From the NCBI RefSeq assembly GCF_030129945.1, contig NZ_JARRAF010000007.1, positions 62,001-126,000 of the forward strand: a stretch of DNA of 64,000 bases, in the 5' to 3' direction. Shown here one piece after another: positions 1-64,000 of this stretch. Both the position numbers and the translations under genes were made by a program. The notes beneath the pieces were generated by a model. That model ran no database searches. It worked only from the letters and a program-made list of their open reading frames with translations, and was not told the origin of the DNA. Source of the DNA: Parachitinimonas caeni (GTDB taxonomy: Bacteria > Pseudomonadota > Gammaproteobacteria > Burkholderiales > Chitinimonadaceae). The stretch's first letter is position 1. Every line of letters begins with the position of its first letter.

Positions 1-141
1 GGTGCCTCGTTCGAGCTGGCGGCGGCGTTGTCGCTGTTGGTCCAGCTAGTAAGCGGCTTGCTGGTTGTAGGGTTACTGCGCCCATTATTGCAACGCCCAA
101 CCACCCGGCATCGGCACACCGACGAGAATACCCCAGCATGA
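1..141 (+). CDS. C-terminal end of an inner-membrane protein (partial)
   Basis: The window opens inside a reading frame (frame 1) that runs to a TGA at 139-141. The 46 visible residues are mostly hydrophobic (Ala/Leu/Val rich, one long membrane segment of roughly residues 4-30), then a short polar Arg/His/Thr tail that would be cytoplasmic. The stop overlaps the ATG of the next gene (ATGA), so the two genes are probably co-translated. The family cannot be decided from this fragment; a UPF0104/YbhN-like or other polytopic protein is possible. Confidence 0.6.
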   Translation, partial: GASFELAAALSLLVQLVSGLLVVGLLRPLLQRPTTRHRHTDENTPA

Positions 142-422
142 AAATCTTGCTTGTGTGCACCAAACAGCGCTTTGGCAACAAGCCTTCCTGCGGAGGCCGT
201 GGCAGTGAGGTACTGGCCGATACGCTGGCGCATCAGATCACCATGCGGGGACTGGCGGACCGGCTGGTTGTGCAGCGCTTTCCCTGCCTGGGTAGCTGCG
301 AAGAGGGGCCGAATGTGCGGATTACAGGTGGTGCGCTGTTCCACCATGTCTGCACCGAGCAGCTTGAGCAGATCCTCCGATGCGCGCTCGACGATGCCGC
401 ATCAGAACAACAAGATGACTGA
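138..422 (+). CDS. Small thioredoxin-like [2Fe-2S] ferredoxin
   Basis: This 94-residue protein has the cysteine layout of thioredoxin-fold [2Fe-2S] ferredoxins: Cys7 and Cys18 near the N-terminus, then Cys50-x3-Cys54 in the motif CLGSCEEGPNV. A single [2Fe-2S] cluster and a soluble electron-carrier role follow from the family; the partner is not evident. The start overlaps the stop of an upstream membrane protein by 4 bases, which suggests one operon. A two-component pair follows after 53 bases. The family is found as small stand-alone proteins and as domains of NADH dehydrogenase/hydrogenase subunits; the length here fits the stand-alone type. Confidence 0.8.
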   Translation: MKILLVCTKQRFGNKPSCGGRGSEVLADTLAHQITMRGLADRLVVQRFPCLGSCEEGPNVRITGGALFHHVCTEQLEQILRCALDDAASEQQDD

Positions 423-475
423 TCCGCACTGATGAAGTTTGAAGAACACCCATTGCCCAGATCAAAAGGAGACCC

Positions 476-1696
476 ATGATGTTAAGAAGATTGATCAACG
501 GCTATCAGCGCTATGAACTGGAATTGCTGGCCGCCATTGAAGGGCGCGTGCCAGCCGGAGACTGGCAGCAGGTCGGCAACCGTACTCGCCATGCTTTCGC
601 CGACCTCAGCCAGATTGAGCGACAACAGCTGTCATCTCTGGTCAGGCGTTATCAGGGCTGGCAAGGGGTATGGTTCCTGATCCGGCTGATCGCGGCTGCG
701 AGCCTGATCGGCCTGTGTATTCACCTGGGATGGCCCCAGCTGTTTGGATTGCTGGAGGCGATTGCCATTGCCAACGCCTTTGCCCTGGTCACAGGCATGG
801 CATTGCTGGTGGGCTGGGTGGACTATCGGCGGATCATGGCGTATCGCTCCCGTCGATTGGTGCTACTAGGCATTCTCTGGGCGGCCGGTGTGCTGGCTGG
901 CGCCACCGGGGTTCTGCTGCTTCTGGGCAAATCGCCATCAATCCTGTTTGGATTGGTTGGCCGGGTTGTACTGATCGGCGGAACAATAGGCGGCCTGGCT
1001 TACATTGGCCTGACCATGCTGGTCAGCATGTTGCGCAACCGCGAGTATCAAGCCTTGAGCGAGCAGCTGCGTGCAGAAGCCGAACACGAGCGGCTGGAAC
1101 GCCAGCTCAGCGACTCGCGCCTGAAGCTGTTACTGGCCCAGATTGAGCCGCACTTTCTGTTTAATACGCTGGGTGCCGTACAACAGCTGGCCGAGCACGG
1201 AGCGCCACGCGCTGCCGCGCTGACGGCAGACCTGATCGTATTCCTGCGCAGCAGCATGACCCAGCTACGCGCAGACAAAGTCAGCCTGGCCGACGACTTC
1301 AAGCAGGCCGAAGCCTACTTGCGAGTCATGCAGGTGCGGCTGGGTAACCGGCTACGGTTCGAACTCCACTTGCCTGAAACGCTGGCATCGCATCAGATTC
1401 CATCCATGCTATTACTGACACTGGTTGAAAATGCCATCAAACACGGCATTGAACCCGCCTTGCGTGGGGGAGCGGTGATCATCACAGCCAGCCAGCAGGA
1501 TGCGTGCCTGATCCTGCGCGTTGAAGATACTGGCGTAGGCCTGAAGGACAAGATCAGCGAAAGCGGGGTTGGCCTTGCGAATATTCGCGAACGGCTCCAT
1601 CTCGTATATGACAGCAGCGCCGACCTGACCTTGGCAGCAGGTGAAGAAGCAGGAGCCATTGCCACGCTGAGCCTGCCTCTCCATCACACAGCCTAG
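476..1696 (+). CDS. LytS/AlgZ-type sensor histidine kinase
   Basis: This 406-residue membrane sensor kinase has about four hydrophobic segments between residues 60 and 190, a short coiled linker (about 195-220), then a His_kinase (PF06580-type) dimerisation/phosphoacceptor segment with IEPHFLFNTL (His about 225). An HATPase domain follows, with the N box LVENAIKHGIE (about 316-326) and a DTGVGL G box. This architecture belongs to the LytS/YehU/AlgZ class, which phosphorylates LytTR-type regulators; exactly such a regulator follows 82 bases downstream. The start has AAGGAG about 5 bases upstream; the next codon is also ATG. No periplasmic sensor domain is visible, so the signal is probably sensed in or near the membrane. 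Confidence 0.92.
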   Translation: MMLRRLINGYQRYELELLAAIEGRVPAGDWQQVGNRTRHAFADLSQIERQQLSSLVRRYQGWQGVWFLIRLIAAASLIGLCIHLGWPQLFGLLEAIAIANAFALVTGMALLVGWVDYRRIMAYRSRRLVLLGILWAAGVLAGATGVLLLLGKSPSILFGLVGRVVLIGGTIGGLAYIGLTMLVSMLRNREYQALSEQLRAEAEHERLERQLSDSRLKLLLAQIEPHFLFNTLGAVQQLAEHGAPRAAALTADLIVFLRSSMTQLRADKVSLADDFKQAEAYLRVMQVRLGNRLRFELHLPETLASHQIPSMLLLTLVENAIKHGIEPALRGGAVIITASQQDACLILRVEDTGVGLKDKISESGVGLANIRERLHLVYDSSADLTLAAGEEAGAIATLSLPLHHTA

Positions 1697-1778
1697 GTTC
1701 TGTTAGCGTTTAAACATGAAGCAAGGCGCCAATTAATCGAACCAGCCGAACTGAAACCAAGCGGCTAACGGAGTCTGC

Positions 1779-2528
1779 ATGAACCCGAAAATTCTGATCG
1801 CAGAAGATGAACCGCTGATGCGCGAGCGATTGTCAGCGATGCTGCGCGAGCTGTGGCCGGAAGCGCAGATTGTGGTCGAGGCCGAAAACGGCAACGACGC
1901 CTGGGATGGCTTTCTGGAGCACGAGCCGGATGTGGTGTTTCTGGATATCCGCATGCCAGGGCTCTCCGGGCTGGAAGTGGCAGAGCGGATCGGCACCAAC
2001 GCCCATCAGGTCTTTGTCACCGCTTATGACCAATATGCTGTCGATGCCTTTGATACCGGCGCCGTGGACTACCTGCTCAAACCCGTGCAGGTAGAGCGGC
2101 TGGAAAAAACCATTGAGCGCATCAAGCAGAAGCTGACAGCACCGCCGGATGATCTGGCGCAGATTCTCAGCCAGCTCAAGGCCGTTGTACCCCAGACCCG
2201 ACCCGAGAAACTCACCTGGATCAAGGCCAGCGTCGGCAAGCAGATCAAGCTGATCCACGTTGATGACATCCTGTTCTTCCAGTCGGACACCAAATACACC
2301 CGCATCGTGCTGACCGACTTCGAAGCGCTGGTGCGCACACCCCTCAAAGACATGCTGGAGGGACTGGACCCGGATCTGTTCTGGCAGATTCATCGCGGCA
2401 CGGTCGTCAATGCCCGGCAGATTGCGGCTGCCGAGCGACTGGATGCGGAGCGTATGCAGGTGTTGCTGAAAAACCACCCGGAAAAGCTGCCCGTCAGCCG
2501 GGCGTTTACGCATTTATTCAAAGACTGA
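1779..2528 (+). CDS. LytTR-family response regulator
   Basis: This is a 249-residue response regulator. The N-terminal receiver domain has the acidic pair at residues 10-11, the phosphorylatable Asp56 in FLDIRMPG, and the conserved Thr/Lys positions (VTAYD, LLKPV). A linker (about 120-145) leads to a C-terminal LytTR DNA-binding domain with the typical FFQSDTKYTRI and FWQIHRGTVVN stretches. It is the partner of the LytS-type kinase immediately upstream. It resembles AlgR, but no target genes can be inferred here. An RBS-like CGGAG lies 7 bases before the ATG. Confidence 0.93.
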   Translation: MNPKILIAEDEPLMRERLSAMLRELWPEAQIVVEAENGNDAWDGFLEHEPDVVFLDIRMPGLSGLEVAERIGTNAHQVFVTAYDQYAVDAFDTGAVDYLLKPVQVERLEKTIERIKQKLTAPPDDLAQILSQLKAVVPQTRPEKLTWIKASVGKQIKLIHVDDILFFQSDTKYTRIVLTDFEALVRTPLKDMLEGLDPDLFWQIHRGTVVNARQIAAAERLDAERMQVLLKNHPEKLPVSRAFTHLFKD

Positions 2529-2549
2529 CGCCGCCACGAAACGGCCCGC

Positions 2550-3122
2550 ATGAACTACCTCGCCCATCTGTATCTCTCCGAGCCGACACCGGCTTTCCGC
2601 GTCGGCAGCCTGCTGCCGGATGTACTCTCGCTGGCACAGTTGCAGCAGTTGCCTGATGCCTTTCATGCCGGCATTGCCCGCCATCGCCAGATTGATGCGT
2701 ATACCGATGCCCACCCGCTGGTCAGGCAAAGCATCCGCCGCATCAGCCCTGACTATCGGCGGTTTGCGCCGGTACTCATCGATATTTACTACGACCATCT
2801 GCTCGCGCAGGCCTGGCAGCGTTATGCGCAACAACCGCTTGAGCAGTTTGCGACCGAGGTCTACGCCGCGTTCGAGCGGCATCTGCACGAACTACCGACA
2901 TTCTTGCATGAACGATTTGAGGTCATGGCCGCAGAGGACTGGCTGTGCCATTACCGCGAGCCAGCCGGCATCCAGCAAACCCTGGTCCGCATTGGCAACC
3001 GGCTGCGCCGACCCGTTGATCTAGGCGGCGCCTTTACCGCGCTTGATCAGCAACGCGAGCGGCTTAGCAGCGACTTCGCCGAATTTTTCCCGCAGCTGGT
3101 CGCCCATATCCAGGCACGCTGA
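2550..3122 (+). CDS. acpH: Acyl carrier protein phosphodiesterase (AcpH-like)
   Basis: The 190-residue product begins MNYLAHLYLS and contains GSLLPDV, HRQIDAYTDAHP and YYDHLLA, all hallmarks of the AcpH family (DUF479). These proteins hydrolyse the 4'-phosphopantetheine arm from holo-ACP and share an HD-like metal-binding fold. His/Asp residues at HRQID and YYDH would be the metal ligands. The length matches E. coli AcpH (about 193). It starts 21 bases after the response regulator and may be read through from that operon, although no functional tie is obvious. Confidence 0.9.
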   Translation: MNYLAHLYLSEPTPAFRVGSLLPDVLSLAQLQQLPDAFHAGIARHRQIDAYTDAHPLVRQSIRRISPDYRRFAPVLIDIYYDHLLAQAWQRYAQQPLEQFATEVYAAFERHLHELPTFLHERFEVMAAEDWLCHYREPAGIQQTLVRIGNRLRRPVDLGGAFTALDQQRERLSSDFAEFFPQLVAHIQAR

Positions 3123-3211
3123 GCTGCCTGCACATCGAGGCAGGTCAGCGTCACGTCACACCCGATCGGTCATTGCATTATCAGAAGCGACTGGTGGGCG
3201 AGAGGGGGAAA

Positions 3212-3722
3212 TAACGGGATGCGAAAGTACACTTGCCCCCTCAGCAGCGAAGCCCCCGAAGGCCAGGCATGCCGGACATTGCAGCGATTGGGAGATCGGG
3301 CGGTTGAGCTGAAACACGAGGAATCCCTCTCTGATATGTGACAGTACGTTGGGCAAAAAACGCTCTGTAACCATGGAAGAGGGTTGGCAGGGTGATTCCG
3401 CCGGAGAAGCATGCGGAGTTTGTGGCGTGCGTGGAAAAGGTACTGGATGTTTCACTCAATACGCACACGCCCGTTGCATTGTACGAAGCCTTCGAGCCCG
3501 CTACGACCAAGGCCTTATGGGGTGGATTTGAGTTTGTCTCGACGCCCAAGCATCGAAGTTGCAGAGACTGAGCTGAATGTACTGATTACACAGTGCCTGA
3601 ACCGTCGTATTGGCGACTTCGAGACCCTGTGTAGCGAGGTCGCTGCTTGGCAACTTCATCATGACCGGCAACAGCGCCCGCTTGGAGTGTACGGGGTCGG
3701 CAGGAGAAATTCGATTCGTGTT
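3212..3722 (+). pseudogene. Decayed IS630-family transposase remnant
   Basis: No intact gene lies here, but plus-strand translation in alternating frames recovers ordered pieces of an IS630-type transposase. An N-terminal piece in the frame of 3240 contains EAPEGQACRTLQRLGDRAVEL. After an in-frame stop, VIPPEKHAEFVACVEKVLDV lies in the frame of 3392. This jumps directly to LNTHTPVALYEAFEPA, and after a further frameshift to VAETELNVLITQCLNRRIGD and ETLCSEVAAW (about 3550-3660). The middle of the DDE catalytic domain, between LDV and LNTHT, is deleted. At least two frameshifts, two stops and one internal deletion make it non-functional. The family assignment rests on my memory of IS630 consensus motifs; ends and target-site duplications were not found. 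Confidence 0.8.
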
Positions 3723-3736
3723 GGGTGCCGGCAGGC

Positions 3737-4861
3737 TTACGGAGAGGTCAATTCCCTCGCCGTTGCTTCGAAGGCATTGATCAGCGCAGCATCGAAGCGA
3801 GTGTCGAGGCCGCCATTGACGTCGAAAACCGTACGCAGGACACCTCTTCGATAGGCATCGCCGGTCTGGCCCGCCACATGCTCGAATAGCAGGTCGGCAC
3901 AGGCCAGCATCTGAGCACCGGGATGCGGCGGGAGGCTGTAGTCCGGCGCGGGAATCCCGGCGCCATTCGCCCAGAGATGATGCTGGCGAATAATCTGCGC
4001 CGCCTCGGCACAGTCGGGCGAGACCGCCAGCAGCCAGCTGGCGGCGGTTTGTGGATGCTCAGCCCAAACAGGCCAATCATCGGTCTTGGGCTTGGGAGGG
4101 GTGAGCAATAGCCGGTCTGGCAAAGCCAGCAGCCCGACATCATGCCAACTGACGGCAATCGACAGCAGGTCCGGGTTGCATGGCTGCAGGTAGCGCTGGT
4201 TCAAGGCCAGCACCAGCGCCCGCTGGCTGGCTAGCCGCCCCTGCCAGGCAGGCATGCGTCGCTCCAGGGCATCGGCCAGTTGATCACCCACCGACAGGGC
4301 ACGGGCCAGACTGCCCGGATCAGCTTCCGGAGTATCAGCCCCCTCATCGCCCTGCCAGGCACTGTGCGCCGCCATCAGGATGTGCCGTGATAGCTCATCG
4401 GCCTGTTCCTGATCGTTGGCCTGCGATAGCTGCTGGATCAGCCGGGTCAGGGCATCGCGGGGTTTTGTATCGAACTGGTGGGTCTGTACCAGCACCATCA
4501 TCATTTCCTGCACCTGATCCATGCTTTGCAGCAACGCTTCGGCAACCAGGGCCGAACACAGAAAGGTGCGGTCGCGCAGCTTCTGCATGACATCTTCGAG
4601 ATGGTGAACAAACTGCATGATGGGGATGGCATTGCAGTAGCCAAAGTCCCCCTTGATGGTATGCATGCGCCGAAAGGCACTCGATAGCAGCTCGACCGAG
4701 TGCGGTGCCTGAACCAGGCGGTGCAGATCGCTTTCCAGCAGCGGCAGGTGGTCTTGTACCTCAACCACCACATCTGGCAGTAATCCGAAATCGACATCGG
4801 CAGCGTGCATGGTCCACCCAACTGAGTTGAAATCCGCCGCACCAGGCCAGCCAGCATCCAT
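3737..4861 (-). CDS. Hpt domain protein with a degenerate HD-GYP domain
   Basis: This 374-residue soluble protein has two recognisable parts. Residues about 25-125 form a histidine phosphotransfer (Hpt) four-helix domain with the phosphoacceptor His67 in MHTIKGDFGYC. Residues about 185-370 resemble an HD-GYP domain: SWHDVG (His240-Asp241), EHP (His269), HH at 294-295 and NGAGIP (299-304), where HD-GYP enzymes have DGxGYP. The usual first His upstream of the HD pair is not evident, so c-di-GMP phosphodiesterase activity is uncertain. A start at 4810 is also possible. The combination suggests a phosphorelay protein linked to c-di-GMP or chemotaxis-type signalling; no partner gene adjoins it. 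Confidence 0.75.
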   Translation of the reverse strand: MDAGWPGAADFNSVGWTMHAADVDFGLLPDVVVEVQDHLPLLESDLHRLVQAPHSVELLSSAFRRMHTIKGDFGYCNAIPIMQFVHHLEDVMQKLRDRTFLCSALVAEALLQSMDQVQEMMMVLVQTHQFDTKPRDALTRLIQQLSQANDQEQADELSRHILMAAHSAWQGDEGADTPEADPGSLARALSVGDQLADALERRMPAWQGRLASQRALVLALNQRYLQPCNPDLLSIAVSWHDVGLLALPDRLLLTPPKPKTDDWPVWAEHPQTAASWLLAVSPDCAEAAQIIRQHHLWANGAGIPAPDYSLPPHPGAQMLACADLLFEHVAGQTGDAYRRGVLRTVFDVNGGLDTRFDAALINAFEATARELTSP

Positions 4862-4914
4862 GGCTACCGGATAGGGTCAACCTTCAATATAGCTGACAGA
4901 TGAAGGCACCGGTT

Positions 4915-5835
4915 TCATAACCGCACCTGCACACGCTCCTGCCCTGCAAACCACTCGCTGGCAAAATCGATCAGCGCCCGCACCTTGGCGGGTTGTGGCT
5001 GGCGATAGGGGTATACGAGGTAGATGGGGAAGTACGGCAGATCGTAGTCCGGCATCACCCGCTGCAGCCGTCCGGCCTGGACATCGGGCTCGACTCGATA
5101 ACGCGGCAGGCAAGCAAAGCCGGCACCTTGCAGGCAGAGCTTCTGAATCAGCTGGTAATCGTTGATCTTCAACCAGCTACAGACCTCGACACTGGTGGAC
5201 GCATCTGCCAGAAAAAACAACCAGCGCTCTGCATCACGAAAATGGCCATTGACGATACACGGCAAGGTCGCCAACTGCTCCGGCCGGGTGGGCGCCCCCA
5301 CCTGCGCAATCAGTGCCGGCGATGCCACCAGCCAATCCCGCCGCACGCCTACCGGCTTGGCAATCAGCCGATCGCTCTGGCCTGGGCTTGAGCGTATTCC
5401 CAAGTCAAACCCATCGGCTTCGAGATCGCGAAAGTTGAGGCTCAGATCAACATCCACCTTGATCGCGGGGTAACGCTGCTTGAAGGCAAGCAGAAAGTCC
5501 GCCAGGAAGACTTCTCCGAACGTGGTTGGTGCAGTGATGCGCAGCAGACCACTCACTTCCTGCCGCACATTGGTCACCGCGCGACCAGCCGCTTCGAGCG
5601 TCTCGCGCAGCTGCTGGCAATAGCCAAGATAAATCTGCCCTGCTTCGGTTACCGTCAGCCGCCGGGTTGTTCTATAGAGGAGTTGCACCCCCAGCGCGCT
5701 TTCAAGCTGAGCAACCTGTTTGGACACATGCGCCTTGGAACAGCCCAGCTGTTCTGCCGCCCGCGTGAATCCTCCGGCTTCAGCCACGCACAGATAGGCC
5801 ATGGCCCAGTCGATATGAGAAGCAATTGTTTCCAT
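4915..5835 (-). CDS. LysR-family transcriptional regulator
   Basis: This 306-residue protein has an N-terminal winged helix-turn-helix (about residues 5-65, with FTRAAEQLGCSKAHVSKQV and QLLYRTTRRLTVTEAG). A LysR substrate-binding domain follows (about 90-295), of the PA0477/CrgA-like type that often controls a divergent oxidoreductase gene. I chose the ATG at 5835 rather than an upstream one at 5898, because the family begins a few residues before the HTH. It is divergent from an SDR gene at 5940, with 104 bases between them, the standard LysR target arrangement. The effector is unknown. Confidence 0.9.
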   Translation of the reverse strand: METIASHIDWAMAYLCVAEAGGFTRAAEQLGCSKAHVSKQVAQLESALGVQLLYRTTRRLTVTEAGQIYLGYCQQLRETLEAAGRAVTNVRQEVSGLLRITAPTTFGEVFLADFLLAFKQRYPAIKVDVDLSLNFRDLEADGFDLGIRSSPGQSDRLIAKPVGVRRDWLVASPALIAQVGAPTRPEQLATLPCIVNGHFRDAERWLFFLADASTSVEVCSWLKINDYQLIQKLCLQGAGFACLPRYRVEPDVQAGRLQRVMPDYDLPYFPIYLVYPYRQPQPAKVRALIDFASEWFAGQERVQVRL

Positions 5836-5845
5836 ATAGTTGACG

Positions 5846-5870
5846 ATAATTCCAGTTTCACCCCGATTAT
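5846..5870. promoter_or_regulatory. Candidate LysR-type operator
   Basis: The 104-base gap between the divergent LysR and SDR genes contains the small dyad ATAAT-N15-ATTAT (5846-5850 and 5866-5870), an AT-rich interrupted palindrome of the size LysR proteins bind. It sits near the regulator's own start, as expected for autoregulation plus control of the divergent gene. This is a pattern match only. Confidence 0.3.
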
Positions 5871-5939
5871 CCCAGCCGGGCAAAGCGCTAAGATGCATCC
5901 ATCAACTGTTCACCATCACTCGACACCAAGGAGCAAGTC

Positions 5940-6539
5940 ATGAAGATCATCGTTATCGGCGCTAACGGCACAATCGGCAAAAGCATTGTAAATGAACTCT
6001 CTTCCCGCCATGAGATTATCAAGGTTGGCAAATCCAGCGGCGACTTTCAGGTTGATATCACCGACATCAACAGCGTTCGTGCCTTGTTTGAAAAGGTCGG
6101 AAAAGTCGATGCGATTGTTTCTGCTGCAGGTAATGTTCACTTCGGACCACTATCCGATATCACTCCTGAGCAATACGGCATTGGTCTGCAGGACAAATTG
6201 ATGGGCCAGGTAAATCTGGCGCTGGTCGGTCAGCACTTTTTGAACGATGGCGGCTCGATTACGCTGACTAGCGGGATTCTCACCCGCAACCCGATCCGCT
6301 ACGGCAGCAGTGCCTCGATGGTCAACGGCGCGCTCGAAGCCTTTGCCGTCGCCGCAGCCATCGAACTGCCACGCGGCATACGCATCAATGTTGTCAGCCC
6401 GAACGTTTTGCAGGAGTCCATGGATGCCTACGGCCCCTACTTCCGTGGCTTTGAGGCCGTGCCTGCCGCCCGGGTGGCCCTGGCCTTCTCACGTAGCGTG
6501 GAAGGTGCGCAGACCGGCCAGGTTTACGAGGTTTTCTAA
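5940..6539 (+). CDS. Atypical short-chain dehydrogenase (Lin1944-like)
   Basis: This is a 199-residue SDR-fold protein. The N-terminal Rossmann motif GANGTIGK (residues 7-14) binds NAD(P), and NVVSPNVLQ plus TGQVYEV near the end are SDR-like. It lacks the classical catalytic Tyr-x3-Lys: aligning GALEAF with the usual helix puts Ala and Asn where Tyr and Lys should be. This matches the small Lin1944-like SDR group, known for missing active-site residues and having no defined function. AAGGAG precedes the ATG by 7 bases. The divergent LysR gene is its probable regulator, and a terminator follows at 6583-6624. Confidence 0.85.
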   Translation: MKIIVIGANGTIGKSIVNELSSRHEIIKVGKSSGDFQVDITDINSVRALFEKVGKVDAIVSAAGNVHFGPLSDITPEQYGIGLQDKLMGQVNLALVGQHFLNDGGSITLTSGILTRNPIRYGSSASMVNGALEAFAVAAAIELPRGIRINVVSPNVLQESMDAYGPYFRGFEAVPAARVALAFSRSVEGAQTGQVYEVF

Positions 6540-6582
6540 GTTCAGATTCAGTAATCTGCCCCATTTTCCTCGATGACTCCTG

Positions 6583-6624
6583 TTGCCAATCCGCCTCACC
6601 CATCTGGGGCGATTGGCAATTTTT
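6583..6624 (+). terminator. Rho-independent terminator after the SDR gene
   Basis: A 9-bp inverted repeat (TTGCCAATC, 6583-6591, and GATTGGCAA, 6611-6619), with additional inner GC pairing, is followed directly by a run of five T. It lies 44 bases past the SDR stop. The remainder of the gap up to rsgA at 6889 shows no gene. Confidence 0.75.
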
Positions 6625-6888
6625 CTTGCCAGCGACCGCTGTCGAGCGCGACACTGGCCGTCCTTTCAAACCCGATTGTGGAGGCTGCCATGCGTACATC
6701 TGATCTTGCCCCCCTTTCGGCCGCCTGAACCCAGGTTCATCAGCTCGCACCCATTTTCCCAGCATTTCAGGCTGTTCCGGTCTTTGACCGACGTGCATTG
6801 ATTCGCCTTTTGGCGGCCGATTTCGTTCCTCGCGCGCTACTGCGCCGTGGTTCTACTCGAACTCATTGCATTCGGACATTTCAAGACC

Positions 6889-7959
6889 ATGATCCATTTC
6901 GATTTCGCTCGCCTCGCGAGCATCGGCCTGACTCAAACTTTCGTACAACAGCTCTACACCCAGACTTACCCAGACAACACTCAGCTGTATCGCGTGGTAG
7001 ATGTCCAGCGCGAACACCTCATGCTGCACGATGGCTGCGATAGCCATTTTGCGCGCCCCCACCCTAGCCTGATCCGCAGCCTGCTTGATGAATTCACAGT
7101 CTTGGCAGTGGGCGATTGGGTACTGGCTGAGCGCCGGGACCACCAGGAACTCTGGGTCACCCGGCGTCTGGACCCAATCAACCACCTGTCTCGCCGAAAT
7201 GCAGACGGCATCAGTCAGGCGGTTGCCAGCAATATCGACACCGCGCTGATCGTCATGGGGCTGGATCTGGACTATAACCTGCGACGGCTGGAGCGCTTTC
7301 TGGCCATCGCTATCACGGCACGCATCAACCCGGTTGTGGTACTAACCAAGGCGGACCTCGCTACAAACCTGGCCAGTCAGGTCGAGGCGGTCCGCCAGCG
7401 AGTCCCGCCCCACATTGAGGTGCTGGCCATCAATGGCCTTTCCACAACAACGCGGCAACAACTCGTGCCCTGGCTGACGCCCGGCCAGACCCTGGTATTG
7501 ATTGGCTCAAGCGGTGCCGGCAAATCCACGCTGACCAACACGCTGACCGAATCCAATCAGCAAAATACCGGCAGCGTCAGAGAGGACGATGGGCGCGGCC
7601 GCCATACCACCACCAGCCGCTCGTTGCACCGTTGCCCCGGTGGCGCTTGCATCATTGACACACCCGGCATCCGCACTCTGCGCCCAGATGCTGACGAAGC
7701 GACCGTCGGCGCTTCATTTGAGGACATCACCAGCCTGGCCGAGCAATGCCGTTTCAAGGACTGCAAGCATCTCGAAGAACCCGGTTGCGCCGTGCGGGAT
7801 GCGATTCCGCCAGACCGGCTGCGCAATTACCACAAGCTTTTGCGGGAAGTCCGGCGCGATCAGATGACCGCACTCGAATATAAAGAGCAGGTCGCCAAGT
7901 GGAAGGCACGCTCGCGCGCCAGTCGCGCCACGATTCGCGCCAAAGGACGCATCGTCTAA
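6889..7959 (+). CDS. rsgA: Ribosome small-subunit-dependent GTPase A
   Basis: This is a circularly permuted GTPase of 356 residues. An N-terminal OB-like domain is followed by the G motifs in the order TKAD (G4), GSSGAGKST (G1/P-loop) and DTPGIRTL (G3). A zinc-binding C-terminal segment has C-x4-C-x-H-x6-C (CRFKDCKHLEEPGC). RsgA (YjeQ) binds the 30S subunit and drives late maturation and release of RbfA. I prefer the ATG at 6889 (MIHFDFARL); an in-frame GTG at 6847 would add 14 residues. It appears monocistronic. Confidence 0.92.
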   Translation: MIHFDFARLASIGLTQTFVQQLYTQTYPDNTQLYRVVDVQREHLMLHDGCDSHFARPHPSLIRSLLDEFTVLAVGDWVLAERRDHQELWVTRRLDPINHLSRRNADGISQAVASNIDTALIVMGLDLDYNLRRLERFLAIAITARINPVVVLTKADLATNLASQVEAVRQRVPPHIEVLAINGLSTTTRQQLVPWLTPGQTLVLIGSSGAGKSTLTNTLTESNQQNTGSVREDDGRGRHTTTSRSLHRCPGGACIIDTPGIRTLRPDADEATVGASFEDITSLAEQCRFKDCKHLEEPGCAVRDAIPPDRLRNYHKLLREVRRDQMTALEYKEQVAKWKARSRASRATIRAKGRIV

Positions 7960-7965
7960 CCCAAG

Positions 7966-7988
7966 CCGGGGCGGTCTGACCGCCCCGG
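7966..7988 (+). terminator. GC-rich hairpin after rsgA
   Basis: A perfect 10-bp inverted repeat (7966-7975 and 7979-7988) with a 3-base loop lies 6 bases after the rsgA stop. No T-run follows, so it is a weak intrinsic terminator or a 3' stabilising hairpin. The following 8000-8285 stretch becomes AT-rich and holds no gene I can support. Confidence 0.5.
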
Positions 7989-8289
7989 CGCAGAAACCAC
8001 ACCTGCCACGGCCACAACAGAACCGACGCACGTCTCCCTCTAAACAATCTTCATGCCATCAAGCCTGGCTCCGCTAACCCATTTTTTTGTTTTCGGAAAA
8101 TGCCCGATTTAATTCCCGCCAACCGGGACATTCATCCTGTTATTCAAATAATAAAAATGTGAAATTTTACCGAAATAGCTTCTGGTCATTTCCAACCCAG
8201 CCATACAAGCGCTTTATTTTTCAAGATATTTCCGCAAATAGTCCATTCGGCCATACTCCAAATGGCTAACCGCACAATTACCAGCGCAA

Positions 8290-8318
8290 TTGCGCAATGC
8301 ATTTCATGCAGATAAATT
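8290..8318 (+). promoter_or_regulatory. Sigma70-like promoter of leader peptide 1
   Basis: A -35-like TTGCGC (8290-8295), a 17-base spacer and a -10-like TAAATT (8313-8318) precede the first peptide gene. The same elements with the same spacing occur before the second peptide at 9618-9646. The whole 99 bases before each ATG align without a gap, sharing GCAATTGC, GATAAATT, TCCATCAAYCCAT and the GGAGC ribosome-binding site. Conservation between the two copies is the main support. Confidence 0.6.
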
Positions 8319-8384
8319 CAATAGCGATGGATGCGATAAATCCATCAACCCATTCAAACCGCAGGTAATCAATTTGGAGCCGTC

Positions 8385-8627
8385 ATGAGCAATACCATCA
8401 AAACCATGCCAACAGCCTTGAATGTCGAAGAACTGGATGCCGTACTTGGCAAGGCGACCGCCCGCGCCAAGCAGGTGCGTGAACTAAGCGAAACTGAGCT
8501 TGCGGACATCTCAGGAGGCGCAACGCTGGCTGTCCTCAAGCCTATCGACATTATTGGACGCCTGGAGCGTCCTGGCGTCATTGATCAGATCAATAACGGC
8601 GGCATCATCATTATCGGCCGCCCCTGA
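8385..8627 (+). CDS. Double-glycine leader peptide, copy 1 (putative RiPP/bacteriocin precursor)
   Basis: The 80-residue product has a 45-residue leader ending in ISGG, preceded by ELSETEL. This is the pattern of double-glycine leaders cleaved by C39 peptidase-type exporters. The predicted 35-residue core is rich in Ile and Gly (GGIIIIGRP at the end), with no Cys and no Ser, and only one Thr. A second gene at 9713 encodes a leader of the same length with 27 of 45 residues identical but a different core. GGAGC precedes the ATG by 5 bases. No C39 transporter, lanthionine synthetase or radical-SAM gene is linked in this window. The precursor role is inferred from the leader; a non-exported regulatory peptide is the alternative. 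Confidence 0.72.
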   Translation: MSNTIKTMPTALNVEELDAVLGKATARAKQVRELSETELADISGGATLAVLKPIDIIGRLERPGVIDQINNGGIIIIGRP

Positions 8628-8670
8628 TCTTTATTTGGCCTTCGCCAGAGCAAGCTGATCCTGGACATCG

Positions 8671-8710
8671 CTGCCGGTATGGAAATGGGACATCCATCCC
8701 ATACCGGCAG
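8671..8710 (+). terminator. Hairpin after leader peptide 1
   Basis: A 12-bp inverted repeat (CTGCCGGTATGG, 8671-8682, and CCATACCGGCAG, 8699-8710) with a partly pairing loop lies 43 bases after the peptide stop, followed by TGATTTTCC. A related hairpin follows the second peptide at 9986-10015. It could be an intrinsic terminator, or an attenuator giving more peptide than downstream protein. Confidence 0.6.
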
Positions 8711-8941
8711 TGATTTTCCATACAAATGATTCATACAAACCGGAATGCACACAGACGTTCGCTTTTTAATCAACCAATCCACCCAATAAGTATCCAGAAA
8801 ACCAACTTATCCATTCGATTTTGATTTACCCAATGGCTATTTATGCTGGCATTCCGTTTTCAGGGTAATTACCCCCAGCCATTTGGCAGCTTTCCCATCG
8901 GCAGTCTGGTATTCAATACATTCTGATTTGAGGTGATATAA

Positions 8942-9385
8942 ATGAGCGACAAGCCCTTGATGTGCCCAAGCAGCCCCTGGGAAACACCTAACGCCAAGGT
9001 ATTTGGTGTCGTAGCCGGCACGGTGGAAACACCGGAAGTTCATTATCTGAAAGAAACACTGGATGCGACGCCCGAGCTGGCCGCCAAACTCAACGGCGAA
9101 AACCCTGGGGAGGTATTTCGCGTTGCCGCCCCATGCGGCAAAAGCTCTTGCCAGCATCACGACGGGACAGCGCACAAATGCACGCTGGTCAGCCGCATTG
9201 TCGGCACAGTGCCAATCATGTTCGTTGGGCGGGCACCGTGTGCCATCCGTTCAACCTGTCTCTGGTGGGCACAAGAGGGCGCCGAAGCCTGCAAGCGCTG
9301 CCCCAAAGTCATTACCAACCCTCGCGTGATAACCGAACGCGAGCTGGCCATGGCTGCCCAGCCACCAGAAGCCCCCCATGACTGA
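8942..9385 (+). CDS. Eight-cysteine protein of the peptide cassette, copy 1
   Basis: This 147-residue soluble protein has Cys at 8, 65, 70, 80, 100, 106, 117 and 120: C-x4-C-x-HH-x6-C in the middle and C-x5-C-x10-C-x2-C near the end (APCAIRSTCLWW, EACKRCP). All eight Cys and the HH pair are kept in the paralogue at 10397 (111 of the first 130 residues identical, no gaps). This strongly suggests metal or Fe-S binding. There is no signal peptide or membrane segment, and the C-terminal 17 residues are variable. I have a faint memory of similar hypothetical proteins in other bacteria but cannot name the family. It lies 314 bases after leader peptide 1, with an AGGTG ribosome-binding site. Function unknown. 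Confidence 0.85.
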   Translation: MSDKPLMCPSSPWETPNAKVFGVVAGTVETPEVHYLKETLDATPELAAKLNGENPGEVFRVAAPCGKSSCQHHDGTAHKCTLVSRIVGTVPIMFVGRAPCAIRSTCLWWAQEGAEACKRCPKVITNPRVITERELAMAAQPPEAPHD

Positions 9386-9411
9386 GATGCCCCCCTTACC
9401 GCCATCATCAA

Positions 9412-9433
9412 GGGGCCTGCCGTCTTTGGCCCC
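9412..9433 (+). terminator. Hairpin after 8-Cys protein 1
   Basis: GGGGCC (9412-9417) and GGCCCC (9428-9433) form a short GC stem 26 bases after the stop, without a T-run. It is a weak terminator candidate. The rest of the gap to 9613 is AT-rich with no supported gene. Confidence 0.35.
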
Positions 9434-9617
9434 GCCAGGTGAAGACCTCGAACAAGCCATTAAGCGCTCGCCGCAACCAATAACCATTTTCATAACCGGT
9501 ATTTAAGCCAAAATCCCCTCCAATTTTGAATCAATTACTACAAATATACCCGCAGAAATATTGCAGGTTTTACTCTTGGCCTTCTGCTCACCAGCCACAC
9601 ACAAAACCCCGTCGCAA

Positions 9618-9646
9618 TTGCACAGATCCATTTCAACGGATAAATT
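9618..9646 (+). promoter_or_regulatory. Sigma70-like promoter of leader peptide 2
   Basis: TTGCAC (9618-9623), a 17-base spacer and TAAATT (9641-9646) reproduce the promoter of the first cassette at the same distance (99 bases in total) from the peptide ATG. The GATAAATT, GATGG, TCCATCAAYCCAT and AATCAA/GGAGC blocks are shared. Confidence 0.6.
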
Positions 9647-9712
9647 AGGGGCTGATGGGGTAGGTCATTCCATCAATCCATCAAAATTTTAAACAATCAA
9701 ATCGGAGCAAAA

Positions 9713-9913
9713 ATGAATACAACTAGCAAAATCACCCCGACCAGCCTGAATCTTGCTGAGCTGGATGCGACACTGGCTCAAGCCACCTTCCGTGCCAAGC
9801 AAGTCCGTGAACTGGGTGCCGCCGAGCTCAACGCCATTGCTGGCGGCTTAAGCGACGCTTTGGAGGGTGATCGTCGTGTTGGACGTATTGCCGTTGAAGA
9901 AAATCAGTTCTGA
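9713..9913 (+). CDS. Double-glycine leader peptide, copy 2 (putative RiPP/bacteriocin precursor)
   Basis: The 66-residue product has a 45-residue leader aligning gaplessly with that of the 8385 peptide. The block RAKQVREL is identical, and the leader ends IAGG. The predicted core is only 21 residues, acidic and charged (LSDALEGDRRVGRI then AVEENQF), quite unlike the Ile/Gly-rich core of copy 1. No Cys is present. Conserved leader with divergent core is the signature of precursor peptides recognised by a shared enzyme or exporter, which is not in the window. GGAGC precedes the ATG by 5 bases. Confidence 0.7.
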   Translation: MNTTSKITPTSLNLAELDATLAQATFRAKQVRELGAAELNAIAGGLSDALEGDRRVGRIAVEENQF

Positions 9914-9985
9914 GCGGAATGCGATTACCCAGGACACTCTTCCGATTTGGTCGAATTCTGCAGCCAGATTAAATGAGTAATGCCT

Positions 9986-10015
9986 ACCAGTATGGAATGC
10001 AGATTTCATACTGGT
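9986..10015 (+). terminator. Hairpin after leader peptide 2
   Basis: A 9-bp perfect inverted repeat (ACCAGTATG, 9986-9994, and CATACTGGT, 10007-10015) lies 72 bases after the peptide stop. Both arms resemble the inner part of the hairpin after peptide 1 (GGTATGG/CCATACC), so the element belongs to the cassette. The 380 bases from here to the next gene hold no gene I can support. Confidence 0.55.
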
Positions 10016-10396
10016 TACAAGCCACTGATTATTTGATCAAAATTTAATCAAGAAACCCACCATTTATTCGATCTCAAACCAGCAGACTCCCCTCCATATA
10101 CTGATCTATAGCCTGCATTAAAATCCTCAGCAATCCATGATCAGGATCGCAAAAGTCTATTCTGGGCTTCTGTTGACATTTCGTTTCCAGGCAGGCCGGA
10201 CGAATATGGAGATATCGCCTTACCCATGAGAGGAAAATCGTTGCCGGCAAGGAGCTGAATTGGCTACCTCTACTGACGCCACACCCCAGAATTGACACAA
10301 CCTTGTCATGGCTGCAGGGGCATGGCACACCGCCACGACATATCACCATCCGGGCCGGGTAGCGCTTCCCATTCGTAATTTCGAGGAAAAACAAAA

Positions 10397-10849
10397 ATGA
10401 ACGACACCCCCTTGATGTGCCCAAGCAGCCCTTGGGATACGCCAGATGGCAAGGTATTTGGCATAGTCGCTGGCACCGTGGAAAAACCGGAAGTTCACTA
10501 TTTAAAGGAAACACTGGATGCCACGCCGGAACTCGTAGCCAAACTGAATGGTGAGGATCCTGGTGAGGTGCTGCGTGTCGCCGCGCCTTGCGCCAAAACC
10601 GCCTGCAAGCATCACGATGGCGAAGCACATCAGTGCACGCTCGTCAGCCGTATCGTCAGCACAGTACCCATTATGTTCGTAGGCCGCGCACCATGCGCCA
10701 TCCGTTCCACCTGCCTCTGGTGGGCGCAGGAGGGCGCCGAAGCCTGCAAACGTTGCCCCAAAGTCGTTACACATCCTCGGGTGATTGCCGATACAGATCT
10801 GGCATTGGCGGCCGCGCCTCCAAAGCAGGTAACGGATCTGTCAGCCTGA
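10397..10849 (+). CDS. Eight-cysteine protein of the peptide cassette, copy 2
   Basis: This 150-residue paralogue of the 8942 protein keeps all eight cysteines at the same positions (8, 65, 70, 80, 100, 106, 117, 120), HH at 72-73 and the block PCAIRSTCLWWAQEGAEAC. Substitutions cluster between the cysteines and in the last 20 residues, so the metal-site framework is under selection. It begins with GAGGA as ribosome-binding site, 483 bases after leader peptide 2. The pairing with a leader peptide in both copies suggests that it acts on, senses or protects against the peptide. Function unknown. Confidence 0.85.
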   Translation: MNDTPLMCPSSPWDTPDGKVFGIVAGTVEKPEVHYLKETLDATPELVAKLNGEDPGEVLRVAAPCAKTACKHHDGEAHQCTLVSRIVSTVPIMFVGRAPCAIRSTCLWWAQEGAEACKRCPKVVTHPRVIADTDLALAAAPPKQVTDLSA

Positions 10850-10865
10850 GCGCCGAGCCAGCCAC

Positions 10866-10882
10866 GATGGCGTGTAGCCATC
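10866..10882 (+). terminator. Short hairpin after 8-Cys protein 2
   Basis: GATGGC (10866-10871) and GCCATC (10877-10882) form a 6-bp stem 17 bases past the stop; there is no T-run, so termination is doubtful. Confidence 0.3.
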
Positions 10883-10892
10883 ATCAGAAGCC

Positions 10893-10920
10893 AAAAAAAA
10901 AGCCAACCACAGGGGTTGGC
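10893..10920 (-). terminator. Intrinsic terminator on the minus strand
   Basis: Read on the minus strand, GCCAACC (complement of 10914-10920) pairs with GGTTGGC (complement of 10902-10908) and is followed by nine T (10901-10893). It lies about 210 bases beyond the terminator of the peptide-binding protein gene, so it may end an unannotated minus-strand transcript. Confidence 0.65.
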
Positions 10921-11131
10921 CAAGGAGAGGTTCTGCTTGATTGCACACAGATCTTTCAGTTGAGCTGCAGGCAATACGGGAATATCGGAACCGATCACCG
11001 GCGCTATTACGCAAAGTGTCGGAAAGACGACAATCCTACCAAGCAAAAGCGGTTTTGAGCACAAGAAAAATGACAAACAGTTTTAAGAAAAACTTAAAGC
11101 TGAATGTAGCGTAGATGAGGAAAAGGCAAAA

Positions 11132-11161
11132 CCCCTATCAGAGGCAGCCCTCTGATAGGGG
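11132..11161 (-). terminator. Terminator of peptide-binding protein gene A
   Basis: A perfect 13-bp inverted repeat (11132-11144 and 11149-11161) with a 4-base loop lies 9 bases past the stop of the minus-strand gene, followed on that strand by TTTTGCCTTTT. Confidence 0.85.
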
Positions 11162-11170
11162 GTATGACGC

Positions 11171-12769
11171 TTACTTGACGTTCACGCCGGTGAAGTTATT
11201 GTTGGTAAACGGCGAGGGCACGAAGCCTGTGACGTTCTTTTGCGATACCACAGTCATCATCGGATGAGCCAACGCCGACCATGGCGCCTCTTCGGCAAAG
11301 ATCTTCTGGGCTTCTTCGTACATCTTGGTGCGCTCTGCCACCTTGGTCACCAAGCGGGCACGCTCCAGTAGCTCATCGAACTTCTTGTTACACCATCGAG
11401 CGCGGTTTTCACCACTCTCTGCTGCCTTGCAGCTCAGGTTAGGGGTCAGGAAGTTGTCCGGATCGCCATTGTCGCCAGCCCAGCCATTAATGGTGACTTC
11501 ATGCTCGCCAGCCTTGGAGCGCTTGAGCAATTCCGCCCACTCCATCACAACAATCTTGGCCTCAACGCCAACCTTCTTCCAGTCAGCCTGGATCAGCTCG
11601 GCCGTCAACTTGGAGTTAGGGTTCGACCCGCCGCCGCCAACACGCACCCAGATGGTGGTCTCGAAACCATTTGGAAAACCTGCCTGCTTGAGCAAGTCCT
11701 TAGCTTTGGCATAGTCGTGCGCCAATGGCTTGATCGACTTGTTATAACCCCACATTGACGGCGGGAAAGGCAGGTGCGCCTTGGCCGCACGGCCTTCGTA
11801 GACGGTCTTGATAATCGCATCCTTGTCGATCGCCATCGACAGGGCCTGGCGCACGCGCTTATCAGCAAGCGGCTTCTTCTGGGTGTTAAACGCCAAGTAG
11901 GAAGTCACCAGCGCTTCGGTAGTCTGGACATGCAACTTGCTGTCAGCCTGCAAGCCCGGTACATCAGCAGGTTTCGGGTAGGTCATGAAATTGCACTCAC
12001 CCGCCTTGATTTTCTGGGCACGAACAGCGGGATCAGCCGTGATGGCAAATACCAGCTTGTCGATAGGTTGCTTGCCGCCCCAGTAGCTTGGGTTCGCCTC
12101 ATAGCGGACAAACTCCCCCTTCTGATACTTTTTGAACACAAAGGGGCCAGTACCGACTGGCTGGGTATTGATCAGTTCTGGCTTGCCGTCTTTGACCAGT
12201 TTTTCGCCATACTCAGCCGAAACGATAGACGTGAAGCCCATACCCAGATCCGCGAGAAACGGGGCATCCGGGCGGCTCAAGACGAACTTGACCTTGTACG
12301 GATCGATTTTCTCGATACTCTTGATCAGATCAGGAAAGGACATATCGTTGGCATACGGCCAACCTTGCTTGCTGGCGGTATGGCCAGGGTGATCCTTATC
12401 CAACTGGCGCTTGAAGCTGAACAGCACGTCGTCTGCATTGAATTCACGGCTTGGAGTAAACCATTCCGTGGTGTGGAATTTGACGCCACGGCGCAGGTGA
12501 AAGATATAGGTCAGGCCATCGTCACTGATCTCCCACTTTACAGCGAGGCCAGGCACAACCTTGGTGGACCCCTTCTGGAAATCGACCAGGCGGTTATAAA
12601 TGGCTTCCGATGAGGCATCGTTGGTTGTCGCCGCTGTAAACATGGCGGAGTCAAAACCTTCCGGCTCACCGTCCGAGCAGAAGATCAGCGGCTTAGCCAA
12701 AACTGGTGTCGTGGCCAATGCCAGTGCCAACGCACTCAAATGGAAAACAGATCGCATACCTTGTTTCAT
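11171..12769 (-). CDS. Periplasmic dipeptide/oligopeptide-binding protein A (DppA-like)
   Basis: This is a 532-residue ABC-transporter substrate-binding protein (SBP_bac_5 family). The N-terminal signal peptide is about 26 residues, ending VLA-KP. It is followed by FCSDGEPEGFDSAMF and by the family signature around YIFHLRRGVKFH. I chose the ATG at 12769 (MKQGMRSVF) because the signal peptide starts there and GGGTGA precedes it. It is a paralogue of the next minus-strand gene upstream (12878-14476), with the same length. It should bind di- or oligopeptides in the periplasm. No permease or ATPase genes adjoin it. Confidence 0.9.
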   Translation of the reverse strand: MKQGMRSVFHLSALALALATTPVLAKPLIFCSDGEPEGFDSAMFTAATTNDASSEAIYNRLVDFQKGSTKVVPGLAVKWEISDDGLTYIFHLRRGVKFHTTEWFTPSREFNADDVLFSFKRQLDKDHPGHTASKQGWPYANDMSFPDLIKSIEKIDPYKVKFVLSRPDAPFLADLGMGFTSIVSAEYGEKLVKDGKPELINTQPVGTGPFVFKKYQKGEFVRYEANPSYWGGKQPIDKLVFAITADPAVRAQKIKAGECNFMTYPKPADVPGLQADSKLHVQTTEALVTSYLAFNTQKKPLADKRVRQALSMAIDKDAIIKTVYEGRAAKAHLPFPPSMWGYNKSIKPLAHDYAKAKDLLKQAGFPNGFETTIWVRVGGGGSNPNSKLTAELIQADWKKVGVEAKIVVMEWAELLKRSKAGEHEVTINGWAGDNGDPDNFLTPNLSCKAAESGENRARWCNKKFDELLERARLVTKVAERTKMYEEAQKIFAEEAPWSALAHPMMTVVSQKNVTGFVPSPFTNNNFTGVNVK

Positions 12770-12830
12770 TTTTTCACCCACAATGATTGACTGTGCTGGC
12801 TTCGCCAGCTTTCTCACTCCGCAAACACGT

Positions 12831-12858
12831 AAAAAAGGACAGGCATGCCTGTCCTTTT
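12831..12858 (-). terminator. Terminator of peptide-binding protein gene B
   Basis: GGACAGGC-AT-GCCTGTCC flanked by A/T runs (12831-12858) lies 20 bases after the stop of the upstream minus-strand gene. On that strand it ends in six T. It separates the two binding-protein genes into distinct transcripts. Confidence 0.85.
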
Positions 12859-12877
12859 CCCGGAACGATCCATCCGT

Positions 12878-14476
12878 TTACTTCAGGCTGACTCCGTAGA
12901 AGGAGAACAGGCCGAACGGACTTACCTTGAAGCCATCCACTTCCTTGCGCATCGGCACATGAACGGTCGAGTGTGCAACGGTAGTAAACGGTACTTCCTT
13001 CTTGAACACTTCCTGCGCCTTCATGTAGAGCTTGGTGCGCTCCTTGATGTCGGTAACCTGCTTGCCCTTCATCACGGCGTCGTTGAACTCCTTGTTGCAC
13101 CAGCGCGAGTAGTTGTTACCGCCAATTGCATCGCAGGACAGCAAGGTGCCCAGCCAGTTGTCCGGATCTCCGTTGTCACCGGTCCAGCCCAGCAGAATCA
13201 CATCATGCTCACCAGCCTTGCCGCGCTTCAGGTACTCACCCCACTCATAAGTGGTGATCTTGCCGTTGATACCGATCTTCTTCCAGTCAGCCTGGATCAT
13301 TTCAGCCATCAGCTTGCCATTGGGGTTGTAGGGGCGTTGAACTGGCAACGCCCACAGCGTCACTTCAGTGCCCTCGGCAACACCTGCCTTCTTCAGCAAC
13401 TCCTTGGCCTTTTCCGGGCTGTAAGCAGCATCTTTGAGCGTGGTGTTGTATGACCACTGGGTCGGTGGCATCGGGTTGGTTGCAGCCTGGCCTGCACCTT
13501 GGTAAACCGCATCCAGAATGGCCTTCTTGTTGATCGCCATATCCAGCGCCTGACGTACCATCAGATTATCCAGAGGCTTCTTGGTGGTGTTGTAGGACAC
13601 ATAGCCAAGGTTAAAGCCAGACTGGGACATGATCTTGAGTTTGGCGTCTTCCTTCAGACCTGCCAGATCAGCAGGCTTGGGATGCGCAACCACATCGCAC
13701 TCGCCAGCTTTCAGCTTTTGAGCACGAACCGCTGCATCGGAGGTAATCGAGAACACCAGGCCATCAAGCTTCAGGTCGGCTTTCTTCCAGTAGTTCTTGT
13801 TGGCAACGTAGCGGATGACCGAGTCTTTCTGGTAGCTCTTGAAGATGAAAGGACCGGTACCGATCGGCGCAGTGTTGATTTCGGTGGGCTTGCCTGCCTT
13901 CAGCAGCTTGTCAGCGTACTCAGCAGAAAGAATCGAGGCAAAGGACATTGCCATGTTCTGAAGGAAAGGCGCATCAACCTTCTTCAAAGTGAACTTGACG
14001 GTGTAGTCGTCCACTTTCTCAACCTTGGCCAGGTTGTCATCCATGCCCATATCGGTTGCATATGGGAATTCTGTCGCGTAGGCCTTACGGAAAGGGTTCT
14101 CCTTATTGACCATCCGGTCAAAGGTGAACACCACGTCATCGGCATTGAAGTCACGCGATGGCTTGAAGAAATCGGTGGTGTGGAACTTCACACCCTTGCG
14201 CAGCTTGAACGTATAGACCAAGCCATCCGTGGAGACTTCCCACTTTTCCGCCAGGCCGGGCTCAACATGCGTGCCACCCCGCTCGAACTGTACCAGTCGG
14301 TTGTAGATGGTCTCGGCCGATGCATCAAACGTAGTACCGGATGTGAACTGACCCGGGTCAAAACCTTCAGGACTACCCTCAGAGCAAAAGCGGAGGGTCT
14401 TCGCAGCATGTGCATTCATGCCAACAGCCGCAACCGCAACAGCCACAGCAACCTTCAGCAGCTTGAAATCCTTCAT
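12878..14476 (-). CDS. Periplasmic dipeptide/oligopeptide-binding protein B (DppA-like)
   Basis: This is a second 532-residue SBP_bac_5 protein with a signal peptide (MKDFKLLKVAVAVAVAAVG to NAHA), then LRFCSEGSPEGFDPGQF. It aligns along its length with the downstream paralogue. The ATG at 14476 is preceded by GAGAGGA. The shared framework with different ligand-lobe residues points to duplication followed by specialisation for different peptides. Genes for DppBCDF are not in the window, so both proteins may serve one permease encoded elsewhere. Confidence 0.9.
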   Translation of the reverse strand: MKDFKLLKVAVAVAVAAVGMNAHAAKTLRFCSEGSPEGFDPGQFTSGTTFDASAETIYNRLVQFERGGTHVEPGLAEKWEVSTDGLVYTFKLRKGVKFHTTDFFKPSRDFNADDVVFTFDRMVNKENPFRKAYATEFPYATDMGMDDNLAKVEKVDDYTVKFTLKKVDAPFLQNMAMSFASILSAEYADKLLKAGKPTEINTAPIGTGPFIFKSYQKDSVIRYVANKNYWKKADLKLDGLVFSITSDAAVRAQKLKAGECDVVAHPKPADLAGLKEDAKLKIMSQSGFNLGYVSYNTTKKPLDNLMVRQALDMAINKKAILDAVYQGAGQAATNPMPPTQWSYNTTLKDAAYSPEKAKELLKKAGVAEGTEVTLWALPVQRPYNPNGKLMAEMIQADWKKIGINGKITTYEWGEYLKRGKAGEHDVILLGWTGDNGDPDNWLGTLLSCDAIGGNNYSRWCNKEFNDAVMKGKQVTDIKERTKLYMKAQEVFKKEVPFTTVAHSTVHVPMRKEVDGFKVSPFGLFSFYGVSLK

Positions 14477-14595
14477 CGTCATCCTCTCAACGTTGTAGAG
14501 CAATTACCCCGATCTGGGACTGGTTGACTATACGTCTTGCACGTATGGCGCGGAACGGTAGCACAAGCGCTGGCGGCAGGGCTAGCCGCGTTGCA

Positions 14596-14621
14596 ACATC
14601 TGGATGCATTCATCCAGATGT
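14596..14621 (-). terminator. Hairpin after the KAS III-like gene
   Basis: A perfect 11-bp inverted repeat (ACATCTGGATG and CATCCAGATGT) with a 4-base loop lies 9 bases beyond the stop of the minus-strand gene. No T-run follows. Confidence 0.5.
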
Positions 14622-14630
14622 CATGCAATC

Positions 14631-15752
14631 TCAGCGTTTTCGCACGATGACGCTACCTACCGAATACCCCGCGCCAAACGAACATATCACCCCTACTTCC
14701 CCAGCGGTCAGATCAGCGCGATGGAGGTGGAAAGCAATGATCGAACCAGCTGAGCTGGTATTGGCAAACTGGTCGAGAATAACCGGGGCTTCAGCAGGCT
14801 CAGGATCACGTCCCAACAGCTTGCGAGCGATCAGCTGGTTCATATTGAGATTGGCCTGATGCAACCAGAAACGACTGACAGATTCCGGATTCTTATCAAT
14901 ACCTTGCAAATGACCGGCAATGTGTTCGGCCACCATCGGACAGACCTCTTTGAACACCTTACGGCCTTCCTGTACAAACAGCTTATCCCGCTTACCAATA
15001 CCCGCCTCATCCCCCCGATTGAGGAAGCCAAAGTTGTTGCGGATATTGTTGGAAAACTGCGTGGCCAGCTTGGTACCAAGCACCTCGAAGCCCGGTCTAC
15101 GCGCCAAGTCGGCACGCTCCAGCACCAGAGCCGTGCAGACATCACCGAAGATGAAATGGCAATCACGATCTCGCCAGTCCAAATGTCCGGAACAAATTTC
15201 TGGATTGATCACCAGCACCCGTCGCGCAGTGCCCGCCTTGATGGCGTTAGCGGCCTGCTCAATGCCAAAAGTCGCCGATGAGCACGCGACGTTCATATCG
15301 AACGCGTAGCCACCAATACCCAGCGCCTTCTGTATCTCAATCGAAATGGCGGGGTAGGGTCGCTGCATATTGGACGCCGCACAGATCACCGCATCAATCT
15401 CTTCCGGGCTGCACCCCGCGTTGTCGAGCGCCTGCCGAGCGGCTGCTACCGCCATTTCTGCCATTAATGACAGCTCATCATTGGTCCGCTCAGGAATGGA
15501 GGGCGCCATGCGTTTGGGGTCAAGTACGCCAGCCTTATCTACCACATGCCGCTGCTTGATGCCTGACGCTTTCTCGATGAATTCAACCGAAGACTCCTGC
15601 AGCGGCTCAAGGGAACCACTCGCAATGTCTGCAGCGCGCATAAGGTTGAAATCCGCCACGTAGCGGTTGTAAGACTCAACCAGTTCCTGGTTGGTAATGG
15701 TACAGGGAGGGGTATACAAGCCTGTACCAGAAATGACAACGATAGGGAGCAT
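14631..15752 (-). CDS. Beta-ketoacyl-ACP synthase III-like protein
   Basis: This 373-residue thiolase-fold condensing enzyme has the KAS III catalytic triad: Cys in [14 protein letters not shown], His in [11 protein letters not shown] and Asn in [10 protein letters not shown]. It is about 50 residues longer than E. coli FabH, with the extra length in the N-terminal half (inserts around residues 25-75). This fits the longer KAS III-like group rather than housekeeping FabH. It condenses an acyl-CoA or acyl-ACP with malonyl-ACP; the substrate is unknown. It stands alone, with no fab genes nearby. The ATG at 15752 (MLPIVVISG) is the best start; upstream in-frame ATGs are possible. Confidence 0.85.
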
Positions 15753-15914
15753 ACGGAGAACCATCCATGAAGGCGCCACGCCCAAGGCGCGAATGAAGGC
15801 GGATAATAGCCCAGCGCGCTTTCAGGGCGAAAGTAGAGTGCATACTCTCGCCGAAAAGCCTTGCGAGCCAAAACCTCTTGGCGGCGGCAAAACAGCGAAA
15901 CCGGCGCACCAATG

Positions 15915-15945
15915 CAAAACGGCTCGCACAAGGCGAGCCGTTTTG
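15915..15945 (-). terminator. Terminator after tRNA-Thr
   Basis: A 13-bp perfect inverted repeat (15915-15927 and 15933-15945) with a 5-base loop lies 9 bases beyond the 3' end of the minus-strand tRNA. Its distal arm ends in TTTTG. Confidence 0.8.
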
Positions 15946-15953
15946 TTTATTTC

Positions 15954-16029
15954 TGGTGCCGGCGAGAGGAATCGAACCCCCGACCTTCTGATTACAAGTC
16001 AGCTGCTCTACCTACTGAGCTACACCGGC
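15954..16029 (-). tRNA. tRNA-Thr (anticodon TGT)
   Basis: The minus strand gives a complete 76-base cloverleaf starting GCCGGTGTAGCTCAG and ending GCCGGCACCA, with the CCA encoded. The anticodon loop CTTGTAA places TGT (reads ACA) between 5-base arms, and the T arm contains GGTTCGATTCC. The closest pattern I know is E. coli tRNA-Thr(UGU). A terminator follows. Confidence 0.96.
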
Positions 16030-16149
16030 GAAGAGCGCGCATTATATCTAACTTTTACCGAAACACCACGCTTTTTTTCATATTTTTCTCGATCAGCAAG
16101 TAAATTTTTCGCAAATTTCCTTAAAAATCCTTACCAATCAATGCAATAT

Positions 16150-17169
16150 CTACTTCAGATCTTTAGCCAGAAAGAATGCGTCAGAGAAAAACTCTTCCTG
16201 CGGCAACCCTCTTGCAGTGAACGTGGTATGAGCAGCTTCGACCATAACCGGCGCTCCGCAGGCATAGACCTGAAAGCCCGATAGATCGGCAAAATCATTC
16301 AAAACCGCTTCATGCACCAAGCCCACACGCCCTGGCCATGACTCCTCAGGCTTAGGCTCCGATAAAACAGGAATAAAGGTAAAGTTGGAATGCGCCTGCT
16401 GCCATTGTGATGGCAGAGATGGCATATACAGGTCCGCCATGGAGCGACACCCCCAGTACAAGATCATTTGGCGCTGCATGCCTTTGTGCAAGGCATGCTC
16501 GACCATGCTCTTGATAGGTGCAAAACCCGTACCGGACGCAATAAAGATAATCGGCTTGTCCGAATCTTCACGTAAAAAGAAACTACCTAACGGCCCGTTA
16601 AATCGCAGGATCTCTCTTTCCTTCATGGTAGAGAAAACATGCTCCGAAAATTCACCACCAGCAACATGGCGAATATGCAGCTGCAGAAATTCATCATCAT
16701 GCTGTGCATTCGCCAGAGAAAAGCTTCTTTTCTTACCATCCTTCATCAAGATATCGATATATTGACCGGCAAGAAATTGCAGGCGCTCATTGGTTGGTAA
16801 TTTCAAAGACAATACCGCTACATCGTGAGAGACAATCTCAATTTTTTGGACACGACATGGCAGCGTTTTAATTTGAATATCCTTGGTTGCGACAATTTCG
16901 CGGCACTCAATCGTGATATCCGCTTGCGGATAAGCACAACAGAATAACGCCAACCCAGACTCGGCATCAGCCGCACTCAAGGCAGTAGCCTGATTGGGCT
17001 TGTAACTCACTTCTCCGCACAGCAATTTACCTTTGCACGCCCCACAAGCGCCATTGCGGCAGCCGTAAGGCATATTGAAGCCTTCTCGGAGCGCCGCCTG
17101 CAGGATGGTCTCGTCATCCTGCATGGTGATCAGCTGCTTGCTGGGTTCAATGGTAAGTTGTTTCGGCAT
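16150..17169 (-). CDS. NAD(P)H-flavin-[2Fe-2S] reductase (AscD/CDP-glucoseen reductase type)
   Basis: This 339-residue protein has three modules. The first is a plant-type [2Fe-2S] ferredoxin domain (about 1-90) with C-x4-C-x2-C (CRNGACGAC) and the fourth Cys about 30 residues later in FCCAYP. The second is an FAD-binding domain (about 100-190, RSFSLANA), and the third an NAD(P) domain (about 200-335, FIASGTGFAPIKSM). It passes electrons from NAD(P)H through FAD and the cluster to an oxygenase or dehydratase. No partner gene is nearby. I chose the ATG at 17169 (MPKQLTIEP) over an upstream TTG. Confidence 0.9.
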   Translation of the reverse strand: MPKQLTIEPSKQLITMQDDETILQAALREGFNMPYGCRNGACGACKGKLLCGEVSYKPNQATALSAADAESGLALFCCAYPQADITIECREIVATKDIQIKTLPCRVQKIEIVSHDVAVLSLKLPTNERLQFLAGQYIDILMKDGKKRSFSLANAQHDDEFLQLHIRHVAGGEFSEHVFSTMKEREILRFNGPLGSFFLREDSDKPIIFIASGTGFAPIKSMVEHALHKGMQRQMILYWGCRSMADLYMPSLPSQWQQAHSNFTFIPVLSEPKPEESWPGRVGLVHEAVLNDFADLSGFQVYACGAPVMVEAAHTTFTARGLPQEEFFSDAFFLAKDLK

Positions 17170-17226
17170 GATGGATTCTTTCAAGTACAAACGTAAAACG
17201 TATAAATTTCGCTACAATCGCAAATT

Positions 17227-18141
17227 ATGCGAAGAATTCTAATTGTAGGTAGCGGGGATATCGCCAAGCGGGCCATTCCATGGCTATGTCGGCGGTTTAA
17301 AGTATTTGCGCTGATTCGGAGCCAGGAAAATGCTGCAGATATACGCAAACTCGGCGCCATTCCGATATTGGGCGATCTAGACCGATTCTCAAGCCTGAAG
17401 CGTCTTAGCGGTTTGGCGGAAATCGTTCTGCATTGCGCTCCGCCCAGCAATACCAGTCTAATCGACCATCGAACCAGACGGCTTTTGGCGTGTCTGTCGG
17501 CGGGCGGCAGTTTACCATGCAGAGTGGTGTATATCAGCACATCCGGGGTGTACGGCAACTGTGGCGGCGCGCTAATCCCCGAGACACGCCCAACCCACCC
17601 GGAATCGGACCGTGCCGCACGGCGGGTTGCCGCAGAACAGCAACTTCGTAGCTGGTCGAAGCATTCCAAGGCTGCGCTGTGTATTCTGCGGGCCCCAGGC
17701 ATCTACGCGGCAGACCGCTTGCCGCTTGCCAGGTTAGCTGCGCGCACACCAGCCCCGATCGCTGAGCAAGACAACTACAGCAATCATATCCATGCTCAGG
17801 ATCTGGCCACGGCACTGTGTTTGGCGAGCTTTCGCGGACGCGGCGGGCGGTCGTTCAATGTCAACGATGACAGCAAATTGAAAATGGCCGAATGGTTCGA
17901 TCTAGTCGCCGATGCCTTCGACCAACCCAAGCCCCCCAGAATGCCCCTGACGCAGTTGCGCGAGGCATTGAACCCAATTCAGTGGAGCTTCATCCGGGAA
18001 TCACGAAGGCTGGACAACCGCCGGGTAAAAAAAGAACTCGGCCTGAGGCTGGCCTACCGCACGCCTATTGATTTATTGAAGGAAATCCAGGCGACTATTT
18101 CTTCAAAAGTTGATGACGTTCACGCTCCAACTGAGCAATGA
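17227..18141 (+). CDS. NAD-dependent epimerase/dehydratase-family protein
   Basis: This 304-residue extended-SDR protein has an N-terminal Rossmann motif IVGSGDIAKRA (about 5-15). The catalytic-type STSGVYG lies around residues 105-111, and a C-terminal substrate-binding half follows. GDI replaces the usual GFIG of sugar epimerases, as in YeeZ-like proteins. The substrate is unknown. It is divergent from the reductase gene with 57 bases between them. Its last 47 bases overlap the end of the opposite-strand PilZ gene. Confidence 0.85.
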   Translation: MRRILIVGSGDIAKRAIPWLCRRFKVFALIRSQENAADIRKLGAIPILGDLDRFSSLKRLSGLAEIVLHCAPPSNTSLIDHRTRRLLACLSAGGSLPCRVVYISTSGVYGNCGGALIPETRPTHPESDRAARRVAAEQQLRSWSKHSKAALCILRAPGIYAADRLPLARLAARTPAPIAEQDNYSNHIHAQDLATALCLASFRGRGGRSFNVNDDSKLKMAEWFDLVADAFDQPKPPRMPLTQLREALNPIQWSFIRESRRLDNRRVKKELGLRLAYRTPIDLLKEIQATISSKVDDVHAPTEQ

Positions 18142-18859
18142 AGCGCTGCAGAACATTTTCATACTGCCTTGGCAAGTCAATAAACTGGAAGCCGACCAAA
18201 CGTTGCACCGTGCCATTCTTCTGAGTGATGGTGCGCTTGCCACGCACCTCCAGTTTGACTTCAAGCAGACCAAATGCGCCCAAGTCGAGCTTGCAGCCAG
18301 GAAAAACGTCCATAACATCAAGCCCATCCACGCCCACTGGTAGCCAAGCGCCAAGCCCGCCCAAGCTGATGTCGTGTAAGGACAGTTCAAGCACCTTGCC
18401 TCCGGCCAGCGGAATCTTGCACTTGAAGGGTTTGCCCATCGGCGTATCAAGTCGAAAATACTCTCTTCTCTGCAGCTTGATTAAATCTGCAGGAAAATCC
18501 GACTCCAAGGCAGTCAAGCCCTGATAGCTTGCTTTGCGAACGCCGCGCACCGAAAACTGAATTTTGACGCCATCGGGTGCCGCCACGAATACGCAACGAT
18601 CACTGGCAAGCAAGGCACGGTTGGTTGACTCAACTGCGCTGTTATCAAAAATAAAAGTCCCTTGCTTGGCATCAACATCCAGCACCGTGGTCAGCATGAA
18701 TTGCTGACCATTGGCAAAATAAACCGACACAAATTCGTTACTGGCAGAAAGGCTGCGCAGCACGTAGCCAATCTCCAAAGGAGAGCGCAACAGATAAGGG
18801 CCGACATCGACCCCATCTGGTATCAAGGTAACTGTATTTTTTAAATCTTGTTCAGCCAC
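18095..18859 (-). CDS. YcgR-like flagellar brake / PilZ c-di-GMP receptor
   Basis: This 254-residue protein has a YcgR N-terminal domain (about 10-115) and a C-terminal PilZ domain. The c-di-GMP binding residues are present: RREYFR (about 130-136) and DISLGGLGAWL (about 163-173). YcgR binds c-di-GMP and slows the flagellar motor. The start is GTG. The 3' end overlaps convergently with the epimerase gene by 47 bases. No flagellar genes are in the window. Confidence 0.88.
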   Translation of the reverse strand: MAEQDLKNTVTLIPDGVDVGPYLLRSPLEIGYVLRSLSASNEFVSVYFANGQQFMLTTVLDVDAKQGTFIFDNSAVESTNRALLASDRCVFVAAPDGVKIQFSVRGVRKASYQGLTALESDFPADLIKLQRREYFRLDTPMGKPFKCKIPLAGGKVLELSLHDISLGGLGAWLPVGVDGLDVMDVFPGCKLDLGAFGLLEVKLEVRGKRTITQKNGTVQRLVGFQFIDLPRQYENVLQRFIAQLERERHQLLKK

Positions 18860-18903
18860 AGCAGCAGAGCCCCAGAAAAGACAGCGAAGGGTGTCGCCAC
18901 CTA

Positions 18904-19491
18904 TTATTGGTTCAACAATAGAGAAATATCATGACTAAAAACAGCGTCACCTGCACCATGACTGACATACAAACGCAGACGACCTGTCTTATCAAACACA
19001 TAGCTGCCGGTGCTGTGATCGACGGTGTACTCGCCAACCTGTGCGCCGGGTGACTTCTGGAACACCACCTTGAATGCCGAAGCTTCGCGCTGAATTTCTT
19101 CCAAACTGCCAGTCAACCCAAGAAACGACGGGTGAAATGCTGGCACGTATTGCGAAAGAATCGCAGGACTATCACGCTCCGGATCAAGCGACACAAACAG
19201 CACCTGTACATTTGCGGCTGCAGTACCCAGCTGTTTCATCGTTCGGCCTAAATCTGCCATGGTGGTCGGGCAAATATCCGGGCAATGGGTATAACCAAAA
19301 AAAACCACCACGACCTTGCCCTTGAATGACTCAATACTGACAGCACGACCATTGTGATCTTTAAGCTTCAACGCCCCGCCAATAGCACTGCCCGTTACAT
19401 CAGTAGCCTTAAATTGCAGTGGCTGGGCACCGCATGCAGCAAGAAATAAAACCAGCATACATGCCCAGAACCTTAGCAGCGACGATTTCAT
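18904..19491 (-). CDS. SCO1/SenC copper chaperone for cytochrome oxidase
   Basis: This is a 195-residue lipoprotein. The signal sequence ends LFLAAC-GAQ (lipobox Cys), followed by a thioredoxin fold with the copper ligands GYTHCPDICPTTM (C-x3-C) and the conserved distal His in TVDHSTGS. SCO1 delivers copper to the CuA site of subunit II. It is the last gene of the minus-strand cox cluster, 53 bases after ctaB. Confidence 0.93.
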   Translation of the reverse strand: MKSSLLRFWACMLVLFLAACGAQPLQFKATDVTGSAIGGALKLKDHNGRAVSIESFKGKVVVVFFGYTHCPDICPTTMADLGRTMKQLGTAAANVQVLFVSLDPERDSPAILSQYVPAFHPSFLGLTGSLEEIQREASAFKVVFQKSPGAQVGEYTVDHSTGSYVFDKTGRLRLYVSHGAGDAVFSHDISLLLNQ

Positions 19492-19543
19492 GAATTTTGG
19501 TTACCTCAACCGAATACCACAAGCTATTCAGCACCCATACCAG

Positions 19544-20458
19544 CTACCACCGCACGCCAATCGGCAAGTAATGATCCACCAGCAAAGCTGCGAACAATAA
19601 CGATAAATACAGAATGGAATAGCGAAAAGCACTCCTCGCCAGCTGGTCGCTATAACTGCGCATCAACGACACTGCATACCAGATGAACACACCATCCAGA
19701 ATCAAAGTGGAACTGAGGTAGACCCAACCGGACATCTGTGTCGCGACGGGCAGAATGGTAATCGCACAGAGGATGAATGTGTACAACAACACATGCAGAC
19801 GAGTAAACCACTCCCCATGTGTAACCGGTAGCATCGGCAAACCCGCCCTGGCGTAGTCATCACGCCGATACAGCGCAAGCGCCCAAAAATGCGGGGGCGT
19901 CCAGGCAAATATTATTAGAAACAGAATGATGGCCTCGTGGCTCAACTGACCGGTCATTGCCGCCCAACCCAGCACTGGCGGCATGGCACCGGAAGCCCCC
20001 CCAATTACAATATTCTGTGGTGTCGCCGGTTTCAGAAATACCGTGTAAACAATGGCATAACCAACAAAGGTTGCCAGCGTCAACCACATGGTCAAAGGAT
20101 TCACCCAGACATACAACATCCACAATCCCATACCGCCCAAAGCAGCTGCCAATACCAGAGTCGAGCCATTGCTGACCTGACCTCTTGGCAAAGGCCGGGC
20201 ACGGGTTCGCGCCATGCGGGCATCAATATGCTGCTCGACCAAGCAGTTAATGGCTGCAGCTGCTCCAGCCACCAAGCCAATGCCAACTGTTGCAGCGAGC
20301 ACCAGCCCCGCAGGCGGCAAACCCGGAACCGCAAGAAACATCCCGATCACCGCACAAAACACGATCAAGGACACCACTCGCGGCTTGGTCAGCGCCAGAA
20401 ATTCCTTGAGCAGAGCCAAGCTGAAATAACCATCACGCTGGATATTGCTGGTCGCCAT
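19544..20458 (-). CDS. ctaB: Protohaem IX farnesyltransferase (haem O synthase)
   Basis: This 304-residue membrane enzyme of the UbiA family has about nine membrane segments. The Asp-rich prenyl-diphosphate binding motif lies in [19 protein letters not shown], and a second Asp-rich loop in [13 protein letters not shown]. It adds the farnesyl group to haem b to make haem O, the step before CtaA. It lies 13 bases after ctaA. CyoE is the same protein family. Confidence 0.95.
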
Positions 20459-20471
20459 CTATCATCCCCAA

Positions 20472-21467
20472 TCAAACTCGAACCCTGAAATTGATCGTCA
20501 ACATAACAATCAACAAAAATGCAGCACCGGCATTATGCGCAACAGCCAATAAAAGCGGTAACTGCAGCACTACATTTCCAACTCCCATCGCAATTTGCAG
20601 TGCCAGCGCGCCAAGCAGCAAATAGCCCAAAACCCGGAAAAAGCCTGTCGAAACCAATCGAAAAGCGAGCCAAACGCCATAAGCCAATACGCAGCCAGCC
20701 ATTAGGCGATGCAAATAATGAATAGCCGTCACATTCTCCATGGTCAGATTTGCACCATTTGGCTTCATTCCCAATTCACGGAAAATATGGAATGCGTCAC
20801 CAAATTCCATTGCCGGCCAAAATGACCCCTGGCAAGTTGGAAAATCGGTACAAGCCAGCGCCGCATAATTCGTACTCACCCATCCACCAAGCGCAATTTG
20901 AATCAAAACCAATATCAAACCAACCAAACTAGCCGTGCGCAAATTACCCGCATCACGCCCACCAGATGGGAAAGACATCTGGCGTAACGCCAACCAATAC
21001 AGCAAGCCTAGTGTGGTCAGCCCACCAAGCAAATGCGCTGTCACAATTGCCGGCTTTAATAGCAAAGTAACGGTCCACATCCCCAATGCTGCTTGAAGCA
21101 ATAAAACGCCAATTAAAGAAGTTGCAAGAACGGGAGATTGACCGATATAACGTTGCTTGGTAATCGCCAGAAAAACAATGGCGAGAATCAAAAAACCCAG
21201 GCCTCCGGCAACGTAGCGATGGATCATCTCCTTCCAAGCCTTGGCTGACTCTACAGGGCTATCAGGATGTAACTGCTGGGCCCTGGCTAATTCATCAGGG
21301 CTATCCGGCACACCAATATGACCATAACAACCCGGCCAGTCCGGACAACCAAGCCCTGCGTCCGACAGCCGGACGTATGCCCCCAAAACAATCAGACAAA
21401 ATGTCCAGAAAACGGCTATCAAGGTCAGCCGTTTAAAAATTCGCCGAAAATTATTTGAATTATTCAT
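20472..21467 (-). CDS. ctaA: Haem A synthase (CtaA/COX15)
   Basis: This 331-residue polytopic protein has the COX15 features LSDAGLGCPDWPGCYG near residue 33 and conserved His in EMIHRYVAG and HYLHRLMAG, the haem ligands. It oxidises the methyl group of haem O to give haem A. Its ATG shares a base with the stop of the upstream gene (TAATG), so translation is coupled. Confidence 0.95.
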   Translation of the reverse strand: MNNSNNFRRIFKRLTLIAVFWTFCLIVLGAYVRLSDAGLGCPDWPGCYGHIGVPDSPDELARAQQLHPDSPVESAKAWKEMIHRYVAGGLGFLILAIVFLAITKQRYIGQSPVLATSLIGVLLLQAALGMWTVTLLLKPAIVTAHLLGGLTTLGLLYWLALRQMSFPSGGRDAGNLRTASLVGLILVLIQIALGGWVSTNYAALACTDFPTCQGSFWPAMEFGDAFHIFRELGMKPNGANLTMENVTAIHYLHRLMAGCVLAYGVWLAFRLVSTGFFRVLGYLLLGALALQIAMGVGNVVLQLPLLLAVAHNAGAAFLLIVMLTINFRVRV

Positions 21468-22051
21468 TAGCCAATTGCCTCATTATATTTAAGCAATTTT
21501 GTTAGCTCGCGGATAATCTTCATTTTATCGGCATCTCTTGCGTAGCGCATGACCTGATTACCCAATGGGTCAATAAGGTAAATATATTGACTGGCAGCCT
21601 CCCCATCCTTCACGGGCAATGTATTCTCACCAGACAAAGAGAGAATCTTGGCACCGTGGCTAAAATTTTTCATAGCCGGAGATATCTGACCTCCGTCAGT
21701 TATCAGCCATACCCTTTCAACCCTCTCCATTTCTTTACCTTGGGCCAGCCTTAATTGGCGGATTGCAAATAGCGCATCCTGACATTTCTCCTTACACGCA
21801 GCTCCATCCGCTACCAGTAATAGCCACTTACCGCGCAAGCCAACCAGCGAAGCAGAATTGCCGTATTCATCCTTCAATGGCATGGGCTTTAATGGTTGAG
21901 TCGGTAACAGCTCTCCATAAGACAGGCCTGTTTTCGGCTTCCAGAAATAGTAAGAAAAATAGGAGAGCGCGACCGGCGCTGCACTGATCAGTGCCAGCAT
22001 CAAAAAAAAACGACGCCCCCGCTTTATCGCATCACCTTGCATTTGTTCCAT
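21467..22051 (-). CDS. Membrane-anchored cytochrome oxidase assembly-associated protein
   Basis: This 194-residue protein has one N-terminal membrane helix (about 17-35) and a periplasmic domain. The domain looks thioredoxin-like (GKWLLLVADGAACKEKCQDAL, C-x3-C) and ends VMRYARDADKMKIIRELTKLL. Proteins of this kind commonly sit between SURF1 and CtaA in betaproteobacteria. The SCO-like C-x3-C hints at a redox or copper role, but this is inferred. It is tightly coupled to surf1 (3 bases) and ctaA. Confidence 0.75.
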   Translation of the reverse strand: MEQMQGDAIKRGRRFFLMLALISAAPVALSYFSYYFWKPKTGLSYGELLPTQPLKPMPLKDEYGNSASLVGLRGKWLLLVADGAACKEKCQDALFAIRQLRLAQGKEMERVERVWLITDGGQISPAMKNFSHGAKILSLSGENTLPVKDGEAASQYIYLIDPLGNQVMRYARDADKMKIIRELTKLLKYNEAIG

Positions 22052-22054
22052 GAT

Positions 22055-22750
22055 TTATCTATCCAGCTTTACATGAAATTTCATAAAAATAATCAATGCG
22101 ACACAGCCCAGAAAAAACCACTGCAATGCATATCCAAGATGTTTAGCCTCATCGGATTTAGGATCTTCCCATTGTCTTGTCAGCCCATCATGTTCTTCAG
22201 CAACCTCCTGCATAAATACGTGTTCGAGATCGCTGCCAATTTTTTGCCTATATTGATCAAATTCAAAATGTTGCCAAATATCACCATTTCTATTTTCCGG
22301 TGTCAGCATATATGGCTTATTCTCAGCCCCTATCAAACGGGTCTGAATCGCTACATTGCCCACCACGTCCCGCCCACGCCACTCAGGCTTGCCACTTTGG
22401 CGAGGAAGCCACCCTCGCACTATTGGAACGAGCCGGCCATTACCCGTGAGCTGAAATGGCTGCACCACCCAATAACCGGCCGTACCACGAAAAATCTTGT
22501 TATCTAAATAAATGGTTTGATCGCGAATCCAATGGCCATTCAAAACAAACCGCCGGAACTGATATTCGGAACCACGCTCACCATGCCAGACAGACGGCGG
22601 AATGCTACGGGCGACCACCTGCGCCTGAAATAACTGCTGCTTATAACTGGCTCGACTAAACTGCCATTTTGACAGCCAAGCCGTTACCGCCACCACACAC
22701 ACCAATGCCAAGACCATGATTGGTCGAGGCCGAATCACACTGAGTTTCAA
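22055..22750 (-). CDS. SURF1-family cytochrome oxidase assembly protein
   Basis: This 231-residue protein has an N-terminal and a C-terminal membrane helix around a periplasmic domain, with SURF1 signatures WQFSRA, GYWVVQPFQL and GWLPR. SURF1 assists haem a insertion into subunit I. It starts the downstream half of the cox cluster and is divergent from a small DUF2909 gene. Confidence 0.92.
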   Translation of the reverse strand: MKLSVIRPRPIMVLALVCVVAVTAWLSKWQFSRASYKQQLFQAQVVARSIPPSVWHGERGSEYQFRRFVLNGHWIRDQTIYLDNKIFRGTAGYWVVQPFQLTGNGRLVPIVRGWLPRQSGKPEWRGRDVVGNVAIQTRLIGAENKPYMLTPENRNGDIWQHFEFDQYRQKIGSDLEHVFMQEVAEEHDGLTRQWEDPKSDEAKHLGYALQWFFLGCVALIIFMKFHVKLDR

Positions 22751-22818
22751 TTCTTCGTCCTGCGGTCATTTGGTCCGCCCATGTTAAGATTGCTGCATTC
22801 AGATTTCACGAGGCAACA

Positions 22819-23022
22819 ATGAAACCGATTGCAATTATATTGCTGATTTTAATTTGCGTGTTGCTCGGCAGCGCAATGAAACAACTCATACATAAAAAGA
22901 ATGACAACAAAGCCGTTGTCCGGGCACTCAGCATACGGGTGGCATTATCTATAGGCCTATTTATTTTGCTTCTGCTTGCCAATTACTTGGGTTGGATTAC
23001 CCCCCACGGCGCCACCCCATAA
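22819..23022 (+). CDS. DUF2909 twin-transmembrane protein
   Basis: The 67-residue protein is two membrane helices (about 3-19 and 42-60) joined by a basic loop with KKNDNK and VRAL. This is the DUF2909 pattern, found beside cytochrome oxidase genes. It is the only plus-strand gene within the cox cluster. GAGGCAAC precedes the ATG. Function unknown; an assembly role is inferred from location. Confidence 0.85.
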   Translation: MKPIAIILLILICVLLGSAMKQLIHKKNDNKAVVRALSIRVALSIGLFILLLLANYLGWITPHGATP

Positions 23023-23040
23023 ATTTGCTCCTTACAAAAG

Positions 23041-23076
23041 AAAAAAGTGCAGCTGCGCTTCCGCAGTCTGCACTTT
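23041..23076 (-). terminator. Bidirectional terminator between DUF2909 and cox3
   Basis: AAAAGTGCAG/CTGCACTTTT arms surround an inner stem CTGCG-CTTC-CGCAG. The structure lies 16 bases past the minus-strand coxIII stop and 18 past the plus-strand DUF2909 stop, so it can end both transcripts. Confidence 0.8.
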
Positions 23077-23091
23077 TCATACAGCGATTTT

Positions 23092-23946
23092 TTACAGCCA
23101 GTAAACAAATACGAACAAAATCAGCCACACCACATCCACAAAATGCCAATACCAGGCAGCTGCTTCAAAAGCAAAATGGTGGTCCGGTTTGAAATGACCT
23201 TTAACCGAGCGTAGCAATACGACGGTCAACATGATCGCGCCAATCATGACATGCAGGCCATGAAAACCCGTCATTAAATAAAAGGTTGCGCCATATACAC
23301 CAGAAGCCAGGGTGAGATTCATCTCTGTCCAGCCATGGTGATATTCATATGCTTGCAGACCCAGAAAAGTAAACCCTAACGCAACCGTCAACAAAAGGAA
23401 TAATTTAAGTTGACCACGATTATTATTGACTAATCCCCAATGTGCGACAGTTAAGGTCAAACCTGAAGTCAGCAGCAGGATGGTGTTAATCAGAGGCAAG
23501 CCAATCGGCCCCATGGCGCTATATGGCTCCGTGCCATTTGGTGCAACAGCTGTTGGCCAAACCGGATTGAAGTCAGGCCAGAGCATTTTATGAATCATGT
23601 CGCCAAGCTCAGGAACCGAAACAGCACGCAAATAGAATAAAGCGCCAAAAAAAGCGCCAAAGAACATTACTTCTGAAAAAATAAACCAGCCCATTCCCCA
23701 GCGGAAGGATAGATCAACATTGGCACCATATCGTCCACCTTCTGATTCGCCAATAACATCACCAAACCAGCCAAATAGCATATACAACAAAATGGCGGCA
23801 CCGACCGCAATCGACCAATAGCCGAGTGAGTGCTGATTAACGGCAAAGGCAGCACCCAAACCAATAAAGAAAAGGGCCACAGCTCCAACCAAGGGCCACT
23901 TGGATGGCTGGGGAACAAAATACCCAGTCTGGCTTGATGACATCAT
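23092..23946 (-). CDS. ctaE: Cytochrome c oxidase subunit III
   Basis: This 284-residue membrane protein has the subunit III signatures WGMGWFIFSEVMFFGAFF, YEYHHGW, GFHGLHV and HFKPDHHFAFEAAAWYWHFVD. Seven helices are expected. It is part of the aa3-type oxidase of the respiratory chain. GGAG precedes the ATG by 5-6 bases. A terminator follows, so cox2-cox1-cox11-cox3 form one transcript. Confidence 0.96.
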   Translation of the reverse strand: MMSSSQTGYFVPQPSKWPLVGAVALFFIGLGAAFAVNQHSLGYWSIAVGAAILLYMLFGWFGDVIGESEGGRYGANVDLSFRWGMGWFIFSEVMFFGAFFGALFYLRAVSVPELGDMIHKMLWPDFNPVWPTAVAPNGTEPYSAMGPIGLPLINTILLLTSGLTLTVAHWGLVNNNRGQLKLFLLLTVALGFTFLGLQAYEYHHGWTEMNLTLASGVYGATFYLMTGFHGLHVMIGAIMLTVVLLRSVKGHFKPDHHFAFEAAAWYWHFVDVVWLILFVFVYWL

Positions 23947-23971
23947 CTACTCCTTTTGATTTTTATAAAAC

Positions 23972-24163
23972 TTAATGGGTAACTGAACGTACCAGCGTGA
24001 TCAGCAAAAAAATGAAAACTGCAGCGCAGAATATCGCTGCAAATATAATCTGCCATATGGTCAGTTTTGACACATCGTTCTTAGAATCTTTGCCTCTGCG
24101 CACACCAAAAAACGCAGACAAAACTGCCAGAATGGCTCGGAAAGGATTAATCGGATTACCCAT
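23972..24163 (-). CDS. DUF2970 small membrane protein
   Basis: The 63-residue protein has the DUF2970 pattern: FRAILAVLSAFFGVRRGKD, then one C-terminal helix (IWQIIFAAIFCAAVFIFLLI). It is regularly found between cox11 and cox3 in betaproteobacteria. It starts immediately after the ctaG stop (TAA then ATG). Function unknown. Confidence 0.88.
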   Translation of the reverse strand: MGNPINPFRAILAVLSAFFGVRRGKDSKNDVSKLTIWQIIFAAIFCAAVFIFLLITLVRSVTH

Positions 24164-24703
24164 TTACCCTCCCTTGGTAGCCCCTTCAACCATGAAGAAT
24201 GTATAAGAAAGAGTGATTGTATTTACATCTTTGGGCAGTGAAGGCTCAATTGCAAACACAACAGGCATTACCCTGCTCTCTTGGCCACCCATGGTCTGTT
24301 TTGCAAAACAGAAGCATTCGAGCTTTTTAAAATACTGCGCAGCCAAGGCCGGGCTATAACTGGGAATAGCCTGACCAGCCACTTTATCTGCAGATTTGTT
24401 GGTAACCCTATATTGCACATGAACCAACTCGCCAGGGTGGACCATGACCTTCTTTTTCTCAGGGATAAAATCCCATGGCAAGTCATGACGAGTATTGGAG
24501 TCAAACTCGACGGTAATCCAGCGCGTTTTATCAATCTGGGTATTGCCCATTACATCGGGCTTCATCATGTTATTGATGCCGGTTACGCTGCAGATCTTTT
24601 CGTAAAAGGGAACCAGCGCGTAACCAAAACCGAACATCATGACTGCCACTATAAGTAACCGCCGTAGTATTTGGCGGTTACCCGGATCGGACGTTTGACT
24701 CAT
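24164..24703 (-). CDS. ctaG: Cytochrome c oxidase assembly protein CtaG/Cox11
   Basis: This 179-residue protein has one N-terminal membrane anchor and a periplasmic Ig-like domain with the copper-binding CFCF motif (KLECFCFAKQTM) and YSPALAAQYF. Cox11 inserts CuB into subunit I. The ATG lies 3 bases after the stop of a 31-codon gene. Confidence 0.96.
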   Translation of the reverse strand: MSQTSDPGNRQILRRLLIVAVMMFGFGYALVPFYEKICSVTGINNMMKPDVMGNTQIDKTRWITVEFDSNTRHDLPWDFIPEKKKVMVHPGELVHVQYRVTNKSADKVAGQAIPSYSPALAAQYFKKLECFCFAKQTMGGQESRVMPVVFAIEPSLPKDVNTITLSYTFFMVEGATKGG

Positions 24704-24706
24704 TGA

Positions 24707-24802
24707 TCAACGCCCGATAATTGCAATTTTAATAATCAGGCCGAAAAAGAACGCCAAGGCAATGGATGCCAAGATAAGTCCTAGCCGTAAATTCTTGTTC
24801 AT
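24707..24802 (-). CDS. 31-residue cytochrome oxidase small assembly protein
   Basis: On the minus strand an ATG at 24802 opens a 31-codon frame encoding a single membrane helix: a short basic N-terminus (MNKNLRLG), about 20 hydrophobic residues and an IIGR end. It sits between cox1 and ctaG, exactly where betaproteobacterial cox operons carry a tiny annotated 'cytochrome oxidase small assembly protein'. GGGGCG lies about 8 bases upstream of the ATG. It is easily missed because of its length. Confidence 0.8.
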   Translation of the reverse strand: MNKNLRLGLILASIALAFFFGLIIKIAIIGR

Positions 24803-24823
24803 TACTTTTTCGCCCCGATTTAA

Positions 24824-26446
24824 TTAGTGCAATTTCTGTTCTGCACTCAGTTTATCCACTAGCTCGCGTGCAGGCGGCTCTTCCCAGGTGTGGAACGGCG
24901 CAGGCGACGGAACTTCCCACTCCAGCGTCTGCCCACCTTCCCATGGACGTTGTGGTGCCTTCTGACCACCTTTTATCGTCGGCAACAGCACAAAGAACAG
25001 GAAGTAAACCTGAGCGATACCGAAGGCAAACGCACCAACCGTCGCCATGGTGTTGAACTCGGTAAATTGGGTTGCATAGTCAGGAATGCGGCGTGGCATG
25101 CCAGCCAAGCCCAAGAAGTGCATTGGGAAGAAGGTGACGTTGAAGGCGATCATCGACCACCAGAAATGAACCTTGCCGCGCCCCTCGGGATACATATGGC
25201 CAGTCCACTTCGGCAGCCAGTAGTACACCGCTGCAAACAGCGAGAACAGTGCGCCGGCCACCAGAACATAATGGAAGTGGGCTACAACGTAATAGGTATC
25301 CTGTAATTGAATATCGACCGCAGCGATCGACAAAACAACCCCAGAGAACCCACCCATTGTAAATAGACATACAAAGCCAATTGCAAACAGCATCGGCGTT
25401 TCGAATGTCATGGCTCCTTTCCACATGGTGGCAATCCAGTTAAATACCTTCACACCTGTGGGCACCGCAATCAAAGCCGTTGCGTACATGAAAAACAGTT
25501 GTGCAGTTACAGGCATGCCCACCGCAAACATATGGTGCGCCCAAACCATGAATGACAAAATCGCAATGGAGGCGGTTGCATAGACCATTGAGTGATAGCC
25601 AAACAACGGTTTACGAGAAAATGTGGGAATAACCTGAGAAACTACACCAAAAGCAGGCAATGCCATGATGTAAACTTCTGGGTGACCAAAGAACCAGAAA
25701 ATATGCTGATATAAAACCGGATCACCACCACCAGCTGCATTAAAGAAATTGGTACCAAAATGACGATCTGTCAGCACCATGGTTACTGCCCCGGCCAGAA
25801 CAGGCATCACGGCAATTAACAAATAAGCGGTAATCAGGGATGTCCATGCAAACATCGGCATTTTCATTAATGTCATGCCGGGTGCGCGCATATTTAAAAT
25901 GGTCACGATGATATTTATCGCGCCCATAATCGAAGAAATCCCCATGATGTGAATGGCGAAGATCGTCAGATCCATGCCAACACCCATTTGCGTGGCCAGG
26001 GGCGCATAGAGCGTCCAACCTGCAGCCGCCGCACCGCCAGGTACGACAAAGGAGATCATCAACAACGCAGCAGCCGGTGGCAGCAGCCAGAACGACCAGT
26101 TGTTCATCCGGGCAAACGCCATATCCGGTGCGCCAAGCATCAACGGCAGCATCCAGTTAGCCAAACCTGTAAAGGCCGGCATGATCGCGCCAAAAACCAT
26201 CACCAGCCCATGCAGGGTGGTGAATTGATTGAAAAGCTCCGGCCGGAAGTACTGAAGGCCCGGCTGAAACAGCTCAAGCCGGATACACAAGGCCATAACG
26301 CCGCCGGACAGGAACATGATGAAGGCAAACCAAAGATAGAGCGTACCGATGTCTTTATGGTTGGTTGCCGTTACCCAACGCATGATGCCGCTTGGATGAT
26401 CGTGGTGATCATGCGCGTGGTCTGTAACGTGTGTTGCAGTGGTCAT
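24824..26446 (-). CDS. ctaD: Cytochrome c oxidase subunit I
   Basis: This 540-residue, 12-helix catalytic subunit has the haem a ligand in FTTLHGLVMVFG, the CuB and cross-linked Tyr site in FWFFGHPEVYI, the HH pair in WAHHMFAVGMP, and the haem ligands in VVAHFHYVL. The N-terminus is His-rich (HDHHDH) before TNHKDIGTLYL. It reduces O2 at the haem a3-CuB centre and pumps protons. It follows cox2 by 18 bases. Confidence 0.98.
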   Translation of the reverse strand: MTTATHVTDHAHDHHDHPSGIMRWVTATNHKDIGTLYLWFAFIMFLSGGVMALCIRLELFQPGLQYFRPELFNQFTTLHGLVMVFGAIMPAFTGLANWMLPLMLGAPDMAFARMNNWSFWLLPPAAALLMISFVVPGGAAAAGWTLYAPLATQMGVGMDLTIFAIHIMGISSIMGAINIIVTILNMRAPGMTLMKMPMFAWTSLITAYLLIAVMPVLAGAVTMVLTDRHFGTNFFNAAGGGDPVLYQHIFWFFGHPEVYIMALPAFGVVSQVIPTFSRKPLFGYHSMVYATASIAILSFMVWAHHMFAVGMPVTAQLFFMYATALIAVPTGVKVFNWIATMWKGAMTFETPMLFAIGFVCLFTMGGFSGVVLSIAAVDIQLQDTYYVVAHFHYVLVAGALFSLFAAVYYWLPKWTGHMYPEGRGKVHFWWSMIAFNVTFFPMHFLGLAGMPRRIPDYATQFTEFNTMATVGAFAFGIAQVYFLFFVLLPTIKGGQKAPQRPWEGGQTLEWEVPSPAPFHTWEEPPARELVDKLSAEQKLH

Positions 26447-26464
26447 AACTACTCTCCCTATTCC

Positions 26465-27592
26465 TTACTTGCGGGCTGCTTTGATGTCTGATGGCTGCAC
26501 GACGTCACCAGTCTTGTTACCCCAAGCGTTACGCTCGTAAGTAATTACGGCAGCAATCTCAGTGTCCGACAGCGTCTTCGACCAGCCGGGCATTGCATTC
26601 TTACCTGCCAGTACGATGCCTACGTGCGCGCTTCGATCACCCTTGGCAATCTTCGAGCCGTCCAGTGCAGGGAAGGCGCCCATGCCCTTGCCGTCAGGCT
26701 TGTGGCAGACCGCACAGTTATCCTGGTAGACCTTTTCGCCACGCTTCATCAAATCAGCGAGTTCCCATTTCTTGTTCGGATCGTCGGCACTTTCCGCAGC
26801 CTTTTTCTTTTGCTCGGAGACCCATTTTTTATAATCTTCGTCACTCACCACATTTACCACGATGGGCATGAATCCGTGGTCTTTCCCACACAATTCAGCA
26901 CATTGCCCGCGATAAACACCGACTCGGTCAGCCTTGAACCAGGTATCACGAATAAAGCCGGGAATAGCATCTTGTTTGGTACTGAAAGCCGGCACCCACC
27001 AGGAGTGAATTACATCGTTTGCGGTTAAAAGCAAACGGACTTTCTTGCCGACCGGAACCACCATTGCATTATCAACTTCAAGCAGGTAATTCTCGTTTTT
27101 CTTTTCAACCTGCTGAGAATCTTTTCCAAAATTCTCGTATTGTGTCTGTGGAGTTGCCAATTTGCTATGAAAGCCAAATCCCTCATCAAGGTAGTCGTAA
27201 CCCCATTTCCACTGGTAACCAGTAACTTTTACTGTTACATCGGCACCCTTGGTATTTTTCTGGTTAATGACGACTTTAGTTGCTTGCCAGGCCATTGCTA
27301 CGACAATCAACAGAGGAATAACTGTCCAAACGACTTCGACTGTCACGCTTTCATGAAAATCGGCAGGTTTATGGCCTGTTGATTTGCGATGTTTAAATAT
27401 CGAATAAAACATCACGCCAAAAACAATTACGAATATCACCAAGCATATCCACAAAAGTGTCATATGCAGGCTGTAAACGTCTTGAGCGATGCTTGTAGCG
27501 GGTTGCTGGAAATTAAGCTGATACTCAGCGTGGCTTAAGGATGCCCCGAAAAGCGCCAATGTCGCCAAAAGCTTGTTTCTGTGATTTTTCAT
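26465..27592 (-). CDS. ctaC: Cytochrome c oxidase subunit II with fused cytochrome c domain
   Basis: This 375-residue protein has a signal peptide, two membrane helices, and a CuA cupredoxin domain with YRGQCAELCGKDHGFM (C-x3-C, His, Met). A C-terminal cytochrome c domain has CAVCH (haem c) and a Met ligand in NAMPGWSKTLSD. The fusion makes this a caa3-type subunit II. I chose the ATG at 27592 (MKNHRNKLLATL), preceded by GGGGAGA; an upstream frame extension lacks family support. It is the first gene of the cox operon. Confidence 0.95.
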   Translation of the reverse strand: MKNHRNKLLATLALFGASLSHAEYQLNFQQPATSIAQDVYSLHMTLLWICLVIFVIVFGVMFYSIFKHRKSTGHKPADFHESVTVEVVWTVIPLLIVVAMAWQATKVVINQKNTKGADVTVKVTGYQWKWGYDYLDEGFGFHSKLATPQTQYENFGKDSQQVEKKNENYLLEVDNAMVVPVGKKVRLLLTANDVIHSWWVPAFSTKQDAIPGFIRDTWFKADRVGVYRGQCAELCGKDHGFMPIVVNVVSDEDYKKWVSEQKKKAAESADDPNKKWELADLMKRGEKVYQDNCAVCHKPDGKGMGAFPALDGSKIAKGDRSAHVGIVLAGKNAMPGWSKTLSDTEIAAVITYERNAWGNKTGDVVQPSDIKAARK

Positions 27593-27900
27593 GTTCTCCC
27601 CAACAACAATACGCCCACCGGCGGCGGCGGGCGTCGAATTCGTCTGCGCAACAGTTCCGGCATCACGAAATTGAAATGCCTGCATTGATACGAATCAAAC
27701 AGCAGGCGCGGCAATTTGTCGCACGAGATGGTAGCAGACCCTAGAGGGTTTGCTCAAGAAACTCTGGAGGGGGAAAAGCAGAAGCTCACTATAGACAGCG
27801 ACTATCTAAGTCGCAAGGCTGATAATCAGTACAGATAATGATGTCGCTTGATCACCTTAACCGGCTTTGCGCCGGCAAACTTCAAGCAAAGACTTGCTAA

Positions 27901-28581
27901 TCAGAACAGCAACTTGAGTCTTTCCGTATCAAAGACTGTCTCGGCACCTTCAACTTGCTCATTCCAGTGAAGGGTGCCGAGCCTGGGTGCCGCTATGGCG
28001 CTGGATAAATAGGCAACATTTTCGTCCTGACACGGCATAACCGGATCAATGCAATTAGCCACCCATCCAGCAAGCGGCACATTGCGGGCAAGAATGGACT
28101 CAACCGTCAGCATGGCATGATTCAGGCAACCCAGCCTCACCCCCACAACCAAAATTACAGGCAGATTGAGCGCGATTGCCAGATCAGACATGGTCTGATT
28201 TTCAGAAACTGGGGCAAGCCATCCTCCAGCCCCTTCCACCAGAACCACTTCAGCCAAGGCTGCCAGATGCTGATATGCCTGGGAGACTACAGAAAATTGG
28301 ACATGAGTATTTGCCCTTGCCGCAGCAAGGTGCGGCGACACTGGATCGGAAAACGCATAGGGGTTGCGCCACTCAAGGGGCGCAGCAACGTTCGCGGCAT
28401 TCGCGTGTTGCAACACATCTTCGTTGACGGGTCGTCCGTCCTGACCAGACAGACCACCAGAAGCAATGGGCTTCATGCCCACAGTGCGATACCCATTGGC
28501 GACCAAGCTGCGGATCAATTGAACTGTCACATAAGTCTTACCAACTTCGGTGTCAGTCCCTGTTACGAAGAAGCCGGCCAT
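27901..28581 (-). CDS. bioD: Dethiobiotin synthetase
   Basis: This 226-residue enzyme has the P-loop TGTDTEVGKT at residue 6, KPIASG, and VEGAGGWLAP. It makes dethiobiotin from DAPA, CO2 and ATP. The ATG at 28581 (MAGFFVTGTD) lies 11 bases after the bioC stop with GAGGAAG before it; an upstream frame extension would overlap bioC and is not supported. The order dedA-bioC-bioD shows that part of the biotin pathway is here; bioA, bioB and bioF are elsewhere. Confidence 0.95.
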   Translation of the reverse strand: MAGFFVTGTDTEVGKTYVTVQLIRSLVANGYRTVGMKPIASGGLSGQDGRPVNEDVLQHANAANVAAPLEWRNPYAFSDPVSPHLAAARANTHVQFSVVSQAYQHLAALAEVVLVEGAGGWLAPVSENQTMSDLAIALNLPVILVVGVRLGCLNHAMLTVESILARNVPLAGWVANCIDPVMPCQDENVAYLSSAIAAPRLGTLHWNEQVEGAETVFDTERLKLLF

Positions 28582-28591
28582 GTCTTCCTCG

Positions 28592-29488
28592 TCAGCCCTG
28601 CTTTGGAAAGAAATCAATGACCTGTCGGCCATCCTGCAACACTTTCTTCGAGGCTGATTCCGGCTTCCAGGCATGGCCGTAGATCACTTCATAACTGGCA
28701 GGCAGCTTGCCATTACAACGAAACTGCTCATACGACCCAACCACTTTTTGCCAGGCTTGCTTGCCCAATAATCCTCGCCGACGTCCGCTGGCAACGTTAT
28801 GTGCGCCAATACCTTTTAAATCGAGCATGACATCCTTCACCGTGTCGTATTGCATGGTGATTCGCTCCATATCAATTACCGGGGCACCAAAGCCAGCTTT
28901 TACCAAGGCATCGCCAATATCATGCATATCAATAAACCGATTTACATGCGGTTGATCATCTACTGTTTGAAATGCAGAACGCAATTCCATCAGCGTATCG
29001 GGGCCCAATGTGCTGAAGGTAAACAGCCCGCCAGGTTTAAGTACTCGCCAAGCATCGGCAAAAGCGCTATCCGGTGTGTTACACCACTGTATGGTCAAAT
29101 TCGACCAGACCACATCAAATACAGCGCCCGCAAAAGGCAAATTCTCTGCATCTGCACAAACCTGAGTCCGTTGCACTCCACGCAAGACAGACCACCCTTT
29201 TGCCCAGAATGAAGCCTTGCTCTTCGCAACCTGAAGCATGGAAAGCGCGAGGTCTAACTCAATAACTTGAACATCGGGAAAACGTTTACTCAACAAGTCG
29301 CGGCCATAACCTGTACCCGACCCAAGATCCAGCAAACGGGTCGGCTGAAGTTTCACATAATCAAAGCGCTCATCCAGACGATTGGCGACTTCACGTTGCA
29401 AAACAGCAGATTGGTCATAGTGGTGCGCTGCAGCATCAAATGACTGCCGCACAGCAACCTTCTCGCTAAAAAATGGCTCATCCACCAC
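28592..29488 (-). CDS. bioC: Malonyl-ACP O-methyltransferase
   Basis: This 298-residue SAM-dependent methyltransferase begins with the BioC pattern VRQSFDAAAHHYDQSAVLQ. The SAM loop is LLDLGSGTGYG, with VWSNLTIQWCN and FSTLGPDTLMELR typical of BioC. It methylates malonyl-ACP to start pimeloyl synthesis. The start is GTG, two bases after the dedA stop, with AGGGGAT before it. Confidence 0.95.
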   Translation of the reverse strand: MVDEPFFSEKVAVRQSFDAAAHHYDQSAVLQREVANRLDERFDYVKLQPTRLLDLGSGTGYGRDLLSKRFPDVQVIELDLALSMLQVAKSKASFWAKGWSVLRGVQRTQVCADAENLPFAGAVFDVVWSNLTIQWCNTPDSAFADAWRVLKPGGLFTFSTLGPDTLMELRSAFQTVDDQPHVNRFIDMHDIGDALVKAGFGAPVIDMERITMQYDTVKDVMLDLKGIGAHNVASGRRRGLLGKQAWQKVVGSYEQFRCNGKLPASYEVIYGHAWKPESASKKVLQDGRQVIDFFPKQG

Positions 29489-29490
29489 AC

Positions 29491-30123
29491 TTATCCCCTG
29501 GCCAAATTACGTTGCCGGAAGAACTCGATAATGGCAGGCAATAATGAAACGACAATAATCAAAACCACCAGTATTGATAAATTCTCTTTAACAATGGGGA
29601 AATTACCCAGGAAATACCCACCATAAACCAGACTAATAACCCAAATTAATGCGCCAGCAATGTTAAACAACTGAAATCTAGCAAATGGCATTGCACCAAT
29701 ACCGGCTACAAAGGGGGCGAAAGTTCGAAGGATGGGCATGAATCGAGTCAAAATGACAGCCTTGCCACCGTGCTTCTCAAAAAATCCATGAGTCCTATCG
29801 AGATGTTCCTGTTTGATAAACCACGCCCCAGGCTTTGCCGCCAATTTTTTTCCCAGGGTTCTTCCAACCGCATAATTCACCGTATTACCCAGGATTGCAG
29901 CAACACATAGCATGAGCACCAACAAATTCACATCAATACCGCCAGTTGCCGCCACCGCACCGGCAACAAATAACAGGGAGTCTCCCGGCAAAAATGGCAT
30001 AACCACCAAGCCCGTTTCGCAAAAAACCACAAGGAACAATAGTAGATATATCCAGGCACCATATTCTGCTGAAAAGCTGCCCAAATATTGATCAAGATGG
30101 AGAAAAATATCCAGAATTTGCAT
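29491..30123 (-). CDS. DedA-family membrane protein
   Basis: This 210-residue polytopic protein of the DedA/SNARE-associated family has FCETGLVVMPFLPGDSLLF, GNTVNYAVGR and the conserved RFMPILRTFAPFVAG. DedA proteins act in lipid recycling and membrane homeostasis (flippase-like). The ATG at 30123 is preceded in frame by a GTG. It probably forms a transcript with bioC and bioD. Confidence 0.93.
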   Translation of the reverse strand: MQILDIFLHLDQYLGSFSAEYGAWIYLLLFLVVFCETGLVVMPFLPGDSLLFVAGAVAATGGIDVNLLVLMLCVAAILGNTVNYAVGRTLGKKLAAKPGAWFIKQEHLDRTHGFFEKHGGKAVILTRFMPILRTFAPFVAGIGAMPFARFQLFNIAGALIWVISLVYGGYFLGNFPIVKENLSILVVLIIVVSLLPAIIEFFRQRNLARG

Positions 30124-30152
30124 CACTAACCTGCCTGTATTTCAGAAAAGAC

Positions 30153-30175
30153 AAAGGCGGGCATTGCCCGCCTTT
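30153..30175 (-). terminator. Terminator after secF
   Basis: GGCGGGCA and TGCCCGCC, with A and T runs on both sides, form a strong hairpin 9 bases beyond the minus-strand secF stop. It separates secF from dedA. Confidence 0.85.
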
Positions 30176-30183
30176 TTACTGCA

Positions 30184-31215
30184 TCAAGGCACCGCCTCTT
30201 CTTTTGCCTTAACCGTTGGAATCATATTCTCCCGAGTAACACCAAATAGCAGCAGCAATGGGCTAGCTACCAATACCGAGGAATAAATCCCAAACAAAAT
30301 GCCAATGGTTAATGCCAAAGCAAAGTAGTGCAAGCTAGGGCCGCCGAGAAACAACATTGCCAGTACCATCATTTCTGTGCTGCCGTGGGTAATGATGGTT
30401 CGGCTCATTGTTGTGGTAATCGCGTTATCGATAATTTCGCTAACAGTGCGACCACGCATACTGCCTTTCCTGAAGTTCTCACGAATCCGGTCAAACACCA
30501 CCACAGACTCATTCACCGAGTAGCCGAGTACCGCCAGAACGGCAGCCAGGACCGTAAGAGAGAACTCCCACTGAAAAAATGCAAAGAAGCCAAGAATGAT
30601 CACCACATCATGCATGTTCGCCAGAATGGCGGACAGCGCAAAACGCCACTCAAAGCGGATGGCCAGGTAGATGATGATGCCGACACAGACCAGTAATAGC
30701 GCCAACAAGCCATGCTCGACCAGCTCGGCACCAACAGAGGGGCCAACAAATTCGACCTTACGTTGCACCAAGCATTTATCTTCAAGCGCTTTGTGCTTCA
30801 CTTCATCTGTCTTAGCGGAGACATCAGAACGCAGCTGCTTACACTCCTGAGTGTCGTTATTCGCGACAAGTAGTGCATTGAAGGCCTGATCGCTGATCTT
30901 GGCACTACTGGTCCCTTCAACGTTGGGCAAGCGAATCAATACATCTCGTGCGGTACCCAGTGGCTGCACAATGATGTCGCGCTTCTTGCCACCCAATTCG
31001 AGCTTCTCAATAGAAGTGCGGACCAGCTCAAAATTTGCAGCTTGGGGGTAACGCACCTCCATCACAGTCCCCCCCGTAAACTCAATACTGAAATTGAGAG
31101 GGCGAGTGATCAGAAAAAATACAGACAGCAAAAATGTGACCAGAGATATCGTCGTCGTCAATTTCCCGTAACTCATGAACGGGATATCTCGTTTGAAATG
31201 GAATATTTCGAACAT
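30184..31215 (-). CDS. secF: Protein translocase subunit SecF
   Basis: This 343-residue membrane protein has six helices. SecF motifs are FSIEFTGGTVMEVRYP near residue 45, GYSVNESVVVFDRIREN and THGSTEMMVLAM-type segments in the C-terminal half. With SecD it uses the proton gradient to complete export through SecYEG. The periplasmic loop (about residues 130-165) carries a Lys/Asp/Cys-containing insert. AAGGAAA precedes the ATG; secD ends 18 bases upstream. Confidence 0.96.
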   Translation of the reverse strand: MFEIFHFKRDIPFMSYGKLTTTISLVTFLLSVFFLITRPLNFSIEFTGGTVMEVRYPQAANFELVRTSIEKLELGGKKRDIIVQPLGTARDVLIRLPNVEGTSSAKISDQAFNALLVANNDTQECKQLRSDVSAKTDEVKHKALEDKCLVQRKVEFVGPSVGAELVEHGLLALLLVCVGIIIYLAIRFEWRFALSAILANMHDVVIILGFFAFFQWEFSLTVLAAVLAVLGYSVNESVVVFDRIRENFRKGSMRGRTVSEIIDNAITTTMSRTIITHGSTEMMVLAMLFLGGPSLHYFALALTIGILFGIYSSVLVASPLLLLFGVTRENMIPTVKAKEEAVP

Positions 31216-31233
31216 GCCAGTGTTTCCTTCGCT

Positions 31234-33060
31234 TTAAACGGCGAGCGTTTGAACGCGACGTCGGTAGCCGTAAACCAGGTTTACAACCCCTCTCGACACA
31301 AATACCGCGCTGAACATTGAAGTCAGAATGCCCAAACAGTGTACGACCGCAAAGCCACGCACCGCGCCAGACCCGAAGATCAGCAAGGCAAGACCCGCAA
31401 TCAGCGTCGTGATGTTTGAATCCAGAATGGTCGCCCAAGCATGATCGTATCCCCCCTTGATTGCCGCTTGGGGTGACATGCCGTTGCGTATCTCCTCACG
31501 AATCCGCTCGTTGATCAGCACGTTTGAGTCAATCGCCATACCCAGAGTCAGGGCAATCGCCGCAATGCCTGGCAAGGTCAGCGTTGCCTGTAGCATCGAC
31601 AACAAGCTAACCAGAAACACCAGATTCGATGCCAAAGCAAACGTGGAGATCAAGCCAAAGACGCGGTAGTAAATCACCATGAAGACCGCGATAGCGGCAA
31701 AGCCATACATGGTGGAATGGAAACCTTTCTCAATGTTCTCCTTACCCAGGCTTGGGCCGACCGTGCGTTCTTCGATAATGTTCATCGGAGCAGCCAAAGC
31801 GCCCGCACGCAACAGCAAAGCGACATCCTTGGCATCTGCCGTGGTCATGGCTCCGCTGATCTGAACCTGACCACCACCAATCTCGCCGCGGATAACCGGA
31901 GCGGTAACAACCTGGCCCTTGCCCTTCTCCACCAGAATCATCGCCATACGACGGCCGATGTTATCGTGCGTGACTTGGCGGAAAATGGAGGCACCATTCG
32001 AGTCAAGACGGATGTGAACAGCGGGCGAATTGTGGTCATCGAAGCCAGCTTGCGCGTCACTGATATTTTCACCAGTCAGCTCAACTTCTTTCTTAACCAG
32101 AATCTTGTTGCCACGTCCACGCTCTTCTGCCTCTTCCAGCAATTCATAACCAGCAGGCACATTACCAGCAAGCGCTTCTTGCAGTTTGCCCTGATCATCT
32201 TCAACGAGACGTACCTCAAGTGTGGCGGTTCGGCCGATGATATCCTTGGCCTTGGTCGTGTCCTGCACACCAGGCAACTCAACCACGATACGCTCGGCGC
32301 CCTGCTGTTGAATCGTGGGCTCCGACACCCCTAGTTCGTTCACCCGGTTATGCAAGGTGCTGATGTTCTGCTTTACCGCATCGCCTTGAATGCGACGAAT
32401 TTCCTCAGGATTGAGGGTAATCACCAACTTGTAGTCATTGTCCCCGCGGCGTTCATCGACCTTCAGACTGGTGAAAGTCTTCTCAATCGCACGCTTGGCT
32501 GCCAAGAGTGTTTCCGCATCGCGAAGCTGGACTTCCAGGGTTTGGCCGTTACGGCGCACACTACCATAGCGGACCTTCTTGTCCTTGAGCTCACGACGGA
32601 TATCGCCTGCGGTTCGCTCAAAGGCCTTATCCATCGCCGCCTTCATATCCACTTCCAGCAAGAAGTGCACTCCCCCACGCAGATCCAGGCCCAAAAACAT
32701 CGGGTGCGCACCCAATTTGGACATCCAGGCAGGTGAGTCCGACAGCAAATTCAAGGCAACTGAGTAGTTCTCACCCAAAGCCTCTTGGATGACAGACTTG
32801 GCGTGCAGCTGAACTTCCGTATCTTTAAACCGGACTTTCAAGCTGTTGTTCTCCAGCAATAGACCGGCGGTCTGAATCTTTTGCGCAGCCAATGCCTGTT
32901 CAACCTTGGCCATGACGGCCTGGTCTACATTGATTGTGGAACGTGCGCCGGAAACCTGGACTGCAGGACTTTCACCAAAGAAGTTAGGCAAGGTGAATAT
33001 CGAAGCCACCACTAGGCAAACGACAATGACCAAGTACTTCCAAATTGGGTAGCGATTCAT
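31234..33060 (-). CDS. secD: Protein translocase subunit SecD
   Basis: This 608-residue protein has one N-terminal helix, a large periplasmic domain with GLDLRGGVHFLLEVD, and five C-terminal helices with TLGMAIDSNVLINERIREE. I chose the ATG at 33060 (MNRYPIWKY), preceded by GAGGTAAG; the in-frame extension to 33111 lacks family similarity. It works with SecF and YajC, which lie on either side. Confidence 0.96.
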   Translation of the reverse strand: MNRYPIWKYLVIVVCLVVASIFTLPNFFGESPAVQVSGARSTINVDQAVMAKVEQALAAQKIQTAGLLLENNSLKVRFKDTEVQLHAKSVIQEALGENYSVALNLLSDSPAWMSKLGAHPMFLGLDLRGGVHFLLEVDMKAAMDKAFERTAGDIRRELKDKKVRYGSVRRNGQTLEVQLRDAETLLAAKRAIEKTFTSLKVDERRGDNDYKLVITLNPEEIRRIQGDAVKQNISTLHNRVNELGVSEPTIQQQGAERIVVELPGVQDTTKAKDIIGRTATLEVRLVEDDQGKLQEALAGNVPAGYELLEEAEERGRGNKILVKKEVELTGENISDAQAGFDDHNSPAVHIRLDSNGASIFRQVTHDNIGRRMAMILVEKGKGQVVTAPVIRGEIGGGQVQISGAMTTADAKDVALLLRAGALAAPMNIIEERTVGPSLGKENIEKGFHSTMYGFAAIAVFMVIYYRVFGLISTFALASNLVFLVSLLSMLQATLTLPGIAAIALTLGMAIDSNVLINERIREEIRNGMSPQAAIKGGYDHAWATILDSNITTLIAGLALLIFGSGAVRGFAVVHCLGILTSMFSAVFVSRGVVNLVYGYRRRVQTLAV

Positions 33061-33122
33061 GATGGCTTTGCTTACCTCGCCAAACTGTGGATCAAACGGG
33101 TCTTGGTACAATCTGCCAGCAG

Positions 33123-33452
33123 TTATCTGGCAGCCTTGACCGCGCCCTTCTCAAGCTTCTGAGCAATTGCACCGCGCTGAACAACCACTTCTACGCCATC
33201 GGCAATTTCAACGGTCAGATGTTGGTCACCAGCTTTGACGACCCGCCCCAAAACGCCACCATTTGTTACCACTTCGTCGCCTTTGGCGATGGCGTCTAGC
33301 ATGGCTTTGCGCTCTTTCAGCTGTTTCTGCTGGGGTCTAATCAGAAGGAAATAGAACAAACCAAAGATGATCAGAATCGGCAAGAAGGACACGAGGTCCA
33401 GGCCCCCTGGCGTTGTTGAGGCAGGTGCTGCATAAGCTGGGCTGATAAGCAT
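33123..33452 (-). CDS. yajC: Preprotein translocase subunit YajC
   Basis: The 109-residue protein has one membrane helix (about 25-45) followed by the YajC signature RPQQKQLKERKAMLDAIAKG and a C-terminal beta-barrel-like part (VVTNGGVLGRV). YajC associates with SecDF. The tgt-yajC-secD-secF order is standard. Confidence 0.94.
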   Translation of the reverse strand: MLISPAYAAPASTTPGGLDLVSFLPILIIFGLFYFLLIRPQQKQLKERKAMLDAIAKGDEVVTNGGVLGRVVKAGDQHLTVEIADGVEVVVQRGAIAQKLEKGAVKAAR

Positions 33453-33720
33453 CCAGAACTCCGAAAATCAAAATATAACGTTGGAAAAACCAAAATCCTC
33501 ACCACACCGGGAAGACTGGCAGACATTGACAGTAAATGACCGCACAAGTGCCACAATTCAAGCGGAAGGCGCCGAATAATTGCTGCTTTACGGGGCATCC
33601 TGCCTAAATTGGAAGCCGGGCATTCTAGCCGGTCCCCCCTGCAAAATCCACCGAGGCTGGCTGAACTATGTGCGTCAAACCAGCCATCACGAGGGCGAAT
33701 ATCACTTGCAGCGAGGGAGG

Positions 33721-34884
<1,164 letters not shown>

Positions 34885-35694
34885 TCAACGGGTGTAAAAA
34901 ACAGGATTACCTTTATTGTGGTCAGCCAGAGTCAGGCGCATTGGCGCACCGCTATCCGCGTCGCCAACATAGACATTGCCCTCATAACCAGAACCCGTAT
35001 CGAGATGGCAATGCGACTCATAAATTACCGGATATGGCACCGGATTATGACCACAATAGGTAATAGAAAGACCAGGGTGCCAGCTTGGCCCCTTACGATC
35101 GACCGCACGAATACTTGCTTCATCAGCGATAGTCCGGCTCCAGATCAGGCGCTCAGGGGTATGTTCATCCGCCCCACGCAGACCATCATCAATATCCGCA
35201 TTGGTAAAAAAGCGTCCGCTGGTAGGATTAATTTGCAGCGAGGCATGTACAACATTAAAGCGCTCCGGTGTGCCCGGTCCAACAACTAGCACATGAGGCA
35301 ATTTACCAATAATCTGCGCTAGCGCAGTCAGTTCCGGGTCGCGCTTGAGCAATAGTCCCAGGGCCCACGAACCGCCATTTGCCATGCACAACGCCACATC
35401 GTTGTCGTTGCCGCTTTCCAGTGCATTGAAAAGCATCTGCTCGTGGTTTCCCAATACGGCATAGAACCATGGCTGCCGCAGCAACTTCAGACAGGCGAAT
35501 GAGTCAGCACCGCGATCTATCAGATCCCCCGTGGAAAACAGCCGATCACCACGCGCCGGGTTAAATCCGGAAGCCACAAGCAGTATCTCCAGATCACGCC
35601 GGCAGCCATGAACATCCCCCACCACGAAATCACGCCCTCGCGTGTTATGGGGAACAAATGCAACTCTGGCGCGTGAAGAAGTACCCATGTTCAT
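34885..35694 (-). CDS. PPP-family metallophosphoesterase
   Basis: This 269-residue protein has the three phosphoesterase motifs GDVHG (about residue 26), GDLIDRG (about 52) and GNHE (about 83), plus a later CGHNPVP. This is the PrpA/ApaH-like serine/threonine phosphatase or dinucleotide hydrolase family. It sits between queA and tgt, usually adjacent genes. The substrate is unknown. A canonical apaH is present at 48283, so this is a separate member. Confidence 0.87.
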   Translation of the reverse strand: MNMGTSSRARVAFVPHNTRGRDFVVGDVHGCRRDLEILLVASGFNPARGDRLFSTGDLIDRGADSFACLKLLRQPWFYAVLGNHEQMLFNALESGNDNDVALCMANGGSWALGLLLKRDPELTALAQIIGKLPHVLVVGPGTPERFNVVHASLQINPTSGRFFTNADIDDGLRGADEHTPERLIWSRTIADEASIRAVDRKGPSWHPGLSITYCGHNPVPYPVIYESHCHLDTGSGYEGNVYVGDADSGAPMRLTLADHNKGNPVFYTR

Positions 35695-35854
35695 GTATCT
35701 AATTATCGTGCCAAGGTCAGCAATTTATAAAGGTGACCCGACCTCAAGACGGAAAAACTTGTGACTACAAGGAAGCGAAAAGTGCCTGGCCATCACTGGG
35801 TTTGTCCTTACAGAGAAACCGGCAATCGCCAGCGGCCCAGTACAACTTGGCCTC

Positions 35855-36871
35855 CTACGCTGGAGCCCGTTCCAGCAACATGGCATCGCCATAACTGAAA
35901 AACCGATACTGACACGCCACCGCATGCGCATAGGCATGTTGCATCACGTCATGACCAGCAAAAGCAGCGACCAACATCAGCAGGGTAGACTTTGGCAGAT
36001 GAAAGTTGGTAATCAGTCTATCCACCACCTTGAACTGAAACCCGGGGGTGATAAAAATATCGGTATCACCAACTGGCTCGGCAAAATCGCCTTGCAAGCA
36101 ACTGGCCTCCAGCGCCCGCAAAGAAGTCGTGCCCACTGCGATCACGCGGCCGCCATTGGCTTTAGCCTGGCGGATTGCGTTGATCGTTGCCTCGGGCAAC
36201 CAATAGCGCTCACGATGCATACGATGCTGGGCAATCTCTTCAGTTCGAACGGGTTGAAAAGTGCCGGCACCAACATGCAAGGTCAGGAAATGCAGCCCCA
36301 CCCCTTGCTTTGACAGCTGATCCAGCATCGCCTGATCAAAATGCAATCCAGCCGTCGGCGCCGCCACAGCCCCCGACTCATTCGCGTACACGGTCTGATA
36401 ACGCTCTGCGTCATCACCGGTCGGATTGTGGCTGATGTAAGGAGGCAGAGGCAGCTTACCAATCGCCTCAAGAACCTGTTCGACTGGCGCATTGAAGCGC
36501 AGCAAATAAAACTCACCGTCCCGTTGGACGACCTCAGCACCATATCCTGCAAAAACCAGCGCTGAACCCGGCTTGGGCGACTTGCTGGCCTTGATCTGGG
36601 CGAGCGCCTCGAACTCGCCAACCATCCGCTCAACCAGCACTTCAATCTGCCCGCCGGTCTGCTTCTGCCCATGCAATCTCGCCTTGACGACGCGCGTATC
36701 GTTGAATACCAGCACATCACCCGTGCGCAACAGCGTGGGCAACTCAACAAACATACGATCTGCCAGATTCTTGTTTTCAACATGCAACAAGCGACTGGCT
36801 CCGCGCCGCTCGGGCGGGAACTGCGCAATCAGATGCTCTGGTAAGTGGTAATCAAAATCAGCAAGACGCAT
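35855..36871 (-). CDS. queA: S-adenosylmethionine:tRNA ribosyltransferase-isomerase
   Basis: This 338-residue protein begins MRLADFDYHLPEHLIAQFP and carries RLLH, VFNDTRVVKARL, HVGAGTFQPV, NFHLPKSTLLMLV and FFSYGDAML, all QueA signatures. It adds the ribosyl part of SAM to preQ1 in tRNA to give epoxyqueuosine. The ATG at 36871 fits the family; the in-frame start at 36883 adds four residues. Confidence 0.97.
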   Translation of the reverse strand: MRLADFDYHLPEHLIAQFPPERRGASRLLHVENKNLADRMFVELPTLLRTGDVLVFNDTRVVKARLHGQKQTGGQIEVLVERMVGEFEALAQIKASKSPKPGSALVFAGYGAEVVQRDGEFYLLRFNAPVEQVLEAIGKLPLPPYISHNPTGDDAERYQTVYANESGAVAAPTAGLHFDQAMLDQLSKQGVGLHFLTLHVGAGTFQPVRTEEIAQHRMHRERYWLPEATINAIRQAKANGGRVIAVGTTSLRALEASCLQGDFAEPVGDTDIFITPGFQFKVVDRLITNFHLPKSTLLMLVAAFAGHDVMQHAYAHAVACQYRFFSYGDAMLLERAPA

Positions 36872-37204
36872 TATTGCCTTCACAAATATTTCTAATTATA
36901 AGCGCTAAGCCGCAGTACCGTAGCCTTCCAGGCAAGTTCCGGGGGAATTTCTTCGATTTGCGTCGAAAATCACGCTTCATGAAAAAGAGTGACCCGCCCA
37001 GCCGACATGATCGTCAGCAGACCTGGATCTTTTTGAAAGCACCTTGCAGCGAACTGGCCAAGCGCTATTTTGATACCGGGCATGCCCTAAGCTCTCGTCA
37101 TAAGGCTTGATCCAGCGCGGGTAAGCGGCAGTTTGCGACCACCCTTCGACGGAATCCACACTATTCTGACCATCAGTCTAATGTCGGACACACATGCAAT
37201 AAAA

Positions 37205-37232
37205 CGGTCAAATCAAAACGATCGTTTGACCG
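37205..37232. promoter_or_regulatory. Operator-like dyad upstream of aroQ
   Basis: CGGTCAAA (37205-37212) and TTTGACCG (37225-37232) are perfect inverted arms. The inner AAACGATCGTTT (37216-37227) is itself a 12-base palindrome overlapping the right arm. It lies 55-82 bases before the aroQ ATG and overlaps a TTGACC that could be a -35 element. It is the kind of site a dimeric repressor would use. The rest of the 36872-37204 gap shows no gene. Confidence 0.5.
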
Positions 37233-37279
37233 AAATTGTGGTGAATTGTAGACAAATTGCAGGAAATTGCGGCAAACTG
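37233..37279 (+). repeat. Helically phased AAATTG repeats before aroQ
   Basis: Five copies of an AAATTG-like hexamer start at 37233, 37243, 37254, 37264 and 37274 (AAATTG, GAATTG, AAATTG, AAATTG, AAACTG). They are spaced 10, 11, 10 and 10 bases, one helical turn each. They directly follow the dyad and end 8 bases before the aroQ ATG. Confidence 0.6.
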
Positions 37280-37286
37280 CGTCGCT

Positions 37287-37775
37287 ATGACTCAGTCGCC
37301 TTCAACTCAACACGGGCTTCCGCCGCGCCAGATTCTGGTTCTTCATGGCCCCAACCTGAATCTGTTGGGCGTGCGGGAACCACAACATTATGGCGCCACC
37401 ACGCTGGCAGAAATCAACCAGCGTCTGGTTGAACAGGCCTGTCTTCACGGCGTCACTTGTGACACGTTTCAGAGCAATGCCGAAGCTGCATTGATTGAGC
37501 GTGTTCACGCCACGCTGCATGATGGCACCGATTTCATCATCATCAATCCGGCGGCCTACACCCATACCAGCATTGCACTCAGGGACGCAATCAGCGCCGT
37601 CAAGATTCCGTTTATTGAAGTACATCTTTCGAACGTGCATGCACGCGAACCCTTCCGCCACCACTCCTACTTTTCAGATCTGGCCGTTGGCGTGATCTGT
37701 GGTCTGGGGCCCTTGGGTTACGAGCTGGCTCTCGAATATGCACTCCATCACAACCAAACCATTGCTGCGCGCTAA
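37287..37775 (+). CDS. aroQ: Type II 3-dehydroquinate dehydratase
   Basis: This 162-residue enzyme has [16 protein letters not shown], the catalytic Tyr in [30 protein letters not shown] and [18 protein letters not shown]. It dehydrates 3-dehydroquinate in the shikimate pathway. The ATG at 37287 (MTQSPSTQ) fits; the in-frame start at 37257 lies inside the phased repeats. It is followed by accB after 29 bases, the arrangement common in proteobacteria. Confidence 0.96.
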
Positions 37776-37804
37776 ATCAGCAGCCGTCATTCCAAGGAAG
37801 CAGA

Positions 37805-38260
37805 ATGGATCTTCGCAAGCTAAAGAAGCTCATTGATCTGGTCGAGGAATCTGGTATTGCAGAGCTTGAAGTTACTGAAGGTGAAGAGCGAGTACGGATT
37901 ACTCGTGTCACTGCAAACAATCAGATGATTTACGCCCACCCGGCCCCCACTCAGGTTCAAGTGCCGGCCGCAGCCCCTACAGCCCCCGCTGGCACAGCCG
38001 CCCCCGCAGTACCGGCCATACCGGAAGGTGAGCCGGTCAAATCTCCCATGGTCGGGACTTTCTATCGCTCACCCTCCCCTGGCGCCAAAGCCTTCGTGGA
38101 AGTGGGCAGTCAGGTCAATGCCGGCGACACCCTTTGCATTATCGAAGCCATGAAGCTGCTTAACGAGATTGAGGCAGAACGTTCTGGTGTTATCAAAGCC
38201 ATCCTCATCGAAAATGGCCAGCCGGTCGAATATGGCGAGACACTATTTGTAATCGGTTAA
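37805..38260 (+). CDS. accB: Biotin carboxyl carrier protein of acetyl-CoA carboxylase
   Basis: This 151-residue protein has an N-terminal helical part ([18 protein letters not shown]), an Ala/Pro-rich linker (about 48-75), and a biotinyl domain with the target Lys in [10 protein letters not shown]. It carries carboxybiotin between AccC and AccAD for malonyl-CoA synthesis. AGGAAG precedes the ATG. It forms an operon with aroQ and accC. Confidence 0.97.
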
Positions 38261-38348
38261 TACCAAGACCACCCGTTCAAGCCGCAGCCAGCCTGATCAC
38301 GGTAGGCTGCGCATCGCCCCACCTACCTCCTGCTCACTGGAAAAGCCG

Positions 38349-39704
38349 ATGTTCGAAAAGATCCTGATCGCCAATCGTGGTGAGATCGCGCTACGCATAC
38401 AGCGCGCCTGCCGCGAAATGGGTATTAAGACTGTGGTCGTCCATTCCGAAGCTGACCGCGAAGCCAAGTACGTCAAACTCGCCGATGAGTCGGTGTGTAT
38501 TGGCCCCGCCCCGTCCAGTCAAAGCTATCTCAACATCCCCGCCATCATTTCTGCAGCAGAAGTGACCGACTCTCAAGCCATTCACCCTGGCTACGGCTTC
38601 CTGTCCGAAAACGCAGACTTTGCCGAGCGGGTCGAACAATCCGGGTTTGTATTCATCGGGCCAAGACCAGAGTCGATCCGCTTGATGGGTGACAAGGTTT
38701 CGGCCAAAGACGCCATGAAGGCGGCTGGGGTTCCATGCGTACCCGGCTCGAATGGTGCCCTGCCAGACGACCACAAGGAAATCGTCAAAACAGCCAAGCA
38801 GATCGGATTTCCCATCATCATCAAGGCCGCTGGCGGCGGCGGCGGTCGAGGCATGCGGGTTGTTCATACCGAAGGTGCCTTAATCCAGTCCGTCGAAATG
38901 ACCCGGGCGGAAGCACAGACCGCTTTCGGCAACCCGACTGTCTACATGGAAAAGTTTCTGGAGCACCCCCGCCACATCGAGATACAGATACTGGCCGACG
39001 AATACGGCAATGCCATTTATCTGGGAGAGCGGGATTGCTCCATGCAACGCCGGCACCAGAAAATTATTGAGGAAGCCCCTGCTGTCGGCATCACCCAGAA
39101 GCAGCGCCAGAAGATTGGCGAAGCTTGTGCGGAAGCCTGTCGCAAGATGGGCTACCGCGGAGCAGGAACCTTTGAATTCCTGTTTGAGGACAATGAGTTC
39201 TACTTCATCGAGATGAACACGCGAGTGCAGGTAGAGCACCCGGTCACAGAGATGATTACCGGCATTGATATCGTTCAGGAACAGATCCGTATTGCAGCCG
39301 GTGAGAAGCTGCGCTACTCGCAAAAGCAGGTAGAACTGCGCGGCCATGCCATTGAATGCCGAGTCAACGCCGAAGACCCATTCAAGTTCACCCCAAGCCC
39401 CGGCCGGATTGCGACTTACCATACACCTGGCGGCCCAGGCATTCGTATCGACTCGCATATTTACCAGGGTTATTTCGTGCCGCCCAACTACGACTCGATG
39501 ATCGCCAAGGTCATAGCCTATGGCGACACCCGCCAGCAAGCGATCGCTCGGATGCGGGTCGCCTTGTCAGAAATGGTGGTCGAAGGCATTCAAACCAACA
39601 TCCCGTTGCATCAGGAGCTCTTTGCCGACCCATCCTTCGTGAAAGGCGGGACGTCGATCCATTATCTGGAGAAACGACTGGCTGATCGTAAAACCAGCAA
39701 TTGA
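38349..39704 (+). CDS. accC: Biotin carboxylase
   Basis: This 451-residue ATP-grasp enzyme has [15 protein letters not shown], the ATP loop [14 protein letters not shown], and the active-site [16 protein letters not shown]. It carboxylates biotin on AccB using ATP and bicarbonate. It lies 88 bases after accB. A terminator follows. Confidence 0.98.
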
Positions 39705-39737
39705 TACTGGGTTACGGCCCATCCACATTGCTCAAGA

Positions 39738-39772
39738 CGCCACTGAGGCTATTTGGCCGCAGTGGCGTTTTT
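39738..39772 (+). terminator. Terminator after accC
   Basis: CGCCACTG (39738-39745) and CAGTGGCG (39760-39767) pair and are followed by five T. It ends the aroQ-accBC unit 33 bases past the stop. Confidence 0.85.
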
Positions 39773-39848
39773 CATCGCCATGCAACACCGCCGGACTGCC
39801 ATAGACCAACTGCCGTCGTACAATGATGCTTTTTGAACGGTATCCGCA

Positions 39849-40736
39849 ATGCCTTGGCATGAACTTCGCATCCAGGCCGACTCCAAGTTGGCCGAACAAC
39901 TCTCCGATATCCTGTTTGATCTAGGCGCGCTCAGTGTCAGCATTGAAGATGCCACCGCCGGCACCGAGCAGGAAAAGCCGATTTTCGGCGAACCCGGCAT
40001 GCCTCTGGAACAACTGTGGGAGCACAGCATTGTGGTCGCATTGCTGGCAGAAGAAGCGGACCCACACCTGTTTGCGGCAGGAGCCGCCCAACAGGCAGGC
40101 ATCCCACTCCCTACCTACGATATTAAGCACATTGAAGAGCAGGATTGGGTACGTGCCACCCAGGCACAATTCGACCCGATTCAAGTCTCCAACCGGCTCT
40201 GGATTACCCCCACCTGGCATCAACAGACACCCGACGCCATCAATATTGCCCTCGACCCCGGCCTGGCATTTGGCACCGGTAGCCATCCCACCACCTGGCT
40301 CTGCCTGCAGTGGCTGGATGAGCAGATTGCAGGCGGAGAAACTGTACTCGACTACGGCTGTGGTTCCGGCATTCTGGCAATCGCCGCCAAGCTGCTTGGA
40401 GCCACCAAAGTTGACGGCGTGGATATTGATCCACAAGCCATGATCGCCAGCCGACAAAACGCCGAGCAGAATCAGGTCAGCATGGATTTCTTTCTGCCGG
40501 ATGCTGCGCCAGATGCTCAATACGATATTGTCGTCGCCAATATACTTACCAACCCGCTGAAACTACTGGCCGCACTCTTTGCAAGCCGCTGCCGAGCCGA
40601 CGGTCAGCTGGTGCTATCGGGGATTCTGGTGGAGCAGGCGGAAGAGGTCATCGAGATTTATCGGCCTTGGTTTAACCTCGAAGTCAGCGCGGAGCGAGAA
40701 GGTTGGGTCCGCCTTGCCGGGCTGCGTAAGCAGTGA
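39849..40736 (+). CDS. prmA: Ribosomal protein L11 methyltransferase
   Basis: This 295-residue protein begins MPWHELRIQ and has GLAFGTGSHPTTWLCLQWL, the SAM loop VLDYGCGSGILAIAAKLLGA and VVANILTNPL, all PrmA signatures. It trimethylates ribosomal protein L11. Position downstream of accC is common in this class. Confidence 0.96.
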   Translation: MPWHELRIQADSKLAEQLSDILFDLGALSVSIEDATAGTEQEKPIFGEPGMPLEQLWEHSIVVALLAEEADPHLFAAGAAQQAGIPLPTYDIKHIEEQDWVRATQAQFDPIQVSNRLWITPTWHQQTPDAINIALDPGLAFGTGSHPTTWLCLQWLDEQIAGGETVLDYGCGSGILAIAAKLLGATKVDGVDIDPQAMIASRQNAEQNQVSMDFFLPDAAPDAQYDIVVANILTNPLKLLAALFASRCRADGQLVLSGILVEQAEEVIEIYRPWFNLEVSAEREGWVRLAGLRKQ

Positions 40737-41158
40737 CGGGTGCAGGCACGATATTGCCAAATAGCCATACCAAGCGGGCTTCGGGAACCAGGCGATAAGT
40801 TCCAGAAGCCCGGCAGAGCCGCGATTTCCGCAAACACAGGTCTCCGGGGCGGCACATAACAACCCCCGCGAGCCCCCTTGGCTAGTGGCCGTTTGGCCTC
40901 ATCGTCAATCGCTTCTCTGCCTGAGCTCAGCTCATCAGCCCACCCCGGCAGACGTTGCCAAGTACGCAACAATGCGCTAAACACACCGGGGACCCCATCT
41001 ACTCGCGCCAGAACTACCGATCTGGCTTGGTTGTACACAAAAACGTGGCAAACTAGGCTCTGTTGGTATGTATATTGCGGGACCGACAGGCTATGCAGCC
41101 CCCTGCCGGTGCTGCTATTTCTGCAAACCGTTTCAGAGAAAACCGAAAACACCAAACA
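40737..41158. other. Gene-free region with a MITE-type terminal match
   Basis: I see no gene with family support in these 420 bases; the long minus-strand frame crossing it resembles nothing I know. It contains TAGGCTCTGTTG at 41054-41065, identical to the terminal 12 bases of the right end of the MITE-like element at 43158-43379. A partial or solo copy is therefore possible. The downstream gene's promoter should also be here. Confidence 0.4.
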
Positions 41159-42334
41159 ATGTTCCATGTCACTCGCTGCCCAAACTGCCGTACCAGCTTC
41201 AAGCTGACCGATGCGCATTTGACCGCGTATGGTGGAAAAGTCCGCTGTGGCCGCTGTGCCTTTGTGTTTGACGCCAGAGACCACATGCTCAGCCATGGCG
41301 AAAATCAATCGCCGACGACTCCGGCCCCGGCTCAGACGGCCAGCACGCCGCCAGAAACCGCTACCGCAACTCAGGCAGCCACACCCATAAAGGCGCCTCC
41401 CGCGCCCATCACCAAACCTGCAGAGGAAGACAACCTGTACGGGCTCAATGACATCTCGATCCAGTTGAAAGCAACTGCCGAGACAGAGTCTTCAGATGGC
41501 AGTCTCACCGACAAGTCACTGCGAGAACTGGCTGATGCGCTCAAGACGCCGGCGCCAGCCGAAGTCCAGATACCACCCCCTCCCCCTCCCGCACCAGAGA
41601 AGGCTGAAGAGCCTGGCAAGACCTTGCTGGAGCTGAATTTCGACATCGCCGCTCAGCTGGAGAAAGCGATTGAAGCCGCTTCCGATTTCAGCAATCTGCC
41701 ACCCGTAGAGGCCACAAGTCCGGGCAATGCCGCTGCAGATGCCTTTAGCCGCAGCAGCTTTGATGACCACAAAGCAGGCGAGTATCGTCCGATCCTTACC
41801 TCAGAGGACGAAGCGTTGCTCAGCCTGCCACCGGAGCCCTCGCCTTGGCGTTGGCTATGGTTGATACCGGCTTTTATCGCTTGCGTTGCCCTGGTCGCCC
41901 AGGCTGCGTACTTCTTCCGGTCCGAGCTGGTCGTCCAGATGCCAGGACTGAAGTCCCGCTTTGAAAATCTCTGCGCACGAGCCGGCTGCGAAATTGCCCT
42001 GCCCGCCAAGCAAGATTTTCTGAGAACAGAGTGGTCGGAGCTGACCTATCTGCCAGATCAGCCCAACCAGATGCAGGTCAACGCCACCTTGCGCAATCAT
42101 GCTCCGTTTGATCAGGCCCTACCGTTGCTCGAACTGACTCTGACCGATGATCATGACCGGGTCGTGGCAAAGAAGGTGTTCACGCCGACCCAATACCTAC
42201 CCGATAACGGCGGCAAGCGCCCCAAGGCACTGGCTGCGAATGTGGATCAACGTGTTTTCCTTCAGTTGCAGCTTGATGGTGCCAAGTCCACAGGCTATTC
42301 GATTTATTGGTTCTACCCGAAACCTGATCGCTGA
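41159..42334 (+). CDS. Zinc-ribbon, single-helix DUF3426 protein
   Basis: This 391-residue protein has an N-terminal MJ0042-type zinc ribbon (CPNC and CGRC within the first 30 residues). A long Pro/Ala/Glu-rich linker (about 50-220) leads to one membrane helix (WLIPAFIACVALVAQAAYF, about 240-260) and a C-terminal DUF3426 domain. The topology is a cytoplasmic zinc finger with a periplasmic C-terminus. It is commonly downstream of prmA in betaproteobacteria. The ATG at 41159 starts at the finger (MFHVTRCPNC). Function unknown. Confidence 0.87.
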   Translation: MFHVTRCPNCRTSFKLTDAHLTAYGGKVRCGRCAFVFDARDHMLSHGENQSPTTPAPAQTASTPPETATATQAATPIKAPPAPITKPAEEDNLYGLNDISIQLKATAETESSDGSLTDKSLRELADALKTPAPAEVQIPPPPPPAPEKAEEPGKTLLELNFDIAAQLEKAIEAASDFSNLPPVEATSPGNAAADAFSRSSFDDHKAGEYRPILTSEDEALLSLPPEPSPWRWLWLIPAFIACVALVAQAAYFFRSELVVQMPGLKSRFENLCARAGCEIALPAKQDFLRTEWSELTYLPDQPNQMQVNATLRNHAPFDQALPLLELTLTDDHDRVVAKKVFTPTQYLPDNGGKRPKALAANVDQRVFLQLQLDGAKSTGYSIYWFYPKPDR

Positions 42335-42485
42335 GCCTCTCAAGCGTTCACGGTTTATCGTGGCTAGGCATGCACAGCCACATCCGCAGCATCACGCAGC
42401 AGGCATGGCTTGGCCGCAGCTTGAATTCGTGCACCGGGCCATCAATACTGAAATGAGCCACCCTACGTAGCCAGGAGGAATCGAG

Positions 42486-43001
42486 ATGGCAACCATTATG
42501 CTGAACGGCGAACCGATTGGGGTCGGCGGTCGTTTTCCCCAAGTCGGAGACACCGCTCACAGCTTCATGCTGGTTGACAACAATCTGGGAGATGTATCGC
42601 TCAGCAAGTTTTCCGGCAAGCGCAAGATTATTGCCGTCGTGCCGAGCGTTGACGCAGAGATCGGCCTGAAGATCGCTCGCCGGCTAGAAGCAATTGCCGA
42701 CAACTTCGCCAATACCAAGATGATTCTGGTATCGGTTGATACTCCTTACGCCCAAGCCCGTGTTACCGCCGTTGAAGGTTTCCGCAAGCTGCTGATGCTG
42801 TCCACCTTGCGCGGCCGGGACTTTCACAAGGACTACGGTGTCATGATCACCGATGTCCCACTTTCCGGCATGATGGCAACCGCCCTGATCGCAATGGATG
42901 AGGCAGATACCGTCCAGTATTCGGAATTGGTTCAAGACGTCAACTCGGAGCCCAACTACGAAAAAATGGCAGATGCCATGCTGCCGCCGGAAGAGGGCTG
43001 A
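42486..43001 (+). CDS. Cysteine-free thiol peroxidase (Tpx) paralogue
   Basis: This 171-residue protein aligns without gaps to the Tpx encoded at 43453: GDVSLSKFSGKRKI, the FPSID-type loop VPSVD, and LSTLRGRDFHKDYGV. It contains no cysteine at all. The peroxidatic Cys60 position is Gly (DAEIG instead of DTPTC) and the resolving Cys94 position is Thr (AQARVTAVEG). It therefore cannot work as a peroxidase. The fold and the RGRDF element are kept, so it is probably a maintained non-enzymatic protein. AGGAGG precedes the ATG. Regulatory, scaffold or partner roles are possible. Confidence 0.88.
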   Translation: MATIMLNGEPIGVGGRFPQVGDTAHSFMLVDNNLGDVSLSKFSGKRKIIAVVPSVDAEIGLKIARRLEAIADNFANTKMILVSVDTPYAQARVTAVEGFRKLLMLSTLRGRDFHKDYGVMITDVPLSGMMATALIAMDEADTVQYSELVQDVNSEPNYEKMADAMLPPEEG

Positions 43002-43157
43002 GTCAGGCTGGAGTGACGCGATTGCCGACGCAATCAGCCTGCCACTTCAAATTCGCGCATCAAGCCCCAAAATACATAACGGCCCAGCCATTGGCGGCCG
43101 TATTTTTTTGTACAGGCCGGTTTTTTGAGCATGCCCATTTGTGCTGAACCAATGCCT

Positions 43158-43379
43158 TAGGCTCCGTTGACGTTTTGTTTTGGGATCGCGCTTTGCCCCC
43201 GCAAGGAGGATGCGTTGCCAGTAAGCCGCTTGGCAGCAGCCACGCAAGGCCAGGTCGAGTTTTAGAGTATGGTGTCATTAGGGTCCGCTTATTGCGCTGA
43301 CTAAACCGCTCTCACCCTGCCTCGTCCCGCCCTTAAACTCGGCCCGGCGCGACCGGAAACAAAACGTCAACAGAGCCTA
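43158..43379. mobile_element. MITE-like element with 23-25 bp terminal inverted repeats
   Basis: The left end TAGGCTCCGTTGACGTTTTG (extending to 43181) and the right end (43355-43379, reverse complement TAGGCTCTGTTGACGTTTTG and on) match at 22 of 23 positions. They enclose about 175 bases without a transposase. TA bordering each end may be the target duplication. The ends resemble those of IS5-group elements by general form, which is a memory-based comparison. It sits between the two tpx paralogues. Confidence 0.72.
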
Positions 43380-43452
43380 CGGCTAGTGCAGCACATGCGG
43401 AAATTGCATACCAACAAAGCCTGAACTACCACTTCCCACTGGAGAACACACA

Positions 43453-43953
43453 ATGACAACCGTAACACTTGGTGGCAATCCGATTCCGGTCAACGGCAAA
43501 TTCCCAACCAAGGGTGATAGCGCCCCAGCGTTCAGCCTGGTCGGAAAAGATTTGAAGGATGTCACGCTGGCGGACTTTGCCGGCAAGCGCAAAGTGTTGA
43601 ATATTTTTCCGAGCATCGACACCCCAACCTGCGCCATGTCCACACGGAAGTTCAACGCTACAGCCAACGACATCGCCAACACCGTCGTACTGTGCATCTC
43701 TTCCGACCTGCCGTTTGCACAAGCTCGCTTCTGCGGCGCGGAAGGGCTGGATAAGGTCATTACCCTCTCGACCATGCGTGGACGGGACTTCCTGCTCAAC
43801 TATGGCGTGGAAATTGCCGGCGGCCCCTTGGCTGGCGTTACCGCCCGCGCAGTCGTTGTGCTGGATGAGCAGGACAAAGTGATCCACTCCGAAATGGTCG
43901 CCGAAATCAAGGATGAGCCTAACTACGACGCAGCATTGGCTGTATTGAAGTAA
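43453..43953 (+). CDS. tpx: Thiol peroxidase
   Basis: This 166-residue atypical 2-Cys peroxiredoxin has the peroxidatic Cys60 in [12 protein letters not shown], the resolving Cys94 in [10 protein letters not shown] and the Arg-containing LSTMRGRDF. It reduces H2O2 and alkyl or lipid hydroperoxides using thioredoxin. The spacing equals that of E. coli Tpx (Cys61/Cys95). GGAGAACACACA precedes the ATG. A strong terminator follows at 43968. Confidence 0.96.
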
Positions 43954-43967
43954 GCTCACGCAGCCCT

Positions 43968-44027
43968 AAAAAAAGACCCTGCCGCTCACCGTACAAAATG
44001 CCTTGGTGAGCGGCAGGGTCTTTTTTT
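43968..44027. terminator. Strong bidirectional terminator between tpx and mnmA
   Basis: A perfect 16-bp inverted repeat (43975-43990 and 44005-44020), flanked by seven A and seven T, serves both converging genes. Confidence 0.93.
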
Positions 44028-44043
44028 GGGGCACTGAAAGTGG

Positions 44044-45117
44044 CTATTCGATAATGATGCCGCCGCCCAAGCAAACTTCGCCATCGTAGAGCACCATGGA
44101 CTGCCCCGGTGTTACAGCCCATTGCGGGTCATCAAACCGAATCAGGCAGCGGCCATCAACGATCTCAAGCAACTCACACGGCGCATCTGGCTGACGATAG
44201 CGCGTCTTGGCCGCATAGCGCCCCGGTGCGGGAGGATGGTCGGCCACCCAGCTCAGATCAATCGCTTCCAGCTGCGGCTTGAGCAGCAGCGGGTGATCAT
44301 GCCCCTGCACCACGATCAGGGCATTGCCCGGAATGTCTTTCCCGGCGACAAACCAAGGCTCCCCCGGCCCACCGATTCCAAGCCCCTGCCGCTGGCCGAT
44401 CGTGTAGTACATCAATCCCATATGCTCGCCGACCCGTTTGCCTTCCGGTGTCACCATCAGCCCTGGCGCTTTGGGTAAATAGCGATTCAGAAACTCACGG
44501 AAAGGCCGCTCACCAATGAAGCAAATCCCCGTCGAATCCTTTTTGTCATGATTGGGCAAGCCAATCTCGGCAGCAATGCGCCGCACTTCCGGCTTGGTGA
44601 GTTCGCCCAGCGGAAAACGCGCGTGGCTGACCTGGTGCTGATTCAGACGGTACAGAAAATAGCTCTGATCTTTGGCCGTATCCGCTGCTTTGATCAGCTG
44701 CGCTTGCCCCTCTGGGGTATCCCGCCGCGCTACGTAGTGACCAGTCGCCATCTCACTCGCGCCAAGAGACAAGGCATGATCGAGAAACGCCTTGAATTTG
44801 ATCTCCGAGTTACACAATACGTCGGGGTTCGGGGTACGGCCAGCTGAATACTCTGCCAGAAAATAACTGAACACCCGGTCCTTGTATTCCCGTGCAAAGT
44901 TGACGATCTCGATGTCAATGCCAATCAGATCAGCCACCGCAATCGCGTCGAGCGAATCCTGCTTGATCGAGCAATATTCATCGTCGTTGTCGTCTTCCCA
45001 GTTCTGCATGAAGACGCCGACAACGTCATACCCCTGCTGCTTCAACAGCCAGGCTGATACGGAGGAATCTACCCCTCCAGACAGGCCAACAACGATTCGG
45101 GAAGCGGTATCAGTCAT
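44044..45117 (-). CDS. mnmA: tRNA-specific 2-thiouridylase
   Basis: This 357-residue enzyme has the PP-loop [15 protein letters not shown], the catalytic Cys in [15 protein letters not shown] and the second Cys in [16 protein letters not shown]. It thiolates U34 of Lys, Glu and Gln tRNAs. The upstream NUDIX gene overlaps its start by 8 bases. Confidence 0.97.
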
Positions 45118-45616
45118 AGTGATGAATCAAATCAATAGGGAAGCGCCGGCCAGCCAGATAGTCATCGACGCATTGCAAAGTGAGGGGGCTGCGGTGTGCG
45201 GCTTGGCAAGTCAATAGTTCTTCTCGACTCATCCAGATGGCGCGAACGATGCCGTCATCCAGATGGCACAGTAAAGCATGTGGATATTGCCCAGCGAAAG
45301 CCAGATTGACACGATCACGGGTTGGATCACCCTCTGCGCCCAGCAGCTCCGCAGCAAACGCAAATCGCAGATAGGTGAGCCCGGTTTGCCCTGGCGGTGA
45401 CCATTGATAGATACCAACCAGAGCCGTCGGCCGAATCTGAAAGCCTGTCTCTTCGGCAGCCTCTCGAATGCAGGCGTTCAGCAAGGACTCACCATCATCC
45501 AGATGCCCCGCTGGCTGATTGAGGCGCAAGCCCTGATCCGTCTGCTCCTCTACCAGCAGGAATCGTCCCTGCAGTTCGACAATTGCAGCGACAGTGACAT
45601 TCGGTTTCCATCTCAT
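45110..45616 (-). CDS. NUDIX hydrolase
   Basis: This 168-residue protein has a Nudix box [25 protein letters not shown] (split here as G-x5-E-x7-REAAEETGF) preceded by LNQPAG. It resembles NudJ, which hydrolyses thiamine-pyrophosphate precursors, and nudJ commonly neighbours mnmA. The ATG at 45616 (MRWKPNVTV) fits the family; its end overlaps mnmA, indicating translational coupling. Confidence 0.9.
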
Positions 45617-45804
45617 GATGTTTTTAGTCTGGAAAGGACAAAGGTTTCTCAATCCCGGGCTTGCGGCCCATTCAAATCTGGAATTAACAGTTTAATTTCA
45701 AATACTTAATTAATTTTACAGCTGCGGATAACCAGGAAAATATTTAATACCAGAATACGAAGATATTGTGGCACAAGCCACTGTTTCAATTGGCATTACC
45801 AAAT

Positions 45805-45832
45805 AAAAAAGGGCGGTCGCCGCCGCCCTTTT
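45805..45832 (-). terminator. Terminator after the Lys/Glu-rich protein gene
   Basis: GGGCGG and CCGCCC (45811-45828), with six T downstream on the minus strand, lie 30 bases past the stop at 45858. Confidence 0.8.
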
Positions 45833-45857
45833 TATAACTCTGCAAGAAAAGCAGAAA

Positions 45858-46106
45858 TTACTGCTTCTTGGCTTCTTCTTTCTTAGCTTCTTCTTTCTTC
45901 TCTTCTTTCTTGTCGGCCTTCTTGTCAGCCTTCTTGTCGGCCTTCTTCTCTTCCTTCTTCACTTCTTCTTTCTTCTCTGCAGTAGCAGCAGGCTTGGCTT
46001 CAGCAGCGGCAGCAGGCTTAGCAGCTTCTGCAGTCTTTGCAGGCTCAGCAGCGATAGCAACAGTGGCGAACAGGGTAGCGATCAGGGCAGCGAACAGCTT
46101 CGTCAT
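45858..46106 (-). CDS. Exported Lys/Glu/Ala-rich low-complexity protein
   Basis: The 82-residue protein has a clear signal peptide (MTKLFAALIATLFATVAIAA). After it come Ala/Lys/Glu-rich stretches: AEAAKPAAAAEAKPA, then tandem KADKKADKKADKK and EEKKEEAKKEEAKK. The mature part would be a charged extended or helical chain in the periplasm. No family is recognised. The repeats are tandem at DNA level (GTCGGCCTTCTT units, minus strand complement), so copy number may vary between strains. It has its own terminator and is likely monocistronic. Confidence 0.78.
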   Translation of the reverse strand: MTKLFAALIATLFATVAIAAEPAKTAEAAKPAAAAEAKPAATAEKKEEVKKEEKKADKKADKKADKKEEKKEEAKKEEAKKQ

Positions 46107-46217
46107 TTTAATTTCCTCGAATCTTAACTGGTTGAAACGACTTAAATTCTTCCGTTACAGCGGTAATCTAACGCCAATAACGGCCGGCATTGTAGCGTGA
46201 GTGCATTAATTTCGGAA

Positions 46218-46778
46218 TTATTTCTTATTGCGGTGCAGTACATTTGCGGCGACTTGTCGCCAATTCCCAACAGCTAAATCATCAATCGTCCAATCACCGA
46301 CTCGATAGCGAACCAGCCGCAATGTCGGCAAACCAACTTTTGCGGTCATACGGCGCACCTGGCGGTTCTTGCCCTCACGAATGGTCAGCTCCAGCCACGA
46401 AGTCGGGATCGACTTGCGCTCCCGTATTGGCGGATTGCGCGGCCACAGGATCGTCGGCTCGTCGATCTGACGCACGATTGCCGGCAACGTACGAAAATCG
46501 CCAAGATCCACTCCCTGGCGCAATTGCTGCAGCTGTTCGGACATGGGCCGACCTTCCACCTGCACCCAATAGGTCTTTGCCAGCTTATGGCGAGGATCGG
46601 CAATACGACTCTGCAACACGCCATCATCGGTCAATACCAGTAGCCCTTCGCTATCCGTATCAAGGCGCCCCGCTGCGTAAACCCCCGGTACACTGATGAA
46701 ATCAGCAAGACACCGGTGTGGCGCCTGTGGGGTGAACTGGCAAATTACGCCATAAGGTTTATTAAAAAGGATCAGCAC
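46218..46778 (-). CDS. rluE: 23S rRNA pseudouridine synthase (RluE-like)
   Basis: This 186-residue RsuA-family enzyme has the catalytic Asp in [18 protein letters not shown] and lacks an N-terminal S4 domain, beginning directly at [10 protein letters not shown]. It has [14 protein letters not shown]. RluE modifies U2457 of 23S rRNA. The start is GTG. It is divergent from icd. Confidence 0.9.
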
Positions 46779-46959
46779 GGTGAGATCTTGCCCTGCGCCA
46801 ACTGGCGCGGCTTTAGCGGAAGGCGGATAATACGCGATTCTACAGCCGCGCCGCGCCTCTGCGGTCGCCGGCGTCTGATGTATCCATCGCGTGCGCCAGA
46901 CTCAAGTGCGAACGCTGTAGCAAGAATAATCGTACCCCACACGTAACCAAGGTGATGCA

Positions 46960-48189
<1,230 letters not shown>

Positions 48190-48226
48190 TCCCGCGCATC
48201 ATTGTTGGTCAGTTGACCGTCAGGAA

Positions 48227-48257
48227 AACGCCCCAATACGCTTATTGGGGCGTTTTT
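48227..48257 (+). terminator. Terminator after icd
   Basis: AACGCCCCAATA (48227-48238) and TATTGGGGCGTT (48243-48254), followed by further T, form a classic intrinsic terminator 38 bases past the stop. Confidence 0.92.
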
Positions 48258-48282
48258 TTGTGACTTATAGGGAAGTACGCAG

Positions 48283-49104
48283 ATGGCAACCTACGCAATT
48301 GGAGATATTCAAGGCTGTTTCAGAGAATTGCAGGCCCTGGTCCAGCAGATAAACTTCCGCCCTGATCAAGACCGCCTTTACCTGGTGGGGGATCTGATCA
48401 ATCGTGGCGATGACTCCCTGAGTGTTTTACGCTGGGTCAAACAACATCAGGGTAGCGTGTTCACTGTGTTGGGCAACCATGATCTGCACTTGATTGCAGT
48501 GCATGCCGGGGTTGGCAAACTACATAAAAGCGATACGCTCAGCGAGATTCTGGAGGCACCAGACTGCACGCTATTGATTGACTGGTTACGCCACCAACCA
48601 CTGGTGATTCACACCTCCGACTTCCTGATGGTACACGCCGGGTTGTTGCCGTGCTGGAGCGTTACAGTAGCCTCCGAGTTGGCCTGCGAAGTGGAACATG
48701 CCCTGAAAGCCGAAGACTATCGGGTCTTCCTGCAGCAGATGTACGGCAACAAGCCAACGCACTGGAGCAATGCACTGAAAGGCGAGGAGCGCTTGCGGCT
48801 GATCGTCAATGCCATGACCCGCATGCGACTGACCACCCGCAACGGGGGGCTGGACCTGTCTTTCAAAGGGGAATTGGACGACGCACCGAAAGATCTTTGC
48901 GCCTGGTTTGATGCCCCAGGCAGACAGAATCGCGAACACACTATCATCTGCGGCCATTGGTCGGCGCTGGGTCTGAAGCTGCGTCAAGACTTGATTGCAC
49001 TTGATACTGGTTGCGTTTGGGGTGGGCCACTTACTGCGATTCGACTGGAGGATCGTCAGGTTTTTCAGGTCCCGTCTTATCAGCCAAAAGCAAACTGGGA
49101 ATAG
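48283..49104 (+). CDS. apaH: Symmetrical diadenosine tetraphosphatase
   Basis: This 273-residue phosphoesterase has GDIQGC near residue 8, GDLINRGDDSL, LGNHDLHL and HAGLLPCWSV. It hydrolyses Ap4A to two ADP. The length matches E. coli ApaH (about 280). The last 74 bases overlap convergently with the acyltransferase gene on the opposite strand. Confidence 0.96.
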   Translation: MATYAIGDIQGCFRELQALVQQINFRPDQDRLYLVGDLINRGDDSLSVLRWVKQHQGSVFTVLGNHDLHLIAVHAGVGKLHKSDTLSEILEAPDCTLLIDWLRHQPLVIHTSDFLMVHAGLLPCWSVTVASELACEVEHALKAEDYRVFLQQMYGNKPTHWSNALKGEERLRLIVNAMTRMRLTTRNGGLDLSFKGELDDAPKDLCAWFDAPGRQNREHTIICGHWSALGLKLRQDLIALDTGCVWGGPLTAIRLEDRQVFQVPSYQPKANWE

Positions 49105-49858
49105 CCCCTTCAGAGCGCACCACCGGCCGGATCCTTTCCTCGGTTTGTTTGGCCAACTCCCTGCGGCTCAGGCCTGATGCGCTGACACCTTCCGGAAAAT
49201 GCAGTTCGACCACTAATTGCTTGTGCCGCAGCATGCTGCGAATTGACTCGACCAAGCTCATATCATTGATATAGGCAGCCGCCAAAGTCCTACTGCCAGA
49301 AGCATCAAAATACCGCAGCGCAACGGGCGCCACTTGGGCCTGGGCCTCAACCGCCGGTTGCAGCAGCGACGCATTGAATGGCTTGACGTCCAGCCCATCC
49401 GTCGTCCCCCCCTCGGGAAAGATCGCAATGCAATCGCCATTGCGTAACGCCTCGGCAATCTGCTGATTAACCCGATGGGTATCAGTGCGCTTTTCCCGCA
49501 CCACAAATAAGGTACCCGTACGATCACACAACCAGCCTATCACCGGCCAGCGCCGAACTTCCGCTTTAGCAACAAAGCGCGAAACCGTAACCGAATTCAT
49601 GACGAATATATCCAGCCATGAAACATGATTGGCCACCAGAACGGTATTGGCTGGCAGCGTCTCAGGCACAGTCCCCGATACTTTGACTTTGACGCCCAGA
49701 ACATTCACCAGTCGCCGCGACCACCGCTGGATTGAGGCGGCGCGGCTGGCTTGGCTCCGCCATCGAAAAGTCAGCCCAACCTCCGCCACACCCCACACTA
49801 AATGAAGGGCCAACCGGGACAGGCGGTAAGCACGGACAACGCGACGGGTGGACTGCAT
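49031..49858 (-). CDS. PlsC-family acyltransferase, probable lyso-ornithine lipid acyltransferase (OlsA-like)
   Basis: This 275-residue protein has a hydrophobic N-terminus and the acyltransferase motifs NHVSWLDIF (NH-x4-D) and FPEGGTTDG. It transfers an acyl chain to a lysolipid. The OlsB-like gene directly upstream makes OlsA, which completes ornithine lipid, the likeliest role; general PlsC is the alternative. I favour the ATG at 49858 (MQSTRRVV); an in-frame GTG at 49936 abuts the upstream stop. The 3' end overlaps apaH by 74 bases. Confidence 0.82.
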   Translation of the reverse strand: MQSTRRVVRAYRLSRLALHLVWGVAEVGLTFRWRSQASRAASIQRWSRRLVNVLGVKVKVSGTVPETLPANTVLVANHVSWLDIFVMNSVTVSRFVAKAEVRRWPVIGWLCDRTGTLFVVREKRTDTHRVNQQIAEALRNGDCIAIFPEGGTTDGLDVKPFNASLLQPAVEAQAQVAPVALRYFDASGSRTLAAAYINDMSLVESIRSMLRHKQLVVELHFPEGVSASGLSRRELAKQTEERIRPVVRSEGAIPSLLLADKTGPEKPDDPPVESQ

Positions 49859-49936
49859 GGCATCTCTACTGACACGGGAAAGCTTGAATCTTACCCCCAA
49901 GCCACGCCGCTCAACCACCAAACCTCGCACACGCAC

Positions 49937-50692
49937 TCACCTGCCAATCCCAAAATGCCGCGCATACCGTGCATTCAGACGAGACATCGGCAACAGCACG
50001 AAGATATCAGCCGTGTTGAAATCAGGATCCCACGCAGGCGCCCCACAAACCAGAGCCCCCACTTGCAGGTAACCACGAATCAGCGCGGGCATTTCAACTT
50101 CCTGCCTATTATTCAGAGCATCGATTGGCAGCGGGTTACGCGGAAATACCTTCCACTCAACCGGACCAAGGTGCTTAGCCTCAATGCGCTTGAACACACT
50201 GGCCGCTGCATGCCCTCCGTCCGCCATGCTGATGCTGGCGCAGCCCGCCAGATAGCGATATCCGTGGCGAATCATGTACTGAGACAAACCCGCCCACAGT
50301 CGCCCGATTACGCCACCGGTGCGGTAATCGGGGTGGATACAGGAACGGCCCACCTCAACCATTTCGGCCCGAATATGCTGCAGTCGGGTCAAGTCGAACT
50401 CGGTCTCTGAGTAATAGCCACCAATGCGGCGAGACTGCGCAGGCGAGAGAATGCGGTAGGTTCCTACAACTTCACCAGTACTCTCGTCACGGACGACCAA
50501 GTGTTCACAATAAGGATCGAAGATATCTACATCCAGACCTGCATGGCGGGTTTGCAAGCGTGCACCCATTTCTTCAGCAAATACTTTGTAACGTAATGCT
50601 TGGGCAGCCTGCACTTCCTCTTCGGTTCTGGCTAAACCGACAAAGAATCTGCTGGTTGCAGATGGCGTGGATTTAAGTTGTAGATCTAACAC
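49937..50692 (-). CDS. GNAT-type acyltransferase, probable L-ornithine N-acyltransferase (OlsB-like)
   Basis: This 251-residue protein of the OlsB/haemolysin-like acyltransferase family has RYKVFAEEMGA, DIFDPYCEHLVVRD, VVGTYRIL and EVGRSCIHPDYRTGGVIGRLW. OlsB acylates ornithine with a 3-hydroxyacyl chain from ACP. The adjacent PlsC-type gene fits OlsA. The start is GTG with GGGGCT before it. Confidence 0.85.
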   Translation of the reverse strand: MLDLQLKSTPSATSRFFVGLARTEEEVQAAQALRYKVFAEEMGARLQTRHAGLDVDIFDPYCEHLVVRDESTGEVVGTYRILSPAQSRRIGGYYSETEFDLTRLQHIRAEMVEVGRSCIHPDYRTGGVIGRLWAGLSQYMIRHGYRYLAGCASISMADGGHAAASVFKRIEAKHLGPVEWKVFPRNPLPIDALNNRQEVEMPALIRGYLQVGALVCGAPAWDPDFNTADIFVLLPMSRLNARYARHFGIGR

Positions 50693-50795
50693 GGGAGCCC
50701 CTGTCTATCTCGGAAACAGGGACAAAGTTAGTGCTATTGGATGACTGGAGGATGACCGAAGGGTGACAGTTTTCTAACCGACACTCATGGAAAAA

Positions 50796-50969
50796 CTACT
50801 CTTCGACTCCAGTATCAGAAGAGGTAAGTGGGACCCGGTACTGCTCATCTGCCCACAGCCCCAAATCAATCATTTTGCAGCGCTCACTACAAAACGGGCG
50901 ATAGGGACTGGATGCCGACCACTCAACATCCTGCTTGCAGTGCGGGCAGGGCACAATTCTTGGCTTCAT
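50796..50969 (-). CDS. yacG: DNA gyrase inhibitor YacG
   Basis: The 57-residue zinc protein has CPHC, then CSERC about 15 residues later, and [12 protein letters not shown], the YacG signature. YacG binds and inhibits GyrB. The ATG at 50969 ([11 protein letters not shown]) lies 17 bases after the zapD stop. It ends the pilB-pilC-pilD-coaE-zapD-yacG run. Confidence 0.94.
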
Positions 50970-50986
50970 GACTGGCAGAAAATCAC

Positions 50987-51745
50987 TCACAGATTGCAAA
51001 ACGCCAAGGAAAAATCCACATCGCTTTCACATACTTTGGGCCGGTCACTATTCGACACGGCAGACACAAAGCGGATATTGATTGCGTACTTATTGGCCGA
51101 CAACTCGGGGACATATGGCAAATCACTTGGCACGGAAATTTTCAGTAACTGGACCGTTTTCCCACCAGCCGTCTGCTGAAAAACCCCTTGCTTGGCCGTA
51201 TAGCGGTGCACCTTGGCACTATCACGCAGCAGGCGCAATACGATATCAATCCCAAGTTTGATTGGCATCATCGGTGCCATCCAGTGGCCGAGCTGGGCAC
51301 GACGCGCTTCGGCCGACTGCTGTTGCCAGTAGTGGTAGGAAGGGAGGTCAAACTCACACACACCGCCAGGGATATTGACGCGCTGCTTGATCGACATCAG
51401 CCACTCATTTTCCCGTAAGTGCTGGCCAAACTTACCCGTGGATTCAAGTAGCTTGGCATGAGTCAGCTCAATTTCCGACAACACATGCTCAAGAGCAGCT
51501 TCAGAAATCTGTGGATTATCCCGTAGCGCCTCTAGCGACTGCCGCTGACGTTCCAACTCCTGCAACAGGTCGGACTTCAAATCCGCGCGCGTAGCCACAT
51601 CCATGATTTCAAACAAAACCAAGAGCGCAGAATGATGATCAAGCGGATGATCATTCTGAATAAAATGCTCCGCCCGGTAATAAAGATCCTCAAGACGCAA
51701 CAAAATGCGAATGCGCTCATTGATCGGAAATTCGTAACTGGTCAC
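50987..51745 (-). CDS. zapD: Cell division protein ZapD
   Basis: This 252-residue protein begins with the ZapD/DUF1342 pattern [16 protein letters not shown] and has [12 protein letters not shown] and QLLKISVP. ZapD crosslinks FtsZ filaments at the division ring. The start is GTG. Its place next to coaE and yacG is conserved. Confidence 0.95.
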
Positions 51746-51807
51746 TGTGGCCGCTACCTAATGGACTAGACCAAATTGTGCAAGATTCACACCCATTTGA
51801 CAAACCA

Positions 51808-52416
51808 TTAGCGAGAGCCCATCCGTGTGTAATGGTCATGCAAGGCCAGCACCTGCTGCCTGGCATGCTCTAAGGATCTGCCATTATCAATCAAGTCCGT
51901 TGCACGATTGACTCTCTCACTGCGCGACATTTGACTGGCGATAATGGCACGCACTTGCGCCTCGGTCATCGAACTTCTATCCATAACCCTCTGAATTTGC
52001 GTCTCTTCCGAGCAATCGACAACCAAAGACCGAGCAACTACGTCAGCATAAGCATTCGACTCGAACAACAGCGGCACCGCCAGCAGAATATATGGTGCGT
52101 CATTCGACACCTGCTGAATCCTCCGCATTACCTCCGCTCGGATTCGAGGGTGAAATATACTTTCCAGTTGTTTCCTTTTCTCGGAATCAGCGAAAACCAG
52201 CTGTCGCATCTTTACCCTATCCAGTGCCCCGTCGCCGGTCAAAAACTCAGGTCCGAACACACTCGCAACATCCTGCATGGCCGGAGAGCCCGATCGCGAC
52301 ATCTCATGCGCAATCACATCTGTGTCGATCAATGCGGCTCCAAGCTCTACGAACCACTCAGCAACCGTCGATTTTCCGCAGCCAATTCCACCAGTCAGAC
52401 CGATAATCGGCTTCAC
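51808..52416 (-). CDS. coaE: Dephospho-CoA kinase
   Basis: This 202-residue P-loop kinase has GLTGGIGCGKSTVA at the N-terminus, DTDVIAHE, and the lid RVMDRSSMTEAQVRAII. It makes CoA in the last step of the pathway. The GTG start overlaps the pilD stop by four bases (GTGA). Confidence 0.96.
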   Translation of the reverse strand: MKPIIGLTGGIGCGKSTVAEWFVELGAALIDTDVIAHEMSRSGSPAMQDVASVFGPEFLTGDGALDRVKMRQLVFADSEKRKQLESIFHPRIRAEVMRRIQQVSNDAPYILLAVPLLFESNAYADVVARSLVVDCSEETQIQRVMDRSSMTEAQVRAIIASQMSRSERVNRATDLIDNGRSLEHARQQVLALHDHYTRMGSR

Positions 52417-53282
52417 ATGCGCATCCAGTAACTAAGCGCTTGGTTTCCCCAAAGCATTGTCGCGTAGCCTGCAACAACCAGATATGGGCCATATGGCAAC
52501 TTGGTCCCCCACCAACCACGTTTTGCTAGCAAGGTTGCTCCGCCGCCAATGATTACCCCAGCCAAGGACGAAAACAGAATAATGAAGGGGATCGACATCC
52601 AACCGAACCATGCGCCCAATGCGGCAAGCAGTTTAAAGTCCCCATACCCCATACCTTCTCTTTTTAAAAGAAGTTTGAAAATCCAGTATACCGACCAAAG
52701 AATCAAATAACCTACCACCGCACCAACAACAGCACTTTCAATAGAGGTATAAGATGAGCGCAAATTAAACAGCAGCCCAAGCCATATAAGCGGGTAAGTT
52801 AAATCATCCGGCAAATACATGGTATCTGCGTCAATGCAAAATAACGCCACCAAAATCCAGGTAAATAAAAACCCACCCAAAGCTTGAACACCCCAACCGA
52901 AATGCCAAGCGATAACACCCGTTAATACACCCGTAACCAGCTCAACAATTGGGTATCGAATAGAAATCCTATTACCGCAATTTCGGCACTTGCCTCGCAA
53001 CAACAACCACGAGACAACAGGGATATTATCGTAAGCTTTAATGGCATTCCCGCAGCCAGGGCACGCGGACCGGGGAACGATCAAATTATACTTCTGCCGG
53101 ACAGGCCAAGACTCTTCTGGAATATCCATACATTCGCATTCATAGCGAAAATCCGCCTCCATCATCTTTGGCAGACGATGAATGACAACATTCAGGAAGC
53201 TTCCAACGATTAGGCCCAAAATAACGGCAAGCACAACAAATAATGTTGGGCTTGCCGAAAGGACAAAAATAAATTCAGACAA
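52413..53282 (-). CDS. pilD: Type IV prepilin peptidase/methyltransferase
   Basis: This 289-residue membrane aspartyl protease has GLIVGSFLNVVIHRLP, the zinc tetracysteine CPGC and CRNC, and catalytic Asp in FCIDADTMYLPD and GYGDFKLLAALGAWFG. It cleaves and methylates prepilins. The TTG at 53282 lies 5 bases after the pilC stop and fits the family length; longer frames would overlap pilC by about 50 bases. Confidence 0.93.
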   Translation of the reverse strand: MSEFIFVLSASPTLFVVLAVILGLIVGSFLNVVIHRLPKMMEADFRYECECMDIPEESWPVRQKYNLIVPRSACPGCGNAIKAYDNIPVVSWLLLRGKCRNCGNRISIRYPIVELVTGVLTGVIAWHFGWGVQALGGFLFTWILVALFCIDADTMYLPDDLTYPLIWLGLLFNLRSSYTSIESAVVGAVVGYLILWSVYWIFKLLLKREGMGYGDFKLLAALGAWFGWMSIPFIILFSSLAGVIIGGGATLLAKRGWWGTKLPYGPYLVVAGYATMLWGNQALSYWMRM

Positions 53283-53286
53283 GGGA

Positions 53287-54519
53287 TTATCCGCCAACTG
53301 CCGCTCCCATCTTGAAGATTGGTAAATACATCGCAATAATCAAACCACCGATAATTGGGCCCAAAATCATCATAATTAACGGTTCCATCAAACTGGTCAT
53401 TGCATCGACAGCATCATCAACTTCCTGCTCAAAAAAGTCAGCGATTTTTCCAAGCATAGAATCCAGAGCTCCAGACTCCTCTCCAATCGAGACCATCTGC
53501 AAAACCATATTTGGAAAAACCTCGCTATTCTGCATTGCCAGGGTCAAACTAGTACCAGTACTGACTTCCGCTTGAATTTTGCGGGTTGCATCTGCATAAA
53601 CCACGTTACCTGCAGCTCCTCCTACAGAATCAAGCGCTTCAACTAAGGGTACACCGGCCGCAAACATGGTTGACATTGTACGTGTCCAACGAGCAATCGT
53701 TGCTTTACGGATAATGTCTCCAATAATGGGCAGCCTGAGCATTACACGATCCGTTCTCGCCTGTAAGGTCTTTGAACGCTTTTTTGCCTCAATAAACCCA
53801 AAAATACCACCTCCCAAGCCGCCAAAAATAGCCCACCAATAACTGGTAAATATATCCGATATATTAATCACCAATTGCGTAGGCGCAGGCAATGCAGCGC
53901 CAAAGCCCGAGAATAAATCCTTAAAGGCCGGGATCACGAAAATCATGATGACCGAAACAATAATCACAGCAGCAACAACAATGGCCGTCGGGTAAAACAA
54001 GGCTGACTTGATCTTCCCTTTAATCGCTAAAATCTTTTCCTTATACGTCGCGAGTCTATCGAGCAGAGCATCCAAAATACCAGCCTGCTCGCCGGCTTGT
54101 ACCAAATTGCAATAAAGTTGATCAAAATAGAGCGGATGTTTACGAAAAGCCTGAGCCAAACTAGAGCCCGTCTCCACATCTGTCTTAATATCAGTCAGTA
54201 ATTTGGTGACAGAAGGATTGGAATGGCCTTTTGCAACAATATCAAAAGCCTGCAGTAAAGGCACACCGGCCTTCATCATTGTGGCCATTTGCCGGGTAAA
54301 CATCGCCAAGTCTTTTTCGGTAATTTTCTTACCGGATGACATGGATTGCTTTTTTATCTTCAGGACGTTAATTCCCTGGCGGCGCAAGCTGGCTCGGACA
54401 ACCGCATCACCGCCGGCACGCATTTCCCCCCGGACGATTTTCCCTGTGCGATCACGCCCTTCCCACTGGAAAGTAAACTCCTTGACCGCCGCTTTTTTAT
54501 CCTTTGCTGGCACCGCCAT
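53287..54519 (-). CDS. pilC: Type IV pilus inner-membrane platform protein
   Basis: This 410-residue protein has two T2SSF domains, each with the pattern FTRQMATMMKAGVPLLQAF and WTRTMSTMFAAGVPLVEAL, and three membrane helices. It couples PilB to the pilus. GGGGAGA precedes the ATG. It lies between pilB and pilD. Confidence 0.96.
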   Translation of the reverse strand: MAVPAKDKKAAVKEFTFQWEGRDRTGKIVRGEMRAGGDAVVRASLRRQGINVLKIKKQSMSSGKKITEKDLAMFTRQMATMMKAGVPLLQAFDIVAKGHSNPSVTKLLTDIKTDVETGSSLAQAFRKHPLYFDQLYCNLVQAGEQAGILDALLDRLATYKEKILAIKGKIKSALFYPTAIVVAAVIIVSVIMIFVIPAFKDLFSGFGAALPAPTQLVINISDIFTSYWWAIFGGLGGGIFGFIEAKKRSKTLQARTDRVMLRLPIIGDIIRKATIARWTRTMSTMFAAGVPLVEALDSVGGAAGNVVYADATRKIQAEVSTGTSLTLAMQNSEVFPNMVLQMVSIGEESGALDSMLGKIADFFEQEVDDAVDAMTSLMEPLIMMILGPIIGGLIIAMYLPIFKMGAAVGG

Positions 54520-54551
54520 GCAAATCTCCCCATGCGCCAGGGCGCACCACT

Positions 54552-56264
54552 TTACTCGTTGGTAACAGCCTCAACTTCCGTCAAAGAAGTCAGACCCTGT
54601 TTTACTTTCAATAACCCCGACTGCCGCAGATCACGAATTCCCTCGCGCTGAGCCTGATCCGCAATGTCAATCGAATTGCCCTGCTTCATAATAATCCGCT
54701 GCATTTCTTCACTGATTGGCATAACCTGATAAATACCTACCCGGCCTTTATAACCAGTTCCCTTGCAAATATCGCAGCCAACAGGACCATATGGCTGCCA
54801 GGTCCCATCAAGATCTTCCTCTTTGAAACCGGCACGCAGCAAAGCATCATTTGGAATATCAATCGGCTTTTTACAACTCGAACACAAACGTCTAGCCAAA
54901 CGTTGACCCGTAATAAGAATTACTGAAGATGCAATATTGAATGGCGCAATACCCATATTTAGCATACGAGACAATGTAGCAGGTGCATCATTCGTATGAA
55001 GGGTAGAAAACACCATGTGGCCAGTTTGAGCGGCTTTAATCGAAATATCCGCCGTTTCCAAATCTCGAATTTCACCGACCATAATAATGTCCGGATCCTG
55101 CCGCAAAAAGGACTTCAAAGCTGCGGCAAACGTCAAGCCCGCCTTATCATTAACGTTTACCTGATTAATGCCAGGCAAGTTGATTTCAGCGGGATCTTCT
55201 GCAGTGGAAATATTAATCCCTGGCTCATTTAAGATATTAAGACAGGTATAAAGAGAAACCGTTTTTCCCGAACCCGTAGGCCCCGTCACTAATACCATTC
55301 CGTAAGGTCGATGAATGGCATTTAAGAGAGCCTCTCTCTGATCAGGCTCATAACCCAATGCATCAATCCCTAAAGTGGCTGACGACGGATCAAGAATACG
55401 CATACATATCTTTTCACCAAATAGCGTTGGCAACGAAGATACCCGGAAATCAATAGCGCGATTCTTTGATAGAACAAGCTTCATCCGCCCATCCTGCGGA
55501 ATACGCTTTTCTGAAATGTCCAGCTTCGAAATAACCTTAATTCGAGATGCAATTTTTTCCTTGATGGCTAATGGCGGTTGCGCCACTTCTCGTAAAACGC
55601 CGTCAATCCGGTATCTCACCCGGTAAAATTTCTCATAAGGTTCGAAATGAATATCCGATGCGCCGCCATTGATTGCATCCATCAATATTTTCTGGATGTA
55701 TTTCACCACTGGCGCATCATCGACTTCCGCCATGACCGATTCGGATTCCGGGGCTTGCTCTTCACCACCCGAAATTTCCAGCTCATCCTGATCTATCGTG
55801 ATGTCTTTGAGATTTGCACCGCTGGCTTCAACCAGCTTTTCAATCATTGTGGTGAGTTTATTATCCTCAACAATGATAGGATCTGACGCCAAACCTGTCT
55901 GAAACTTGACGTCATCCAATGCTTGTAGATTTGTCGGATCAGAAATCCCGATAAACAGCTTATTTCCGCGTTTAAAAAGCGGTACAACCCTTCGACTCGT
56001 CATCAATTTATGATCGATGACATTGCTTGGAATATAAGCAGAGTCTAATTGGCTAAGATCAAACAGAGGATAGCCAAATGTCTGCGAAGCAAACTCTGCT
56101 ACCTGCGCAGCTGTCATCTTTTTGCTCTGAATCAGCTGCTGAATAAAAGACGAGTTGCTCGATTGAACCTGCGACTGAATCGCCTCTGCATCAGCCTCTT
56201 GCAGACGCCCTTGTTGCACCAAGGCGCGAGCAAGACCAGAAAGCGTTGTGGGAGCTTGAGCCAT
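54552..56264 (-). CDS. pilB: Type IV pilus assembly ATPase
   Basis: This 570-residue hexameric motor ATPase has an N-terminal MshEN domain, Walker [13 protein letters not shown], the Asp box, Walker [14 protein letters not shown], a His box, and a C-terminal zinc tetracysteine (CSSC and CDIC). It drives pilus extension. The ATG at 56264 ([10 protein letters not shown]) is preferred to an in-frame TTG at 56279. pilA is not in the window. Confidence 0.96.
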
Positions 56265-56432
56265 CGTGGGCCTATTCAATTGGGAAAATCATGAAATGGA
56301 CAATTCTCGCCGGCATATGATGCTTTAGGATAACATCATATCAAGCCTGAAATTTCGACCTTCCGCGAAATGCGATCGGCACAAATAATGCACTTGTCAA
56401 GTTGCTTTGTAAAGCTGGAAGCCGCTTCCAGA

Positions 56433-57686
56433 CTAGGGATAGAGCCGAACGCTCTTGATGCTTCGGCCTTGAGTTTGAACAATTTCCAAGCGGTGTTCCG
56501 AGATCTGCAAGCACGTTCCAGCCTCCGGTATGTCTTCGAAAAATTCTAGAATGAGCCCGTTCAGTGTCTTGGGCCCATCAACAGGAAATCGACATCCCAG
56601 CTTCCTGTTTAGCTCACGCAAGCCAGCTTTTCCATCAATCAGCGCAGATCCATCCTTCTGAAGCTTGAACAGGGATACTTGATTGGGAGATGTCGTAGTG
56701 AACTCACCGACCATCTGTTCGAGTATATCCTCTAAAGTCACCAGTCCCAGCATTTCACCATATTCATCTACAACCAGGCCAAGCCGTTGCTGAGTCTCCT
56801 GAAAACGCTGCAACTGGGTAAATAGCGGCGTACCAGAAGGTATAAAGTATGGATCGCGTATTACCTCCCTCATGGCAATATCAATTGCTTCCTGTTGAAA
56901 AAGATGAGGGACCATTCTTACGTGAACTACACCAAGTATATTATCTGAATCAGCTTCATAAACAGGTAATCGAGTATGATGGCAAGTTACCAACTGCCGC
57001 TTTATTTCATCTGCCGAAGCGGCCAAATCAAGCGCTTCAATTTGATGTCGTGGTGTCATTACGTCATTCACAGTAATGCTTTCGAGATCAAACAAATTCA
57101 TTAGAATGCTATGATGTTTCTTCTCTATAAAATTACCGGCCTCCAAAACTAGTAAACGTAACTCTTCGGGGCTAATTTTTGTTGAACTTTCCGATTCCAA
57201 ACCCAACCGAAAAATCTTCAACAAGCCGCGCACAAATATATTTACGACATATACAATAGGCGACAATATTTTCAGCAATGCGGCGAGCAAATAACTGGAC
57301 GCCAATGCGACAGGCTCGGGCCGACTGGCGGCAATAACTTTTGGGAATGCTTCACTGAATATTAAAATGCTAAAGGTTACTAAAGCCGTGGCAACCCCTA
57401 GCACCCATTCCTCATCTCCGGCAACTCGAAATGCAATTACGGTAGATAATGTTGCCGCTGAGGAATTAACAAAGCTGCTACCGAGAAGAATGACTCCTAG
57501 CAATTTTTCTATTTTATGAAGCAAAGCCTGTGTAAGTATTGCAGCACGTTCATTCTTGGCCACCCGAGCCTTAAGGCGATATCGGTTAACCGCCATCATC
57601 GCAGTTTCGGATGCCGAAAAAAAAGCAGACGCCAGCAAACATGCAACTAGGGCGATAAAGAGAAAACTCGTTGGAATGGCATCCAA
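56433..57686 (-). CDS. CNNM/CorC-HlyC-type membrane protein
   Basis: This 417-residue protein has a DUF21 membrane domain (about 5-190, FFSASETAMMAVNRYRLK), a pair of CBS domains (about 200-320, VMTPRHQIEAL) and a C-terminal CorC_HlyC domain. These act in Mg2+/Co2+ efflux or its control. It is transcribed alone upstream of pilB; the promoters are separate. Confidence 0.92.
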   Translation of the reverse strand: MDAIPTSFLFIALVACLLASAFFSASETAMMAVNRYRLKARVAKNERAAILTQALLHKIEKLLGVILLGSSFVNSSAATLSTVIAFRVAGDEEWVLGVATALVTFSILIFSEAFPKVIAASRPEPVALASSYLLAALLKILSPIVYVVNIFVRGLLKIFRLGLESESSTKISPEELRLLVLEAGNFIEKKHHSILMNLFDLESITVNDVMTPRHQIEALDLAASADEIKRQLVTCHHTRLPVYEADSDNILGVVHVRMVPHLFQQEAIDIAMREVIRDPYFIPSGTPLFTQLQRFQETQQRLGLVVDEYGEMLGLVTLEDILEQMVGEFTTTSPNQVSLFKLQKDGSALIDGKAGLRELNRKLGCRFPVDGPKTLNGLILEFFEDIPEAGTCLQISEHRLEIVQTQGRSIKSVRLYP

Positions 57687-57838
57687 GATGTACGATCACT
57701 CCAATTTAGTTACAAGAAACCAAACATTCTGGGTTTACAATTAAGTAAATACATCTTCAACACACTCACTATTGAGAGACCTCTTCCATATAAATCAAAT
57801 TAGCACATCCACTTACGCTAACAAGAAGCCAAATTCAC

Positions 57839-58657
57839 TCAGATTCTCCCCAAAATAACCTCCAGAACAAATCGGCTACCAATATACGCCAATAGCAACA
57901 ATGAAAATCCGCCCAAGGTCCAATTAGCAGCCAATTTTCCACGCCAGCCATACCAATGATGCCCTGCAAGCAAAGCTCCAAATACAATCCAGGATAAAAT
58001 TGCAAATACTGTTTTGTGGGATAAAGTTACGCCATGTCCAAATATTGCTTCAGAGAACAATACTCCGGAAAAAAGGGTAAATGTCAGCAGGACGAAACCC
58101 GTAGTGATCGCGTAAAACAAAAGCTTCTCAAGTGACAGCAATGGTGGTAGCTGACCAAATACGGTAAAACGCCGGTGCTCATGCAATTGCCTATGCGCCA
58201 TCAGCATTAACACCGCCAGTCCCGCTGCCATTGCCAGAAAGCCATATGAAAGCATGGCAATGATGAAATGAATTTTGAACAGTACCGAAGAAAAATGAAG
58301 AACCGGATGACCTGATGGCAAAAACAAGCTAACCAGCAAACTGAGTGATGCCAAGGGTAAGACAATCCCTTGCATACCCTCCAGCTTGTAGAAAAAACCT
58401 GCGGTCCAATATAAGGCAGCGGATAGCCACGCCAAAAGCAAAATTCCTTCCTTTGCCCCAAAACGAGGAATTTCACCTGCAGCCAACGGGCCGAACGCCA
58501 GTGGCGCATGCAGCAGCAACGTTGTTGCCAGCACAAGATGCTCCAGTCCTTCACGTTGCGGCAAGGCTTGCCCGGACGATCGCCTGCCAAGCAGGTAATT
58601 GATCGATAAACAGATATAAAATGCGAGTACAACTAAAGCGAGTGGGTTCACTGTCAA
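57839..58657 (-). CDS. CcsA/YpjD-type cytochrome c biogenesis membrane protein
   Basis: This 272-residue membrane protein has eight helices. It carries a conserved His in HPVLHFSSVLFKIHFIIAMLSY and a C-terminal LSHKTVFAILSWIVFGALLAGHHWYGWRG, matching the CcsA (cytC_asm) fold as in YpjD. It normally lies beside ffh, as here, and is divergent from it. The start appears to be TTG, or GTG two codons later. The haem-handling role is inferred from the family. Confidence 0.9.
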   Translation of the reverse strand: MTVNPLALVVLAFYICLSINYLLGRRSSGQALPQREGLEHLVLATTLLLHAPLAFGPLAAGEIPRFGAKEGILLLAWLSAALYWTAGFFYKLEGMQGIVLPLASLSLLVSLFLPSGHPVLHFSSVLFKIHFIIAMLSYGFLAMAAGLAVLMLMAHRQLHEHRRFTVFGQLPPLLSLEKLLFYAITTGFVLLTFTLFSGVLFSEAIFGHGVTLSHKTVFAILSWIVFGALLAGHHWYGWRGKLAANWTLGGFSLLLLAYIGSRFVLEVILGRI

Positions 58658-58779
58658 CTTTGGGTAAAATCGTAAATTAAATTGGTTTCATTGCAGCCTT
58701 GCACTGATGAAATCAGACGCAAGAGCAAGTCTAACAGAGCACTGGAGCTGTTTCAGGCGCCCATTCAAAGGATTGATTC

Positions 58780-60123
58780 ATGCTTGATAATCTAACATCG
58801 CGCCTGGCGGATGTTGTCAAATCTCTTCGCGGTCAGGCTCGACTGACTGAGGCCAACATTCAGGATGCCATGCGCGAAGTTCGGATGGCATTGCTGGAAG
58901 CAGACGTTGCTTTACCCGTCGTCAAAGTCTTTATAAATGACGTCAAGCAACGCGCCCTGGGCCAGGATGTTTTAGGTAGCCTGACTCCAGGGCAGGCCGT
59001 CATCGGGGTGGTACATGACGAGCTAAAGAAGCTCATGGGCGAGCAGAATGATGCGCTTAATCTTGCAGCCGTACCGCCCGCAATTGTGCTGATGGCCGGC
59101 CTTCAGGGCGCAGGAAAAACCACGACCACCGGCAAGCTGGCCAAACTTCTCAAAGAGACTCAAAAGAAAAAAGTTCTGGTCGTCAGCGCAGATGTATACC
59201 GCCCTGCAGCGATAGAGCAGTTGAAGATGTTAGCTTCACAGATTGGAGTTGAGTGGTTCCCTTCCTTACCCAGCCAAACCCCCAAAGACATCGCAGCATC
59301 CGCTCTGGATCACGCCAAGCGTCATTTCTTTGACGTCCTGATCGTTGACACTGCTGGTCGCTTGGCAATTGACCAGGAGATGATGGACGAAATCAAGGCA
59401 TTGCATGCCTTTCTAAACCCAATAGAAACCCTGTTTGTCGTAGATGCCATGCAAGGCCAGGATGCCGTGAATACAGCCCAGGCATTCAACGCAGCCCTAC
59501 CTTTAACTGGGGTCATCCTTACTAAGCTTGATGGCGATTCTCGAGGTGGCGCAGCGTTGTCGGTTCGCCATGTCACAGGCAAACCCATTAAATTCATTGG
59601 GGTTGGGGAGAAAGTTACTGGGTTGGAACCATTCCATCCGGACCGGCTAGCCTCCCGCATTCTTGGCATGGGTGACGTACTCTCTTTAATCGAAGAGGTC
59701 CAGAAGTCTGTCGATGTCGAAGAGGCACAGAAGCTTGCCAAGAAGATGAAAACCGGCAAGGGATTTGACCTAGAGGACTTCAAAACCCAGATTCAGCAAA
59801 TGAAAAAGATGGGAGGGATGACTGCCCTGCTCGACAAAATGCCAGGGCAACTCTCCCAGTTGGCACAGGGTCAGGATACCGATAAAGCTGTTGCGCGCAT
59901 CGAAGGCATCATCAACTCAATGACTCCTGCGGAACGAGCAAAGCCCGAAATTTTAAAAGCCAGCCGCAAACGGCGTATCGCCGCCGGCGCAGGCGTTTCC
60001 GTACAAGAAGTCAACCGATTGCTGAATCAGTTTGAGCAAACGCAAAAAATGATGAAACAGTTTTCTGGCAAGGGAATGATGAAATTAATGCGGGGCATGA
60101 AGAACATACTACCCGGCATGTAG
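58780..60123 (+). CDS. ffh: Signal recognition particle protein Ffh
   Basis: This 447-residue protein has an N domain, a GTPase G domain (GLQGAGKTTTTGKLA, DTAGRL, TKLDGDSRGGAAL) and a Met-rich M domain (KKMGGMTALLDKMPGQL, MMKLMRGMKN). It targets membrane proteins to SecYEG with 4.5S RNA. It heads the ffh-rpsP-rimM-trmD-rplS run. Confidence 0.98.
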   Translation: MLDNLTSRLADVVKSLRGQARLTEANIQDAMREVRMALLEADVALPVVKVFINDVKQRALGQDVLGSLTPGQAVIGVVHDELKKLMGEQNDALNLAAVPPAIVLMAGLQGAGKTTTTGKLAKLLKETQKKKVLVVSADVYRPAAIEQLKMLASQIGVEWFPSLPSQTPKDIAASALDHAKRHFFDVLIVDTAGRLAIDQEMMDEIKALHAFLNPIETLFVVDAMQGQDAVNTAQAFNAALPLTGVILTKLDGDSRGGAALSVRHVTGKPIKFIGVGEKVTGLEPFHPDRLASRILGMGDVLSLIEEVQKSVDVEEAQKLAKKMKTGKGFDLEDFKTQIQQMKKMGGMTALLDKMPGQLSQLAQGQDTDKAVARIEGIINSMTPAERAKPEILKASRKRRIAAGAGVSVQEVNRLLNQFEQTQKMMKQFSGKGMMKLMRGMKNILPGM

Positions 60124-60217
60124 CCATATCCCCTTGCAAATTTGGCATTTTCAGTAATAGAATCCTGATCTTTTTCCGAATTCTTTCGGATCTCACTTGC
60201 ACGAAAGGTAAAGGGTC

Positions 60218-60463
60218 ATGGTAGTGATTCGTCTTTCCCGTGGCGGCGCAAAAAACCGTCCTTTCTACAACGTAGTCGTAACAGATTCCCGCAATCGTCG
60301 CGACGGCCGCTTCATTGAGCGCGTTGGTTTTTACAATCCAGTTGCAGCAGAAGGCACCGAAGGCGTGCGCCTCTCTCTGGACCGTATCAATCATTGGATC
60401 AGCAATGGTGCACAACTGTCTGATAGCGTTGCCAAGCTCGTCAAGCGCGCAAAGGCTGCGTAA
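60218..60463 (+). CDS. rpsP: 30S ribosomal protein S16
   Basis: The 81-residue protein begins [20 protein letters not shown] and has ERVGFYNP, the S16 signatures. AAAGG precedes the ATG. It is the first gene of the ribosomal/tRNA-modification operon. Confidence 0.98.
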
Positions 60464-60478
60464 GTCGCATTTATCAGC

Positions 60479-61021
60479 ATGAGCCGTAATATTGCCCAGG
60501 ACCCTCAAGACTCAAGCAATCCAACAGATCTGGTGCCAATGGCTTATATTTCTGGAGCGTTTGGTGTTAGAGGCAGCATTAAAGTTGTGGCAGACACCGA
60601 ATATGCCGATAGCCTTTTTGACTATCCAACTTGGTGGTTAGGGCGGGATGGACGGTGGCAACGCTATACCTTTGTCGAAGGTCAAATTCACTCCAAGGTG
60701 CTCATCGCTACCTTGGACGGTGTAGATGACCGAGATAAGGCAGACAGTCTTCGTGGTTGCACGATTGCAGTGCCGCGCTCTGAAATGCCTGAGGCAGACG
60801 AGAACGAGTACTACTGGACCGACTTGGTAGGCATGGCAGTTCGGAACGTCGCAGGTGAGTACTTGGGTACCGTAGTTGAGCTGTTTGAGACCGGCGCCAA
60901 TGACGTGCTGGTTGTGCGCGATGCACCGATAGAGCGGCTGATCCCGTTTGTCGCATCAGTTGTGCTAACTGTTGACGACATTGCTCGCACAATCACCGTC
61001 GACTGGGGCTTGGATTTTTAG
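60479..61021 (+). CDS. rimM: Ribosome maturation factor RimM
   Basis: This 180-residue protein has an N-terminal RimM domain (GAFGVRGSIKVVADTEYAD) and a C-terminal PRC-barrel (YYWTDLVGM, GANDVLVV, IPFVASVV). It helps assemble the 30S head. It lies 15 bases after rpsP and 3 before trmD. Confidence 0.96.
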   Translation: MSRNIAQDPQDSSNPTDLVPMAYISGAFGVRGSIKVVADTEYADSLFDYPTWWLGRDGRWQRYTFVEGQIHSKVLIATLDGVDDRDKADSLRGCTIAVPRSEMPEADENEYYWTDLVGMAVRNVAGEYLGTVVELFETGANDVLVVRDAPIERLIPFVASVVLTVDDIARTITVDWGLDF

Positions 61022-61024
61022 CGG

Positions 61025-61837
61025 ATGACCATGCGGTTTGATGTCATTACGCTATTCCCCGAGATGTTCTCTGCCATTACCGACTTCGGTATAAACAGAC
61101 GAGCATTAGAAAAAGATTTGTACGCTTTGCACTGCTGGAATCCTCGTGACTTTACGGCAGATAACTATCGTACGATTGATGACCGGCCCTATGGCGGCGG
61201 ACCGGGGATGGTGATGCTTCCGGAACCGCTGCTTGCAGCAATTGAAGCAGCCAAGGTCGCCCAGAATCAAGCAGGCAATTTGGCTCCCAAGGTCATTTAT
61301 CTGTCACCACAAGGCCAGCCGCTTGATCAAGCAGCTGTAAAGCAGCTTTCAGCATGCTCCGGTTTGGTGTTGCTTTGTGGACGCTACGAGGGTGTTGATG
61401 AGCGAGTGATTAAACACTCTGTTGATGTTGAAGTTTCGATTGGTGACTATGTTCTGTCTGGGGGTGAGCTTGGGGCCATGGTAATGATGGACTCAATAAT
61501 TCGCCAGCTTCCGGGCGCACTTAATCACAATCTTTCAGCTCAACAAGACTCATTTGAAGATGGGTTACTGGACTGCCCCCACTATACCCGGCCGGAAGAC
61601 TACCGTGGCATGACGGTTCCAGATGTTCTGTTATCTGGAAATCATGCTGAAATACGCCGCTGGCGTTTGAAGCAGGCACTGGGTCGTACATGGCTACGTC
61701 GCCCTGATTTGCTTGACCAGCGGGTTTTATCAAAAGAGGAAGCTCGGCTGCTGTCTGATTTCAAATCAGAACACATCACTCAATCGATGCAGCAGGAACA
61801 AGCTAATCCAGAATCACGCCCCTTGACTGAGGGCTAG
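61025..61837 (+). CDS. trmD: tRNA (guanine-37-N1)-methyltransferase
   Basis: This 270-residue SPOUT methyltransferase has [37 protein letters not shown], and [18 protein letters not shown], the knotted SAM site. It makes m1G37. It starts 3 bases after rimM and ends 10 bases before rplS. Confidence 0.98.
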
Positions 61838-61847
61838 GAGTTTGACA

Positions 61848-62222
61848 ATGAATCTGATCCAGCAACTGGAACAAGAAGAAATCGCTCGTTTGGGCAAGAC
61901 CATTCCCGAGTTTGCACCTGGCGATACCGTCGTCGTGCAAGTTAAGGTAAAGGAAGGTAACCGTGAGCGTCTGCAGGCTTACGAAGGTGTTGTAATTGCC
62001 AAGCGTAATCGTGGTTTGAACTCGTCTTTTATCGTTCGCAAGATTTCTTCTGGTGAAGGTGTTGAGCGTACATTCCAAACTTACTCCCCACTGGTGGCTG
62101 CCATTGAGGTAAAGCGCCGTGGTGATGTTCGTCGCGCCAAGCTTTACTTCCTGCGTAGCCGTTCCGGCAAGGCTGCTCGTATCAAGGAAAAGCTGCCAAC
62201 ACGTAAGGTTGCCGCAGAGTAA
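61848..62222 (+). CDS. rplS: 50S ribosomal protein L19
   Basis: The 124-residue protein has [36 protein letters not shown] and [18 protein letters not shown]. The ATG at 61848 (MNLIQQLEQ) has AGGAG 7 bases upstream; an in-frame TTG at 61842 is less likely. A terminator follows. Confidence 0.97.
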
Positions 62223-62247
62223 ATTCTACTCAAAGCACCGCACACCA

Positions 62248-62276
62248 AAGCGCGAGACCATCAGGCTCGCGCTTTT
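62248..62276 (+). terminator. Terminator after rplS
   Basis: AAAGCGCGAG (62248-62257) and CTCGCGCTTT (62267-62276) form a hairpin ending in four T, 26 bases past the stop. Confidence 0.88.
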
Positions 62277-62334
62277 GTCATTTCAGACCTCTCCCATACA
62301 ATTAGTAAACGGGTCATTTCTGGATGGCAATCCC

Positions 62335-63987
62335 ATGCAATTTCTACTCACTCTGATTTTCTATCTTGTCGCAGGGGCTTGTTTAGCCAGCCCAGAAGAC
62401 CTCGTACAGACACATCAGATCGCCAAAGAAGTATCGCTACGTTTAGCCTTAAGTCGTATCGAACGGCTCCAACCAAAGCTTACATCTGATACCGAATGGG
62501 CAGATTGGGAAGCGCTACGCTGGCAGGCGCTTCGGGAACTCAAACAGCCCGAGATGCTTTTAGAACGATTGCAAGCGCAGGAAGCGATGAAGGTAGAAGA
62601 CGCGTCGCAAGCACTCTCTTGGACTTACCTTGCACATACCTTTAATGAGAAGAAGCAACACCCCATCAGCCAACTCGCAGGGCTCAACGCTATCTGGACG
62701 ACAGCGGTAGATCCTCAAGCTCTGTCGTCACTGCGACTCCAGATCGTTGAAGCACAGCTCGCACAAAGGATGGGGGACGAAGCATATCGCTCGATGCTTC
62801 GGTATCAACAAGATAAAGTGAGCCTCAACAAAGATGAAGCAGCAAACTTTGCTGTTGGCCTATTTACTATCGGTCAAGACAAGCTAGCGGCGACCTGGCT
62901 AGATTTGTTAGACCCAAAGCACCCAGTTTTTTATCTAGTAGAACACAGGCTGAGCCGTATAAGCGGCCTCACCTTCACACAATACTTGACATCCCTGCCC
63001 GCCGACCGCCTACTTCAATACTTGCCGCTGATCAAACAGCAAGCGGCGAAAGCGCAGGACACCAGGCTCAATCTTTGGTTGGATGAACGTTTTCCAAACT
63101 CAACGCCAAATACGAAGGATCTATGGAGCAGCTACCGCCAAGTCGCGTTATCTCTGGGTAATGAAGCACAGCTACTAACAGGGGATGATGCGGCATGGTC
63201 CGCGCTATACAAGCAGTGGGAAAAGAAAGACGCACTCACTGCGCGTGCCATCCTTGCACACCAATCCATTACTGCCAGCACCGACGCAATGCGGCAGCAA
63301 AGTGCCGTGCGACTACTCCAGCAGCTCGTTGAACTTGGCCTAACCGATGCAGCATTCAGCCTATTTGGCGAGGGTAGCCAGTACAAGGTGCAAGAAGATA
63401 CCCAATTACGTTACCAACTCGGCATGCTGGCCGCATCCAGAAAGCTTTACCTCCTTGCCCATGACTACTGGCAAGACCTAAGCTTGCCGGCCGAAGAATC
63501 CAACATGTCCTTATGGTCGATTCGACAGGCGGAGGTATTGCTGCGTGCAGGGAAAGTAGAAAACACTGGAGCTTTGATAAGACAGATCATCAAAGACGAA
63601 ACGCCGATACCTGCTGAGCAGGTCCCTCAGGCGCTGGAAGTGGCTCGGCTAGCGGGTGACTCCGGCCACCAAGAGCTCGCTCTGGAGTTACTTGGTAATC
63701 TCGCCAGGCGCACAGCCGGCGATTTCAAAGCGAAAGTAGCCATGGTGCAGGGGCGCTTGCTGCTTGCCAAACAGCAATTTGTTGCCGCCGCAGATGCCTT
63801 TGCCAGTGCACTACTCCTGAGCAAGGATGTGGACTTGAAAAGAAATGCGCAGTCGCTTGCGGAAACATGCTTCCAAATCATCGGCTGGCCTGACCAACCA
63901 TACACTACGAAAAGTCACACCAGGACGGAGAAGCCTACGGATGCCCCATCACGCAACGACATTACCAAACGTGCCAAGCCTAACTGA
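62335..63987 (+). CDS. Periplasmic helical-repeat (TPR-like) protein of unknown function
   Basis: This 550-residue protein has a signal peptide (MQFLLTLIFYLVAGACLA-SP) and then alpha-helical repeats throughout (for example WEALRWQALRELKQPEMLLE and AKVAMVQGRLLLAKQQFVAA), with TPR-like spacing. It ends with a basic, low-complexity tail (about 525-550). I chose the ATG at 62335 because the signal peptide starts there; the frame extends upstream into rplS without support. TPR proteins scaffold complexes; the partner is unknown. It probably belongs to a different transcript from rplS. Confidence 0.8.
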   Translation: MQFLLTLIFYLVAGACLASPEDLVQTHQIAKEVSLRLALSRIERLQPKLTSDTEWADWEALRWQALRELKQPEMLLERLQAQEAMKVEDASQALSWTYLAHTFNEKKQHPISQLAGLNAIWTTAVDPQALSSLRLQIVEAQLAQRMGDEAYRSMLRYQQDKVSLNKDEAANFAVGLFTIGQDKLAATWLDLLDPKHPVFYLVEHRLSRISGLTFTQYLTSLPADRLLQYLPLIKQQAAKAQDTRLNLWLDERFPNSTPNTKDLWSSYRQVALSLGNEAQLLTGDDAAWSALYKQWEKKDALTARAILAHQSITASTDAMRQQSAVRLLQQLVELGLTDAAFSLFGEGSQYKVQEDTQLRYQLGMLAASRKLYLLAHDYWQDLSLPAEESNMSLWSIRQAEVLLRAGKVENTGALIRQIIKDETPIPAEQVPQALEVARLAGDSGHQELALELLGNLARRTAGDFKAKVAMVQGRLLLAKQQFVAAADAFASALLLSKDVDLKRNAQSLAETCFQIIGWPDQPYTTKSHTRTEKPTDAPSRNDITKRAKPN

Positions 63988-64000
63988 CTCCGCTTCGTCG

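Follow-up and report, generated by a model that had tools for sequence, protein, structure and literature searches.

Peroxiredoxins are very common proteins, and annotation equates a match to the thiol peroxidase (Tpx) family with a peroxidase. A paper on a nematode peroxiredoxin reportedly uses the phrase 'lacks the peroxidatic cysteine'. No account of a cysteine-less Tpx was found in the literature searched; subscription journals lay mostly outside that search, so such a protein may already be published. The folds nearest to the protein described here, which we call TpxA, are those of Escherichia coli and Yersinia Tpx (PDB 3hvv, 4af2 and 2xpd; Z 29.6-30.3, rmsd 0.8-0.9). These proteins have interface residues in common with TpxA but differ from it in being atypical 2-Cys peroxidases with the pair Cys61/Cys95. 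In Yersinia Tpx, loops from both subunits make up the substrate cleft, Arg110 bonds across the dimer to main-chain groups of Gly125, Pro126 and Ala128, and Asp57 contacts Arg93 when the protein is oxidised (PMC3288085). A dead peroxiredoxin subunit that still assembles is described for the Prx1 type, where Cys-free subunits enter hetero-oligomers; those subunits differ in being engineered mutants of another subfamily (PMC13038412). The closest catalytically equipped relatives, which we term the H type (Thiobacillus, Hydrogenophilus, Sulfuricella and others), have the fold family, length and RGRDFHKDYGVMI motif of TpxA and are 46-56% identical to it (20 compared). The H type keeps Cys60 and Arg132 in 39/39 proteins and Cys94 in 38/39, whereas TpxA has none of these residues and carries Leu67, Thr86 and Tyr88. 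One member of the TpxA lineage has already been solved: PDB 3keb, released in 2009 as 'Thiol peroxidase' from Chromobacterium violaceum, has no Cys in the matched stretch (chain residues 3-176), although it is titled as an enzyme. It superposes on the TpxA model with Z 26.8 and rmsd 1.7 over 171 residues at 36-38% identity, and has Pro at the place of Arg132 and Ser86 and Ser88 where TpxA has Thr86 and Tyr88.

TpxA and an intact Tpx, TpxB, are encoded on the same strand of the window, the whole 64,000-nucleotide stretch of DNA that was analysed (Table 1). They are the only Tpx-like genes of their genome at E <= 0.001. The two proteins, 45% identical, show no alignment gap until about residue 158, and the open reading frames bear out what the initial annotation had read from this alignment, namely Gly for the peroxidatic Cys60, Thr for the resolving Cys94 and no cysteine anywhere in TpxA. 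Its description of an intact frame with a good ribosome-binding site likewise agrees with the sequence. The substitutions go further than the two cysteines: positions 54, 57, 60, 81, 94 and 132 read S T C C C R in TpxB and S A G L T T in TpxA, such that TpxA also has Ala for the motif residue Thr57 and Thr for the catalytic Arg132, two changes that the initial annotation leaves out. The three cysteines of TpxB are those at 60, 81 and 94. The features of a thiol peroxidase, a peroxidatic Cys within PxxxTxxC, a resolving Cys at 94 and a catalytic Arg at 132, are thus all missing from TpxA. The protein is nonetheless recognised as a member of the family, since it matches Pfam Redoxin (E 2.3e-13) and exceeds the cut-off of the NCBIfam thiol peroxidase equivalog NF001808 (161.6 bits against 123), and all 20 window-type members scanned match that model over its full length at E <= 0.001.

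Table 1. Features of the TpxA locus, in window coordinates.
Feature	Position	Strand	Remark
accC-like biotin carboxylase gene	38349..39704	+	named by eye
prmA (ribosomal protein L11 methyltransferase)	39849..40736	+	
Zinc-ribbon/DUF3426 gene	41063..42334	+	directly upstream of TpxA
AGGAGG ribosome-binding site	42473..42478	+	read directly; 7 nt 5' of the TpxA ATG
Pseudo-Tpx gene, TpxA	42486..43001	+	ORF, 171 aa, 0 Cys
TpxA codon 60	42663..42665	+	Gly replacing peroxidatic Cys
TpxA residues 85-89, DTPYA	42738..42752	+	
TpxA codon 94	42765..42767	+	Thr replacing resolving Cys
TpxA residues 107-123, TLRGRDFHKDYGVMITD	42804..42854	+	T107 and R109-H114 invariant in 53/53 proteins of three pseudo types
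TpxA codon 132	42879..42881	+	Thr replacing catalytic Arg
Intact Tpx, TpxB	43453..43953	+	ORF, 166 aa; Cys60, Cys94 and Arg132 present

Two further elements of the window were observed. Between TpxA and TpxB (43158-43379) lies a MITE-like element whose terminal inverted repeats read taggctccgttgacgttttgttt / aaacaaaacgtcaacagagccta; it gives 95 matches in its own genome, 40 of them at >= 144 bits (40 of 372 candidates scored). A small ORF at 45858-46106 on the minus strand encodes an apparent signal peptide followed by a Lys/Glu/Ala repeat tail (KKADKKADKKADKKEEKKEEAKKEEAKK).

Is this loss a peculiarity of one genome or a property of a lineage? The initial annotation had proposed searching for cysteine-less Tpx in relatives, and orthologues with open frames do exist: a pseudo-Tpx is present in 106 of 125 genomes from five families. 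It occurs in 10/10 genomes of f1, the family of the window (by its named loci Chitinimonas and a single metagenome bin), and adjoins TpxB in all of them. Family f5, which the named loci identify as Chitinibacteraceae (Chitinibacter, Deefgea, Chitiniphilus, Andreprevotia, Chitinilyticum, Iodobacter and others), has it in 36/43 genomes, each with TpxB as well; the seven f5 genomes without it belong to two genera and gave a TpxB-like match only. It was further found in 4/5 genomes of family f32 and, as a distant form reached via PDB 3keb, in 3/6 of family f51 and 53/61 of family f27. The last is probably Chromobacteriaceae, because a gene of its genus g64 (locus L283) nearly matches the C. violaceum structure (E 1.6e-109). 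In a sample of 300 genomes from the order, no family besides f1, f5 and f32 reaches the window-type score class (>= 288 bits), the next score being 255. A profile search of 399 genomes with the f27 and f51 types gave no further family at their score level, with the best other rows among the matches listed at <= 161 bits, and more divergent losses could escape such a search. The pseudo-Tpx was not found in 19 of the 125 genomes, including all those sampled of genera g127, g136, g164 and g166, and must therefore be dispensable.

Cys60, Cys94 and Arg132 are all gone in 106/106 of the genomes with the gene, and chance or a sequencing slip is excluded because the catalytic residues are missing in every one of them. 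Position 60 is Gly in 103/106 genomes and Ser in the three f51 genomes, whose loop is shorter and whose alignment here is uncertain; position 94 is Cys in 0/106; position 132 is Thr in 49, Pro in 56, Ser in 1 and Arg in none; and the motif Thr is gone in nearly all. The Tpx used for comparison have Cys60 and Arg132 in 88/88 and Cys94 in 87/88. The complete absence of cysteine, which the initial annotation treated as a trait of the protein, did not hold across the set: in the stretches read, which were fetched to stop about 30 bases past the match, 61/106 members are Cys-free and the remaining 45/106 have one to three other cysteines, none of them common to the 106 proteins. Several individual proteins deserve mention. 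The f51 proteins, when aligned, have a shortened active-site loop, and in two f51 genomes (G267 and G140; loci L140 and L144) the pseudo-Tpx is present and a TpxB search at E <= 1e-5 returned no other Tpx. An Iodobacter-like genome (G322, locus L116, 2131-2628) has a third Tpx copy, with cysteines, beside its tandem of TpxA and TpxB. An H-type Tpx at L078 539-1042 (same match in L106) keeps Cys60 and Arg132 but reads Arg where the resolving Cys94 would stand, and is possibly a natural 1-Cys Tpx.

The rates of substitution show that the pseudo-Tpx is constrained, somewhat less so than the intact Tpx and, in f27, clearly less. Near pairs (dN < 0.12) give a median dN/dS of 0.062 over 203 pairs of the window type, the highest value being 0.175, and of 0.113 over 112 pairs of the f27 type, with a maximum of 0.344; the pairs behind these medians are not independent, and in the window-type set some rows duplicate others of the same species (47 of 66 rows are distinct over residues 1-160). 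In 16 chosen window-type pairs, TpxA gave dN/dS of 0.014-0.123, comparable to the 0.028-0.158 of TpxB in 15 of the same pairs, identical proteins having been collapsed in one. When all pairs with dS of 0.1-1.0 are taken, the medians are 0.231 for the window type (237 pairs, up to 0.45) and 0.381 for the f27 type (868 pairs, up to 0.989), a rise with distance that we put down to saturated dS. In comparisons of the same genomes, TpxA has 1.24 times the dN of TpxB (666 pairs), and for the f27 type dN is about 2.9 times as high as for the intact Tpx (55 pairs). The orthologues, open frames, low near-pair dN/dS and fixed catalytic loss support the proposal of the initial annotation that TpxA is under selection for a non-peroxidase function, and the frameshifts, relaxed selection or lack of orthologues that it had named as marks of a decaying duplicate were not encountered.

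Where did this protein come from? The initial annotation described TpxA as a paralogue beside an intact Tpx. That it is a duplicate of this neighbour is not supported: the tree, a shared motif and gene order all group it with the H type, defined as Tpx with both cysteines and the motif KDYGVMI. This motif is common to TpxA and the H type and absent from TpxB, and the H type is, judging by its residues, catalytically intact. In the first tree, the window type and the TpxB type each form one clade (100 for both), and the window type stands with the H type apart from TpxB at 100. In the tree with outgroups and the f27 and f51 forms, the window type, H type, f27 and f51 come together at 100 and the TpxB type at 82. 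A recent duplication of TpxB as the origin of TpxA is therefore rejected by tree and motif. We also considered whether the H type contains the window type. In the trees as drawn, the window type groups with the H-type Tpx of family f14 at 87 and 96, but a single-clade H type is not rejected: forcing it gave AU p values of 0.451 and 0.587, and in the second test the constrained tree was better by 6.1. For this reason we claim only that the loss took place either within the H type or next to it. The three pseudo forms constitute one clade at 100, a value to be read with a long-branch warning. The outgroup tree also puts the f27 and f51 rows within the window type, at the end of a very long branch; we do not rely on this position.

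The gene order agrees with this grouping. A DUF3426 gene lies immediately upstream of the pseudo-Tpx at 28/28 loci (L021-L047 and L065), with locus L117 of the f5 genome G318 as an exception; prmA is found at 26 of these 28 loci, where the stretch read may end before it, and accC at 20. The f27 form stands directly after DUF3426 at 11/11 f27 loci, so that DUF3426, with prmA and accC where covered, is common to window-type and f27 loci. In 3/3 f14 genomes an H-type Tpx with cysteines stands directly after DUF3426, and in two f5 genera without the pseudo-Tpx (one genome each) this place is taken by TpxB alone. On this gene order, TpxA appears to descend from a Tpx that formerly occupied the locus, with TpxB as a separate Tpx next to it. 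On the other side, secB and gpsA flank the f27 form in L183 and L184 and likewise the f51 form in L185 and L186, a neighbourhood confirmed with Pfam in L183. Although the f27 and f51 branches are long, one origin of the catalytic loss is likely, because DUF3426 precedes the f27 form and secB and gpsA stand beside both the f27 and the f51 forms.

Loss of the catalytic residues appears not to have been accompanied by loss of the fold. An AlphaFold monomer model of TpxA built from 70 rows has a pLDDT of 93.6 and is closest to reduced Tpx (Z 30.3, rmsd 0.8), and the best Foldseek and VIA-align matches of this predicted thioredoxin-type Tpx fold are Tpx chains; a first model from 20 rows was poor at residues 109-128 and was replaced. 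Across 53/53 proteins of the three pseudo types, invariant residues outside the segment 107-114 listed in Table 1 are R92, G118, V119, P125 and G128. Among the residues aligned with the Yersinia interface, Arg109, Pro125 and Arg92 are thus kept in 53/53 proteins and Asp56 in 50/53, with Arg109 corresponding to Yersinia Arg110 and Arg92 likewise aligning with a dimer-interface residue. The Asp57-Arg93 contact is described for oxidised Tpx, and this is a state closed to TpxA.

Which of these conserved positions speak for a new function? The invariance of RGRDFHKDYGVMITD was at first sight a candidate proof and was rejected, as H-type relatives with both cysteines share the motif; therefore only changes relative to the H type count. 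Conservation of KDYGVMI and Met130 is, for the same reason, no sign of a new function, because both also occur in the H type (Met130 in 8/39). Thr86 and Tyr88 are found in 39/39 window-type proteins, where the H type has Leu86 (37/39) and Phe88 (39/39), and the other new states of the window type are Gly60 (39/39), Leu67 (38/39) and Thr132 (38/39); the window type is in addition invariant at 122, 127 and 130, where the H type varies. The pocket is not the same in all pseudo forms: the window type has Thr86, Tyr88 and Thr132, and the f27 type has Ser86, Ser or Phe88 and Pro132. Because these residues differ between the two types, one common ligand is not obvious.

Given that an intact Tpx so often stands next door, one hypothesis is that TpxA is a regulatory or structural subunit of TpxB, with the two joined in heterodimers through the interface they have in common, where the inactive subunit would adjust the active one. 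The tandem order of the two genes in 10/10 f1 genomes and in 35 of the 36 f5 genomes with TpxA is what such a partnership would predict, as are the interface residues kept in TpxA and the operon-like spacing of 16-17 bp in three f32 genomes (L099, L100 and L101). However, those three are the only such cases among 37 tandem loci; the other 34 have 36-252 bp between the two genes, and the window has 451 bp. Linkage fails altogether elsewhere, as the intact Tpx lies at another place in 11/11 f27 genomes checked and in G238, and TpxA and TpxB are about 51 kb apart in G318. Co-occurrence is not constant either: no active Tpx was found in G164, a fragmented assembly, nor in G140 (100% complete) and G267 (87% complete) at E <= 1e-5, while the same result for G466 and G467 (the latter 80% complete) was obtained at E <= 1e-20 only and is weak, since intact Tpx score down to 8.1e-22. 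The tree distances of 26 loci show no special coupling, in that the value for TpxA with TpxB given prmA (0.34) is lower than that of TpxA with prmA given TpxB (0.50) or of TpxB with prmA given TpxA (0.40). Prx1-type enzymes can take up Cys-free mutant subunits alongside live ones, but the authors of that study regard hetero-oligomers as likely restricted to the Prx1/AhpC type (PMC13038412). The partnership with the adjacent Tpx that the initial annotation had suggested is thus at odds with unlinked genes in the f27 genomes, G238 and G318, with five genomes lacking a detected active Tpx (two of them weakly so) and with the absence of special coupling, and we consider it unlikely.

The remaining alternatives dispense with a partner. 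A chaperone-like role has been reported for some oxidised Prx1-type enzymes, and TpxA might similarly act as a chaperone or store by virtue of its fold, with no specific ligand; a protein that keeps fold and dimer residues and has lost catalysis would fit that description. Those chaperone forms are, however, high-order Prx1 oligomers and not Tpx dimers, and the invariant RGRDFH loop together with the changed pocket points to something more specific, which makes such a role rather improbable. Simple decay of a redundant Tpx under relaxed selection would account for the second, intact Tpx of most genomes with the gene, for the 19 genomes in which the gene was not found and for the long branches of the f27 and f51 types. 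It would not account for open frames in 106 genomes of five families or for new states that are fixed or nearly so, and it is already contradicted by the near-pair medians of 0.062 and 0.113, so that we regard decay as very improbable. Still harder to credit is continued redox activity through other residues or another cofactor. The one to three additional cysteines of 45 members could be invoked in its favour, but no cysteine is common to the set, the 61 members without any in the stretch read include the window protein, and Arg132 is gone in all 106 and the motif Thr in nearly all.

We hypothesize that TpxA is a conserved pseudoenzyme, that is, a Tpx turned non-catalytic homodimer that binds a ligand or a partner in its old cleft, and we regard this reading as probable. 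The loss is conserved, the gene is under purifying selection, and locus and motif are shared. A Tpx of the RGRDFHKDYGVMI type standing after prmA and DUF3426 would have lost both catalytic cysteines and the Arg in an ancestor shared by several of the order's families, plausibly in a single event, and peroxidase work would have been left to a different Tpx or another enzyme. Because the Tpx fold and the dimer-interface residues are kept, the product most likely still forms the A-type homodimer. The former active-site cleft by the interface, with its fixed or nearly fixed Gly60, Leu67, Thr86, Tyr88 and Thr132 in the window type, would then most likely bind a small ligand or a partner protein, without thiol chemistry. 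A more specific proposal, which we offer tentatively, is that these proteins are a dedicated bacterial family of pseudo-peroxiredoxins whose interface pocket, once used for peroxide, now receives a non-peroxide ligand or lets a partner dock. The neighbourhood is often related to lipids: many loci of the window and f27 types have accC upstream, and gpsA adjoins the pseudo-Tpx in the f27 and f51 loci that were read. One might guess from this at a role connected with acyl or phospholipid metabolism, but neighbourhood alone proves nothing, and the same locus is occupied by an H-type Tpx in f14.

These observations carry a warning for annotation: the window protein lies above the cut-off of an NCBIfam 'equivalog' thiol peroxidase model, which thus admits a non-enzyme, while the single f27 protein scored lies below it (59 against 123 bits). 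In a whole branch of Tpx, represented by at least 106 genomes and one solved structure, catalytic loss is fixed and purifying selection persists. This makes the pseudo-Tpx a clean natural case of an antioxidant enzyme becoming something else, probably a binding protein, and the 2009 structure 3keb may already show what its pocket looks like.
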